64,000 bases of DNA, taken from assembly GCF_022201045.2 (NCBI RefSeq), contig NC_068559.1:28527501-28591500 (forward strand). The letters are read 5' to 3'. Numbering within the stretch: position 1 is the first letter of the stretch; every line of letters begins with the position of its first letter. Shown here in pieces: positions 1-64,000 of this stretch. Under the pieces are notes generated by a model. It did no database searches, was not told where the DNA came from, and saw nothing but the letters and a program-made list of their open reading frames with translations. The position numbers and the translations under genes are program-made. This DNA comes from Citrus sinensis. Lineage: Eukaryota > Streptophyta > Magnoliopsida > Sapindales > Rutaceae.

Positions 1-350
1 ATATTTTCTTAGAAAAAACTATTTATTATTATTAATTATTAATATTAAATAAATATAGTACTATTATTTTTAAAATAAATATAATAATATTATATTTATT
101 AATTATCTATTAATATAATGATATTATTTTTAAATAATTTTAACTTAGAATCAAATTATTATTTAGTTAAATATAATAATATTATTCAAATAAATATAAT
201 ATTATTTTTATTTTATTTTATTAATTATAAAATATTAAATTAAATTAAATTATTAAAAAAAATAGAAAACATTAAATCCACTCCCACTCCCCACTCCAAA
301 AATAGGTGGGGCCTACGGAGTGAGATTCCCAATCCCTCCCCAATTTAATA
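1..350. mobile_element. AT-rich terminal-repeat DNA element, copy 1, cut by window edge
   Basis: The first 270 bases are a near copy of about 793-1050, including the shared start ATATTTTCTTAGAA and the shared tail of AAATTAAATTAAATTA. They are followed by a G+C-richer end with CCACTCCCACTCC units, like the 3' end of the next copy. The element is seen only in part because its left end lies outside the window. No coding capacity is visible. The family assignment (PIF/Harbinger Tourist-like) is inferred from copy 2. Confidence 0.5.
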
Positions 351-356
351 AAGTAA

Positions 357-1227
357 GGTAGCGTTTACTTTTTGGATTGGATTATGAATACTGAGGAGTG
401 GGAATCCTAGGATTGGGAGTGTGGAGTGGGAGTGGGAGTGGGAGTAGGTTGTTTACTTACACTGGAATGGAAGCATGGATTAGAGATCAGAATCCAATTT
501 ATGTGTTTACTTTGTCTTGGATTGGGAGTAAATAGTTTCAAATTATAATTTTATCCTTATTTAAAGAATTATAGTTTTTAATTACAAAACTAATAAAAAA
601 TATATTTAATGAATAATATTTATTTTATTATATTTGTAAATTTATTATAATTATTAATATTCTTAATTATGAACAATAAATTATTAATTTTAATACAAAA
701 TGAAACCTTATTTTATTTTATTTAATATAATTATATTAAATTTATTATTATATAAAATAATAAAATAATATTATTTAGTACAAAATTAATATTTTCTTAG
801 AATAAACTATTTATTATTATTAATATTAAATAAATATATTACTATTATTTTTAAAATAAATATAATAATATTACATTTATTAATTCTCTATTAATATAAT
901 AATATTATTTTAAAATAATTTTAACTTAGAATCAATGCAACTTATTATTTAGTTAAATATAATATTATTATTCAAATAAATATAATAATATTTATTTTAT
1001 TTTATTAATTATAAAATATTAAATTAAATTAAATTAAAAAAAATAAAAGGGTAAAAAAGGGAGAGGTGGGAGTGGGATTTCCACTCCCTTCCCATTTAGA
1101 GGAAGTAAACGCTGGAGTGGGAAGAATCAACACTCCTCACTCTCACTCCAGCAAGTAAACACAACATAAACACTGAAGTGGGAAGAATCCACACTACTCA
1201 CTCCCACGCCAAAAAATAAACACAGCA
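357..1227. mobile_element. Non-autonomous Tourist-like DNA element, copy 2
   Basis: The left end GCGTTTACTTTTTGG is matched by an inverted right end CCAAAAAATAAACAC. The element is bordered by TAA on both sides (354-356 and 1228-1230), which fits the 3-bp TAA duplication of PIF/Harbinger Tourist elements. The right terminus is reiterated: units carrying AGTAAAC and GTGGGAAGAATC recur at about 1104, 1152 and 1208. The interior is AT-rich and has no open reading frame. Family assignment is inference from the TIR and the possible duplication. Confidence 0.5.
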
Positions 1228-1912
1228 TAAGAGTTTGACTCAAAATTAATCGCAAGTATTTGGACTACACCCATAAATTAGGATACTTAGAGGGAGAGGG
1301 AGAGACTAGTAGATTTAACCTGTCACTTGGAAAAGTAAAGATGATTAAAGCAGAAAGCTTGTTGGACAAAAAATATCACTATGATGAGATTGATAAAGCT
1401 TGCAAGTAAAAAGGGTCAAAAAGACCTTTTTAGTTTGAATAATGCAAACTGACCATCATGTTAACCATGAACGTAGCAATATCCTGTAGCTTTTCCTCCG
1501 GTTTGAAATTAAATCTGTCTTTAAAGAAAGACTCGGCTGGTTGATTGGGATGGGGGCGTCCAAAGTAACATCTTCAATCAACACAACTAATCAACTAAAA
1601 TAATATGATTTCTCTCAATACATGTTGATCAAATTCATCATTACTTCCTTGACCAAACCATATATATGAGTTGTTGAGCTATTTGATTCCAGATGCAATT
1701 TTGATTTTGCTTCCTTCTAGATTCTTAACGTTAAAAAGGGGAAGAGGAAAAAAAAGAAAAAGAAAAAGAAAAAGGGAGTTGGGTTTTAGAGACAGAGCAT
1801 GTGGAAAAATTTGTATTCTTATTATGAAAGAAAAATGGAGCTTCCAAATTACTTTATTATATCTCTGTTTAACATAACAGTGCAACAGATGAAAGTTGGA
1901 GTTCATTTACTT
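1228..1912. other. Intergenic, no gene seen
   Basis: This is AT-rich spacer between the Tourist-like element and the 3' end of the LRR gene on the minus strand. It holds an A-rich/GAAAAA purine tract near 1740-1775. The short open frames here have no recognisable content. Confidence 0.5.
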
Positions 1913-3218
1913 TTACTTAATACTTTCGAGCTCTTGGGTCTTGTATGACGCTTGTGATGGCATATCCTGCACAAAGAAAAATACAAAACATAGTTGGTGA
2001 TTAGCAGATAATCAAAAACAAAATGTCCACGGAGACGGATAGAGTTGAAAGTGTTCACATAGCGGGTACCCGTTGAGTTTTTGGCCCTCATAGTCCCTGC
2101 CAGTGAATTGTTTGCTACGTTTCTGATGAACCAACCAATGGATTAACGATCATACAATCAAGCACTAGCTGTAATAAAACTACATGCTGTACGCCCGTCG
2201 TCAAAAGTCTCAATTACGAAGTGTCGGTGGTCTTGTGTAGTTTTAAAATGAAACAAAAAGGAAGCGAGATAGAGAACGAGAACCAGACAACTCACAGGAT
2301 TCTTAAACTGCCATTTATAATGAGCTGAATCACCTCTCTTGGTATTCTGCCAGTTAGATTGTTATTATTCAATCTCCTGCGCGCATGTCAATTATGGAAC
2401 AAACATGTGAAATGAATTTCTTTGGATGCCAAACTACTGTTATGTCTTGTTTGGATATTAAAAAGGATATATCAAATTAATTACATGAACTTCAAGGATC
2501 TCAAGTTTCCAATGGATGCTGGAATGGCCCCTGACAATTGATTGTTGAACAGGCCCAAGCTGATCAGCTTCTTTAAATTACCAATCTCGCTTGGAATCGA
2601 TCCACTTATGTTATTTTTATAAACAGACCTGCCAGCAGCCGTACAAAAATATGGATTTATTCATTCTAGTGACGTAAAAACAAAATAAAATGCAAAGCTT
2701 CTTACAGATACTGAAGATTAGTCAGAAGTCCAAGCTGAGGAACGAGAGGTCCGCTTAATCCGGCATTACCAAGGTCCCTTCAATTTCATTAACAATAATA
2801 ATAATAAAATTTCAAAACCACTTCGAAACGATCAATCTTGGATTGAATTTCTTCAGTTAATAATTATAAAGAAAAAAAGGAAAAAAAAGTACACATACAC
2901 CCTGATGACGCTGTTCTCGCTGTTGCAGGTAACGTGAAACCAGGTGCATGGATTGACCAAAGTTGGATCCCAGCTTTGGAGAACATTGTTTGGGTCACTC
3001 AACGTGGTTCTCCAGGTATAAAGAGCATCCACTGTCAGACGTTATGTTATCCAAATAATACGATATACGTGAGCTCAATCAACATCACAATTCACACACA
3101 CACATACATAAATGATGTTATTTACTGTACCTTCCATATTACATTTTACAGGGGCGGCAAAGGCAGCCACGCCCACAACAATCACAAACAGAACATATAA
3201 ATGAGATTGAGACGCCAC
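1913..3218 (-). CDS. Small secreted leucine-rich repeat protein (LRR1-like, seven exons); start codon is GTG
   Basis: Seven exons on the minus strand join in phase: 3131-3218, 2899-3031, 2706-2777, 2485-2628, 2296-2376, 2020-2122 and 1913-1966. They give 224 codons before a TAA stop, close to the roughly 218 residues of Arabidopsis LRR1-type proteins (At5g21090 family). The product reads as a hydrophobic signal peptide, an LRRNT domain ([13 protein letters not shown], then PCTWFHVTC), and about four 24-residue LRRs, including [17 protein letters not shown] and [12 protein letters not shown]. The SERK-like ectodomain is not followed by a kinase. Such proteins act in the apoplast or at the membrane, in defence and receptor complexes. 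The codon where MASQ would be expected is GTG at 3216-3218. No in-frame ATG lies upstream before a stop, and the next in-frame ATG (in NMEV) would remove the signal peptide. The exon 6 donor (GTTTTT) is weak and that boundary is uncertain. The gene could be a recent null allele, a non-AUG start, or a local sequence error. Confidence 0.75.
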
Positions 3219-3318
3219 GCGGACAGGGCGTTTAGAGTTAAAGAAAATCTGATCGAGAACTAGGAGCTTACTCAAGTTTCAAGTTGCTTTTCTTTGTTGG
3301 TTGATTCCTATTTCCTAA

Positions 3319-3328
3319 TTTATATATA
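3319..3328 (-). promoter_or_regulatory. TATA box of the LRR gene
   Basis: The minus strand reads TATATATAAATT about 100 bases before the expected start, with a 5' leader of normal length between. A run of 20 G on the plus strand (3344-3363) lies immediately upstream. Confidence 0.5.
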
Positions 3329-3343
3329 CTCGCGCGCCGGCCA

Positions 3344-3363
3344 GGGGGGGGGGGGGGGGGGGG
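3344..3363. repeat. 20-bp poly-G/poly-C tract
   Basis: An uninterrupted run of 20 G sits just upstream of the TATA box of the LRR gene. It is prone to length variation and able to form G-quadruplex or triplex structures. Its length may also be affected by sequencing. Confidence 0.8.
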
Positions 3364-3892
3364 AGAAGAACTAAAAAGCTTCGGCAATTTGCAGCAATGA
3401 AGAGATATGATTTGACAAGTTCAAAGATTCTGCATCACTGAGTCAAGTCATCAACAATGAAATTCATGCATACAAGTCAAATGTAGAACAATGAATGTAA
3501 ATGTTGGGAAATCATTAATGAATAATTGTTTGATTGAAAACGGGGTCTTTCTGGAAGCATAATAATAACCACTGAAGAAGACAGATTCAGCAAGTTTCAT
3601 GAATCCATCGCGTTTACCAGTTATATTTCAACGCAGCCAGCTGGATCGAATGGATAATGTTAATTTTACCAAAAAATATTCGCAGAACCTTCGTCTAAAG
3701 ACCACTCATTGCATATTTCCCCGCTCTTTCTGGTGGGGGGAAAATTTGGGAAGAGCTGAGAGAGAGAGAGAGAGGAGACAGAGAAGAGGCACTGTTCAAC
3801 AAATAAAGACTGCTGAATTATGCATTAACCGTAGGAATGTCAGAGTTATATACAAAAGAGCAAGCAAGAAACATCTCTATCTCAGCATGTGT
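3364..3892. other. Intergenic spacer between the LRR promoter and the COL gene 3' end
   Basis: I see no gene here. The first part holds sequence upstream of the LRR gene. The last part (about 3740-3892) is the likely 3' untranslated region of the minus-strand CONSTANS-like gene and contains a GAGAGAGAG tract near 3761. Confidence 0.45.
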
Positions 3893-6800
3893 TCAACCTT
3901 CAGGAGCATCACTAGCTTTAACAAATCGACCTTTCACTCTCTTCCTAGTATCAGCTCTTGCCTTCCTTGACTCATACCGTATGTGCTTGTCATATCTATC
4001 CATGAGATGCATGTATTAGAACTTCAGAAATCACACAATCTGATAAACATATAGCCAGATGGCAACAAAAATGACGAATGTGAATATACCTTCGGGTTTT
4101 CTTCTTCTCCTTGTAACGCTGCATGGCATTCCCTCGATTTTGTGCTAGCAGCTCCAGATTGGCCTTGGCTGCTGCAGTTGTTCTCACAAGAAAAGGCTGT
4201 TCAAACTGGATATTTTTAGAGCTACTAGAGCCTTTGGGCTTTCCAAAAGCTGAACCTGATGATGGCCTTGCTATCGGTAGGTTGTTGCTCTCAGATGTTG
4301 CAGACCCCTGATTGGCTGTTGGGTTATTTGAGTTATTCTGAATTTTCACAATAGGACATATAAGTACTAGATAAAACTCAATGTTATATAAGGCCAAAAC
4401 TTTACCAAAATACTTAAAACAACAGGGGCGAATTAATAGAATTATATGTTACAAAGCAAATCTTATGGTCCATCCACCAAAAATTCAGAGACCTTTTCTC
4501 AACCTTCTACATCTATGCCAATATATGGGGGTAATTAAAAAAAAAAAAACAATCGATGCCTGCCAAAAATATCTACTGTTGACCATCCCTTATACATGCA
4601 GGAAACAGTTTTGCTGTGTGACAGATTGTTTTATAGGGAGACAGATATGCTCCTTTTTTTTTCATTCTACAGCCATTTTCTAATTGGAAACTCATGAGCC
4701 ATTTTCTATATGTTCACAGAGTTGTTCACAAGAGAGAGGAGCATTGACGAACAATGGGCATTGACAAGGAAAGTTTTATCACTGGAGGTACTAGTTTGTT
4801 ACAACTTAGAGACATCCACCAACTTAAACTACAGAAAATACACACAAGACCTCAAAAATTATCACACAAATCAAAATCCAAGTACTACAAAATATTATAC
4901 GAGAGTACAAATTAATATTCCAAGCACAATATCACATGCAATCAAAATCAAAATAATAAAACAATTAAAATAAAAATGAGCAACTACTGAGAGAACGTAC
5001 ATTAAATGATGCCATGTCATCATGTGTGACGGGACAATTCATCGGGTACATTTCTCCAAAAATTTCAGTATTAGTAAGGGATGTTTCTTTCATCAGTTCA
5101 TTGAAGTTCTTGATCATAAATACTGAATCACTTGCACCATATGCAACTTCTACCTGTTTAAATTCTTCATTGCCCCTCAATCGTCCCAAATTAAAATCCC
5201 ATATCTGTGAGTGAGTAGCAAGAAACCATTATCACAGATAGCACATGAGTCTATTAGTAACATTTATTACATTTAAAACCTCGAAAAACGAGGCAAATTA
5301 ATTAAAAGAGAGAAATCAGTACTAACCACAATATAACTATAAAGAGGAAAATTATCCCCAAAAAAAAAAAGGACACTATGGAAATCGATAAACTAATGTT
5401 TATTACATTAAAAACAAACTAATTAAAAAATGCAATATGCAGAGAAAAGAGCCAACAATACCTAGTTCAAATCCCAAATTGCCAAAACCTTCAACCCCAT
5501 CCTTATAACCCGTAATCGATTTACGTCTGTGACATGAGACAGTCTATGTTAGACCGACTCCAGCATTACACCGCCACAAGTTTTTCTTTGCACTTCGAAT
5601 TTTTTTCTTTTTTCTTTTTCAATGTTCCAAACTTTTTCGTCACAAGTTTCTTGTTGTAGCACATGTGACAGAAAAGTTGGTAATATATAGAAAAGCTTGT
5701 AAGTTCAAAAAAACTTGTAACTGTGTAATGCTTGAGCTGTCGCAAGGAAGACACGGCTCAGTGTTATTACTAGAAAGATAAGGGAGTAATGCTGAAATGA
5801 CATGAAAATGTTAAACAGTCATGGTTTCACAGGTCAATTTATCAAATTGAAAAAAGAGGAACATTCCTTGGCACCATCAGATTGAAATCCAGAAAGCCAT
5901 TCTAGAGAAGAAAACTCAGCCCACCTCAAGGATTATCTTTTAAGAAAACAGTACAAACACGGAATATCAAAGATAAATGCTTCCTCAAAAGGCATGCTTG
6001 TTATGGAAACAATATTAAACATGAAGTTCATATGCATTCAGATTAGTTGACACGGAAAATCAACAACACGCCATTATTTTAACAAGGAGGAATTAACGAA
6101 AACCAAGACAACTCTGCACACAAGAAAAACAAAACGTTTCTGGTTTTGTACAAGCCAAAAATAGCAAAGGAAACTCAGGATTTCAATTTAAAGTTTGACA
6201 AGCAGCATTGTCACAGATTTAAATGAAAATAACCTATAAATTCAACAGTACTCAAAAACAATACCTGAGCACCCTGACCACAAGAATGTCCATCCCAAAA
6301 CATACCCTCGTCGCCAACACGATCACACTCTTTAGAACCGAATTGTCGCTGCATCATAAGCAGAGACGTGAAAGGCGCTTGTTGCTCAACCCCATTCCCC
6401 AATTCATTCATCCTCGTCGTCGGCACCAAATTCTCGCCGCGGCCGCCAACACTATTATTCATACTAATATTGTTGTCGTTATTACTATCGTTATTGTTAA
6501 TAATTTTATTACCATTTTCATTCACCATCGAGTTTGTCTTTAACAACTCCACCAATTGTTTATGTATCACTTGTTTCAGCTTACCACAACTCGGACTCTG
6601 ACTCTGACCTTGTCTCTTTGACATACAACTCATTAAATCTCCATTAAAAAAGAAACCTTTCTCATTCGGCACCGTTAAATCCTGACTGTTCATAATCCCG
6701 TTGGCTTTATACATCCACAAGGATTCGAAATCTTGACTCCCGTTCCAGTACTCACCAAAGGACGCCGTTTCGTTCAGTTTCTTACCCTGAAGATCGAAAT

Positions 6801-7155
6801 TCCACATGGACGCCAGCTCGAGAGCCGATGGACAACCGGAGAAGCCTTCGATTGGGACGCGATCGTGCGCGGCAGACACAGAGCAGCTACCGTGCGCGTC
6901 CCAATCGCACTCTTGACAGAGCACCAAATTGTCAGTGGCGCACCGGAACGTCACTGGTTCGCTGCGGCAGTTATCGCAGATCTGTGACCGGATGTGTTTC
7001 TTTGAAAGTAGGTTCGCCGAGTGCACGTGGTGGTCGCAGAACAAACAGAGCTTCGCTGAGTCAGCTCTACAGTAAAGAACCGCTATTTGGTCACTGCAGA
7101 AATCGCACGGCACGCTTTCTTTGTTCCTGTCGGATTGCGGACTCACCATGTCCAT
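3893..7155 (-). CDS. COL14: CONSTANS-like zinc finger protein, COL14/COL15 type (two B-boxes plus CCT)
   Basis: Four exons (6265-7155, 5001-5204, 4090-4337, 3893-3995) join in phase to 481 residues. B-box 1 covers about residues 18-56 ([22 protein letters not shown]). B-box 2 covers about 61-100 ([22 protein letters not shown]). Both keep the Cys/His zinc ligands. The C terminus has a CCT domain ([20 protein letters not shown], then [14 protein letters not shown]) split by the last intron after KKKTRR. The long first exon and the phrase [16 protein letters not shown] are typical of the COL9-COL15 clade. Family members are nuclear regulators; the CCT contacts DNA or NF-Y subunits and the B-boxes bind partners, often in light, flowering or growth control. 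The ATG at 7153-7155 is the first in frame. Intron 1 (1,060 bases) carries a MITE-like insertion. The choice of COL14 over COL15 is uncertain. Confidence 0.93.
5551..5745. mobile_element. Degenerate MITE in intron 1 of the COL gene
   Basis: The left arm AGCATTACACCGCCACAAG (about 5561-5581) pairs imperfectly with the right arm CTTGTAACTGTGTAATGCT (about 5715-5733). The flanks GACCGACTCC and GAGCTGTC extend the inverted match. The length is about 190 bases with no coding capacity. No clear target duplication was found, so the superfamily is not assigned. Confidence 0.45.
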
Positions 7156-8007
7156 TTTCAAGCAAAATATTCAATAAAGTTTCTTTTTTATTTTGTGTTT
7201 TTGTTTTCAAAACCCTAACTGATCGCAAGGGGAGGAAGATAAGAGAGTGTGTTTTGGTAATTTTCTTCAATTTCTGGAAACAAGGAGAAGAAACATTTTT
7301 GACCTTTTGGGGATTAATGTTATTTCTGTTTTTGTAGAAACCGAGGCTGGCTGATGAGCAAAGATGGTGGGTTAACTTGCTCGCTAGTGAATTGAGTGAT
7401 GACCGATGATGGGATCTGTTAGTAAGACGTGGAGCCCAGTTAAGAAAATATCTTTTCACTTTTTGCTGATCTGGCACCTAAATTCAAGGCATTTCCTTAC
7501 GCACCCAATCAAACAATTAAGATTTGCTAGTATGTTTCCTTTAGTAACGTGGAAAATTTGATTATCGAATCTCGAGCGTTGGATGAGTTGAGGATTGGGG
7601 ATCGGCGGATAGGTGTGATTAAGGCGTAGGCGTAGTGGATTTATGGTGGGCGGTGGTTGTCGGAATGAATAGTTGAATTGGAGAAGTAAAAGAGGAGATC
7701 AAAGGCACATGATTTATTGTGTGGGCCAAGACGAGAATGGAATGGCTTTTTGATACTTTTAGGAAGAGCAAAAGCATAACAGGTTAAGATTTAACAGGAT
7801 TTTAATAACAAAGGCTAATCCCTAATGAGGGAGCCCAACCGCTGATATTGTTAAAATAATTAACAATATCTCTATCCCTAAGGATAAATGATTCTCGTGA
7901 CTTCAATGGAAGCATGTCGCTAATATGATATTCTAATTACTCTATTCCACAAAAAAAAAAAAAAAAAAAGGCGATCTTGATGTAGCAGTAGTACATATAT
8001 GTTATAT
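7156..8007. other. 5' flank and promoter region of the COL gene
   Basis: This is non-coding sequence upstream of the minus-strand COL gene. It includes the probable 5' untranslated region (about 7156-7330). Beyond 7500 it is ordinary spacer with an A run at about 7951-7969. I did not find a convincing TATA box. Confidence 0.4.
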
Positions 8008-8430
8008 TGCATTTATTTTTTGGATTATGGATAAGAGAATAGATTTTAGTTAGGATGCATAAATTTAGGAACGAGGATTATAGAAAAAGGTGGAATGAAA
8101 AAGAAAAAAGAAAATATGAAATAAATTGATATTTTCACCCTTAGATAAAACTAAAAATTCTTTTCACCTCATTTTAATATTAAATTATTATTATTATTAT
8201 TATTATGATAACATTTACAATTAAAAAATTAGTAATAATAATAACAACAAAAACATTAATAATTATTATAATTATAATTACAATTAAAAAATTGATTTTG
8301 ATTTTGATTTTGATTTTGATTTTGATTTATGCAACTCAAGCAAACAACTTATTTTTATTCTTAATTCTCATTCTGATTTCAGTCTATTCCGATCCTTACT
8401 CATTCCAATTCTAATAAGTAAACATATTAT
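8008..8430. mobile_element. Second member of the GTTTACTT terminal-repeat element family
   Basis: The left end GCATTTATTTTTTGGATTATG resembles the left end of the element at 357 (GTTTACTTTTTGGATTGG). The right end, read in reverse, is GTTTACTTATTAGAATTGG. The inside is AT-rich with ATT and TTTTGA microsatellites (8185-8205 and 8296-8326) and no coding content. The element is degenerate; ends and class are inferred. Confidence 0.4.
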
Positions 8431-9653
8431 TTAACATTATATGATTTTACCAATTTACCCATGAGTAGTCAAAGTACCTCAAAACCAAAAAAAAAAAAAA
8501 AGAATTGATTGAAGACAGCGTTTCTCATCCTCATCTCAATTTTAAAGTAAGAAATAAATATTACAGAAAATTACATTAGCAATACTAAATCAAATATTGC
8601 ATTAAAGCCTAACGGTGAGAATTCAGGCTCTCAAACATTGTGTGTGAGTTCAAGTCTTAGTTGGAGTAATTTTCCTTTACATAGGGTATAGTGAGAATAA
8701 ATTTTCGAGTTATTATTAGATAAATATTTTAGGCGTACTAATACTATATATGTATCTAGACTATCAGCAGCAAGTTTCAGGTCATGATGATGAGAAAAAG
8801 AAAGTAGCGCTAACACCGCGCGGCTCCTGTGTATCCGATGTTACGTTACGAGGGTGCAAGAACAAGATTGATTTCCAACTGTTGTAGATAGAATTTTAAG
8901 AAAGGAAAACAAATGATCGCGTCGTCGAGCCAAAGAAGATACGGACGACCGAATGAAAACTCAATTATTAGTTGGGCTTTCGTTTTCAAGAATCATTAAT
9001 AATTGAGATTAGACTAAACTCAAGGGTGGGCCACAATGAGAAAGGAGGCACCAAAAGCAAGTGGGCCGGTGGCAGCGAAACATCTACATCGTAGCGGCGG
9101 GCGGCATTTGCAGTATTACCGAACGTAGTCAAGGCGAGGTGAAAACACTGTTGTGGATCACGTGTGAAGCTTTGAAAGAAGAGCAAATAACGTAATCAGA
9201 ACAACATTTTGAAGCTCCCAAACCAATTCAAGTCAATATTAAAGGACTGCGCACGTCGTCATCCGTGACGTAATTTATCAAAATTATAATACTTCCTTCA
9301 GCCAACTCCCCACCTCCACCGACCACCGTCCTCGCAATTTTATTTTTAGCACCTCCCCTCTTGGGATTTTGCTTCTTTTTTTTTTTCATCGTTTTAAAAC
9401 AACTTGTGACTCCTTTTCCCAATAAGAAGAAAAATAAATAACTAATCTGCGACCGTACTAGGTAGGTTTGTTCAATGCCAGCCCTTTTTTTTTTTTCTCC
9501 TCCTTATTTGGTCATGATACGATTTTGTGACTTTTCCATTAAAAATATTAATTGATAAGTCACTCACACAATTACGGGCGAGGGTAGACTTTTCCCAATT
9601 ATTGGTGCTATAAATATATATAGGTAGTACGTATTTAGATTTCTAATAAATTT
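8431..9653. other. Intergenic, no gene seen
   Basis: Low-complexity spacer with several poly-A and poly-T runs. Short open frames on both strands show no domain or family features. Confidence 0.4.
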
Positions 9654-9857
9654 CGGATGGTAACCAATTTCAGAAAAAAAAAAAAAAACAGAAAAGATAT
9701 TTATTATCGATTTTGCCAACTCAGCAGGATGATGAAAGAGATTGGAAATGCATCGGATGGTAACCAATTTCAGAAAAAAAAAAAAAAAAAACAGAAAAGA
9801 TATTTATTATCGATTTTGCCGACTCAGCAGAATGATGAAAGAGATTGGAAAATGCAT
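9654..9857. repeat. Tandem duplication, two copies with a 100-bp period
   Basis: The segment starting CGGATGGTAACCAATTTCAG at 9654 is repeated from 9754 to 9857. Only a few substitutions separate the copies (AACTCAGCAGGATG versus GACTCAGCAGAATG), plus a longer A run in the second copy. The high identity suggests a recent duplication. Confidence 0.9.
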
Positions 9858-11388
9858 TTTCATTTTTGATGAGAAGTAGACGGGAACAAAAAGAAGAACT
9901 TGGCATCTGATTCTGATCTGATAATGAATTATTGTGAAAGGATCCTCGACGGTTTGTATTTAATTTGAAGCGAGAAACCCTGATTTGGGCCCAAACAGAA
10001 TTGATCTGCATTCTTCGGCCCTTCTTCAGGCCTTATTCATGATGAGTATTTGTGGCATGTGATAAATTACGTCACGGATGACGTGCGGGAATTCTGCAAC
10101 CAAAACATCAGTTGCAAGTAAATTACTTTGCGCATATGATAACCTTGTTGTTGCTGGCATTTGTTTGCATGAAATTCTTTTTATTTTAGTGAGTTTTTTT
10201 TTAATTATTATTATTATGCTAGTTATTGATATAATAGAAGTTTATTACGGCTAAATCGTTACAATTATGAATTAGTCTAGAACTGTTTGGGAGAAATAAT
10301 ATAATACTAAGTAATAGAACGCCATGTGTCACCAAAAAATTAATAACCTATGCGAGGCATACCAAGTAATCAAAATGGTACATGGGATACACCATATTCC
10401 TTAACTAATTCCTGACTAAAAGATCAATGATTCTTTTTGGGCAATGACGACATTTTGCATATGTTCTTTACCCTTCTTGAACCTCTAGCCTCCATTGTTG
10501 AGAGCTCGCAAGCTCTTAACACCCAAAAAATTGGCCCAAAACTAACTTGAGCTCCAAACGTAGCAAGTGACACTGTTTTCACTACTTCTATCCTTATTTC
10601 TTTCTTTTGTATGTTAAACAAAACCCTTGAAGCCAAATCTCTCCAGACTTTCCAGCTTTCACTTAAAGCCAAAACAATCAATATACTCAACTACGCTAGG
10701 CACCACTTCACCTTAGTACAAATTAATTACGTTTAACTATGTTTTTATACATTTTTCTTCACCCAAAAATCTAGTTAAAACAATAATATACATAACATAA
10801 TTTAGTAATACATACCAACTATATAAGGTTGGAATTTTGAGTCCTAGGCACTGGAACTCATTTTCACTGCGACACTATAGAAGATTATGCCACTTACAGT
10901 AATCTAATTTATTACATTACATTTTTTAAGTCGCTTACCTTTAGTAATCTTTTTATAATACTCGTATTTAACAATCCGTACGCTTATGTACCACAAAGAA
11001 GCAATTTTATCTTTTCAAGATGGATTACAAAACTCTCAATTCGAAAGAGGATCCTTATCCTCTTAGTTAATAATTCGAGTATGTTAGTGATTGAGGTTAA
11101 TCCATAATAATTTTTGAAAAGGACTACTAGCTATCAATAAAATACAGTGATACGAAAAAGTAAAAGTGAATGTTATTATCAAACTTTCAGAAATTTTTTG
11201 TAAAATCTTAAATGTTTCTAGGATGGTAACATTCCACCCCTGATGAATTTGGGTCGAATATGTACTTCGGACAAGTCTCAAAAATGAAATTAGGACTTCT
11301 TCGAGACAGGCTCAAGACTCCAAGAAATTCCAGGTTCAAGTTTGGAGATTTTTTGACTCCCAAACTCGAAATAGTTAATTAAGGCAAT
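9858..11388. other. Intergenic, no gene seen
   Basis: AT-rich spacer. The minus-strand open frame near 10424-10690 has no recognisable domain and is flanked by nothing gene-like. Confidence 0.4.
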
Positions 11389-11499
11389 CTCTATCTTACA
11401 TGCATGTAAGATACACTCTTCTCACATGAATAGTATATGTGTGGGACTCATATACTATTTATGTGAGGGGAGTGTATCTTACATGCATGTAAGATAGAG
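11389..11499. mobile_element. Foldback MITE, 111 bp
   Basis: The element is almost entirely an inverted repeat. The left arm CTCTATCTTACATGCATGTA continues to AGTATATG, and the right arm is its reverse complement with a few changes, around a short centre GTGGGACTC. The ATGCAT motif inside each arm is itself palindromic. It shares size, arm start (CTAT.TTACAT) and centre (GTGGGAC or TGGGACC) with the element at 37760-37871, so the two look like one family. Confidence 0.8.
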
Positions 11500-11819
11500 G
11501 GACCCGTTAATTAAATTAAAATTAACGGAACTCAAAAACTGTCTCATCTCTTATCACTTAGCTAAGGTCGCCCGGGTGGGGATGGTATATGGGTGGCCAT
11601 ATCACTGTATCTAACCTGATCTGATTTGAAAAATAGATCGGATGCAAATGAAGACTCCAACTCAATTGGATCGGGTTAGATTTGATCCGATCCGAATATA
11701 TGATGAAACCAATACGCACACAAACTATCATTCGATTATAAGTTTAGATTGAGTGCAGATTACTTGTTTTTCCCAACCCAAATTTGGCCAGGAAAATCTA
11801 GAGAAATTCCCCGTGGGCA
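11500..11819. other. Spacer between the foldback MITE and the LINE relic
   Basis: Non-coding. It contains GGATCGGGTT and GATCCGATCCGAA stretches around 11590-11700 that look like transposon debris, but no clear boundaries are visible. Confidence 0.35.
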
Positions 11820-12290
11820 GGAGATCTTCAAGGTGACCTCGGACAAGGCATACATCAAGCTGCAATTGATGATGCTGCCAAACGGAAACAATGGTACCCC
11901 TAACCCCCACCTAGTGGGTGGCTAAAGGCAAATGTCGACGCGCTGTTAATATAGATAAGCAACTGACGGGGCGGGAAGTTGCTAGTAGAGATTCTAACGG
12001 AAATCTTGTAGCAGCTTTAGTTAAAACCACTATATACTATGACAATGTAGCTTTGGCGGAAGCAACGGCTATAGATTGGGGAAAACAGGTGTCACAGAGA
12101 GCAGGCGTGGCTTCCTTAATCATGGAATAGGATTCTCAGGTGGTGGTTGAACTTTCAGGACTTCAAAGCTCAACATACATTAGATCCCGTAATGCCGTAG
12201 CCCGTTCCTTAGCCAAGCTGCCTTAGGAAGAAAATGAAACTGTTGTTTGGTTGTATAATATTCCAACATAAATCATGTATTTTCTTAACG
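11820..12290 (+). pseudogene. LINE-type RNase H-like (RVT_3) domain relic
   Basis: The plus strand reads, in pieces, PPPSGWLKANVDA, then SRDSNGNLVAALVKT, LAEATAIDWGKQ, DSQVVVELSG and NAVARSLAKL. This is the familiar order of the plant RNase H-like domain found at the 3' end of LINE ORF2 and in captured copies. The frame is interrupted by a stop before PPPSG, a frameshift just after NVDA, a TAG after SLIME (TAGGATTCTCAG) and another TAG after AKLP. No reverse transcriptase remains. It is a non-functional fragment. Confidence 0.65.
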
Positions 12291-12738
12291 GTTGATCTAA
12301 TGAAAGGATTAGTCTCTCAAGCCCCGTTCATGATTCATCTCGTACGTCACATGCGCTTAATAGTCAATATGCACACAATTCGATTGAAAAACTTTTACAG
12401 AAGGGTTAACACTTTTATTTGGAGCAAATATTTTGCATGCGGAAAAGATAGATACAAATCAAACGGCACAAAATCCTTCCGACTTCAGAATTCGGCAAGA
12501 GTCAAAATTCGGAGCAATAGAAGAGTGAAACTTCAGCCATACTTTAGTACTTTTCATGAGTTTGAAATTCGATTATGTTTTGGACCATCAAGGAACATGA
12601 GGGGTGGTGGGCGTACGTCTGCCCACTAAAATTCCGATATATTCTGCCTGGGAGTGGGTTATCATGCAAATTAATTGTTATGATAAAGATCATAACACTA
12701 ATACAATTACGTGAATGTAACATTGAGCAATCGTCGGC
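12291..12738. other. Spacer upstream of the MIR169 locus
   Basis: No gene is seen. It would contain the distal promoter of the MIR169 transcript. Confidence 0.35.
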
Positions 12739-12748
12739 CATAAATAGA
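12739..12748 (+). promoter_or_regulatory. TATA-like box of MIR169
   Basis: CATAAATAGAGG lies about 115 bases before the mature miRNA sequence. That spacing would give a short 5' leader before the hairpin. It is inferred from position and match to the plant TATAAATA consensus. Confidence 0.45.
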
Positions 12749-12844
12749 GGCTTCATGATTCATCAAAACACGCCATTTCATCAGCATCGGATTTGATGAT
12801 TTATCTATGTGTTAGAATTCAGGAGGAAGAGGTTCCCAGGTGAA

Positions 12845-13070
12845 GGTAAAGGTTCTCGTTTTGTAGCCAAGGATGACTTGCCTGGAGCCCCTCAACGGTA
12901 TTCTTACTTATTTATCATTTCTCAAAATATACGAGTTAATTAACATAAAATCAGATCACGAAGTAGAGTAGTGCTTACATTCTACTTCAAGAAAATGAAA
13001 GGACTGTAGTATCTTTGAGTGGTTTGCAGGCCATCTCCTTGGCTAGCAAGATGGCTCTTATCTCTCACGC
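12845..13070 (+). ncRNA. MIR169: MIR169 precursor
   Basis: The 5' arm at 12864-12884 is 21 nt, beginning TAGCCAAGGATGACTTGC and ending CTG, which is the miR169h-n type mature sequence. The 3' arm near 13027-13047 reads CAGGCCATCTCCTTGGCTAG and pairs with it almost throughout: TAGCCAAGGA against TCCTTGGCTA, and CCTG against CAGG, with a small internal loop at the middle. Pairing continues inward (GAGCCCCTCAACGGTA against TATCTTTGAGTGGTTT), so the star strand is about 13029-13047. The loop of about 140 nt is long but normal for plant MIR169. miR169 directs cleavage of NF-YA transcription factor mRNAs and responds to drought, nitrogen and cold in many species. It lies between COL14 and GILP on the opposite strand and has its own TATA-like box. 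No second miR169 core was noticed in the window. Confidence 0.92.
12864..12884 (+). ncRNA. miR169: Mature miR169 (5' arm)
   Basis: 21 nt starting with T, as preferred by AGO1. By recall it matches the Arabidopsis miR169h-n form base for base. The target class is NF-YA mRNAs, usually in the 3' untranslated region. Confidence 0.9.
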
Positions 13071-13827
13071 TGGACCGAACCTTCTTCTCAATGGCAGCAT
13101 TACTTGCTTGAGTAGATAATGAACTTTCAAAGACACAAGTAGAGGGACATATTAACTAAGTTCACATGCTGTACTGTCCATCTATCTTTTCATCAGTAAT
13201 TAAAACATAGTTGTAACCCTACACAGCAAACAGCCAACAGGAAAAAATTTGAGGGAGGTCCGCCTACTTGTTAGAAATTTATGCAAAAGATCAAATGCTT
13301 TCTTTACAAACTCTGAAAACATTTATAAGCATTTTTGAGTCATGGCATCAAGTGATTGATATATTGTATCGCATTCATGCAAATGTGGCTTTCATGACAA
13401 ACTGCAATCAAGTGCCGCAGTTAGCATTTTTTATTACCTTCCTGTACAGGGTTGAGATTACGATGAAAACTATCATTAAACACATTATAAAGAGAAATTC
13501 TTGCAGCACCAGTCTATGACCAGGGGTTTTGGCCATTCTCACCCATGCAAACCTTGCAACCCCAAATAGGCATTACTAAGGAACATGCAAAACATTCCAA
13601 AAGAGGATTCTAAGTAAATCTGAGAAGCATAAACTTTATGATACATAAATATATAGAAAAATAACATTGTTTATACACTATTGTAAAGTTTATTCATCAA
13701 CAGCTTTGTTTACAACTCCATCTATAGACAAGATGCAACTGAAAGAGTATCTGATAATATAGGAGAGCTCATACAATCTAGAGGAAAAAGCATAGACATG
13801 ATACAATTTAATAGGCCTTACACAACA
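13071..13827. other. Downstream of MIR169; 3' flank of GILP
   Basis: No gene is seen. The last 150 bases probably hold the 3' untranslated region of the minus-strand GILP gene. The short plus-strand frame at 13268-13519 shows nothing recognisable. Confidence 0.4.
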
Positions 13828-15044
13828 CTAAGCAGGCAATGCGAAGCTCAACTGCGTCCAGTGTGGAGGATCCATCACAGCGCAGATGTCTCTTTTCTCA
13901 AAATTGGCAACCTGAACCAAGAGCCAAAGCCAGAGTAAATCACAATCTTTGAAATGAAAACACACCATGAGTGACTAGGACAAAACTACAGAAGAGAATA
14001 TGACTGAAACAATTGCTTACCTTTTCATTGCATGAAGGGCAGTAGTGATACTTATGCCAAAGGCAGTCCATTGAAGGGCAAAGAAAGCATATGCCAAGAA
14101 AGAATGGCATCATACAACCAACAACAGCTGCCGAACTTGGCTTTGATCTGGGTTTCGCATTGAAATAAAGACCCGATAAGGGGGAAAAAAAAGAGTAAAA
14201 TAACTGAGTAACTGACTAATAATTTGAAACAAGAAATTAAGTGTAATGCATAGAAAAAAGTGTAGAATTCATAGATGAATGGCAATTCTTCTAAATTTCT
14301 AATTACTCAAATCTGTGTTTAAGGAAACAGAACTTCAAGAAAAATATGTAAATGATTGAATTGAAGGAATGTAGCTTGTTAGCAATAATTAATCAACAAA
14401 AACAAAAACATTGAGTTTGAGCTCCCTTTTGCTTTCTGTTAATCAGAGCATCAGTAAGCCAATTACAGATTCAGAGTTCGTGCAGCTCTATAAGCATGGG
14501 AAAGGGGCGACCAAACAAGTTGAAAAACTTCCAAATTAACACAAATTCTAACGGTAATGTTAATTAGACTTAAGCTTTCTTCCATTTTACCACCCAAAAA
14601 TAATCAGGCTTCAGGGTTTTCACAGATTTTGCTTCTTCTTGATTATGTATTTTAATATTTTTCATATAGCTTCAAACTATGGAATGACAAAAATGGTCTC
14701 CTTTTCGCCATTTAAGAACTGTATTCAACGCGACGGCAACAACTAATTCAATTCATTGAAAAATATTTCAATTACTGCTCACTTATTATAATCAGCAAGG
14801 TCACGCAAGATACGAGACAAAAACAAAAACCCTGGAAATGTAACCAATACCTGACTTGGGTAACGCCGGAATTGCCACAGTAAACGCAGCTGAAGGGAGC
14901 GGGAGTATCCCGATAAATCGTTTGTTGAATCGGAATTCCCATGGGATCGCCGAGTATGGCGTTTGGCGGGATCTCTCCCTTTTGGTACGGATTCTGTCCC
15001 ACGTAGAACGGAACTCCGACCACCGGTTCGTCGTTTTTCGCCAT
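13828..15044 (-). CDS. GILP: GILP-type LITAF-domain membrane protein
   Basis: Three exons (14851-15044, 14021-14147, 13828-13911) give 134 residues, the usual size of plant LITAF-domain proteins. The N terminus has the GILP signature GVPFYVGQNPYQ and GDPMGIPIQQTIYRDTPAPF. The LITAF domain follows: a first knuckle CVYCGNSG, a hydrophobic membrane-anchoring centre (AAVVGCMMPFFLGICFLCPS), then a second knuckle HYCPSCNEKVANFEK with the two zinc-ligand cysteines. The C terminus is DPPHWTQLSFALPA. In Arabidopsis, GILP is a plasma-membrane protein that binds LSD1 and restrains hypersensitive cell death. All splice sites are GT-AG and phases agree. The start is the only upstream in-frame ATG. Confidence 0.95.
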
Positions 15045-15186
15045 TTCTCAAAACTGTTTCGGAATCCGATACGGAGGCCGAGATCGATCAAAATTTTGAC
15101 GTGCAACTTTTATTCTTTAATTTGTTGTTGTTCGGATTTGAATTTTTATTACAAAAGCAACCTGTGATGAGCTGGTCTGCTCCGGC

Positions 15187-15196
15187 CATTTATATA
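15187..15196 (-). promoter_or_regulatory. TATA box of GILP
   Basis: The minus strand reads TATATAAATGG about 145 bases upstream of the GILP start, a normal spacing for a TATA box and a 110-base 5' leader. Confidence 0.5.
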
Positions 15197-18100
15197 AATG
15201 TTATAGGTAGATTTCCCAAAACGTCCTCGGAAACGCGAATGCGGTCTTTAGACGGCATCTACTTTCAGAAAAAATTCCCCCCCCCCCCCTAAATGACTAT
15301 TATGCTATTAATTTTTTTTTAAAAAAAATAACAACTGATTCACGACCGGAAAATGTGTGTTTTTCTTTTTATATTCCTGATAGAATTAAAAGATTTATAG
15401 TAAAATATATTTCTAAGTTATAAATATCTGATCGTTCATTTATTTGGTTATTATATCAACTTTACAAATGAACAGTTAATTTTCTTTTCCTTTCAAATTT
15501 TAACTCAAATTATTATGTGGGCCTTGCTACATTACCCACAATATTTTATTATCTGAAGATAACACTGGAATTTTCTGGCTGGAAGCTTCTAATAATTGAA
15601 TTTGGAAAAAAACAAAAAAAAAAAGAGAGAACAAAATGCTTTCTAGAATACATACATAAAAGACATGTTTTCCGAATTTAATCGGCCAAACTTTGACCAC
15701 ATAAAAATCGTTGAGTCGTGGGACAGTCTATTGCAGTGGGTTTCACTGTAAAATTCACGAATACTTTTAATATTAAAACTTAGTGGATCCTACTATAAAA
15801 AATATATATATATATATTTAGTGGATCCCACTATAGAATCCTCTACACCGCTGCAAAATGTTGACCAAGTCAAGATCACCGACAAATACGATGCTTCATT
15901 CGGCCCAAACAATTGGATCTTGTTTCTTCGATTTAAAATCCAAGCATGTTCGATGAAGCCCGTTAAAAGCCCTGTCCATTCGTCTGTCTTAGAAGTGATA
16001 CAAATAAAGATGCAACCCCAAGAATTAAGTTTTAAATTCTAGGCTTCATTTATTTATTTGTATTTAATTGTCTTTTAAAAAATTTAGGGGAGTGGTTAAA
16101 GTTTAAATTAATTTGTTTACCCCGCTCCCCCCCCCCCCCCCCCCCGCCCCCCACCCCAAGATTCGAACACAATTATCTAGCCACATTATAACACTTGAAA
16201 GCCATTTAGTCGGGGACAAAAAAGTAGTTATAATAAGAAGTATTAATTTCTTATTTGTCATATGGTCTCAAATACATTGCATGACCCAAAAAAATATCAG
16301 TACGATCACTTTTAGGAAAATAAAGTTAGTCTTAATGGAGAAGTAAAACTCTATTGTTTGGAGAAAAATAAAATAAAATAAAATAAACGAATCTATTGAG
16401 TTTCATATATTTCCAAAGAGATGGGGATACAAAAATTATAGTCACTTTAATGGCTATTATAGTGCACTGATGATCTTATCTCCCTCTAAATAAATTGATA
16501 TCACTAATAGAAGTGGATTTAGACACTCATTGGGTCTTTATTATTAATTTTTTTTATAGTGCTTATCAAATCATTTTGATTGTACATAAATAAACCCACG
16601 AGGAGCATCCATTCACGGATCTTATTCTTGTTTGAGTCAAGATTAATAAAATCCCCTACAAGTTCACGCAATGTTTTTTTTTTTTTTTTTTTGGTTAATG
16701 GTTATGGAAGGCTTTCAGCTTTTTTAAGTACTTGTGTGAATGTGGTATTAATTAGTATCCCGTGATTAAAAAAAAAGAAAAAGAAAAAAATAAATAACTT
16801 AAATAACCTAAGATATTAAGGTTGGTTCGATACTGCGCTTTCTGGATTGGTTGTTTGAAGCACGTAATCACCGCTTATCGTTTTGCTTATACTTAAAATC
16901 GGAAACCATTCTCCGCTCCTGGGCTTTGACAAAAAAGCACAAATGGGCACGACCAATTCCCAAAATGCGTACACAATTCCATACAAAATTCTAGGCTCCA
17001 GCTGTACGCATTTTTTTTTTTAAAAATAATAAAAAATAAAAAATAAATATGAAAATGCAGCAACACTCGCTCAACCCAAGAGAGACAAAGAGAACGAGAA
17101 TTAGATTAATTTTATAATAATAGAACATGTTTATCCGTGCAAGAAGACTTCTATAGATGCCTCTCTATCTATGCGTAAAAAAGTGTTAGTTAATTGTATA
17201 AAAATGTGTGGAGTGTTGGCGTTAATAAACAAAAAAGTAGCACGCCCAAGACCAAGAGCACTAACGAGGGCATGTTCTAGCGAAGGAGGAATGAATGGGG
17301 AAACTCGCCAAAACATGCCACCTTTTAATCAATTTTTTAGGGAGAAGGATTAATCATGCACCCCCCCTCCCCACAAAACAAAACGCACATAAACTAATAT
17401 TATGATTAAACCTTACATTGACGGATCTCATTAAATTACATATATTATGTATTTTTATTTATTTGGGAAACATTTTATGTATCATGTATCTCTACTTTTT
17501 TTTTTATTTTTAGATCTATGTAATAATAAGATTAGTTTCGTAAAAAAAGACAATTCTTTTTTTTTTTAGGTTTTGATGGTTTTTTTTTGTTCTAGTTTTT
17601 GACAGTTTTACTCCATTTTTTAAAAAAATTGAATTTGTTTTAAGGAGAGTAATGTTATTTGTACATAGAATAGAATTGTACAGAAAACTACAAATGACAA
17701 ATAAATGAAGACACTTCTGCATTAAAAAAGAAAAAGAAAAAGAAAAAGAAAAAGAATTAATAAAATTAACTAATTTATTTTTTACTAAAAAAATTTCTTA
17801 TTTTACCGGTGACATGTAACCTTGTGTGCAAAAAACATTACTCTTTTGAGAAATAATTTACGAATGCAAGAAAGCGATGCATCCCAGGGATCCAGATCAC
17901 AAGGGAATATTAGTGCAAAGAAAAAGAGGGGTGATGGGTGTCAGAAACTGAACAAGTTTCAGAAAAAGATTCCACATCAGGGAAAAAAAAATCCTGTTGA
18001 TTTTGGTCCTATCTGCTAAAAATTTGAACAAACAGCAGGCCCCTATACCCCCCGTACCATCTCGTGAAGTTATAATTATTATTTAATATTTAATTCAAAG

Positions 18101-20031
18101 TATGAACGAACGTATGCATATCGCGTACAGGTACAAAATAAAATACAAACTTGCTTTCTCATCAAATTTTTCAGAAAGCAGCTACAGGCGGCGGCTCCCC
18201 CAATACATTCGGCCTGGCGACTCTTTACTTAATACGCTCGTCTGTTTCTCTTTGTCCATTCCCTCCATTCTTTGTTCCAAAAATTAAATCCCTGTTCGAT
18301 TTCTATCGCTCAGTTCGCTCAATTTGTTTAACTAATGGCTTTTGAAGATTTAGTAGGTTTCGATAGCGAACCATACTCGTCAGTCAAGCATTTCAATTCA
18401 ACAAAATTACTGTACATTGGCTTGCCAAGGCCTTATTCTCTACATTTTCATCTTCGTTCGCTCACAATCTGGTTTTGGCAATTAGACGTACAAAATCATT
18501 AACTTACGAGATTAGAGTGCTTGGTTGACTGGCAAAGGTGCAATAACGCGGCATTCGTTTGCATCCCCTTTATGTGGTTTTGTTTGACTTTTGAACAGAC
18601 AATTTTTAATGTCGTTTTGACTTTTCATGAGCGTGCAAGCAAATTATTTGCGCTTTTCTGTAGATGATGATAAAAAATAATAATAATTAGATTTGATATA
18701 ATCTCTAATTACATTGTTCCTTAGATTGACCGACTTCTTAGCAATACGTAGTTTGGAAGCTTTCGCACTTCATAAAATACAGCTTTTATATGTAACTTTG
18801 TGTGTGGCAGGAACTTGGAAGTTGAACAACTAATTCTACAAATCTAAAACTCTCTAATTAAATCACTTATTATTATATCTATGTAAAAAGTTTATTATAT
18901 GTCGAACACTTAGGTTGCGCCATAACAAAGTATTGACAAATATTTATTAAAAGTGTTAATAATGCTATTGCATTCAGGGGGCACGGTCATATATATCTTA
19001 AACAAATGTTTAAAAATGTAAGTGCGGACAAAGTGCTTGGTTAGAAGTGAAGTCATTTGGTTCACTTAATCAATTTAAAATATGATACAAGTCTTCAAAA
19101 ATCAACCAACATCATAAAAATAAGAAAATTAATTAATGAACCATGCAGATCTTCAATTCAAATTTTCTATAGGAACTTAACCGAATATTTTTCAAATAAT
19201 TTTTTTTTTTATAATTACCCACCTAAGTTTGAATAAGAAGCTAAAAAATTAATATAAGCTTAATTTACTCATTTCTCTAACGTTAAAAAAAATCAAAATT
19301 CAAGCAGATTAATGAATTGCCTACCCCCAAGGCTAAAAGCTTTTCACCTTGGGAAAGTTCATTAAAAGCATTTCTGACTTTGAGCCAATGTATAAAATTG
19401 AAGCATGTACCGGTACATATAATACAGCAAATAGCCCAAGGTTGCCGCAGCACGCGTGCATAACAGCGAGTGCGAGTAGCAGAAGGCATCCGCCACTTGA
19501 GAAATCCACCAACTTAATCGAAAAGGAGAAACTGTTAAAGAAAGTTGCGGCAATTCTTGTTGATAACTGCAAAAAAAAAATTTTACTTGTTCCCTGCATT
19601 TTACACAAACTCTCCTTTTTTTAAAACCTCCCAAAGAGTCCATTTAAGTTGAAACAATTTTCAAATCAAATACAATTATCCAAGCAGCTGCAGCTGCATG
19701 GGTCATGTCATATCACGCGCCACTCATTTGAACCAAATACTAGTGTAATAGATTGATGCGAGACAAAAACGCAAAGGATTCCTGAAGCTGACAGTTTCGG
19801 GCCCACTCAGGAGTTCCTGTCCATTACTCCCACGCGCATTCACAGAGTGTGACCCGATAATCCTGTCTTCAAATTCAAAGACTCAAAAACCACCACTCCT
19901 CCATTTCCTCTACTTTATTCATATTCTCTCCTTCAAAATCTCTCCTTTCGTTAACAGATTTCGTATCACTACTCGCTAGCCACTACCAAATATTTCTCCG
20001 GATTTTGTTATTGAAGATAGGGAAAAAGAAA
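15197..20031. other. 5-kb intergenic region between GILP and the WW-domain gene
   Basis: No convincing gene on either strand. It contains a TATATA tract flanked by two copies of TTAGTGGATCC(T/C)ACTATA (about 15780-15835), a C-rich run (about 16124-16152), several AAAAAG and poly-T runs, and short open frames (for example 16113-16346 and 19333-19643 on both strands) without domain features. The last 150 bases include the likely 5' untranslated region of the plus-strand WW-domain gene. Confidence 0.4.
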
Positions 20032-21092
20032 ATGACAGCACCGAACATGTCGACAATCACAGAATCCTTAGAGAGGTCGCTCCGGAATTGTTCGCTGAAT
20101 AATCATCAAAGAAGAAGCGGCGTTAATGGAGGCCGAGGCATAGGAAGATCATCAAGCTCAGATGATCATATTAACAACAACGATGATCTCCAAAACGGCG
20201 ACGCCACTTTAGAGCTCAATTCACATATGTCGCTTCCTTATCATTGGGAGCAATGTCTCGATTTAAAGGTTAGCCCTTTTTTTTTTTTTCTTTCTTTTCT
20301 TGAGTTACAAAATACAGTTCCTTTCGTTTTACAGAAGCAATAAATGAGGAGCCATAGCAGATCTTGTGCTTTCTTTGTTGCTTCCTGAAAGTGGAATATG
20401 GTCTTATTGATTCTTTATTGCCTTTTGTATATTCGCTCTGCCGCGTAATTATTATAGTTAAGGTATTTGCCGGTCTCTCTTTCTCCAACACATACACTCA
20501 ATATTATTAGATCAATATTAGGGTTAATCACCAAAACCCTAAAAAGAGCAGACCTTTTTTTTTTACCCCTTTTGAAGGAAAATTTATTGATGTAGGCCAA
20601 TTTGATTTTGATTAGGAGCTTTTTTTTTTTATTTAAATTTATTTTTAAATTTGATATTGTGGTGTTTGTTTGTTTGTTTTTTCCGCTTTCGTTCTGCCGA
20701 CGCTGACTGCGTGTGTTAATTTTTGATGTGTGGGTGTGTGTTGGCAGACGGGAGAGATTTATTACATAAACTGGAGGAATGGGATGAAAGCAAAGGAGGA
20801 TCCGAGAACAACGGCAGAGTCAAGTGGAGATTTCTATTACTCAGAAGAAGAAGATGAAGATGAAGATAGCTCGTATGATAGTGAAGAGTCAACATCAGAA
20901 TCATCTCCAGCTCCATCATCAAAAGAACATTATCATCGATCAGTGAAGGACAACAATAACAATAACGTTTTGGTGGTGGCTGGTTGCAAGAGCTGTCTCA
21001 TGTACTTCATGGTGCCTAAGCAAGTCGAAGATTGCCCCAAATGTAATGGCCAACTTCTTCATTTTGATCGATCTGAAAATGAATCTCCTTGA
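20032..21092 (+). CDS. CFL1: WW-domain protein, CURLY FLAG LEAF 1 type
   Basis: Two exons (20032-20268 and 20748-21092) join in phase to 193 residues. The WW domain (LPYHWEQCLDLK, then TGEIYYINWRNGMKAKEDPR) is split by the intron exactly between LDLK and TGEI. It keeps the first W and a second aromatic/W region. An acidic serine-rich stretch (EEEDEDEDSSYDSEEST) follows. A C-terminal zinc-ribbon-like module has CKSC and CPKC pairs (GCKSCLMYFMVPKQ, DCPKCNGQLLHFD). This is the layout of rice CFL1 and Arabidopsis AtCFL1/AtCFL2; AtCFL1 binds the HD-ZIP IV factor HDG1 and represses cuticle development. The ATG at 20032 is used; a second at 20047 (MSTITESLERSL) would also give a normal family N terminus. 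Confidence 0.9.
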
Positions 21093-24000
21093 ATCGGATT
21101 CCCTCTCACTATTTTTCTTTTTCTTATTTCATTTTACATTTTTATTTTTTTGTCCGTGCTTTATGGTGCCTGTGATTATGAAGAATTTCTGTGTGGAATT
21201 AATGAAAGAAATGCAAGACAAATATGATTAATTAATTTAGTTTCATTCTTCCTAATCCTCTCTCCTCCTTTAGTTTCCTTTTCCTCTAATAATATTTTAG
21301 TATCCAGTCCCCGCTGAAACAGCTTTAAAGCTTTCAAAGGAATTAACCAGCAAGAAGGTCACAACTTTTGTATACCATAGTTAAGAAGATTGGTTCTTGC
21401 TTGTATGGTTCGTGGACGGACATACTGTTCTTTCTAATTTGCTAGGTTCAATTAGTTGTTGCATTTTTCTCCAGTTTTCGGATCACATTACAACTTTCAG
21501 TCTCAAATTTTCGAAAAGGTTAAAGGAACACACCCTATCCGTCCAGTAATTTTAAGGAAAATCTATTGTCCAGGATTAAGTGAAATATAAAGAAAAAATA
21601 GTTAAAAGGGTAAACACGATGTGGTGGGAGTCCGCCCTGGGGGCATTAACATTATCCTCTGAGATTCAAGTTTCCGGCAGCTCTGTGCAGATGGACTCCA
21701 CTCAGCACACGCATACTCGTAAAAGTAAGAGTAATCATGGACTCCATTGACGTTTACGAATTATTCAATTTGGATCCAATCAAAAGATGTGCACATGTGC
21801 ATTGTGTGTATAAAAACTAATCTACGTATTTCTATACGATCATCCCGCCGTACAAGAAGGTTTTGATCTGTTTTTTTTTTTTTTTTTTTTTTTTTAAATA
21901 TTAACCAATGAACAGGTAATTGAAAGGAGAAGGTGTCCAAAACATGATGTGTATGTTCCAATCACGACGCAACACGTAAATTCTTTTCGTAGCACACCCA
22001 CTTTCTGTTATGCTTTTGGTCAACTGCTTCCGTCCGTTTGACAAACTGCAATCACGTTTAAAACTAGTCTCTGTGACTCATCATTAAGGTGCTTTAATTA
22101 TTAACGAATCAACAAAACATGGCAAATCAATGAACTGATGCTCCCCCGGTTTTCATGACCCAAAATAAAATTATGCTTAAAAAAAATTGTATTAGATTCA
22201 TGTATGGTTGAATTTTGCAAGTTGTAACACCGTCAAAATTTTGGACTTTTACCCAATTGACAAAATGAAAAGTGGATGGCAATGGCATCGATCGAGCAAG
22301 AAAATGATCGATGGGTCAGAGAATAAATTCTGTATCTTTGAAACATCACATATTACTGTAAAAACCTCAGGTTAGATGCCTATAATTGAATCCGACGTGT
22401 TATTCGTTAATGACTACTCACTTCAAGCATCTAACAGGTCTTCCCTTCCCTACTGTAAATGTCATTTCTTAGATTTTTTTTTAAAAAATAAATATTATAT
22501 ATGTTCAAATTACATTAGAATTTTAATAAATTAATAGTCTTGAAATTATAAAAAATTATTAATTTAATTAATATTAATAAGTTAATAATTTATAAGATAA
22601 TATCACATTCGTGATAGGAATTTTTATTAAGTATAGAGATAGTATAATTAAATAATGTAGTGATTCTATTGAGTTGTATGATATCATTTTGATTTGATCT
22701 TTCTTAAGTGGATCAATCACTTAATAATCTTTTGACTGGATTATGATTACATCGTAACTCGTTAGAGAAGACAAAATATTGAGTTGATCTCTCTCTTATT
22801 TCTCTTAACATAGCACATACAATATAACAATATTTCTCATCTAAAAGATATTAACCAAAAAAAAAGTAACAATAACTAATTAAACGCTAAAAGCATTGCA
22901 CCATCATAGACATATCATGTGCATTTATTTTTAAATTAATTAATTATTAATTAGGTCCTATAAAAAAATAAGATTCTTTTGAAAATTTATTCTTTAATTA
23001 AAATTATCAATTTATCGAGTATTAGTTTAAGAAAGTTCTACCGTACATATTATCAAAATAAAAATTTATACGAATCTATCAATGGAGTAAAGTCACATTT
23101 CTGATAGCCGAGCCTTCGTTGACACAATCAACCTCACAAATACGGGCAGAAAACTCGAACCCATTTTCACTAATTTAACACCCGGTTTGTTTCTAATTAT
23201 TTGTTAATTGAGTCAATTTGGGTGGAATTTTCACATTACAGATATGCCCCCCGTAAGTTTTCTCTCTCTCTCTTTTTTTTTTTTTTTCCCTTGGCCGATG
23301 CAAATTGATTAGATGGGTAACCGAAATTTTGTTAACCGTGTCTTCCACTGAAATAAAATATATATTACCAGTCGGTCATTATCCTCAAATTAAATAAAGA
23401 ACGTATATCATCGAGGGACTTGGTAAGTTAGATATGTCGTAACTTGGCAGTTGGCTATTATTGAATACTAATAAAGAAATTTAAAAAAAAAAAACCACAA
23501 TTTTCTAATAGATTATTTTTTTTTTCTAATAGAATTGAATGCGATTAAAAAAAAAATAACAACATTACGATAGAAACAAGAATAGGATGAGCAGCTTTTC
23601 TCAGTGTGTGACTTGTGAGTGGTCACCACATGATTCAAATTTACAGCTCCAGGAAAGGATTTAACCTTCTCCAGCGACCTGTTTCTTTCTTAAAGGTGTA
23701 AAACTGTTTTGGGGGGGGGGGAAGCAACAATAATAAAACCGGGGTAGGACTAGGACATAGATTCTTCAGGGTCGTTTGCTCTAAAACACCAGTAGGTTAC
23801 TATTGTTTTAACTTTTTAAGAATGGACACACACCAAGTCCCTTTATAATTTAGACCGTCATTTTCAATGTTGTGCGTACATCTCGTTTATTGTTCCTTTG
23901 GGGAAACCAATCTCATTAATATAGTTAAATAAGAATATGATTGTATGTTTGATGATGAGTATTTTCATTTTTTGAAAGGATAGGGGGTCACTAAAGGCAA

Positions 24001-25341
24001 AATTTAATTAAGGGCGGGTTAACGAAAACATTTAAATGCAAAAATTGCAGGTAGAAAATTGACAAGATGAAGCTCGAAAGACTGTACGTAGAAAAGGGAG
24101 GATGCACCAGGCAGGCAGTGCTTGTGAGGCCCTCCGTCCTAAAAGATTCGAAAATTCAGACAGAGAGCGACAGACAAAGAGAGAGAGGCTTTAATATAGT
24201 ACAAAACTAGTTCAGATGGTCCATCACCCGACGAGCACCCTCATAACTGGACTGTGCACTCTTGAGGAAACTAATCAAATCAAATTTGCCTCCTTTTCTT
24301 TTCTCTTTTTTTTTTTTTTAATTTTATTTATTTTTTATTAATATATTATTTTACTTAAGAGAATCCAGCCACTGATGCACTGATGCTAGCTAGATAAAGT
24401 TTTGCAGTGCCTCCACAGAAAAGAGATATCTTATCATATTGATAATAGAGGGAAAATGAAAATTAATAAATGTCTCTCGTTCTTTGTGTTACATGTTAAT
24501 TGTCAGTTGGTCAAAGACAAAGAAATTGAACTGATACTTGGTTACTGGGGGAAGATAAGGACTCGCATCCCCTGTTTACAGTTTTATCCTTTTATGATTC
24601 AGCCTGTTCTGAAATAGGGAATCTGTTAATCTTTGTCTCGTTCAATATCCTTGTTCTTCTGTCTTTCTTTCACTCTGCATCCTTCTACAGTTTTACTTGC
24701 ACGTAGCACTGTTATGCACTTTGCCCCATTAATTTTTTAAACTACGTGTATTCTTTCTTGTCAACTTTTTGGTTGCTATCTAGTAGTGATAATGTGTTTT
24801 CTCTTCATCTACTTAAATCATTTGATCCATAATATGATTGTTCCCATTTCCCTGTTCGGTAAATGACAATGCTTATTATATTATTATGTTCTTGTTTGAT
24901 TTTAGCAACTTTACCCCGTGTCGTGAGCAAAGTTCACTGTGACTCCTTCGGAATTAGTATTGCCAGTTTCGGGAACTTGCAAACTCGGCGAAATTGAGGG
25001 AATTGAAAATATTTAATTGACTCGATTTAATGTGATTACAAATGGGGCCAATAAGAAAAAAACATGGCCAAAAATCGTCTCTAATCTGCATGTTATTCCC
25101 ATCTCCTTGTGAGTGCTTTGTGAATCATTTTGTGTAGAAACAATTTTGATACAACTATCTACAAATAATAATTGTTACGTCAATACATACTTTCACACTT
25201 CTAGTTTCGGGTACATCTTTTTATTTGTTATTTATTTATTTATTTTGTTAATGAGATTTGCATATTTGAATGCTGTCAATAGGCCCAAAAGAAGAAAAAA
25301 AAAAGAATAATTCACTCATCAATTAAGTAATTACTTAGTGA
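21093..25341. other. 4-kb gene-poor region
   Basis: After the 3' untranslated region of the WW-domain gene (to about 21300) I see only AT-rich spacer, with poly-T runs near 21871 and 24308, a G run at 23710 and no coding content. Confidence 0.4.
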
Positions 25342-25443
25342 AGAGAAGCACGAGAGAAATAAAACAGAAAATGGTAGAGAGAGAGAGTGAGTGGGTAGAG
25401 AGAGAGAGGATAAAATTCTCTCGTCTTTCTCTCGTGCTTCTCT
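25342..25443. repeat. Inverted repeat with 18-bp perfect arms
   Basis: AGAGAAGCACGAGAGAAA at 25342-25359 is the exact reverse complement of TTTCTCTCGTGCTTCTCT at 25426-25443. The 66-base centre is purine-rich (GAGAGAGAG tracts). It may be a small foldback element or a hairpin in a transcript. No miRNA family was recognised. Confidence 0.75.
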
Positions 25444-26110
25444 ACACCTAGCACTACTCTTGCTTCTAAGGTAAGTTCTCATCTAGTAGACGCGCCTGCT
25501 TCTCCCATGACCATGAGCATATACATTCATATTTCCACATTGGTTATTAGGGTCCTCATTTGTAAGGGAGGAACACAAAAACATGCACTCTTGACACTCA
25601 AAATAATGCCTACATCGCGCTGAAATGGTAAAGGGGTGTAGTCAGAAGATTTGTTTTGTCCCTAAAGAATCACAGTATTTGTTTTCATAACCCAACCCTA
25701 GAACAAACCATGTGCATGATTTTACGTGGCCTAGGTTTTACATTCACGGACTGGGTGGGTTTAATCGTCTAATACTAATGGACCAATTCTTGCATTTGAG
25801 GCCCGTGCTATTCGTGTCTATATTTACCGTATAGGTAGATATAGAGTATCCGCAGGAAAGACGCCTGTGAAATTCTCGGCCGTATGCGTAAGCCGATTAC
25901 AAGTGAATTGAATTTAAAATTTGATCTTCTACACTTGAATATTGAAACACACAAGCGACCTGTGTTCAGATCTTTACACACAAAATACCACATCAATTAC
26001 AGCTTTACAACCAAACCAACCTATAAATTCTCAAACTGAAAGAAACAACCAAAAGCAGTGCATAAGAAAATTTTGAGTCACATGACGGCTCCAACAACCA
26101 TTTTACACAG
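25444..26110. other. 3' flank of the GEM-like gene
   Basis: Spacer. The part next to 26110 is probably the 3' untranslated region of the minus-strand GEM-like gene. Nothing else is recognised. Confidence 0.4.
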
Positions 26111-27163
26111 CTACTGGTCGCCCACTCGCCCTGCACTTCCAGTTGCTCTGTATTCTGACAAACTGTTCAACAAGTGGTTCGTTGCTTTCTCGAAATTGAC
26201 AAAGCCCATGAACCAAAATTCATGTCCCTCCACAGTTACAATCTTCATGTACTTGTCTGATGCATTTTCTTTTAATGTCACTGGATTGACTGAGCTTATA
26301 TTCGCCAAAGGTATCATAACCTGTTCAAGATAAGTTGTTCAGATCATTAAATTACCAATGCAATGCTATATTTTGATACAGTTTATTGAGTGTATTGTTA
26401 TATTGATGATCATCTTATTCGTACCTTGTAGTAGCTCCAAGCTTCCTGCCCAGATGGAGCAGTAAAACACAAGGGACGATCACTGCAAAAAGCCACACGG
26501 GCCGTTGATAAATAGAGTGTTCCAGCAACAGGACCAGTTGTTGTAGAAAGATAACACGCAAAGGTCTTCTTTAGCTTCTCATTCGGATCAGTTGCAAAAA
26601 TCTGCTTGAAGAGAGACTCAAATCCGCCCTCTGTTATTGCTTTCGCTGTCAAATTCACCTTCCCCCATGCAGCTTCCGACACAGAGGGACCGGTTTTCAC
26701 TGCAAATTTATATTATCAATATGGATGTATTGGTCGAATCATATGTATATTACAGCTGCATAGCGTTTAATATGTATCAATATGGATGTATTGGTCGAAT
26801 CATATATATATTACAGCTGCATAGCGTTTGATATATAATTAGCGGACAGGAAAGTAACTTACGATTATGCCAGATGTTGCGGGCAATGGTCTCAGCTTTG
26901 GTGCTCCAAGTATTGAACGCGTGAATTACAGGCTCCAAAGGGTTGTTACTTGGCTTGTCGATAGGAGAGTACTCGACATAAGACTGATGATAGATTTGCT
27001 GGCGGTTTTCGGCGTTCCATGAGGCTGCCTTTTGATTGTCTGGGTGAGCACTAGGCACCGCTGGCGCTCCCATGATATGGGTACCCCATTTCTTTCTTTC
27101 TTCTTCTTCTGAAGGTGGAGCTTCTGTCAGAGTGCTTGACAATTTTTCTGGTGTGCTTGTCAT
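26111..27163 (-). CDS. GER5: GEM-like GRAM-domain protein (GER5/GEM-like 5 type)
   Basis: Three exons (26863-27163, 26425-26699, 26111-26320) join in phase to 261 residues, the usual GEM-like size. A variable proline/serine-rich N terminus contains KKWGTHIMGAPAVPSAHPDN, typical of this clade. NPLEPVIHAFNTWSTKAETI follows, then the GRAM domain (GGFESLFKQIF, KLKKTFACYLSTTTGPVAGT, LYLSTARVAFCSDRPL, then VMIPLANISSVNP). The end reads HEFWFMGFVNFEKATNHLL. GRAM domains bind phosphoinositides. Arabidopsis GER5 is linked to ABA, reproductive development and seed dormancy. The gene is transcribed away from the CYSTM gene across about 845 bases. Intron 1 is mostly a recent 61-bp tandem duplication. The start is the first in-frame ATG and matches the family (MTSTPEK). 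Confidence 0.93.
26717..26838. repeat. 61-bp tandem duplication in intron 1 of the GEM-like gene
   Basis: Two copies starting CAATATGGATGTATTGGTCG at 26717 and 26778 differ at only a few positions. They make up most of the 163-base intron, so the intron roughly doubled in a recent event. Confidence 0.92.
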
Positions 27164-28008
27164 GGTGATGCTGGTTGTCGATTGACTGGAAGGTTGAGGC
27201 TATTGCTATGAGAACAAAAATAAATAAATAAATAAATTCTGATGGATTTATTGTTTATTCACGGTCACGGGTGAGTAACTTACCTAATCTACCCATTTTA
27301 TAGAGATGATTTGCTTCCTTGGCCACGAAGCCGGAGGGAGAAAGCAACAACATTCTAGATTTTGGAAGAATCCTTAGCGGCGTAGTTTTATCCAGAGGCA
27401 TAAGAGCTTTAGGTGGCAAATTCCAGTAACTTGTGGACCATTTGTTAGTCAAATAATGTAAACTATTAAAATAAAATAAAAAGGCAAGAAGCTTCCAGTG
27501 CATGGTTAATGTCTATTTTGGCTGCATTCCAGTGAGTAGCAAGTATTTCTCTAAATTTTCAATTACATATTATAGATTTTATTCTAAAGTTCCTTGATGG
27601 GTCCCCCCAACAGAACTTATCTGCTAGTGAACGTTGAGAAATTGAATTGTAGATGTTCAAATCTTACGTAGCAAGTCGTAGAGGTTGAGGCCTAAGAGAT
27701 GAGCGTTACGCTACGGCAAGTGAACGTGTGATGTGATGATGTTGAAAGGCAGTTGATGGACGAGAGGAACAAGAAAGTCGGTTGGATCTTTTAGGATCAC
27801 TCCACTTTCGCCGCGACACGTGGTAACGCATTCTATTCCTAAGATGTTCTCTGCTCTTTTCGGCAATCATTGCAAGAATGGTAAGTGGGAAATTTCCTAC
27901 TAAATTCACATTACAATTGAGCATTTTGGTTTATACAGGGGCTTTCACACTCGAATCAAAATTACTGCCCTATCATTCTGTACCATTAGAGTCTGAAAAC
28001 TCTTAGCA
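27164..28008. promoter_or_regulatory. Divergent promoter region between the GEM-like and CYSTM genes
   Basis: About 845 bases separate the start codons of two genes pointing away from each other. It holds both promoters and 5' leaders, so the genes may be co-regulated. No precise box was assigned. The minus-strand open frames at 27255-27503 and 27706-27924 have no family features. Confidence 0.5.
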
Positions 28009-29561
28009 ATGAGTTACCATCCTGTTCCTCATGATTCTCCTTGTCCCCCTCCAGGCAAGTCACTAAAGGATTCAGTTTGCTTCTGCAATTTTATGTTCAC
28101 GTGTTTGGTATTTGTATGGATGTATGTATATATATTTTTAAAATTTGATTAAGCAATTTCTCTGATGTCACAATTCAGGGCAGCCACCGTCACCATATCC
28201 TCCACAGCCAGACTTTCCACCCCCACAGCCGCCAGTGGGGCAGCCATTTCCTCCACCACCACCACCTGGCTATCAGGGATACTTCAATGAAGTGTACCCT
28301 CCACCACCACCGGCTCCACAGCCTTCGCAGGACGATCACCAAAATGACACTGGATGCTGTTCATGCCTGAAGGGATGGTATGCTATACCTCTCGATTGTC
28401 TTTTCAAAGTTATTGGTGCAAACAATTTTGTTTTTCGTATTTGGAATGAATGTACAAGACATCTATTTATACTTGTGTGTTTGATGGAAATTATCTTTTG
28501 CCCTCTATTTTCTATTTTGAAGTTGCTTATTTCAGAAATAGGTGATTATAGCTTCATGATACATGTGCGCTTTTTTTTTTTTTTTTTTGGGAATCACTCA
28601 AACCAAATTAACTGCAGCAATCTAATTCGCAGCTGCAAATGACACAAGCACATACCACAGATGCTTGTTACATATCATACTTACTTGTTCAAGGTTTACT
28701 TATTATTTATTCTCACTTTTCCCCTGAAAAACAGAGGTTTACTCTTGCCAAGGCCCAAGAGTAATATTTATCAGTACATATTCAATCCATGAAAATGTAC
28801 CATTTGGGGCTTCATATTTTTATTCTCATATTTATATTGTTTTGTTTTCTGGTATTCAGGAAAGTAAGACTAGATTGAGATTCGAGAGCACATGTTAGAA
28901 CTTAGAAGAGACTATAGCTTAAAGGACAACCTTCAAAGGACTAGAGTACTTGAAAAGTTAGACCCGACTATACAACCCAAGAAGAACCTAGATATCTTTC
29001 TATGCAATGCAACATGATCATAGAAAATGCCATTATTGAGTTATTTCCTTTTGAAAGCGCCTTTTTTCTAGAATTTCACTTGCAAAAAATCTTTTTAGTT
29101 TTGAAGAACGGACACTGAACCTTGAACTTTAACTCTGCTGTAGCCTGTAGGACATTTGTGTGCAATGCCCTACTCTTAGACCTTAACTGTCTCATTTTCT
29201 CTATATCTTCCAATTGTAAACTCAGAAAGTGCTTGTGCTTATGGAATTGGGAGTAATAAGGACCTGAATGTAGTGTGTATTTTGGTAGATAAGAGAGAAT
29301 TTCTTCTTTGAATATATTATCAATTTAGGACTAACCTAATGCAAGGGACACATGACAACACTTCATTAAATTGAGTGCAATCTTTCTAAGGCTTGTGGAT
29401 ATGATTCAAATAACTACTTTAATCTTCATTGTTATATGAGATGGCTTTTTCTATCAAATTGATGATGGCCGATTTCTAACTAATTTCTTCTGCTTGTTCC
29501 TTATATATGCAGTTTGGCTGCACTCTGCTGCTGCTGTGTATTGGAGGAATTGTGCTTCTAG
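28009..29561 (+). CDS. CYSTM (cysteine-rich transmembrane module) protein
   Basis: Three exons (28009-28054, 28179-28377, 29513-29561) join in phase to 97 residues. The N-terminal two thirds are proline-rich (SYHPVPHDSPCPPPGQ, FPPPPPPGYQGY, VYPPPPPAPQP). The C terminus is the CYSTM module: CCSCLKGCLAALCCCCVLEE followed by LCF, which is a cysteine-rich hydrophobic segment ending in the usual acidic and LCF tail. Proteins of this family are short tail-anchored membrane proteins linked to stress tolerance. Exon 1 ends CCTCCAG and the intron begins GCAAGT and ends TTCAG, so intron 1 is GC-AG, with the CAG/GCAAGT context such donors need. Splicing there gives the natural reading PPPGQPPSP. Intron 2 (1,135 bases) is GT-AG. 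Reading through intron 2 would lose the CYSTM. Confidence 0.92.
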
Positions 29562-30797
29562 GCCTTGCATGATTCTTCTCACTGGTTTTATGTGTGTTTT
29601 TTGTTACTTTTACTGGGATATTTCAGACAATTATGAACGACAGTAGAAAATAGTATTTACACATCCTTTAGGGACGCCAAAATGTTAAAATCAAACTTGT
29701 GTTGTTACAAACTGTCAATTTGAACTGTTGTACATTTGCATCTGTTTCTTCTGATTTGCTTTCTTTAACTCTTAGTACTGCTGAAGCTTTGGTATATGTT
29801 GATCTTTTTGAAAAATCAACTCCGATACTCACGGTGGAGAACCGAATCAACTCCAATGCTAACCAATCCAACCAAAGATTGCTGTGGTTATATACCATTG
29901 ATTAAAACTTAAAACCCAAATACTTGATAAGAGCAATGAAAAATAGAAATTAATTATGATTAAATGAGAAGACAAAAACAATAACTGACCAAAGAAACAA
30001 AAGAACATCGGACTTACTCAAGACTCCTTGTGTATCGAGAGTGATATCTTATTTCGATTAGAAATTATTGCTTGTTTTCTTTATCCAATTTTTTTAGCTG
30101 TTTTTTCTTTAAAAAAAAAAAAAAATTGGAACTCCGAGATTCCACTGGAGAAGGCGAGAAAGATTTCCCTCTGCAGGGATTTGGTGGGGAAGAGATGAAG
30201 AGCTTTTAGAGGAAAAGTTTTCGGACGAATCTAGAGATTAGTTTTAAAGGTGTGTTTTAATTTTAAGATTAGAAATTTGAGATTTCCTTTTCATGTTTTA
30301 AAGAAAAAGATGTTGAGAGGATAAATACGCACTCAATTCTGTACGCTTCATGTCCATCGACTATGCGTAATCGTGACGGTCGGATTGAGTGTATATAATT
30401 GCACGGTTGATTATTAGTTGGCTCTATGTTAGAGTTGATCCAACGTAGCCAGAGCCTTTTATAGTTTTATTTGTGTGTGAGTTCATATGGTATAGGAAGT
30501 AATTTACGTGATTCAACAAATTTGCTGCGTCGATAAAAGTCCTTGATTAATTCACTAGTGAATATGTACAAGTTTTACCTCAAAACTAAAAAATTTACGA
30601 GTTTCAACATGCTTTTACAATAAATTGTAACTCAGAAAAACCCTCTTTATTTAGGTATCATGATTTCTATTTTCAAATACCATGTGTTCAAGTCTTTCTG
30701 CATTTTTTTCGTTAATGTACGTGCGATGATGATGATGATAATAATCATCATAAAGTCTTCTCGTACTTTTGTGGTGTAGATCTGGCCATTTTAAAGA
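29562..30797. other. 3' flank of the CYSTM gene and spacer
   Basis: The first 200-300 bases are likely 3' untranslated region. The rest is AT-rich spacer with no gene. Confidence 0.4.
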
Positions 30798-30983
30798 TCA
30801 TAAGTTTAAAATGGGAGCCTTATATGCTATCCAGAGATATGATTCGTACCGAAGTTCCTGCTGTGAATTTCTCCTGGAACCAAATTTCGTGAGGATGATC
30901 TCTGAACAAAGGCCAAGCAAAACAACTCCCCGAATTTGCCATCCGTTCCAAAATCTTCTTATGTTTTCTGGAATAAGTTCCAT
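30798..30983 (-). pseudogene. N-terminal fragment of a DUF4220/DUF594 membrane protein
   Basis: The minus strand opens with MELIPENIRRFWNGWQIRG, then VVLLGLCSEIILTKFGSRRN. This is very like the start of plant DUF4220 proteins (an IPE..R.LW..W..RG motif followed by the first membrane helix ending in a GxRR sequence). After about 60 residues it stops, and the rest of the roughly 700-residue protein is absent downstream. It looks like a truncated relic. The family call rests on one motif. Confidence 0.45.
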
Positions 30984-31394
30984 GGCTCTACTATCCTCTT
31001 TTATCCGAAAGAAATGTTGGAATTTTATTAGTATTTAAAATTACTAATGTCCCATATTTGAGGGAGGTGAGAGCAATCACTTTTATTTATTTATTTATTT
31101 TCGATAAGAAAACAACTGATATTAGTTGTTTCAACTTTAATTTTAATGGCTGCAATGAATGCTCTAAGTTAGAGCATAACCAACACAGCTGGACCCATAC
31201 AATTATTACAAAATTAACAACCTTACAACTTATTAATTTAACGCGTAACATACAACAGAACATTGTACAACAATTGCTGCGAGGAAGCACAGAGCTAGAT
31301 GGTATTTAGTACGTGCTGCCGATATGATTTTGGCCGCGCGCTCTTCATTTTCTTTACTCACTTTGTTCCTCTTTGTAAGGACTTGATCTTATTC
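30984..31394. other. Spacer, with an A-rich tract on the minus strand
   Basis: No gene. A (TTTA)n run at about 31082-31100 reads AATAAATAAATAAA on the minus strand, about 300 bases past the stop of the prenyltransferase pseudogene. It could be the remains of a poly(A) tail. Confidence 0.35.
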
Positions 31395-32615
31395 TCAGCG
31401 TACGAAGTGCAGTAAGAAGAATTCAACACAGTACAGCTTCCACGTCAACATATAGAAGGATTTTGCTGATTTATTATCGGAGGGATCATTAGTTTTAGCC
31501 TGACGCCACAAAACGAAAGCCAGTGCGGAGTGGCTTATCATAGTAACAAGTTTGCATAACACGGAAGGCGAAAATGCTCCAACTAGTACAACACCTCCAT
31601 AAGCCATTAACATAATATTAACAGCAACCGAAAATACTTTTTCTTTCCCTATGATGATTGGGAGCGTTCGAAGGCCAAATGCTTTGTCGCCCTCCACATC
31701 AGGTATATCCTTCACAAATGCAATTGCAGTGTTCCAGATCACCAGGTAAGCAGCGGTAAACAACACTGGTTTCGTAAATGCTACAGGATTACCAAGCACA
31801 ATTTTCTGGAAGTGTATGAAGAAAGGAAAAAAAAACTAGAAGTCCATTGCAACAGATGATGGACACTGCAGCCATCAATGGATTTCCCTTCCATCGAAGA
31901 AGGGGAGGAAGATCGATGGAATAAGCGCCTCCAACTATACACCATATGATGAAGCCTATAACTAGTGGTGGAGATCGAAGCATAATCCCCATAGCCATAG
32001 CCATCAATAGAGATGCTATAGTAATTGCTAGTCCCTCTCCCATTGAAAAGTCTCCGCAAGTGAGGGGCAGATCAGGCTTGTTAACCTTGTCGATATGAAC
32101 ATCCGCCAATTGGTTTATGGCATTGGCATAATTGCTCATCATTATTGCGGGCACCATGCACTTGAATGCTTCTATGATAAGCTTGGGAGTGAAATCCGCA
32201 GGACTTTGTAATGGAAGCAAAGAAGCGGATAATATCGCTAAAATATAGCCAGCGCAAGTGTGGGGACGAGTAAGCGGTAGAATGCATCACACTTCTTGGT
32301 CAAAACTTGCATAAAGCTTGTTGAAGGCAGCTATGATTTTGATGAATACCCATCTTGAGCTGCCAGTGCAACTGTTGATTTGGTCAATGGCTTATGGCTT
32401 CTATTGATTACTAAATCCTCGCTGTGTCCTATTTTATTGGTTGAAAAAAATGAACTTTCGGAGGAGCATCTGACGGAGTACTTCTTGCTCTCACTTTTGT
32501 TTGCCAAGCCATTTATGTGTTTCACACGAGTCTGGAATGTTTTAACCGAACCAGCGTGTTGCAAAGGATGGTATTTCAAAGAGAAGCTTGAACACGGATA
32601 AATTTGAAGCAACAT
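31395..32615 (-). pseudogene. Broken, apparently intronless UbiA aromatic prenyltransferase (homogentisate/flavonoid/coumarin type)
   Basis: Starting at the ATG 32613-32615, the minus strand encodes a serine-rich plastid transit-like peptide (MLLQIYPCSSFSLKYHP). A UbiA core follows, with the first aspartate motif NQLADVHIDKVNKPDLPL, SIDLPPLLRWKGNPLMAA, the second motif KDIPDVEGDKAFGLRTLPII, and the family C terminus KLYCVEFFLLHFVR with a stop. Both Mg-prenyl-diphosphate motifs (NQxxDxxxD and KDxxDxxGD) survive. The frame is broken by a TAG after DGYSSKS, a frameshift in FYR/LTRPHT and another in the T run before HFQKIVLG. The coding sequence runs through regions where plant homogentisate-type prenyltransferases normally have many introns, so a processed copy is likely. 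An intact relative would be a plastid membrane enzyme joining prenyl groups to an aromatic acceptor. Confidence 0.85.
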
Positions 32616-33060
32616 GATGATTTGCTTCTTTCTTTCTCTCTTTCTTTTCGCGTCTGTTGTGGAGAGAGATTGCAAAATAGAGTTGCTGAATCAAATAGAG
32701 TTTAATTATAAATAGAGTTGCCAAATCAAATCGAAATGTAATTTAGATTTTTTAATTTGAATTAAATTATGAGGTAACTGGATGATTAATTCAAAGTAGA
32801 TACTTTGACTAATTCAAATTGAAGTAGGTAAGGAATTACAGAGAGTTTTTTCATAAAAAGGAGATAAATAAAACCCTCAAGGTACCACTATTAACCCTCT
32901 TTCTATTTTATATTTTCTTCATCATTTTTTATAAATATATGTCAGTCTCAGTATAAGAATATGCTTCAATGCAATGCAATTCAGTATTTTGAAAGCTGCC
33001 AAACACACCCAAAATACAAATTTAAAAATGAATCATTTAAAAACATCTTTAAACTGTTTG
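32616..33060. other. Spacer upstream of the prenyltransferase pseudogene
   Basis: AT-rich. It contains a loose repeat around AAATAGAGTT(T)/GTTGCCAAATC (32677-32725). No gene seen. Confidence 0.35.
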
Positions 33061-33300
33061 AAAATGTTATGAACTAACCAACAAAGTGTTGGCTCCATTA
33101 GTAATGGAGTCTCCTTAAGTGGCTTGACTGGGTTTGCTCCTAATTCGAGTCGCAAGAAAGTTGCCTTTGTTGGGAGAACTTGTGCCTCCCGGTTCGAGTA
33201 TGGACTTCTTGTCTGGGTTGTGGTACGGGCTTAAAGGGGGCTCTCACAGTTGAGGTCATCCCCAAGATACCCCGTGGTTAAAACAAAAAAAAAAATGTTA
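33061..33300 (+). mobile_element. SINE-like insertion with target-site duplication
   Basis: AAAATGTTA occurs at 33061-33069 and again at 33292-33300, flanking about 220 bases. The insert ends with a TTAAAACAAAAAAAA tail. Inside are a Pol III A-box-like TGGCTTGACTGG (about 33120) and a B-box-like GGTTCGAGTAT (about 33191). There is no open frame. The tail overlaps part of the right duplication, so the match is less decisive than it looks. Confidence 0.5.
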
Positions 33301-33479
33301 GGTGGGTCTCGCGCTTGAAAACTACTAATTCTAATCTTAATGTTACATTTTTAGCACATGTTAATTGAATCAATGGTTCAATTGTTTTTTCTCTTTGGAA
33401 AATTGGGTCAGTTGCCAATTGTTGACTTACAACTACACACTAGAAGCCGAATGAACATCTGAATTCCTTCACAAAGAAT

Positions 33480-33685
33480 TGGTCGTACTTCATAATCGCA
33501 ATAGAACGGTCTCCTTCGTTGCAGTTTCCTTTCGTTTGGGCATTCTTTTATTTAATCACATTTGTATGCTGGTGGCCTTTTCTTTGAATAGTCGTCGCAA
33601 GACTGCTCTTTTGGTTCAGTGCACTTATATCAAGTCCAAGCATGTGGTGTTGATTTTATTGGTTTGGTTTTGAGAAAGCATTACT
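33480..33685 (+). repeat. Dispersed repeat, copy A (copy B at 43929)
   Basis: Shared blocks with copy B, in the same order: GGTCGTACTT, ATAGAACGGTCTC..TTCGTTGC, CCTTTTCTTTGAATA, TCTTTTGGTT(G/C)AGTG, AAGCATGTG.TGTTGATTT and TTGGTTTTGA. The copies diverge by substitutions and small indels. Not recognised as a known element or gene. Confidence 0.7.
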
Positions 33686-35003
33686 TTCATGAATTCAATA
33701 AGTGAAACACATCAAAGATAAGATTACATAATAGTTTCTTACAAATTAGATTATATATATTCATCCATTACGATAAATAAATTGGCTGAGTCAGTGAATA
33801 CTTACTGATGATTACGGAGGAAAACAGTCACTGAGATATCACCAAAGAATATGTCCACAAAGATGCATACAATATTTTAGAGTATAACTAGGTATATACC
33901 TTAGCTCTTTTCAGAATCTCCACCTTCGTTAGCTTCACAAATTGATAAAGTAATATCATTCTTACAGAATCTTATCTATATCTAGTATTTTTCCAGATCT
34001 GTGGCTGAAAAACTTCGAATCCACTAGATAAATACATCTTGACAGACAATAACAACAAAAGAAGCCAAATCACCTAGAACATAGTCTGAATGGAACAGGA
34101 CCCATGTATCTGCGACCATGGAGGGAGCTACCTTCACACATGAAGAGGAACTTGGAAGAAAACAAAAAGACAATATATAAAAACATAAGAAAAACTGAAA
34201 TGCAGTACAGTCGGAAGAAGAGCTCAGAAGAACTCTCCTTCTGGCAGCAATAAAAGGGAGATATTTTTGTCTGGTTTCCAAAGAGAGAGTGTTGTTGAAT
34301 TTTTAATAAAACTTGAACCTTTCATCTTGTTTAACTAAAGAAAATGATATTTGTCCATCAACAGAACACCACAATGGCAACAGTACTGTAACATAAATTG
34401 TATTGATAGACTGTAGTATAAACAGTACCCTATTTTCTGTAACGCAGTGTCTTGATGGTGTTGAAACTTCAAATATCAGTGCTTTTAATTAAATACGAGT
34501 CGTTGGTGCAGTCAATTGTCAATATCGTTACAAATTATTTCATACAAGTTTTTATTAAATAAAATATAAAAAAATAAAAAATTACTTGAGCCATATGGTA
34601 TTTTTATTTAATTATTCATTTATTCAACGTGTGATTGTGTCCTTATTTGTCAAATATTACCCTTGTCAAGTGAGTATACATCTTAATTGAAAAAGTCATA
34701 TAAAATAATGTACATTCACCCAAAAAATAATAACAATAATAATAATAATAATGATAATAGTCTTAGAACAATAAAGTAAGAGCATAAACATTTGAACAAG
34801 ATTTTTAAATTGCACAAAGTGTCGGCATCACGATCTTGACTACGAGTCTGCGAACCGAAGTTAATAATAACAACATCAACAACATGGGGGAGTCTAGGAG
34901 AAGAGGGCAAAAATATTTATATATAGTAAAAGATTCATTTGTTAAAAAAGAATAATAATAATGCTTTCTAGAGAGTACATGTCTTTAGTTGTGTTGTTGT
35001 TAG
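33686..35003. other. Intergenic, no gene seen
   Basis: AT-rich spacer. Open frames on the minus strand (34024-34281 and 34716-34910) lack recognisable content; the latter includes an (AAT)n microsatellite at 34726-34752. Confidence 0.4.
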
Positions 35004-35420
35004 AGGTGACAATTAGGTTAGTGTGTCGTGTTCATGTGGTGCCACATTTGAGTTAAATTAACTTAATTCTATTTATTATTCTTATCAAAAATCCGAAACC
35101 CTATTACGTTAATGGTGTTACCTATTTAAAAAATAATTTTTAATTAAAAAACAAATTTAAAAAATTATTATATTCTGTAGGAAATTTCTAGTACTACTTA
35201 CTCAAACTCTAATCAATTTTGTTTTTAAAAAATATCTAAATATTTTTATATAATTAATAAATGGTTAATTGTGGAGCTATTATATTAGAAAATTTAAATG
35301 TAAATTCGACATTATTATTAAATGGACCGAGCAAACAAGCATGAACTATTAAATAGTCATGTCAATTTTAACAAACCGAAACCCATTTAGATAAATGAAC
35401 ACGTTACTGTAAAATAGAGT
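35004..35420. mobile_element. Degenerate hAT-like non-autonomous element, copy 1
   Basis: It starts TAGAGGTGACAATTAGG, like the TAGGGATGGCAAT end of plant hAT elements. Its middle shares CCTATTTAAAAAA, GAAATTT..TAGTACTACT and TAATCAATTTTGTT with the sequence at 36420-36570. No matching right end or duplication was found, so it appears truncated. Confidence 0.35.
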
Positions 35421-35605
35421 ACCGTATGTGGCTACGATGATATATAAACTATAAAGACAAGTTTTTGAAGCACGATCCTAAACAGTTTAGTAAATACTTA
35501 CCCGTGGATGGCAACTTGGAGCCTGAGAGAAGAATGATGTAAAAAGGACGCCAAAAGGGGGCCAAAAAAAGAAAAGAAAAAAGAAAAGAAAGAGAGAGAG
35601 AGAGA

Positions 35606-35921
35606 GGTTGTTTGCGTTTAGAGACATGGAGTTTGATAAGGCGCTGGTGAATCCTTGGGAAACAGATTACCAGATGACTGTGAAGAAGTATACAGAGACA
35701 GGGTACGGGGCAGTAGTGCCACAGAGAGTTTTTTGGAATTTAACCAATTCCAAGTCCACATCAGTGGCTGGGACATAGAAAGGGGTGGCGCTTATTAGTG
35801 GATTTACAAAGAATTTGCTCACTTTTTGTTTATGGATAATGAAGGTGGAATAAACCCAGAGCTAGTCACGGAAGCTGTCATCTCTGGAGAGGAGTATCAG
35901 AAGCTAATTGTGCTGGATTGA
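35606..35921 (+). pseudogene. DUF2828 (vWA-like, UCP015417) C-terminal remnant
   Basis: The plus strand reads LFAFRDMEFDKALVNPWETD, then YTETGYGAVVPQRVFWNL, a TAG in place of the Gln in GTQKG, KGVALISGFTKN, and, after a frameshift, EGGINPELVTEAVISGEEYQ and KLIVLD with a TGA. This follows the C-terminal 100 residues of DUF2828 proteins (DMEFD..NPWETDY, PQIVFWNLR.S..TPV.G.QKGVALVSGFSKNLL, GEEYQKLVVLD). The upstream vWA part is missing and replaced by a GAGAGA tract. Its position between the GER5 and JAZ10 genes equals that of At5g13210, so it is probably the decayed ancestral gene rather than a transposed copy. Confidence 0.85.
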
Positions 35922-36284
35922 ATCTGAGCCTAATTGTATCCAAGCCAGACAATTGATCCTAGCCCTTGGGGAAAGGAAAATTGATATGTTTTTAATCTCT
36001 ACATAAAACAGAATAAAACCAAACAATCAAATTGATCCTTTTATTTTAACTTTGAAGGAAAAATCACAATGGCTTGATCTAATGTCTTAATATCATTTTT
36101 TTAAAAAAATATATTATTTCTTGAGAATTTGTAATAGCAGGTAACTAGCTAAACAATCAAATTTGTGAATGTAATAGCAGTAACTAACAATGCAATTAAA
36201 ATTTTAGTTTCCTTTCAATCAGATAAATAAATATGCGTTTAGAAAAACTTTAAATTAAAAGAACTTCACTATTTCTCTCAAATG
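35922..36284. other. Spacer upstream of the tRNA gene
   Basis: AT-rich with no gene. Pol III tRNA promoters are internal, so nothing is expected here. Confidence 0.4.
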
Positions 36285-36357
36285 GTTGCTGTGGTGTAGT
36301 GGTTATCACGTTAGTCTTACACACTAAAGGTCTCCAGTTCGATCCTGGACAGCAACA
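36285..36357 (+). tRNA. tRNA-Val (anticodon UAC)
   Basis: The 73 bases fold as a cloverleaf. The acceptor stem GTTGCTG/CAGCAAC is a perfect 7 bp, with discriminator A. The D arm is GTGTAGTGGTTATCAC, also the A-box. The anticodon stem TTAGT/ACTAA surrounds loop CTTACAC, giving anticodon TAC (reads GUA, Val). The T arm TCCAGTTCGATCCTGGA is perfect and contains the B-box. A TTTTTT run just downstream (from 36360) can terminate Pol III. No intron. It sits between two hAT-like relics. Confidence 0.95.
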
Positions 36358-36370
36358 TGTTTTTTCATTT
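36358..36370 (+). terminator. Pol III poly-T terminator of tRNA-Val
   Basis: TTTTTT starts three bases after the tRNA 3' end (GTTTTTTCATTTT), the usual Pol III stop signal. Confidence 0.75.
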
Positions 36371-36419
36371 TGTTTATGAAATTCCTTTTTCTTTTTTCTT
36401 CCATTTGTTTTTCCTTTAA

Positions 36420-36740
36420 TTAGTTTTCATTTGTAATTTTACGTTTTAAATGTTAATTAGATCCATTTATTATTAGATCACCTATTTAAAAAAAAAAATC
36501 ACATTTTTTACTTTTGTTATTTGTTTCTTGAAATTTATAGTAGTACTACTTTTAATCAATTTTGTTATTTTTAAAATATGAAAAATATAGCACATTTTGA
36601 CTAAAATATAAATAAATTATCAATATAACATAATCATTTGACTAATTAATAGTGTTATAATCGGTTAGCGTGTCAAAAATTCTAAATTTAATCGTGTTAA
36701 CACGGACACGGTTAATTTTCTAGCCATGTTACATTTAATC
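36420..36740. mobile_element. Degenerate hAT-like element, copy 2
   Basis: It shares the CCTATTTAAAAAA, GAAATTTATAGTAGTACTACT and AATCAATTTTGTT blocks with 35100-35260. Near its end are GTGTTAACACGGACACGG and GTTAGCGTGTC, sequences typical of this element class. Termini are not defined. Confidence 0.35.
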
Positions 36741-37759
36741 TCTCATTTATAATCTCATTTTATGTTAAGTAAGTGAGCCCACTCAAATTTTTCCATCTTT
36801 ACTGTTGTGTGGTTAACAGTTACTATGCCCATAATTTTTTATCTTTAGAGAGTACCATTTACTTACTAACCACGCGATGACGCCACTATTTATGTTGCCT
36901 CCTTTTGCCGCAATAGATACCGCGTCGAACACGTGAACGTGGGAGATTTTTCTTTTTTATAAAATTTGAATCGAAATTGGGGGATTGGAAATAAAGAAGC
37001 CCTCTGAAAAAAATTGTGGTTCCTGACTTGTCATATCGTTAGTAGGGCCCACTGTTCGAATTACATGAAGTTCAATAACTTCACGATGGGGATAGTCACG
37101 GCGAGAGTGCGGTCCAGTACACGTCGCTTTTAATTCTATTTTAAAATTCAGGTGCGCGTTTTATCGTTTTCCTTTTATTTTTGAGAATCTCAGAGGTTAC
37201 TTGTTAGACTTGACACTGCGACAACTTCTGCGGTCCCGCTCATAAATTAACGGATAATGACGATCCTTTTTCAATTTCAACACGTGAGTAGAAGCATTTT
37301 AATCACGTGATGTTTGTGCTTCTTTGATTGGTTCACGTTACCTACTGTGCGGGGCGACAGCTGGGCGCTGCCAGCAATTTTGCCGACTTCGCCAAATCAC
37401 GCCAAACGACAGAAAATAATCTTATCATTACCCCCCAAATACCAAGCAATTCCATTTTTCCAGTGATTTGAATGATAATTTGTAAGAAATTTTATTTAAG
37501 TACTTGATTACGATTTTACAACTACACGCATCTTTTCAACCACGTATTTTTTTATTACGTAAGATTATTGCACTCATATTGAATTAGATTACAACTAATA
37601 TTTCTTTTTTTACTATTCGAGAGATAATAGATTACACTTATATTATATAAAATTACAACTGATATTTATAAATCAGATTATTACTGAGATTACCTTATCT
37701 AATATTCAAAAAATATTTATTCCACTCATATTTCGAGAGCTATTATTAGGAGGGAGCCC
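36741..37759. other. Intergenic, no gene seen
   Basis: Spacer with TTTATAAATCAGATTATTACTGAGATTAC-like units beginning at about 37655 that recur in the next region. No coding content. Confidence 0.35.
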
Positions 37760-37871
37760 CTATGTTACATTAAATGTACCATACACAACTCACAAGAACC
37801 ACACAAATTATGGGACCCACATAATTGTGTGGTTCTTATTAGTTGTGTATGGTACATTCAATGTAACATAG
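37760..37871. mobile_element. Foldback MITE, 112 bp
   Basis: The left arm CTATGTTACATTAAATGTAC and on to GAACCACACAA is matched by the right arm with only a few changes, around the centre ATTATGGGACCCACATAA. It is the same architecture as the element at 11389-11499. Confidence 0.85.
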
Positions 37872-40800
37872 CAAAATCCTTATTAGGATATTTCGAGGGA
37901 CCTTGAATGTTAGAGAGGATTGCACTCATATTACATAATATTATAATTTATATTTACAAATTAGACTATTATTGAGAACTTGTACTCATATTATATGATA
38001 TTACAACTGATATTTATAAATTAGATTATTAATGAGACTACCCTCTCTAATATACTATTACTGAGACTTACACTCATATTACATAATATTATAACTGATA
38101 TTTATAAATTAAATTATTACTGAGATTACACTATTTAATATTCGAGAGACATTTATTCTACTCACATTTCTCACATTTAATATTACAATTGATATTTATA
38201 AATCAAATTATTACTAGAACTATTCTCTTTAATATTCGAATAACATATATTCCACTCACATTTCGAAGAATGTCTATCCCCTATCATATTTTAAAAGAGA
38301 AAATATTATTTTTTATTTAAATTAAAAAATAAAATTAAACTCTCATAATATATTGTGGGGCTTAAATTTATGACTTAACAATTATAAAATATGAATTCTA
38401 ATTACTAGGCTAAAGTCCCGTAGCTCTTTTCAACCACGTGTTATTTCATTAAAGAGAGGGCTACACAAATTAGCGCCGAAGCCCACGAAACTGTTGAATG
38501 ACGATAAAAAAAAAACTGACAGTGCCAAATTGGACCTACTCTCCTGTTACTTTTGTCCTTGAAAGATGCAAAATGTTGGCATACCTGTACATCTGTACAT
38601 CTGTGCCGGCCTACATATCTTGTCACTTCACAGTTAGAGCCAAAGCCCTCTGAAAACAATAAATGTAGATAAGATTTGGGATGACTGACTATTCTACAAT
38701 TTTTTTTTTCCTAACATCACTTTAAAGTATTTAGGATTTTAAATAATTTTTTTATGAGGTATTTTTTTATTATGTAATTTCAATACTTAAAAAATATAAA
38801 AGAGTTTAAAATTCATTTAATTCTTAATTCTTGAATTTTAACAATTATAAAAACATCTTAAAAATTTTTTAAATAAAACTTTAAAAAATAGCTTAGAATA
38901 TTTTTTTTTCCATTAAAACTCTTACAAAAATAAACAAACAAATAAATAAGAATAATGTTATTTTCAAATAGTATATTTAGAATGCAGCAATATAAAGTTG
39001 AGATGATAAATTAATCATCAGATGATAAATATAAACTTTGTATTTTAAAAAACTAATTGTTTTTTTTTTTTAAATGAACTAATGAATGTAATAATTTTCT
39101 TTATAGAGAGAGTAAGAAATTTTTTTCATCTATTATTTTTTAGTATAAATTAAAAAGGAATACTAAAAGCCAAATATTCTAACAGTATATAATTAAGTTT
39201 TTTTAGGATTTAATTTTTTTCTTAGAAAGCCTAAAAATGAATGAATTAATAATTAGATAATATTATTAATTATATTTCTTTAATATTAAAGTTACCAAAT
39301 ATATTTTTTTATAAATATAATTCTTAATTATAGGATACTTACTAATCAGAGAGATGTCTAATAAGCATTCTTATTTCCTACCATACATAATTTTTTAAAA
39401 AAATCTTATTAATTAGAGAATTATTAAAAAAATACTCACAAAAATGAGACTTTTTCAAAATATAAGGGATTAGATGACCGCCAGAGATTTAGATGATCAC
39501 CTCGTTACCTTATATTTAAAGCCACTCCTACTTATTTCACTAGTCCACACCTTCTATTTTGATGTGATCATTTTATTTATTTTGCAAAAAAATCAAATTT
39601 CAGACTTTTATAAAATTGTTTGAGTTATTTAAATGTTAAATTGTTTGAAATTTCATTCCTTACTTTTTACAATTTTACTCCATTTTTCTTGATGCTCTCT
39701 TCATGTATATCTGAAAAAAAACACCTCAAAATTTTGTTCATTTAAATAATTGTACGTTTGATTTTTGCCTGAAAACTTATATGAGTTGTTTTTAATCAAC
39801 TTTATTTTGATTGACCACTTGATGTCTTGATCATGGGGAGATAAGGACTTAAAAAATTAATTTGAACATTTTTCACCCTTCTACCTTTATATAAATAATT
39901 AAAAATATATATAATCTTTGCTAAATACTTTATTCGTATAATGTGTTTTTAAACAAATGGAAAACTATTTGCACCTTAATTATATTTTGAACATCTTTTA
40001 ACTTTGCATATCTTTTAAAAATTTTGAAAATTAATTTTTACTCCGACAACCCTTCTAAATGCCAAAAATGTCCTCAATCATACCCTTTTATTAAACTTAA
40101 AAAAAATTGTTTAAGAATTTATTTCTCTTTATACCCTCAAAAATAACCATTAACTCGTAAATTGTTGAAAATTTCAAATTCATTAAACGTTTGATGTCTG
40201 ATTCTCAAACAATTAGTGTCTGCTTTAATTACGACACAAAGAATGCTTGTGATTTAGTTCTTTTTGTCTCTAATTATTCTCGTGGCGTGCTTCTTCCATG
40301 AATAATTATTGAAGCCAACTTTTGATGTTGCGTAAAAAAAAAATAAAAAATCATAATTTTTAAAAATATTGGGTGTGCGGTGTGTTCAATATTGGTTGGT
40401 GGTTAAGAATGCTGTTAGATGTTCTTAATAATAAATTACATCATGGCTAATTTAGCAACATAAAAGTTTAGCAAAATGGATATGCAAAGTATTATTTAGA
40501 GTTCGTTTAAAAAAGAAAAAAGAGTACAATTTTGAATTAAGGATGGAAAATGAAAATAACTTCACACTTCAAGTAATATACATTTGTATTATTGTACCCT
40601 TAACTACTATAGACCTCGATACACAAATTTTCAAAATTATAAATACAAAAATGTAATACTCATATTTACATGTATGCTTTTATTAGATATTGAGACTGAA
40701 AGTATTGGCATCCCTTCATTATTATCGTAAAATCCCACTTCCAATAAAATTACAGTTAAGGACAAATAAGATTTAAACTAACATATAATTTTTTTTCTAA

Positions 40801-41778
40801 CAAATTATTTATATTCATAATCAATCCTTCTTCTTTTTTTAAAAAAAATTACCTATTAATATAAATTGTTCAAATTTAGAATAATCTATTTTTTATGTTT
40901 CTTATTGATTAAATATTTTTGTACTTAAGATTTCTTTTAAATTATAATTTTAACAATGATTAACATTAAAAAAATTGTCACCCAAATTTTTTATTTATTT
41001 ATGTGTAGGGCAATGTAAGATTACAAAAGTAATAAAAAACAATACCATACTAGTTTGAGTTTAATAATAAAAGAATTGAATGAAAAGTTATGTGAGAAAA
41101 TAATAAACGATATTTTTGAAGTAAAATAAGTATAATTGAAAAAAAAAGGTTCATGAGGAGATTAGAGGGATCCTAATAGTCCAACTCAGATATTTATACC
41201 TTCATCTTTTATTTCAGTTAAAGTTATTGATTTGATTTAAATTCCGTATTATCTTGTCTCTTGTAGAAAAGCATAAATAAGATAATATTCTTTTTTATTT
41301 AAATTAAAAAATGAAAAATCTCGCAAGTACGTTTTTCACAACTCACAAAAATCCAAGCGGGGTAAATTCGTCTTTCGGCACAGGGCAGAAGACCAATATT
41401 TCCACTACAAGATTTGGTGTACAAAATTAAATTCGTTCATCACATAAAGAGCCCAAGGAGAAATTTTAAAATATCTTAGGTGTACGATAATTAATTGATA
41501 TATGTATAATAAATATAATTATTATTTATATAATAATAGTTTAAAATAAATATATATATATATATATATTATAATATTATTATTTATTATATAAATAACA
41601 TGACATCTCAAATATATTCTAAAATTTTTCGAGTGCAAGACAGCGAGGATTAAATGTACAGCCTACGAAAGTTTGTAGAGAGATACGGTATCTTATACCA
41701 ACAAAAGATTACGTAACTGCTAATTAGCGGGACCCGCTCCTTTTAATGGATACCTCGTGGAAGACGTGTGCCTTAAAT
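37872..41778. other. Gene-poor AT-rich region with degenerate local repeats
   Basis: From about 37655 to 38260 a loosely repeated unit (TTACAACTGATATTTATAAAT, then TATTACTGAGA and ATTCGAGA) recurs at least five times, interrupted by the foldback MITE. From 38700 to 41700 the sequence is very AT-rich without any gene. A TATATA run lies at about 41545-41568. Confidence 0.45.
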
Positions 41779-41779
41779 C

Positions 41780-41786
41780 TATATAA
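41780..41786 (+). promoter_or_regulatory. TATA box of JAZ10
   Basis: CTATATAAC lies about 215 bases before the ATG, followed by a CT-rich leader (TTTCTCTCTCTCAC at about 41808), as common for plant 5' untranslated regions. Confidence 0.5.
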
Positions 41787-41994
41787 CTTTGCGAGCGCTC
41801 CACCCCTCTTTCTCTCTCTCACACAATTTCGAATTCTCATGTCATGCGTACCTCGTGCTTCATCTCCATCTCCCTCCCGCTTTACCAATTAAGTTGTTCA
41901 ACTTCTCCAAACATCTAAAGCCAAAGTTCGTTTTTCTTTTCTTCAACTCGTCTCTCACGATTCATTCACTACTCAACATTTTTCTTCATTAGCC

Positions 41995-43397
41995 ATGTCT
42001 CGAGCTACCGTTGAACTCGATTTCTTCGGCTTGGAGAATAAAGAAAACTCCTCTAACAAGCCTCAGTTCAAGAAATTTCCTCGCCAAAGAAGCTTTCGAG
42101 GTATCTTTCTTTATACTTCTGGTTTGATTTGATTTTTCCTTTTTCTATTTTCTTTTTCAGATATACATACATGTATATTTATTTATGTATATAATTGTTT
42201 TCATTTTTTTCATTTTCAGACATTCAAGGCGCCATTTCGAAGATTAATCCTGAGATTATTAAATCTGTGATTGCTTCCGGTTCTGCGAAATCATCAATCT
42301 CTTTGCCGTCTACTCCAAAAGAAGAGCCGATTACGTTTCCCGACGTGCCTCTGTACAGGCACATTCCAAAGTACTTGAATATAATAAATCTCTATTTCGT
42401 AAAAATAAAAGAATATTGAATTATTTTTGTTGCGAAAATATTTATCATTTTCTTAGAAAAGAAATATATCTATATGTTTTCAGGTCTGGTTCAGAGAACG
42501 TTTCGGAAACAGCTCCTCTGACTATATTTTATAACGGAACCGTCGCTGTTTTTGATGTTCATCGAGAGAAGGTTTGTTTAAACTTTAAAGCTTGAACCAC
42601 TGCGGACACGCATTAAGTTAATTTAATTTTTAATTTTCTACTTTCGGTAAGTTTTTGGTTCTCAGAATTTGTTGATTAAAATATCAAATGTTACAGGCTG
42701 AGCACATTCTGAAACTTGCTGTTGAAGGAAACTCAAAAAGTTTCGAATCAAATGATGCTAATGTTGCAAGCGATCAGCAACAACAGCTGCTTGAGACTCT
42801 TAATACTGGAGGTTAGCGTTGATCCATGTCTCATTAATTATTATTATTATTATTATCTTTTCCCTCACAATAACCCACGAATGAGTATTTATTAAAAGCT
42901 TGAGCTTATTATTTAGATTAATTAAAAATAATAATAATAAATAAAACGTATTTGTAATTTGCAGATCTGCCAATTGCGAGGAGAAAGTCACTCCAGAGAT
43001 TTCTGGAGAAACGCAAAGAGAGGTAATCCGCGTCTCAATATTGAATTCGCCTTATCAGCTTCTCTTATTTTGTAGCGAATTTTGCGTGATATTCTATTCT
43101 ATTAGTTGAAAAAAGAAAATGTCACAATTACCTTAAATATGATACATTATATTTTTATATATTTCATGTAATTTATCAAAAGCTCGTACTTAGTTATAGT
43201 AACTTGCAAATACATGTCACATGAGCCTTATTATTTCTCTTTTTTTCTAAATTATTGTAATAGAGAAATGAAAAAAATTATCTTTTTAAAAGTAAGAAAA
43301 CAATTTTATTTACATAAGTCTCTTTGTGAAAATCAGGAATGATATGGAGTCTGATATCAAGCAACTAAGCGGTAAATGCTATACTCATGAGAAATAG
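41995..43397 (+). CDS. JAZ10: Jasmonate ZIM-domain repressor, JAZ10/TIFY9 type
   Basis: Six exons (41995-42100, 42220-42370, 42484-42571, 42697-42811, 42965-43022, 43337-43397) join in phase to 192 residues. The N terminus SRATVELDFFGLENKE and RQRSFRDIQGAISKINPEII matches JAZ10, including the cryptic MYC2-interacting region. The TIFY/ZIM domain is PLTIFYNGTVAVFDVHREKA (about residues 99-118). The Jas motif DLPIARRKSLQRFLEKRKER is present with a different C-terminal tail (NDMESDIKQLSGKCYTHEK). JAZ proteins repress MYC2-type factors through ZIM-NINJA and Jas contacts, and are degraded via COI1 after jasmonate-isoleucine binding. The intron after KRKER (43023-43336) sits where JAZ Jas introns are known to be retained. 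Retention gives AGG TAA, a stop right after KER, and a Jas lacking its end. Confidence 0.95.
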
Positions 43398-43928
43398 GAG
43401 CTACTCATGGCGACTTTTTAATTTTATCCGCCAATTGATTTTGTTTCCTTTTAATTTTAAGTTTGAAAACGTCTTACACACTCATTTGATATCATATATT
43501 TTAAGCGTATGTGGGATGCATGATCCCAACTGGGAATAATTCCCGGAGAGCAACACGCGATGTTGAATCACCGGGATCGGACTCTTACGATTTTTATTTT
43601 TTATTTTTCTTTTCAAAACATTGCTTCTTTTGCGAATTGTCGACATGTTAGAGCTACTGTTAATTATTTATTTTTTCTAACACGTGTTTGAATTCCTTTA
43701 AGCAAAGTACAATAAATAACACGCGGTTTTGAATTTGTGATATATGTATGCAGATTGACTTTGGTGTCTCCTTATTCATGCCACACTTAAAAAAACGCGT
43801 TTTGGTAATTGGGACATGAAGATCAATGGAGATTGATGTTATTGCCGGCCTAAAAAGAGGAGAAAGTTAATGGGCACAAGAGTAGTTTTGTAGAAATTCT
43901 GTTTCCATCTTTTCGGAGGGTGAGCTTT
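43398..43928. other. 3' flank of JAZ10
   Basis: Likely 3' untranslated region, then spacer. No gene. It lies just before copy B of the dispersed repeat. Confidence 0.4.
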
Positions 43929-44163
43929 TGGTCGTACTTAATAGCCTGCCTCGTTTGACTCAGTGGATGTAATATTATATACAAATAGAACGGTCTCGTT
44001 CGTTGCGGTTTCCTCTCCTTTGGCCCCATTCCTAATTTTATTTGCGACATTTGATTATTAATCTATTAATGTCGTTGAAGTCATATGTATTCTGACCTTT
44101 TCTTTGAATACTCATGTTGTACCTTCCTTCCATTATTATTATGGCTATTCTTTTGGTTGAGTG
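43929..44163 (+). repeat. Dispersed repeat, copy B, left part
   Basis: Homologous to 33480-33610 (GGTCGTACTT, ATAGAACGGTCTCGTTCGTT, CCTTTTCTTTGAATACTC, TCTTTTGGTTGAGTG). The match breaks at 44163, where the hAT element is inserted, and resumes at 45041. Confidence 0.7.
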
Positions 44164-45048
44164 TAGGGATGGCAATTGTACCCGCAAACCCGCAAACCCG
44201 CCCAAACCCACCCGCCAAAACTCGCCCGTTGCAGGTAATTTTATCCGTTGCGGGCGGATTTAGTATTATAAATTAAAACCCGCATATGGATGCGGGTGGG
44301 TTTGGTATTAACCTTATACTCGGTGGATACCCGCATGGATATCCACCAAACCCGCAATAATTTTTTCAAATATTTTTAATTTAATTTAAATATAAAAATA
44401 TATAAAGAAAATAATGTAATTAATCAAATTACCAAATAGCAAAAGGCTCAAAGTTGTGTATGTGTGTATATGGCTCATCTCTTATTCTAAAGTCATAACC
44501 TAAAGAAAACTAAAAGCATTTCCCTTCGAATTAGTATTTGAAAATATTAATCTTAATTATTATTTTAGGCATTGTGTTAGATGGGTGCTTATGGTGGTGA
44601 ATAAAATAAATATATTCTCTTTGATCTTGTTTTAAATGATAATATGAAATGTAATTATTATTTTTAGATATTAGTTTGTGTTTTTTAAATAGATTTGTAT
44701 AATTTATACTTAAATTTGAGAATTTGTGTTGAATTGATGTGGAAATTTTAATTTTTCATTTACACTGTTTAAATATAAAATTGAATATGTTATATGGAAC
44801 TTGAGGTTATTATTATAAATTTATATATTAAATATTTGTGATTTTAAATACGGAAACCCGTAAAAAATCCGCCGGATACCATTGCGGGTTTGGTAATTGT
44901 TAAAACCCGCTGCGGGTGGGTTTTTTAAAAAAAATTAAAACCCGCTGCGGGTTGCGGGTGGGTTTGGTAATTTAAATTTTGTGCGGGTTTGGGTTTGGTA
45001 ATGGCAAACCCGCTGCGGGCGGTGCCCATTGCCATCCCTAGTTGAGTG
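44156..45048 (+). mobile_element. Non-autonomous hAT element with perfect 8-bp target duplication
   Basis: The element proper is 44164-45040 (877 bp). Its ends are inverted: TAGGGATGGCAAT on the left and ATTGCCATCCCTA on the right. Inside both ends are CCCGC/GCGGG-rich blocks (ACCCGCAAACCCGC and GCGGGCGGTGCCC). It is flanked by GTTGAGTG at 44156-44163 and 45041-45048. These traits mark the hAT superfamily. There is no transposase, and the middle is AT-rich. Confidence 0.9.
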
Positions 45049-45112
45049 TATTTATTATATGAAGTGCAAGCATGTGATGTTTGATTTAATTAGTTTGGTT
45101 TTGACTGAAAGT
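45041..45112 (+). repeat. Dispersed repeat, copy B, right part
   Basis: It continues the homology to 33614-33685 (AAGTGCAAGCATGTGATGTT, TTAGTTTGGTTTTGA) after the hAT insertion, so the insertion is younger than the duplication of this repeat. Confidence 0.7.
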
Positions 45113-45874
45113 TTAATTCAGCACCTATTGTTCATCTATTTTAGATATGCGTAGTTGGTGCTGCCACTTACATTGCAATATCTGTTCAACAAACATTATA
45201 AATATGTGTAATAGATATATCTTTGTAATGATATCGAAAAAAAAAAAAATCAGTAACCATACAATAATTCACAAAAAAAAAAAAATCAGAAATAATTCAA
45301 CGAATAAATCTGAAAGTAAGATGACAAAAAACACGTGATTACTAACTAAATCAAGTATTGGATTTTAAATATAGACAAAAGTAGTTATTGCATCTGATGA
45401 TATAAAATCAAATAGATAAAACAAATACTGAAAAAAGCATCAAAGTGCCTTTGTAAGTGCAGGCTTAGTCTAATTTGTGATGATTCTCAAGAACTAAGGA
45501 TTGATATTCAAGCTTGCTGATTGAACAGGTGCAATTTACCATTTGATTTTTCTTTAATTAAATAAGTCTAGATTATGAAGGTTCTTTGAACCTTCAAATT
45601 ATTCTATACAAACTCTTTGTTGAATATGTAATATTTCATTCAATCAATTATCTTATGTCACATAAGCAAGTATAAAAATAATTTGTATAATAGAGTTTGT
45701 AGTTGTATCAATATTAGTCAAATATTACCATTGTGGATTGAAAATTCATCTTAGTCGATAAAACGTTATATTAGAATGAGTAATGATACAGAACATTTAA
45801 TTTTATCTTGCCATCCATTTAATGAATGTCATATCATTTGAGATGAAATTTTAGGATAAAATTTTAATGCTATT
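45113..45874. other. Intergenic, no gene seen
   Basis: AT-rich spacer with two A-rich runs (45238-45249 and 45274-45284). Confidence 0.4.
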
Positions 45875-46544
45875 ATCCTTTCACTACATCAAATATTTTG
45901 AAATAACAAACCACTATATAAATTATTTAAAGGTAACACTTCACTACATTAATTTCTTAAAGACACCAGTTTAATACAATTTTATCACTGCTGTTAGTCT
46001 AATGATGATGTTACAATAATGTCACATGGGTAAAATTATATTTTCACTGAATAAAACCTAAATTTATAATTAAATCTTAGGATTTTAATCCTTTCATTTC
46101 GGCAAGTATTGTGAAATAATAAAAACAACTACATGAATTATTGAAAAGTAACAATTTACTACGTTTTTGTCAATTTACAGTTGATCATATACTAGATATC
46201 AATTACATGGACAATATTGTCATTGAGTTATCATTATAAATTTAAGTGGTAACAATATGCTGTTCTACACTAAAGAGTAGGACCTAATTGTACATTCACA
46301 TGGCATTGGTTTGTATCATTTTTTTTTTAATTTTAGGATTTATTCTTAAGGTTAAATTAGTATTTTATAAGTCAACTAATGAAATTGATGGAAATATAGT
46401 AAATTTATATTTAAAAAAATTAATATAGTAAAGTGTTATCTTTTAATAATTCATACAGCAATTTATTGAAATTTAATATAACTTATATTTCAAAAATGTA
46501 ATATAATTTCAAAATTTTCATAATATTTGACGTAATGAAAGGAT
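45875..46544. mobile_element. Long-terminal-inverted-repeat DNA element, non-autonomous
   Basis: The left ATCCTTTCACTACATCAAAT and on through about 90 bases matches, in reverse, the right end at about 46405-46544 (ATCCTTTCATTACGTCAAAT when read inverted). A degenerate direct copy of the left arm also lies at about 46084-46180. About 670 bp without open frames. No target duplication seen, so Mutator-like or another superfamily cannot be told apart. Confidence 0.55.
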
Positions 46545-48271
46545 TTATGACATCTACTGTCTAACACTATTCTTCTCAAACCAAACTCCTGGGAATTATT
46601 TATTTCTTTAAATATGCCCAAACTGAACCAAAACTTTTTCAAGTCGTGTGAGTGTGGACAAAATGCCCATGCCTGCCCAAAACAAATAAACTGAACAAAT
46701 CAAATAATCAATGGTGGGAACTGGGAAGCAAAATAATTGAACTACTTTCCCCACAAAGGGTAAAGGGTGGGTTGGTGGGGATAGTTGTCCAAATTGGACA
46801 TGTGAATTAAGTGATGTTAGGTTTAATTCTTTTCTGGTAGGTTAGGTTAAGTTGCAAAGTGGAAGAGGTTGGGTCTGAGTTTTTCAAAACGTGAACAATG
46901 CTGGCGGCAGATTGTTTTCAAATATATTCTGTAAACCGACTTGATCCTTCTTTGCTTTTATCTTGATACCATCGAAGGTTGCATAAGATCGTTCATTTAC
47001 CTTTTATTTTAGGGTTCACAGATTGCTTACTGTTAAATTGGAGAAGTAAACTAAAGCAAACTCCTCTGTACCGTTGTCGAAAGTTTTCAGAGTTAAGTGA
47101 GAATTACTTGGGCCAACAGCCCAGCTCGGCCCAAATGTTCTAAATGCACCATCTCAGTTCATATCATCACACCCATCCCTTCCCTTCTCATTAATTAATT
47201 CTATTTATTTTCTGAATTACTCCTCTGCGTCATTTCTGTAAATAGGCTCTTATTCAAATTCATCTTCTCAAACCCAAATTTTGAACAAAAATTGAGATTA
47301 TCCTACGATTAGATTTATTGAAAACTTTTTTTTTGTGATTTTTTAGTAGCCCTTATTCGCAAAATGAAATCCGCTTGAATGGTCCTAATATCCTATAACG
47401 TTAAGTTCTATGTAAAGATAAAATTTCCCAGTTCAGATTCAGCAAAGATGGGAGCTATACAAATGGGAGAAATTCTTGTGAATCTATACCCTAGCTAGGC
47501 GGCGCTTCAAAATTAGAATTTCTCAGCCACATCAAAATGTTAGCCAAAACTCAGGATAATTGTGAACGCTTTTTGGTTTCGATTCACTACCAAAATATTA
47601 CATCAGAGAGTTCAAAAATACGAATTAGAATGATAAATGAGGAAATCCACAAACTCTGCTTACAACAACAATTTTTTTTTTTTTTTAAATTTAGAATATG
47701 GTAGGAAAAAGAAAAAACTAAAAAGTGTTCGACGATGGAACTTAGTAATAATAACTCAAAAAGAGATAAGTCCATGACAAGAAAGATGGGCAAGAAAATG
47801 AATTACGGAGCATCAGTTTTAAAAAGCTCGAATTTTAGAAGCATCACGGCTTCATCAGCTATGAATAATGTTTTTGTATCATCATCTGCTCAGATTAAGA
47901 AGCAAAAACAAATTGCAAAACGAAAGGAACCGAAGAAAAAAAACCGGAAAAATGAAGAAAGAAAAAGGAAAAAGGAAAAACCAAACCAAAACAAACCAAT
48001 AAAAATCTCAAAGTAACCCATGCATCAAGGTCAAGAGGGGAGGCAAGCGCCGTGCAGGTGCAGCGGCCGCAGCACTCCTTTTTATAGACCACGACCCCCC
48101 CGAAACCCTAGCTTGCTAAAAGACCCCATCCAACGACGTCGTTCTTCTGTTCCCATCAGTTAAACGCACCGTCTTACTATAGCACTTTAAACGCAGCGTT
48201 TCGGCTCCCTCCCGCAGGCGGCTTGCGCCAACTCAACTCCAGTCAAAACCGAGTCTCAATAATCTCATCAC
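46545..48271. other. Upstream region of the PPR gene
   Basis: Spacer and promoter. The plus-strand open frame at 47735-48016 is lysine-rich low-complexity sequence with no family features. No convincing TATA box was assigned. Confidence 0.4.
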
Positions 48272-50770
48272 ATGATTAGATTGTTCAATTACAAAACATT
48301 TTCATGCAAACAACTTACACGTCAAAGTAAAATCAACGCATGGCTACGTGGGTTATCAGCTCAAGCAGCTTTATCGACTCAACAATGCAGCAATTCTACA
48401 ACCACACCGATAACATTCTCAGTCTCGGAGTTCAATTCTCATTCCTACGCCACGTCACTTCAAAGCTGTATCCAAAACGACGACCTCCAAACGGCAATGA
48501 CAATTCATTGTCAAGTCCTGAAGAAGGGTAACTGCTTAGATCTATTCGCAACTAACGTGCTTCTTAATGTTTACGTGAAGTTAAACCGGTTACCTGATGC
48601 AACTAAACTGTTCGATGAAATGCCCGAGAGAAATACCATATCGTTTGTTACTACAATTCAGGGTTACACTGTGTCGTCTCAATTTGTTGAGGCTGTTGGG
48701 TTGTTTTCTACACTTCATAGGGAAGGTCATGAGCTTAATCCTTTTGCGTTTACTGCTTTTTTGAAAGTGCTTGTCAGTATGGGGTGGGCAGAGCTTTGCC
48801 CTTGTGTTTTTGCGTGTGTATATAAGCTTGGTCATGACAGTAATGCTTTTGTTGGGACGGCGCTGATCGATGCGTTCTCTGTTTGTGGTTGTGTCGAATT
48901 TGCTAGAAAAGTTTTTGATGGGATTATTTGTAAGGACATGGTTACTTGGACTGGAATGGTTGCTTGCTATGCTGAGAATGATTGTTTTGAGGAAGCATTG
49001 AATTTTTTCTCTCAAATGAGGGCTGTTGGGTTCAAACCGAATAATTTTACCTTTGCTTTTGTGCTTAAAGCTTGTCTTGGATTGGACACCATTCGTGTTG
49101 CTAAGAGTGCTCATGGGTGTGCTTTAAAAACTCGTTATGAAGTGGATCTTTACGTGGCTGTTGCTTTGCTTGATTTGTATACTAAGTCTGGGGAGATTAG
49201 CAACGCTAGGCGTATATTTGAGGAGATGCCTAAAAAGGATGTGATTCCGTGGAGCTTCATGATTGCCAGATATGCTCAGACTGACCTGAGTATAGATGCA
49301 GTAGAGCTGTTCTGTAGGATGAGACAAGCTTTTGTTGCACCTAATCAGTTTACATTTGTTAGTGTTCTGCAAGCTTGTGCAACTATGGAGGGTTTGGATT
49401 TGGGGAAGCAAATCCATTCTCTGGTGGTCAGGGTTGGTCTTCTCTCGGATGTGTTTGTTTCAAATGCACTCATGGATGTCTATGCTAAATGTGGAAGGAT
49501 GGAGAACTCTGTGGAATTATTTGCCGAATCACCAAAGAGAAATCACGTGACTTGGAACACAATGATTGTTGGCTATGTGCAATTAGGGGAGGTGGGGAAG
49601 GCAATGATTATGTTCTCAAAAATGCTTGAGGAGCAAGTTCCAGCAACTGAAGTGACGTACTCTAGTGTTCTTCGCGCTTGTGCAAGTTTAGCAGCCTTGG
49701 AGCCAGGAATGCAGGTTCATTGCTTGACTGTCAAAGCAAATTATGACATGGATGTCGTGGTCGCTAATGCTTTGATAGATATGTATGCAAAGTGTGGAAG
49801 CATCACTGATGCACGTTTGGTTTTTGACATGATGAATGACTGGAATGAAGTTTCGTGGAATGCTATGATCTCAGGATACTCCATGCATGGTCTAAGTGCA
49901 GAGGTCTTAAAGGTTTTTGACCTGATGCAGCAAAGAGGGTGGAGACCTAACAATTTGACTTTTGTTGGCGTTCTATCAGCATGTAGTAATGGAGGACTCC
50001 TTGAGCAGGGTGAAGCTTATTTTAAATCTATGGTAGCGGACTATGGTATTGAACCATGTATAGAGCATTACACTAGTATGGTCTCACTTCTTGGCAGAGC
50101 AGGCCATCTTGATAAGGCCGCTAAGTTGATTGAGGGAATCCCGTTTCAGCCAAGTGTCATGATCTGGCGTGCCTTACTTGGTGCTTGCATAATTCATAAT
50201 AATGTTGAGATTGGAAGACTTTCCGCCCAACACATTTTAGATTTTGAACCCGAAGATGAGGCAACCCATGTGTTACTTTCAAACATATATGCCATGGCAA
50301 GGAGTTGGGAAAAAGCTGCTTCTGTTAGAAAAAGCATGAAAAAAAAAGGAGTGAAGAAGGAACCAGGGCTAAGTTGGATTGAGAACCAGGGTATGGTTCA
50401 TTATTTCAGAGCAGGGGACACCTCACATGCAGACATGAACATCATTAGAGGGATGTTGGAGTGGTTGAACATGAAATCCAGGAAGGCAGGTTATATTCCT
50501 GATCTTAGTGCTGTATTGCGAGATGTGAGGGAAGATGAAAAGGAACGATACTTGTGGGTGCACAGTGAAAAATTAGCTCTAGCTTTTGCACTATTTAAAA
50601 TGCCCCCTAGTAGCCCTATTCGTATCATTAAAAATCTCCGAATATGTGTGGATTGTCATACTGCAATAAAGATAATATCGAAGATAGTACAGCGAGAAAT
50701 TATCATCAGAGATGTCCACCGGTTCCATCACTTTCAGGACGGATGCTGCTCTTGTGGCGATTTCTGGTGA
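48272..50770 (+). CDS. Pentatricopeptide repeat protein, PLS class with DYW domain (At5g13230 type)
   Basis: A single uninterrupted frame of 832 residues, as most PPR genes are intronless. The N terminus is basic and suits organelle targeting ([20 protein letters not shown]). From about residue 50 to 640 it carries P, L and S type repeats, recognisable by phrases such as [40 protein letters not shown] and [13 protein letters not shown] and E+ motifs follow ([26 protein letters not shown]). The DYW domain has the deaminase HSE at about residue 764 and CVDCHT, then CCSCGDFW at the end, so the last tripeptide is DFW instead of DYW. DYW proteins edit C to U in mitochondrial or plastid RNAs. JAZ10 lies upstream on the same strand, as in Arabidopsis (At5g13220-At5g13230). 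The first ATG is used. Confidence 0.95.
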
Positions 50771-53700
50771 TTGATGTGCCTTATTGATATCTGGGGGAAA
50801 AGAATTTTCATCATCGACGAAGTTTCTGAGCATGTTCTCAATTTGTTTAGGTGATTGTGAATCCCTGAAAAAATCTGTTAGGTGCATTTTACAAATTATT
50901 GTTTATTAGTTTGCTTTATCTTGATCGATAAATTTTGAGTTGCTTCAAAAATAAAAGAGGTAGAAGTACAAGCAGAAGAATAGAGATCCATTTTAGGATA
51001 ATGTAATTGTATGAATCTGAATTATTAATTATAAAACTTTATTCTTCTTTAAAACCATGTTTTTGCACTGCGTGAAGGCAGGTCACATGCCACAACCTTT
51101 TGACATAAAGATATAGAAAGGACCATGCCTGTACCATTTGATGTATCCCATACCATTTGATGTATCCCATACTGTAAGATTTTGTCTTAATGGCTTCTCT
51201 ATTCTTGGATGGTAACCTGTTTGAACATTTTCTTAATTGAGCTTGCAGACTTATGGTTGATCACAGATCAGAAATCAGAATCTTGGAGGTTGGAATGTTC
51301 TTCCTAGGTTGAATTGTGTGGTACATCGACAAACATTCTTGTAGCTTTTGCATCCAGCAAAATCATGCAATTGTTCCTCTCCCAGCAAGGTAAACTGCAG
51401 ATAATGTGAAGGCAAGATTCTTGGTATTATATATTTGTTTTATGAATGTTGTTCTTCTTAAGGTACTTTTACGTTAGTAGCTTTCTTTTGGTGTTATATT
51501 AGTTTGTATCTGAACTATGGCCTGTAATGGAGAAACAATTGGTTACTGCTAGATTACATTGTATGAATTTGGATCCTCATATTCCGGCCATGTTGGTATT
51601 AACTGTCCATACTCCTCTGGAAAGAATACTTATGGTTAAACAAATAAATCCTAAACTAAATAATACGATAACTCCAACGGTCTAATTGTTGAATCACTTG
51701 ATACTTAAAATAATTTCTAGCAGAAAAAGTATTTATTAAGTCATTCCTTTTTTTGTTCGTGTATTGGATTTCATTGTTTGAAACTTCTCATGCTATGTAT
51801 AATCTACATCAAGAAATTCAGATTTTATATACCTTTATTTGTTGCTTCAAAACAGTTTTAAAACGATATACCGACAGAGCCATGTAACTCATGACTAATT
51901 TTTGCATCATGTAATTTGTTATGATTGTCAAAGGCTAATCTTAGGTTTTTACTTTCCATAAACTTCATATAGACCTAATTTAGTATCTAATGGTTTACAA
52001 TTAATTTATACATCATTTATGGTTGTTTGGTTTTGCACACAGTTGTAGCTTTGGGACCCTTATGTAGCATAGGTTGTCTTTTCATCTAGCCTACATGCAT
52101 ATATATCATTGGAATACATTTTATTTGGGAGCTAATCAATTGAGCTGTGGTGATTGTTGTTGAAAATTCAATTTCTTTGAAACAGTTTCAAACTCACATG
52201 GATCATAGTCAGCTTGAAGGTAGTGACTTTATCTGTTTCTAGTTGTATTTTCTTATTTCCCTCAACAGTTACTTAATCTCATTGCATTCACGGGCTTTTA
52301 CATCTCCATTTCTTGATTGTGTTCACCTCCTTCTTTCATCTTTACCTTATTTATCTCCTTTTGGGTCCTTTCATTGAAATGATCTTTGGCTGAAGAATAT
52401 TAAAATGGTGTTGTATGCCCTTGTGAATTTGATCTGCAAACTCTCTGTCTCCATGTTACATGCTATCTTGTTGCCAGTAGCTGCTTACTTCCATCCCTAT
52501 TTCTGCTATAAATCTTTCTCTTTTTTAATTTTTTTTTCCATTTTTTGCATTTGCTCCTTATTTCTATAGTATTTTGATATTTACTTGGCATTCATGAAAT
52601 ATCTACCTAAAGTCTATCATGACCAGCATAACAAGTGACATATAGCAATTTTACATGATGATGCTGTTCTTTGAACAATCTTTTAATCGTGGGTTTATCT
52701 TTGGAGATTATCATTTTAGACTTTTAGTTCTGACCAACATTCTATTTCACGAATTTTTTGGCATGCGCCGTCATTGTCACTGTTAGGATGTTCACGCACT
52801 AACTTAACGTTATCAAGTCCTTTGTAAAGTGGGATCGTGTTTAGTTTACTATTTTTTTTTCATATTGGTATTTGCATCTATGGTGCAATGATAATATTTA
52901 TGATACATGGCAAAACTTTTATAGCTTCGAACCATAGTAATTTCATACTTTCTTGTGCCTGTGATGTCAGGCTGACATCACTCAGAAAATTCAGTATATT
53001 GATTATTCAGAAAGCCATATCACTAATGTTTGGACTTGGAGATTGCTTCTCATAACATGATAGTATTTTAGGTGGTAGTGGATGGTGCAAAGTCAAAATT
53101 GTTTGGATTACCCATGAAATATCCCTTTCTAGAAATGACCTTGCCTAAGGGAAGTGCTTCCTTTTTCCTCCTAGTTCCTCTGTTGGTTATAGGGCTTGGA
53201 TTGGAGGTTTTTTATCTTTCATGCTGCTGCCTTGGAATTTGCCCGCACACAACTGTTGATTTCCAGTATGAACAATTGCTTCCTACCACAGGTGTTACTA
53301 ATGTTGGTCCCGTTAATTTTGCTGCTGCTTATATTTTACTTCGGATTATGCATGGCAATGTATCCACTCTCTTTTTTGCTGCATAGATTTTGATGTTTAA
53401 TTCAAAGGGACTCATTGAGGGTAAGATGCTGGTACATTAGCAAGATTGAGCTAAGAAAAGAATGGACTAACCAACTAAATGGTGCCTTGTTGCTCCATTA
53501 TTGCTGCTGTCACCTTACTGTTTTTCCCCTATTTAATCTTTCCCACTGGGGCTCTACAATGAAAGCCTCGATGATTCACTTCGATTGAGACATGGAATTC
53601 TCTGGAATGACAGTTGTAGCTTAGGCCATTTGCCTGAATCCTAGAAGTAGGAAACTATCCTTGTTAGAAAATTGTTGATTATGACTTGTGCTTGCTTTTG

Positions 53701-54340
53701 AAATGAGCAAAGGCCAAACTTTGTGAGTGTAAATCTCATGGAAATTCTTTTATATCAGGATGTTGTCAGATTTTACCCTTATGAAAATTTCATCACACTC
53801 ATCAATTTATTTTCTTTGTTGTGCAATTGCACGTTGGCATTTTTTCAGTACACTTTTCTTAAACTAATTTCACTGATTCTATTATTTCAGGTTAACTATA
53901 TTGCCACCGGCTCAGCTTCCGTATATTCAATACACCAACATATATGGTTTTCAAATTGAAGATGAAATTGGAGCTCACTGCATCTTGGTAGCCACACGCA
54001 TTGCGTGGATAAGACAACTTGGAGAATTGCAGAAGTGGGCTAAAGTATGCTTTTGAGCATCTCAATGATTGATTGATCATGATGCTTTTATTATTGTAAT
54101 TTTGTAAACTATTATTTTAGATCCAAAGTTGTGAGCATTCTCTGAACTTGTACATAGAAATTCATCAAAATCTTGTAATTTTAGCTTTGCCTATCCCACA
54201 AAATTTATTAAATTAGACTTCAAATGTACATCATCAAGACTTCCTTAAAACAACTTCAATGCAGGTACTGAAAGAGACGTGAATAATGAATCAAGGCTGT
54301 AAACATGCATGATAACTAATCCCTTGTTGAGCCATTCGGC
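50771..54340. other. 3' flank of the PPR gene and spacer, with weak coding-like pieces
   Basis: The first few hundred bases are likely 3' untranslated region. A 19-bp unit TACCATTTGATGTATCCCA is repeated twice at 51132-51169. From 53072 to 54055 there are open stretches on the plus strand (for example NIYGFQIEDEIGAHCILVAT preceded by a TTTCAG acceptor-like site), but no family is recognised and no start or consistent exon series could be built. Confidence 0.35.
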
Positions 54341-54500
54341 TATAAATGACGAAACATGATTGGTTAAGGCTGAAATCATGGATATAATTTCGCTAAGCTA
54401 AGCTAAGCTGCCAATATATCACTTTTATAAATGACGAGATATGATTGGTTAAGGCTGAAACTATGAGTATAATTTATCTAGCCTAAGCTAAGCTGACAAC
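54341..54500. repeat. 85-bp imperfect tandem duplication
   Basis: TATAAATGACGA(A/G)A(C/T)ATGATT at 54341 recurs at 54426, followed in both copies by GGTTAAGGCTGAAA and a run of CTAAGCTAAGCT. Confidence 0.85.
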
Positions 54501-55730
54501 AAAGTATCCAACTGGTTAATAAAGATGAAAAATCCTCCTCAATCAGTCACGTGCAGAACAATATGCTCACGTTCCGAATCTGAACTCAAAGTTTTGGTGT
54601 AAATAGCAAATTGGTGGGTCTTAATTTATATGTTAATAGCACGGTGAATGAAACATGTAATATAGAAGTTGAATTCTTGCCTAACTTCTAATTTCTATTG
54701 AACCGACTGCCAAGTCAGATTTCAATTGCCAAAAAGTGATTAATGCATTGCTGTACAACTAAATTACTTTTCAGTCTCTTTTCAAAAAAAAAAAATATTA
54801 TACTTTTCAGTCGACAAGCTCTTGGCCCATTCACTTTAATCTGTTTGTACCCCATATGTGATTAGTTATTCAAGTTTGCTTTTCCTTTTGACTTCCATTT
54901 ACACTTTCACACTCATAGACTGTGAGCCTGGAGCAACCACAGCTTATAACTGCCATGCATTTATAAAGTTTCATTATCTTGCCTTGTCTGACGATTAAAG
55001 CCTTCTGGTTTATGTTAACTGAAGGTTTTCTTTAGCTGCAAAACACGAACAACTCCAGATTGGATATGGGCTTCAATCTTTGTTTATCATGATTGTTTTA
55101 TCATCAGTACCACCCAATAATCTCATCTGTCCAGAAAAAGACATGAATATAGCTTCACCGATCATTTTATTACCCTAAAATGAGTTCCCAGGAATGTCAA
55201 TTTACACCATATGAGAATTTCCTTTGGCCAATCGACCATATTTTATGGACCCATATCATTCAACAAGCGATGGCTTTGATGATGGTATCGCATATATAAA
55301 AGTGCCGAGCAATTGGCATCTTGGCAAGATTCACGTTTCATCGTTTCCGTTTTCACCTTTTTATTATGATCAATCAAACGTCGACGTGACTCAACCATGA
55401 CAAATGCCTTCAGCTCCATGCTCTTAGAAAATTAGATTAGATAAATTCGTCAAATGAATTTTAGTTTCCATGAACTAATGGGACCCTTTAAAGAAATAAA
55501 GACAACGGAAGAGAGAAACAAATTTAATTTTGACCAGAATGTTTAACCTCCTCTTTAAGTTTAACAAACGCTCAACTCGAAGAATTAAAGAATTAATTAA
55601 TTACAGGTATTATAATAACACTAAAAGGGCTTTGTAATTACAATAGCCTTTGAAAATTGTACTAAAAAATAATGTGGATTAGTAAAAGATGGCAATGATG
55701 ATGGTAATTAAAAATTATCAAATACGTGTT
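54501..55730. other. Intergenic, no gene seen
   Basis: Ordinary AT-rich spacer. Confidence 0.4.
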
Positions 55731-55860
55731 GATTAAAGGAGTTGTGGGGGTAGTGCGGAGCCCACAGGAGAGCCCCCCCATGAACTTGGGCTTCGCACGC
55801 GCAGCCAGGGGGTCGGGCCCCACGGAAAAAAAAACGAACGAACCCCACGCACGTCCATGC
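55731..55860. other. GC-rich patch of unknown origin
   Basis: About 130 bases of high G+C (for example GCGGAGCCCACAGGAGAGCC and AGGGGGTCGGGCCCCACGG) stand out in AT-rich surroundings. Open frames on the minus strand exist but match nothing known to me. A SINE-like or other inserted fragment is possible. Confidence 0.4.
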
Positions 55861-56330
55861 AAAATAAAATGAAATTAACAAAAAGCATGCGAATTACGAG
55901 GGCGTACGATTGTTTCTCTTGAACCATCAACTACCATATAATAACCTTTTGCGATATATAATATCATGCGCAAGCGCAATAGCGATCGTCATCATTGTTC
56001 TTGTGAGCTCGGTAATCAGTGTCCACGCCTTCGATACAGCGGATAAATTTTCTTAAAGGTGTGGCACAAACATCAATACGGTGTCGGTTTTTCCTATATA
56101 ATTCTGTGTTATGTATGTATTATTTTGTACGTCTTTGACACTTTTTAATATTATAATTGGTCTAAATCATGCTTAGATTATATAGGCAATCAAGAATTTG
56201 ATGACAACTGTGAATATGCACGGTGATATGCATGAAAGGTATAATAATACATATCTATACACACACAATTGAGCTATGGAAACGTGCGGAGATATATGTA
56301 GCACTTGATACGAGGTTATAACTGCTTTTC
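55861..56330. other. Intergenic, no gene seen
   Basis: Spacer. Confidence 0.4.
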
Positions 56331-56355
56331 GTTAGGGTTTAGGGTTAGGGTTTAG
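56331..56355 (+). repeat. Short interstitial telomere-like tract
   Basis: GTTAGGGTTTAGGGTTAGGG followed by TTTAG contains about three and a half plant telomere units (TTTAGGG) in slightly variant form. It may be a telo-box regulatory cluster or a double-strand-break repair scar. Confidence 0.7.
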
Positions 56356-58419
56356 TGCCAACTCGATTGAGCTAAGCTGCTGGGATTCATCATTTATTGC
56401 TGTTTAATTTGTCTTATGTGTTTATTATTATTATTATTATTATTAGGAACAACTTTTGTGGGTGTGCAAATTTTTTAATTTAAATAACTTGTTGCCTTAA
56501 AAAAAAAATTAGAAACCCCAGGGGCATTGATGGTATAGGGCAAAGAAATTAAAGTAAAGACATTCTTGAGATCTTTGTTCAATGTGGACAAATTAATTAG
56601 TTGGCAAATTTGAGGAGGGTTTGGTATAACATGCAAGCCAATTAGCTAGTGGAAGGATTAGTAGACATCAATGCTAGCTCACAGAAGTTCCAGATATGCG
56701 ATGAGAATTAATAGATTGATGAGATTACTCTGAATATATTTTTTTTAAGTTAACATTTTTGGTCTAGGCAATTAGTTTTTTAAATTTAGTTATTTATGTA
56801 GAACGCATATGTCCACTATGGCTTGCCTTCACTTTTAAAGCAAAACAACTCATTGGAATCATATAAAAAAAATTATAATAATATTCTGTACTCGTGACTA
56901 TTCTGGTGCTGTATGTATTCTTAAATTTTTTGATTATATATAATGCAACATCATGACATCTTCCTCAATTTATGTTTTGTTTGCCACTCAAAATAAATAA
57001 ATATATTGATTTTGTTTAATTTTACCCATTAAAAGTTAGGGTTTGCTTTTATCATTTACATTATGGCTCATTGATTATCATATCATTCCTTGTATTCAGA
57101 AAGCAGCCATGAAAATTGTCATCAAGTATGAGTGAGAAGAAAGGAAAGACAAAATGTTTGGTTGCCTTGCAAGGCCACTTGACATAAATAAAGTCTAATC
57201 CCACCCAAATCTGGGATATTAAATTTTTCCTTTTTTTCCATTTATTATGTGAATTAATATGTGTTTGGATGCAAAAATGTAAATATTTTATTTTTTTCAA
57301 ATAAAGTTCATGTGAAACTTAAGTCGTAAAGTAAAAACAATAATGCAAACTGGATGATTGGTGGCAGGATCCTGAGCTGAAATATTTGGAAACTGATCTG
57401 ATAAGCGGTAGATTTTGGTACAATTGATTGGTGGGATTATGCTGAAAATTCAAAGATATGAAATTTTATGATCATTTGCATATGAATTTTATATGTATAA
57501 ACGATTGGTTAATCTGACAAACGAAAAGATTTGTACAGATTTAAACGGATATAATTAGAGACAAGGGACCTGAACGGCTCTCATTAAAAAAAAAAAAAAA
57601 AAGGCTATCCAATTAGAATACGTGTGAGCTTGACCAAGAAAGGAACCCAAAATAATAATAGTAATAATAATAATAAGAAAATGTATGGGGGGGGGGGGGG
57701 GGAGAGAGAGAAGCAGTGGAAAAGGGAGAAAAAGAAAACGTAAAGGGTGATGATCCAAGTCAATTTGAGTGTAATTACGAGTACCCTTTTGGTAGTAAAA
57801 CTAATAATAACAAATGGATGAAAATAATGATCAAAAGCAGGAAAGTGGTAGGTTTGTAAAGAAAGAAAATCAGAAACCAGCCGGCCAAGAAAAAGAAAGA
57901 GGGCATATAATATATTAATATCTCATGTCAAGCAAAAGATAAGAATCAGAAATTATGAGGTATTTGTGATGACGGTGAGTGGGAAGCAGTGAAGAAGAAA
58001 AAGAAAAGGATTCAATTCAAAAGAGTGGAATATTTAGGGTTTTGTGACATGCAAAAGAATTAATGCAGGCAATGCCTTGTTTGTTTGTTTGTTTCAGTTC
58101 AATTACTTTATAAATTATAGTGAGTGCGTTCGTAAATTCCTATGCATGTGATGTATGTGCCTTGATCGAATCAATTAAGCAAAGCGTGCCTGAATTCTCA
58201 TAGATGAACGAACAATCAACTCTGTCAACTGGACTGTTTCAGCCTGATGCCATGTATATTCTATACATGTTTTATCAGAGAGTGATAACTCACATATAAA
58301 ACACAAAAAAAAAGAACTTATTAATCAATCGTTTTTGTAAGATTCTTTATCCTCGTGCCAAATGGCAGCCTTTTCAATCTTGAGAATGTTTAGCACATCT
58401 CTCTTCATTGAATTAAGAG
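56356..58419. other. Intergenic, no gene seen
   Basis: Spacer with an ATT microsatellite (about 56424-56446), an A run at 57585-57602, an AAT tract near 57650 and a G run (about 57687-57702) followed by GAGAGAGAG. Confidence 0.4.
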
Positions 58420-59060
58420 CTAATTTAGGATTGCTTTTTAGGGGCTTAGTAGTGATTTTAAAAATTTTAAAGTTAATTTTAGTGTTTGAGGAAAAAAATT
58501 AAAATTACTTTTGAAAAGAAGGGAATGAGTATCTTTTAGATTCTGATTTTAAAAATCAATTTTATCCTAAATATCCTTAAAATTATTACCTAAACCTAAA
58601 ATTATCCTTATTAAAATTGGAAATAAAATCATTATTTTAATAAAATTTTATTATAATTCATCAATATCAATTTATTAATATCAATTTTTTTGTCGAATTA
58701 TTATTAAATTTTTTCACTATATTATAAATTTAATTATCAATTGTTTTAAGATAAAAAATAAAAATAAATAAAATCAATATATTATAAATTATAATACACA
58801 ATTAAAAATATTATATGTACATGTTTTTATATGTACAAATAAATTTTATTATACATTATTTACATTTTAGTCATTTGATTTCTCTCAGTAATTTAATAAT
58901 AAAACTTACCAAGCATCCATAACTGCTTTTAAAACTCATAGTACTTTTGAAAATAAAATTTACCAAACACTTAACCGATTTTTTTTACAGTTAATTATTT
59001 TTACAGCACAAATAACAATAATTATTTTAGAAGTTACAACATTTTCAATTTTACCCTAAG
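58420..59060. mobile_element. Possible degenerate MITE-type element
   Basis: The left part TTTAGGATTGCTTTTTAGGG and a right part that, inverted, contains GTGTTTGGTAAATTTTATTT and GCTTGGTAAGTTTTATT resemble the ends of common plant hAT-type MITEs. The interior is AT-rich. Termini and duplication are not defined. Confidence 0.25.
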
Positions 59061-62000
59061 ACTTTTGGTTGAACTGTATAGTTTCACGGTAATATTAATT
59101 GGTGTATGATATTCGGGATCCGGGGGTCTTTTATTGTTTTCACAACTATAACTCTTTAGTTTAATTATGAAATAACTTTACAAAGATTGAGGTTATTCTC
59201 TTCCCACTGATCAGGTCATTGTTGGGTTCTGAAACAATATTTTCTTCATATTTTACAGGGCAAAAATATGAAATATGTTTGTGTTGTTATAGAGGAGTCT
59301 AATATTTCTTGTGTAAACATTTCATAAATGTGAGGTAGATTTACCCGTACTAAATGTAAAATTATAAACTATACTCATTAAACTTTCTACACTCACAGAG
59401 TCACAGTAAAACTTATAAAATGATCCTATATCTATTTTTTTAGAATACTGATATATTTAAGTCACAAGCCTATTGATAATTAGATATTTATTAAAACTAA
59501 CTTAGATGAATTCTATTACAATACAACTGAGATGTCCGAATTTACATATCTTTACTAAATCAAACGCTTACTAAGAGCAAGAGGTTCTGGTTCAAACAAT
59601 TAAGGATAAAAGTGTCATATTGGCTTTGAAAAGTTGGGAAATATCGGTGCCCATTTATAAAAAAAAAAAAAAGAAAAAAAAAACGAGGGTGCACAAAACC
59701 AATTGATGTTGATGTTGAAATAAGAGAATATTCTGCAGACGTGAGAGGCTTTGCTTGCTTTGGAAGGGGGACATGCAAATGCAATGCAAAGCGATAATTA
59801 AAAAAAAAAAAAAAAAAGATGGCTTGGATTTATGGAAAGTTGGCTCCCTTTTCACTTTGGAATGATCACCCCACATATTCCCACTATGTTAAAGGCCATG
59901 CCAAAACGATCCAACTATACTCACTAAAAAGGCATCTCTCTTCATTTCCCACAATTTTATTATCCACCATTAAAGTAGTAGACACAGCATAATCGGATCA
60001 ATCGACCTTTATTTCTCTCAAAGACATGTCTCCATCACAAGATTGCAACACAAAACAAAGCATGATTTATTTTTTTGATTGTGTGAAATGAGTTTGTGGC
60101 GAGGAAAATTAAAGAAATCGAGAGCAACATTTTACTCCCTCCCTTTGTCACACGATCACATAGCATTGAAGTTTGAAAACGTGCCCTGAGAATTTGTGCT
60201 TTTTACTGTGTTGAAATATTAGGTCACCTCTCGTACGCCATTTTCCGGATTGTAAAACACTCTTTCTTATTTTGGAGAACAACAATAATCATGTCTTTTA
60301 TAAATATCTATAGATGTGCGGGGTCAAGTCTGGTGTTAATTAGAAACACATTTTCGAATTAAAGCTGACTCCTAAGCCATGTTATAATTGTATAGATTTG
60401 AGAATTTCTTATATTTTTGTTGCGGTAATAAATCCGAAATCTCTTTTGCGGGATCAATCTGTAGTCCTACTAATATATATATATATATGAAAGCATATAT
60501 TTGCCAATTTTAAAAGCTAAGTTGCCAATAAGAGACAAATTTCTACGTTTTCAAGAGGATGCGATTTCCTTAAGCTTGCTATGATGACGATGACATGAAG
60601 AGGCCTAACTTGCATAAGGGGACGTATAGGCTGTGTCTATTTTCTCACTTTTGAAGCTACATGAAATGATTAAACATGAAACAAAGTGCATGGCATGGCT
60701 TATAACACAAGGCAGTCACTTATCAATGCCAGGGCTTTGTCACTGCTTGTAAGTTCACCATTATTTATAATTCTCCTTTCGCAGCATTTTGAAAAAAAAA
60801 AAAAAAAAAAGGAATTATACGTGCACACGTAAGAGGGCTGGACTCCTTGTTGGTCATATTTGCTTAGTTCATAATGATGGGTCAATAATTTATTCGGAGA
60901 CATGAGGCAATTCATATGTACTAACTAGCTATATGTACACACAGCTTAATGCATTTTCTTTATCTGCTGGTCCCTCTTCGTCCAAGCAGTCCTCTTTCTA
61001 AGCTTAACTTAAATTTAAAATTGGGGATATAAAATTCAGAAAAGTTAAAAAAAAAAAAGGAAATCTTGTGCATTTCTGTGGATAATCATCCTATAATATG
61101 ATCTATTATGTCAAATTGAGCATCACAATCATAATTTACCAAATTAAGAAGAGACAAATCAGGCTTATTTCTCCTAATTAAATGGGCAAATCGACCAAAA
61201 AATCTTTCAGCAAAGGAAGAGCAAACCAATAAGATTCTGACATTTTTTTCTTTTCTTCCCTTTAGTAGAAATCGGCTCCTTTTTCTCTGAAAATTTTGTG
61301 GTATCCTGAATAAGCTATGCTCAGTTCAACCATTTGTATAGCCAGAATCCTAAGACCTGTCGACTATTATTGACCAAGCTCTGAATCAAGTACATATGAA
61401 AAGAGAGCACATGCATTCACTTCAATTCAAATCAAAACCCGAGACTCCGTTAAAAAATCCTGACAAAATTCCCACCATGCGCCATGCACTCTCTCTCTCT
61501 CTCTGTCTCGGTTTCAACAAATTAAACACCCCACTAACATTATCCCCAACATTCACATGCATGGACTGCCACTGCCACTCATTATTCCCACATGCACATG
61601 CAAACATACTCTTAATAATTCTTTCTTTTATTTTTCTCAATGTTCCCAAGTGAATAAATTACATGGAGAAAGTAAACAGTTGGTGGTGCGTTTTGTTTAA
61701 ACCACCATCTCTACCTGACTCTGAATACTCCTAAATTTTAAAAATTTATTTATATATTAATGATTAAAAATTCAATTATTTTTATATTCTTATTCATTAA
61801 TTACCCGTTAATTTTTTATATTTACATAAAAATTAATTACTTAGATAAACAAACTTATGTAAAATCATATTGATAAAAGACCCGGATCGGTTTTGTTTTG
61901 GGACTCTAGCACATTGTGATTTGAGAAGTGGTGATGATGGCATTGATGATGGTGTGATGACGAAATTATATATATAATCTTTTTCATCATCTTCTTTCAT

Positions 62001-62604
62001 TGTATTAATTTGTTTTTTCTCCAAATATTTAGTGGACAAGAACCCCACCATGGTCTAATGGAAGAGCATGCACATTAAAAAGTTATTATTGTTTGGTCCC
62101 CCCTTTTGTACGAAACTAAATAAGCTTCGTGGACTCTGATACATGAAATTCTCTCTCCCTCTCTCTCCTCTCTTTCGTTCCATCTCTTTCAAAAGACATG
62201 AGAGGATTCCATTTCCATGCATGATTATTACGTATACACCAATACGTGCTCTCATATTGTCTCTTCCTTTCTAAAGGGCAGTTCGGATATTACTCGGTTG
62301 TATGTTGCTGCTACCTTTGCTTTTATTTACATGAGGAGATAATAAAGAGTTTGACCTCTTTATTTTATCTCATCAATTTTATACCAATACTCATATTCCC
62401 CTTGTAAAAAACTATTCAAAGGATATATAACTTTTAAGAAGTCACATGATAGTTAAATTAATATCTTATAAAAATAACTTTAGGCTCGTCTCTGTAATTT
62501 GATTCTACCTATAATTTGTTTCCATTACGTTTCATTTTTTCAAAAGAAAATTGCAATTATCAAAATGATTCAATTACATTAAATGAGCACTGAGCCGAAA
62601 ATAT
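59061..62604. other. Intergenic, no gene seen
   Basis: AT-rich spacer with several A runs (59660-59683, 59799-59817, 60791-60810) and a CT tract at 61486-61503. Open frames are short and lack family features. Confidence 0.4.
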
Positions 62605-62722
62605 ATAAATATATATATAATTGAGAGTTCAAAACAAAAATTCCCAAGAAGGGACATTATTTGGATATATATATATATAACTGAGAGTTCAAAACAAAAA
62701 TTCCCAAGAAGGGACATTATTG
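62605..62722. repeat. 60-bp tandem duplication
   Basis: ATATATATAA, then TTGAGAGTTCAAAACAAAAA and TTCCCAAGAAGGGACATTAT, occurs at 62611 and again at 62671 with one or two differences. Confidence 0.9.
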
Positions 62723-64000
62723 GGTTCTCCAGCATTTTAGAACCATACTATTAGTACAATAGCAGCACATTGGTGAAATTCCAAGTTTACATTCATTCAG
62801 TTTAAACAAAAAACAGTTGAAATAGAGAGCAACTTGAAGTTGAAATAATTTTATTTATTAAGTAAAAAGAACAAACAAACCCTTTACAATTCAAATATGC
62901 CTCAATCCATAAATTCCAAGCTTTTAAAAACCACACGGCACCACGTGGAAGAAGATGATAGAGATGCAGCTAGTGTTTACAGCAAAAACAATTGAAATGG
63001 AGTCCGCTCACATTCAAGAGGGAATGGTTTCTTCAATCCATAGATTTTGGCAATTGCTTTTCCAAACGATGAGGCATGAGATGGAAACCAAGGCTGTGAT
63101 GGTAAAAAGGGGTTCCAAAAAAAAAAAAAAATAGAACGGCTAGAATTGGTGATGATAAACCCTTAATAAGAGAAGGGAGATATATTACAGATTATTGGAG
63201 TTTTTCATTTTATTTTTTAAGTAGATTTTTAAAGTTTTATTTGTTGGGTATTTGGAAAAGGAAAAAAAATATATAATAAGGAGATAAGTTATACTAAGAT
63301 ATAAGATTATTTAAAAATTTTCAATGGGGTTAATTGAGAAGTGGACCCTAGTGATATAAAATATGAGGTCAAATATCATCACTCATTAATAAATCCTTTA
63401 GGACCTCCACCTACTTATGGCATTTCAACTCGTTGTTAGGTAATTAAAGTCACCCTCGTGATCTAAAATTTTTCATTGGTGATTGATAGTTAATAAATAT
63501 AAATAAAAAATTTAAGTAATACGTATATTATCACTAAAAGAAACAAAATTTAAGAGAATTTAGATTAAGAGAAGACCCTACCTCAAAATTATTAGGCCAA
63601 ATTAATTTTTTTTCCTCCACCTATTAACGCTCTGCATCTCACTCAGGTCGGCTTAAGTTTGCAGCAAGTTGGACTATAAAACTATTATATTTTCACTATA
63701 TACGATTGGTTGAGAAGTATATATGGCAAGAATTCAATACATAGAGGTTTTGTGTGTATGGGAGACTCAAATCTGTAAGAGGGCCTATACACGCAAATAC
63801 TCAAACTTCCTTCCGTAGTTTATTTGTAAATCACATTGGTTTTTTAATCATTAATCGGTAGCTCATAACAAAATTCTAACCATGTTATCTATAAAACAAG
63901 CTTATAACCAAAATTTGGACCACATTATCTTTATGATTAATAAAAATACTGCAACTTTATTGTAAAAACTGTAATTATATTATAAATTACATGAATAAAT
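62723..64000. other. Intergenic to window end, no gene seen
   Basis: AT-rich spacer with no recognisable feature. Confidence 0.4.

Follow-up and report, generated by a model that had tools for sequence, protein, structure and literature searches.

A probable plus-strand MIR169 gene beside a CONSTANS-like gene in Citrus sinensis, with a minus-strand Rfam call on the same hairpin

A miR169 hairpin between a CONSTANS-like and a GILP-like gene

We analyzed a 64,000-nucleotide stretch of Citrus sinensis DNA (the window; C4:28527501-28591500) against its own genome, 299.7 Mb in 11 contigs. The locus under study is a predicted MIR169 hairpin on the plus strand, with a CONSTANS-like (COL) gene to its left and a LITAF-domain gene to its right. 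The COL gene lies on the minus strand, divergent from the MIR169, and comprises a first-exon open reading frame (ORF) with two B-boxes (6211..7170; PF00643, 44.3 bits, in two stretches) and an ORF whose CCT stretch was recognized by eye, had no Pfam match and was aligned to a C2 paralog (3996..4448, minus strand). The first-pass annotation called this gene COL14, a name that we take to fit. The right-hand gene, also on the minus strand, is GILP-like, with a LITAF-like zinc ribbon exon in the ORF at 13940..14215 (PF10601, 26.9 bits, cut-off 23.8) and a presumed first exon in the ORF at 14772..15047, which had no Pfam match and by eye presumably resembles the GILP first exon. A genome-wide PF10601 search gave no matches here or in the control genomes, missing even the window's own exon, and is therefore uninformative on a GILP paralog.

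Elsewhere in the window we observe a tRNA-Val with anticodon TAC (36285-36357, plus strand) and a SNORD36-type C/D box snoRNA (47807-47891, minus strand; 50.5 bits, above cut-off). Other window genes are represented by ORFs at 20727-21092 (+), 26410-26712 (-), 48263-50770 (+) and 31395-32690 (-), among which Pfam identifies a GIR1-like zinc ribbon ORF and a GRAM-domain ORF, with an 835-amino-acid pentatricopeptide-repeat-like ORF and UbiA-type prenyltransferase-like ORFs recognized by eye.

The 21-mer TAGCCAAGGATGACTTGCCTG occurs on the plus strand at 12864..12884 without mismatch, as the only match in the window at up to three mismatches, and none of 100 shuffled sequences contained any such match. 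It is listed as osa-miR169h-m in a table of PMC2292181 and as Arabidopsis miR169i/j/l/m/n in a table of PMC2945783, so that the miR169h-n mature form proposed for these bases by the first-pass annotation is borne out by an exact match and, in the tables cited, by identity with the rice and Arabidopsis forms. A scan of viral contigs for the same 21-mer returned no matches. No stop-to-stop ORF of 60 amino acids or more covers the 21-mer, in agreement with the earlier remark that no open frame marks the gene.

The predicted mature miR169 and its star face each other in a stable foldback, the mature in the 5' arm and the star in the 3' arm. The predicted primary transcript folds over 12818..13094 (plus strand) with a free energy of -94.9 kcal/mol (z = -5.31), and the shorter stretch 12845-13070, for which the first-pass annotation had claimed a long hairpin, reaches -67.1 kcal/mol (z = -3.72); in both cases, 0 of 200 shuffled sequences were as stable. 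The star arm, earlier put at about 13029-13047, is placed by the pairing in the minimum-free-energy folds at 13029..13048 with a 2-nt overhang. An inverted-repeat finder run over 12600-13400 detected no arms, probably because they are gapped. In a control with 3955 random stretches of the window set to the same geometry, 93 paired 17 or more of 21 bases and 28 folded as stably. A hairpin by itself is therefore no rarity in so AT-rich a window, and it is the exact mature sequence that carries the MIR169 claim.

The predicted duplex leaves mature positions 11 and 14-16 without a partner, as well as three star bases, one of them bulged. The usual duplex rule tolerates up to five mismatched positions, of which three may be in asymmetric bulges, and the window duplex is just at the limit of this rule. 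The star reads GGCCATCTCC... at the window locus and GGCAGTCTCC... in five copies on C2; these five share the star core GGCAGTCTCCTTGGCTA, two bases of which differ at the window locus, so that two pairs are lost. The window's star sequence is unique among the MIR169 loci compared. Published work reports the core GGCAGTCTCCTTGGCTA as sequenced in Arabidopsis, trifoliate orange, date palm and sweet orange, and six of the seven star-arm strings given for miR169-like loci in PMC3429500 (two of them nested) occur exactly in MIR169 loci of this genome, with Novel03 absent. For sweet orange, PMC4158063 maps csi-miR169c together with csi-miR169i to chromosome 2 and records the family in leaf and flower and not in fruit.

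The two lost star pairs, together with a loop of 142 nt that is the longest of the 41 MIR169 copies folded in this genome, would be expected of a decaying copy, in which the mature sequence survives and the precursor is processed poorly. We consider such decay improbable, since the mature sequence is retained at 21 of 21 positions although a DNA-level genome search with the 501 bases around it recovered only the locus itself, and since the foldback has a long lower stem and is preceded by a TATA-like box at the distance typical of the family. The locus differs from the RF00645 MIR169_2 (miR169h-n) type in its longer loop, its altered star and a score below the gathering threshold, whereas it shares with that type the exact 21-mer in the 5' arm, the star in the 3' arm and the presence of NF-YA sites in the same genome.

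Strand of the hairpin

The only Rfam MIR169 call above cut-off at the locus is on the minus strand, where RF00865 (MIR169_5) matches the mirror hairpin at 12844..13064 (50.4 bits, cut-off 44). On the sense strand, RF00645 matches at 12853..13058 (44.9 bits, E = 4.1e-11), below its gathering score of 50, a cut-off that is a library threshold and not a defining property of the MIR169 family. Genome-wide, RF00865 has at least 30 matches, a lower bound in that 44 of 10377 candidates were scored; the window locus is absent from this list, yet passes in the window's own Rfam scan. Among the 30 matches listed, the miR169 arm (at most three mismatches) is on the strand opposite to the RF00865 match in 25; of the other five, two have it on the same strand, two on both strands and one on neither. 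Judged by these matches, RF00865 in this genome therefore reports for the most part the strand antisense to the miR169 hairpin, and its call does not fix the strand at the window locus. A pipeline trusting the RF00865 strand would misplace such genes, along with their star and their targets.

Fold stability provides a second view of the strand. We found 48 places in the genome within three mismatches of the 21-mer, against one for a reversed control pattern; leaving aside two NF-YA target sites, 46 were examined and 41 gave a 3' arm, two of these (L027 and L030) with doubtful partners. In 33 of the 41 the sense strand gives the more stable fold, and in the other 8 it does not (median, -5.7 kcal/mol; Wilcoxon, p = 1.5e-4, which is optimistic because the copies are related). 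In this comparison the window locus gives -78.8 kcal/mol for the sense and -64.7 kcal/mol for the antisense fold, with 13 versus 7 G-U pairs.

A third line concerns the promoter. A box upstream of the hairpin had been taken to suggest an independent Pol II gene, and CATAAATAG at 12739..12747 (plus strand) is indeed a probable TATA box. As a bare word it is no evidence, with three occurrences in the window versus 1.27 expected and 11 of 100 shuffles reaching three, and we retain it only for its position, which is common to other MIR169 copies. Of the 31 MIR169 loci with enough flank, 11 have an exact TATAAATA beginning between 80 and 130 bases upstream of the sense mature, and none has one at that distance from the antisense arm; if a single mismatch is allowed, the counts are 18 and 5. 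The window locus has CCATAAATAG at -125, which departs from TATAAATA by one mismatch and recurs at C8:23633999.

The same hairpin might also, or instead, be transcribed from the minus strand, with the mirror hairpin yielding a miR169q-like small RNA, UAGCCAAGGAGAUGGCCUGCA, from its 5' arm (13025..13045, minus strand; located by sequence and fold). Antisense MIR169 transcription is known from elsewhere: Calvino and Messing reportedly described in 2013 an antisense MIR169 pair in sorghum, and two-strand MIR169 loci are already in print. The precedent closest in form is rice MIR169q, for which PMC2292181 gives 28, 11 and 3 miR169q reads in three libraries, and whose reverse complement, according to a passage in PMC3479107, gives a DCL1-dependent sequence identical to miR169h-m. 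Like rice MIR169q, the window locus has a single hairpin whose two strands differ in their 5' arms, miR169h-like on one and miR169q-like on the other; unlike rice miR169q, its minus arm differs in the 3' half, and its minus product is only putative. A string search of main texts with the window arms matched only PMC2292181, with rice miR169q. In a further search of main texts, seven papers contained one of six strings and none contained any of the four from the window, so that the cores of its minus arm and its star were absent from the texts searched. The genome holds no other exact copy of UAGCCAAGGAGAUGGCCUGCA.

Apart from this precedent, a minus-strand product is favored by the RF00865 score and by a minus duplex with fewer mismatches than the plus duplex, and the minus fold itself has a z score of -3.05. 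Against this, the RF00865 strand carries little weight for the reason given above, the minus fold is weaker than the plus fold by 14-17 kcal/mol, the minus strand has no TATA at the distance usual in the family (the closest word with one mismatch is 281 bases away), and the minus 21-mer has no acceptable ungapped site at any NF-YA locus (penalties 8.0-10.5). We therefore regard minus-strand expression as quite unlikely at this locus.

Near-palindromic MIR169 hairpins are present at C4:22787388(+)/22787474(-) (L063) and C8:23617874(+)/23617963(-) (L029, L059), both with a miR169-like 5' arm (at most three mismatches) on each strand. As true two-strand MIR169 loci, these two are more convincing candidates than the window hairpin.

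NF-YA sites and the predicted pathway

The miR169 family silences NF-YA transcription-factor genes. A PF02045 profile search of the genome gave 11 matches in six NF-YA loci, the nearest of them about 0.68 Mb from the window MIR169. When ungapped sites were scored, five of the six loci carried a site for the plus 21-mer downstream of the NF-YA domain (penalty 3.0-4.0), presumably in the 3' UTR, with the sixth (C2:27.96 Mb) being without one (penalty 10.0); shuffled 21-mers reached a penalty of 4 or less at these loci in 0 of 600 trials. We also set aside a direct effect of the miRNA on the neighboring genes, since the only window site for either strand's 21-mer at a penalty of 6.5 or less is the hairpin itself.

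The position of the TATA box, the strand asymmetry of the folds and the NF-YA sites offer independent genome support for a MIR169 gene that is read from the plus strand under a promoter of its own, as the first-pass annotation had suggested. On sequence grounds we consider it highly probable (about 0.88) that the locus is such a gene and an ordinary member of the miR169 family. Pol II would then start some 25-30 bases past the CATAAATAG box, and folding predicts that the transcript forms a foldback whose 5' arm contains the miR169 21-mer. By analogy with the rest of the family, DCL1 would release the miR169/miR169* duplex, AGO1 would retain the strand with the 5' U, and the miRNA would cleave NF-YA mRNAs, for which five of the six loci have matching sites. 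The minus-strand Rfam call would reflect this same hairpin read from the other strand.

Linkage of MIR169 and CONSTANS-like genes

The window MIR169 lies 6.0 kb from the B-box match, within the roughly 10 kb that we used for COL linkage. The genome has 15 B-box genes (17 matches, with two tandem pairs merged), and two of them have a MIR169 place less than 10 kb away, namely the window gene and the gene at C2:8860100, whose distance to the MIR169 copy at C2:8850317 is 9.8 kb. The expected number is 0.021, giving a Poisson P of 2e-4 for two or more; because the window pair was known beforehand, the fair figure is that for one further pair, about 0.02. The COL genes of C2 and of the window are paralogs, with 40% identity over 285 aligned positions and, in addition, the CCT exon. 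In the C2 region (C2:8739159-8860216), a minus-strand tandem cluster of MIR169 copies ends 9.8 kb from the plus-strand COL paralog, in a divergent arrangement as in the window.

This is in line with the linkage of MIR169 segments to genes of the CONSTANS-LIKE and bHLH kinds, as summarized in a passage of PMC5465577 (on Calvino and Messing 2013). As in those segments, a MIR169 here stands beside a CONSTANS-like gene; the arrangements differ in that the window locus has a single copy and the paralogous C2 locus a tandem cluster. Linkage of COL and MIR169 genes is thus on record for other flowering plants, and two instances of it are present in this genome.

One reading of the head-to-head layout is that the pair is a kept regulatory module, in which the COL protein (a CCT protein) and miR169 (by lowering NF-YA) would converge on the same NF-YB/YC dimers while the two genes would share control sequences, the layout being kept on both C4 and C2 for that reason. 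We consider this unlikely, and a regulatory tie between COL and NF-Y is speculation. Two paralogous COL-MIR169 pairs in one genome make the function of this long-noted linkage testable.
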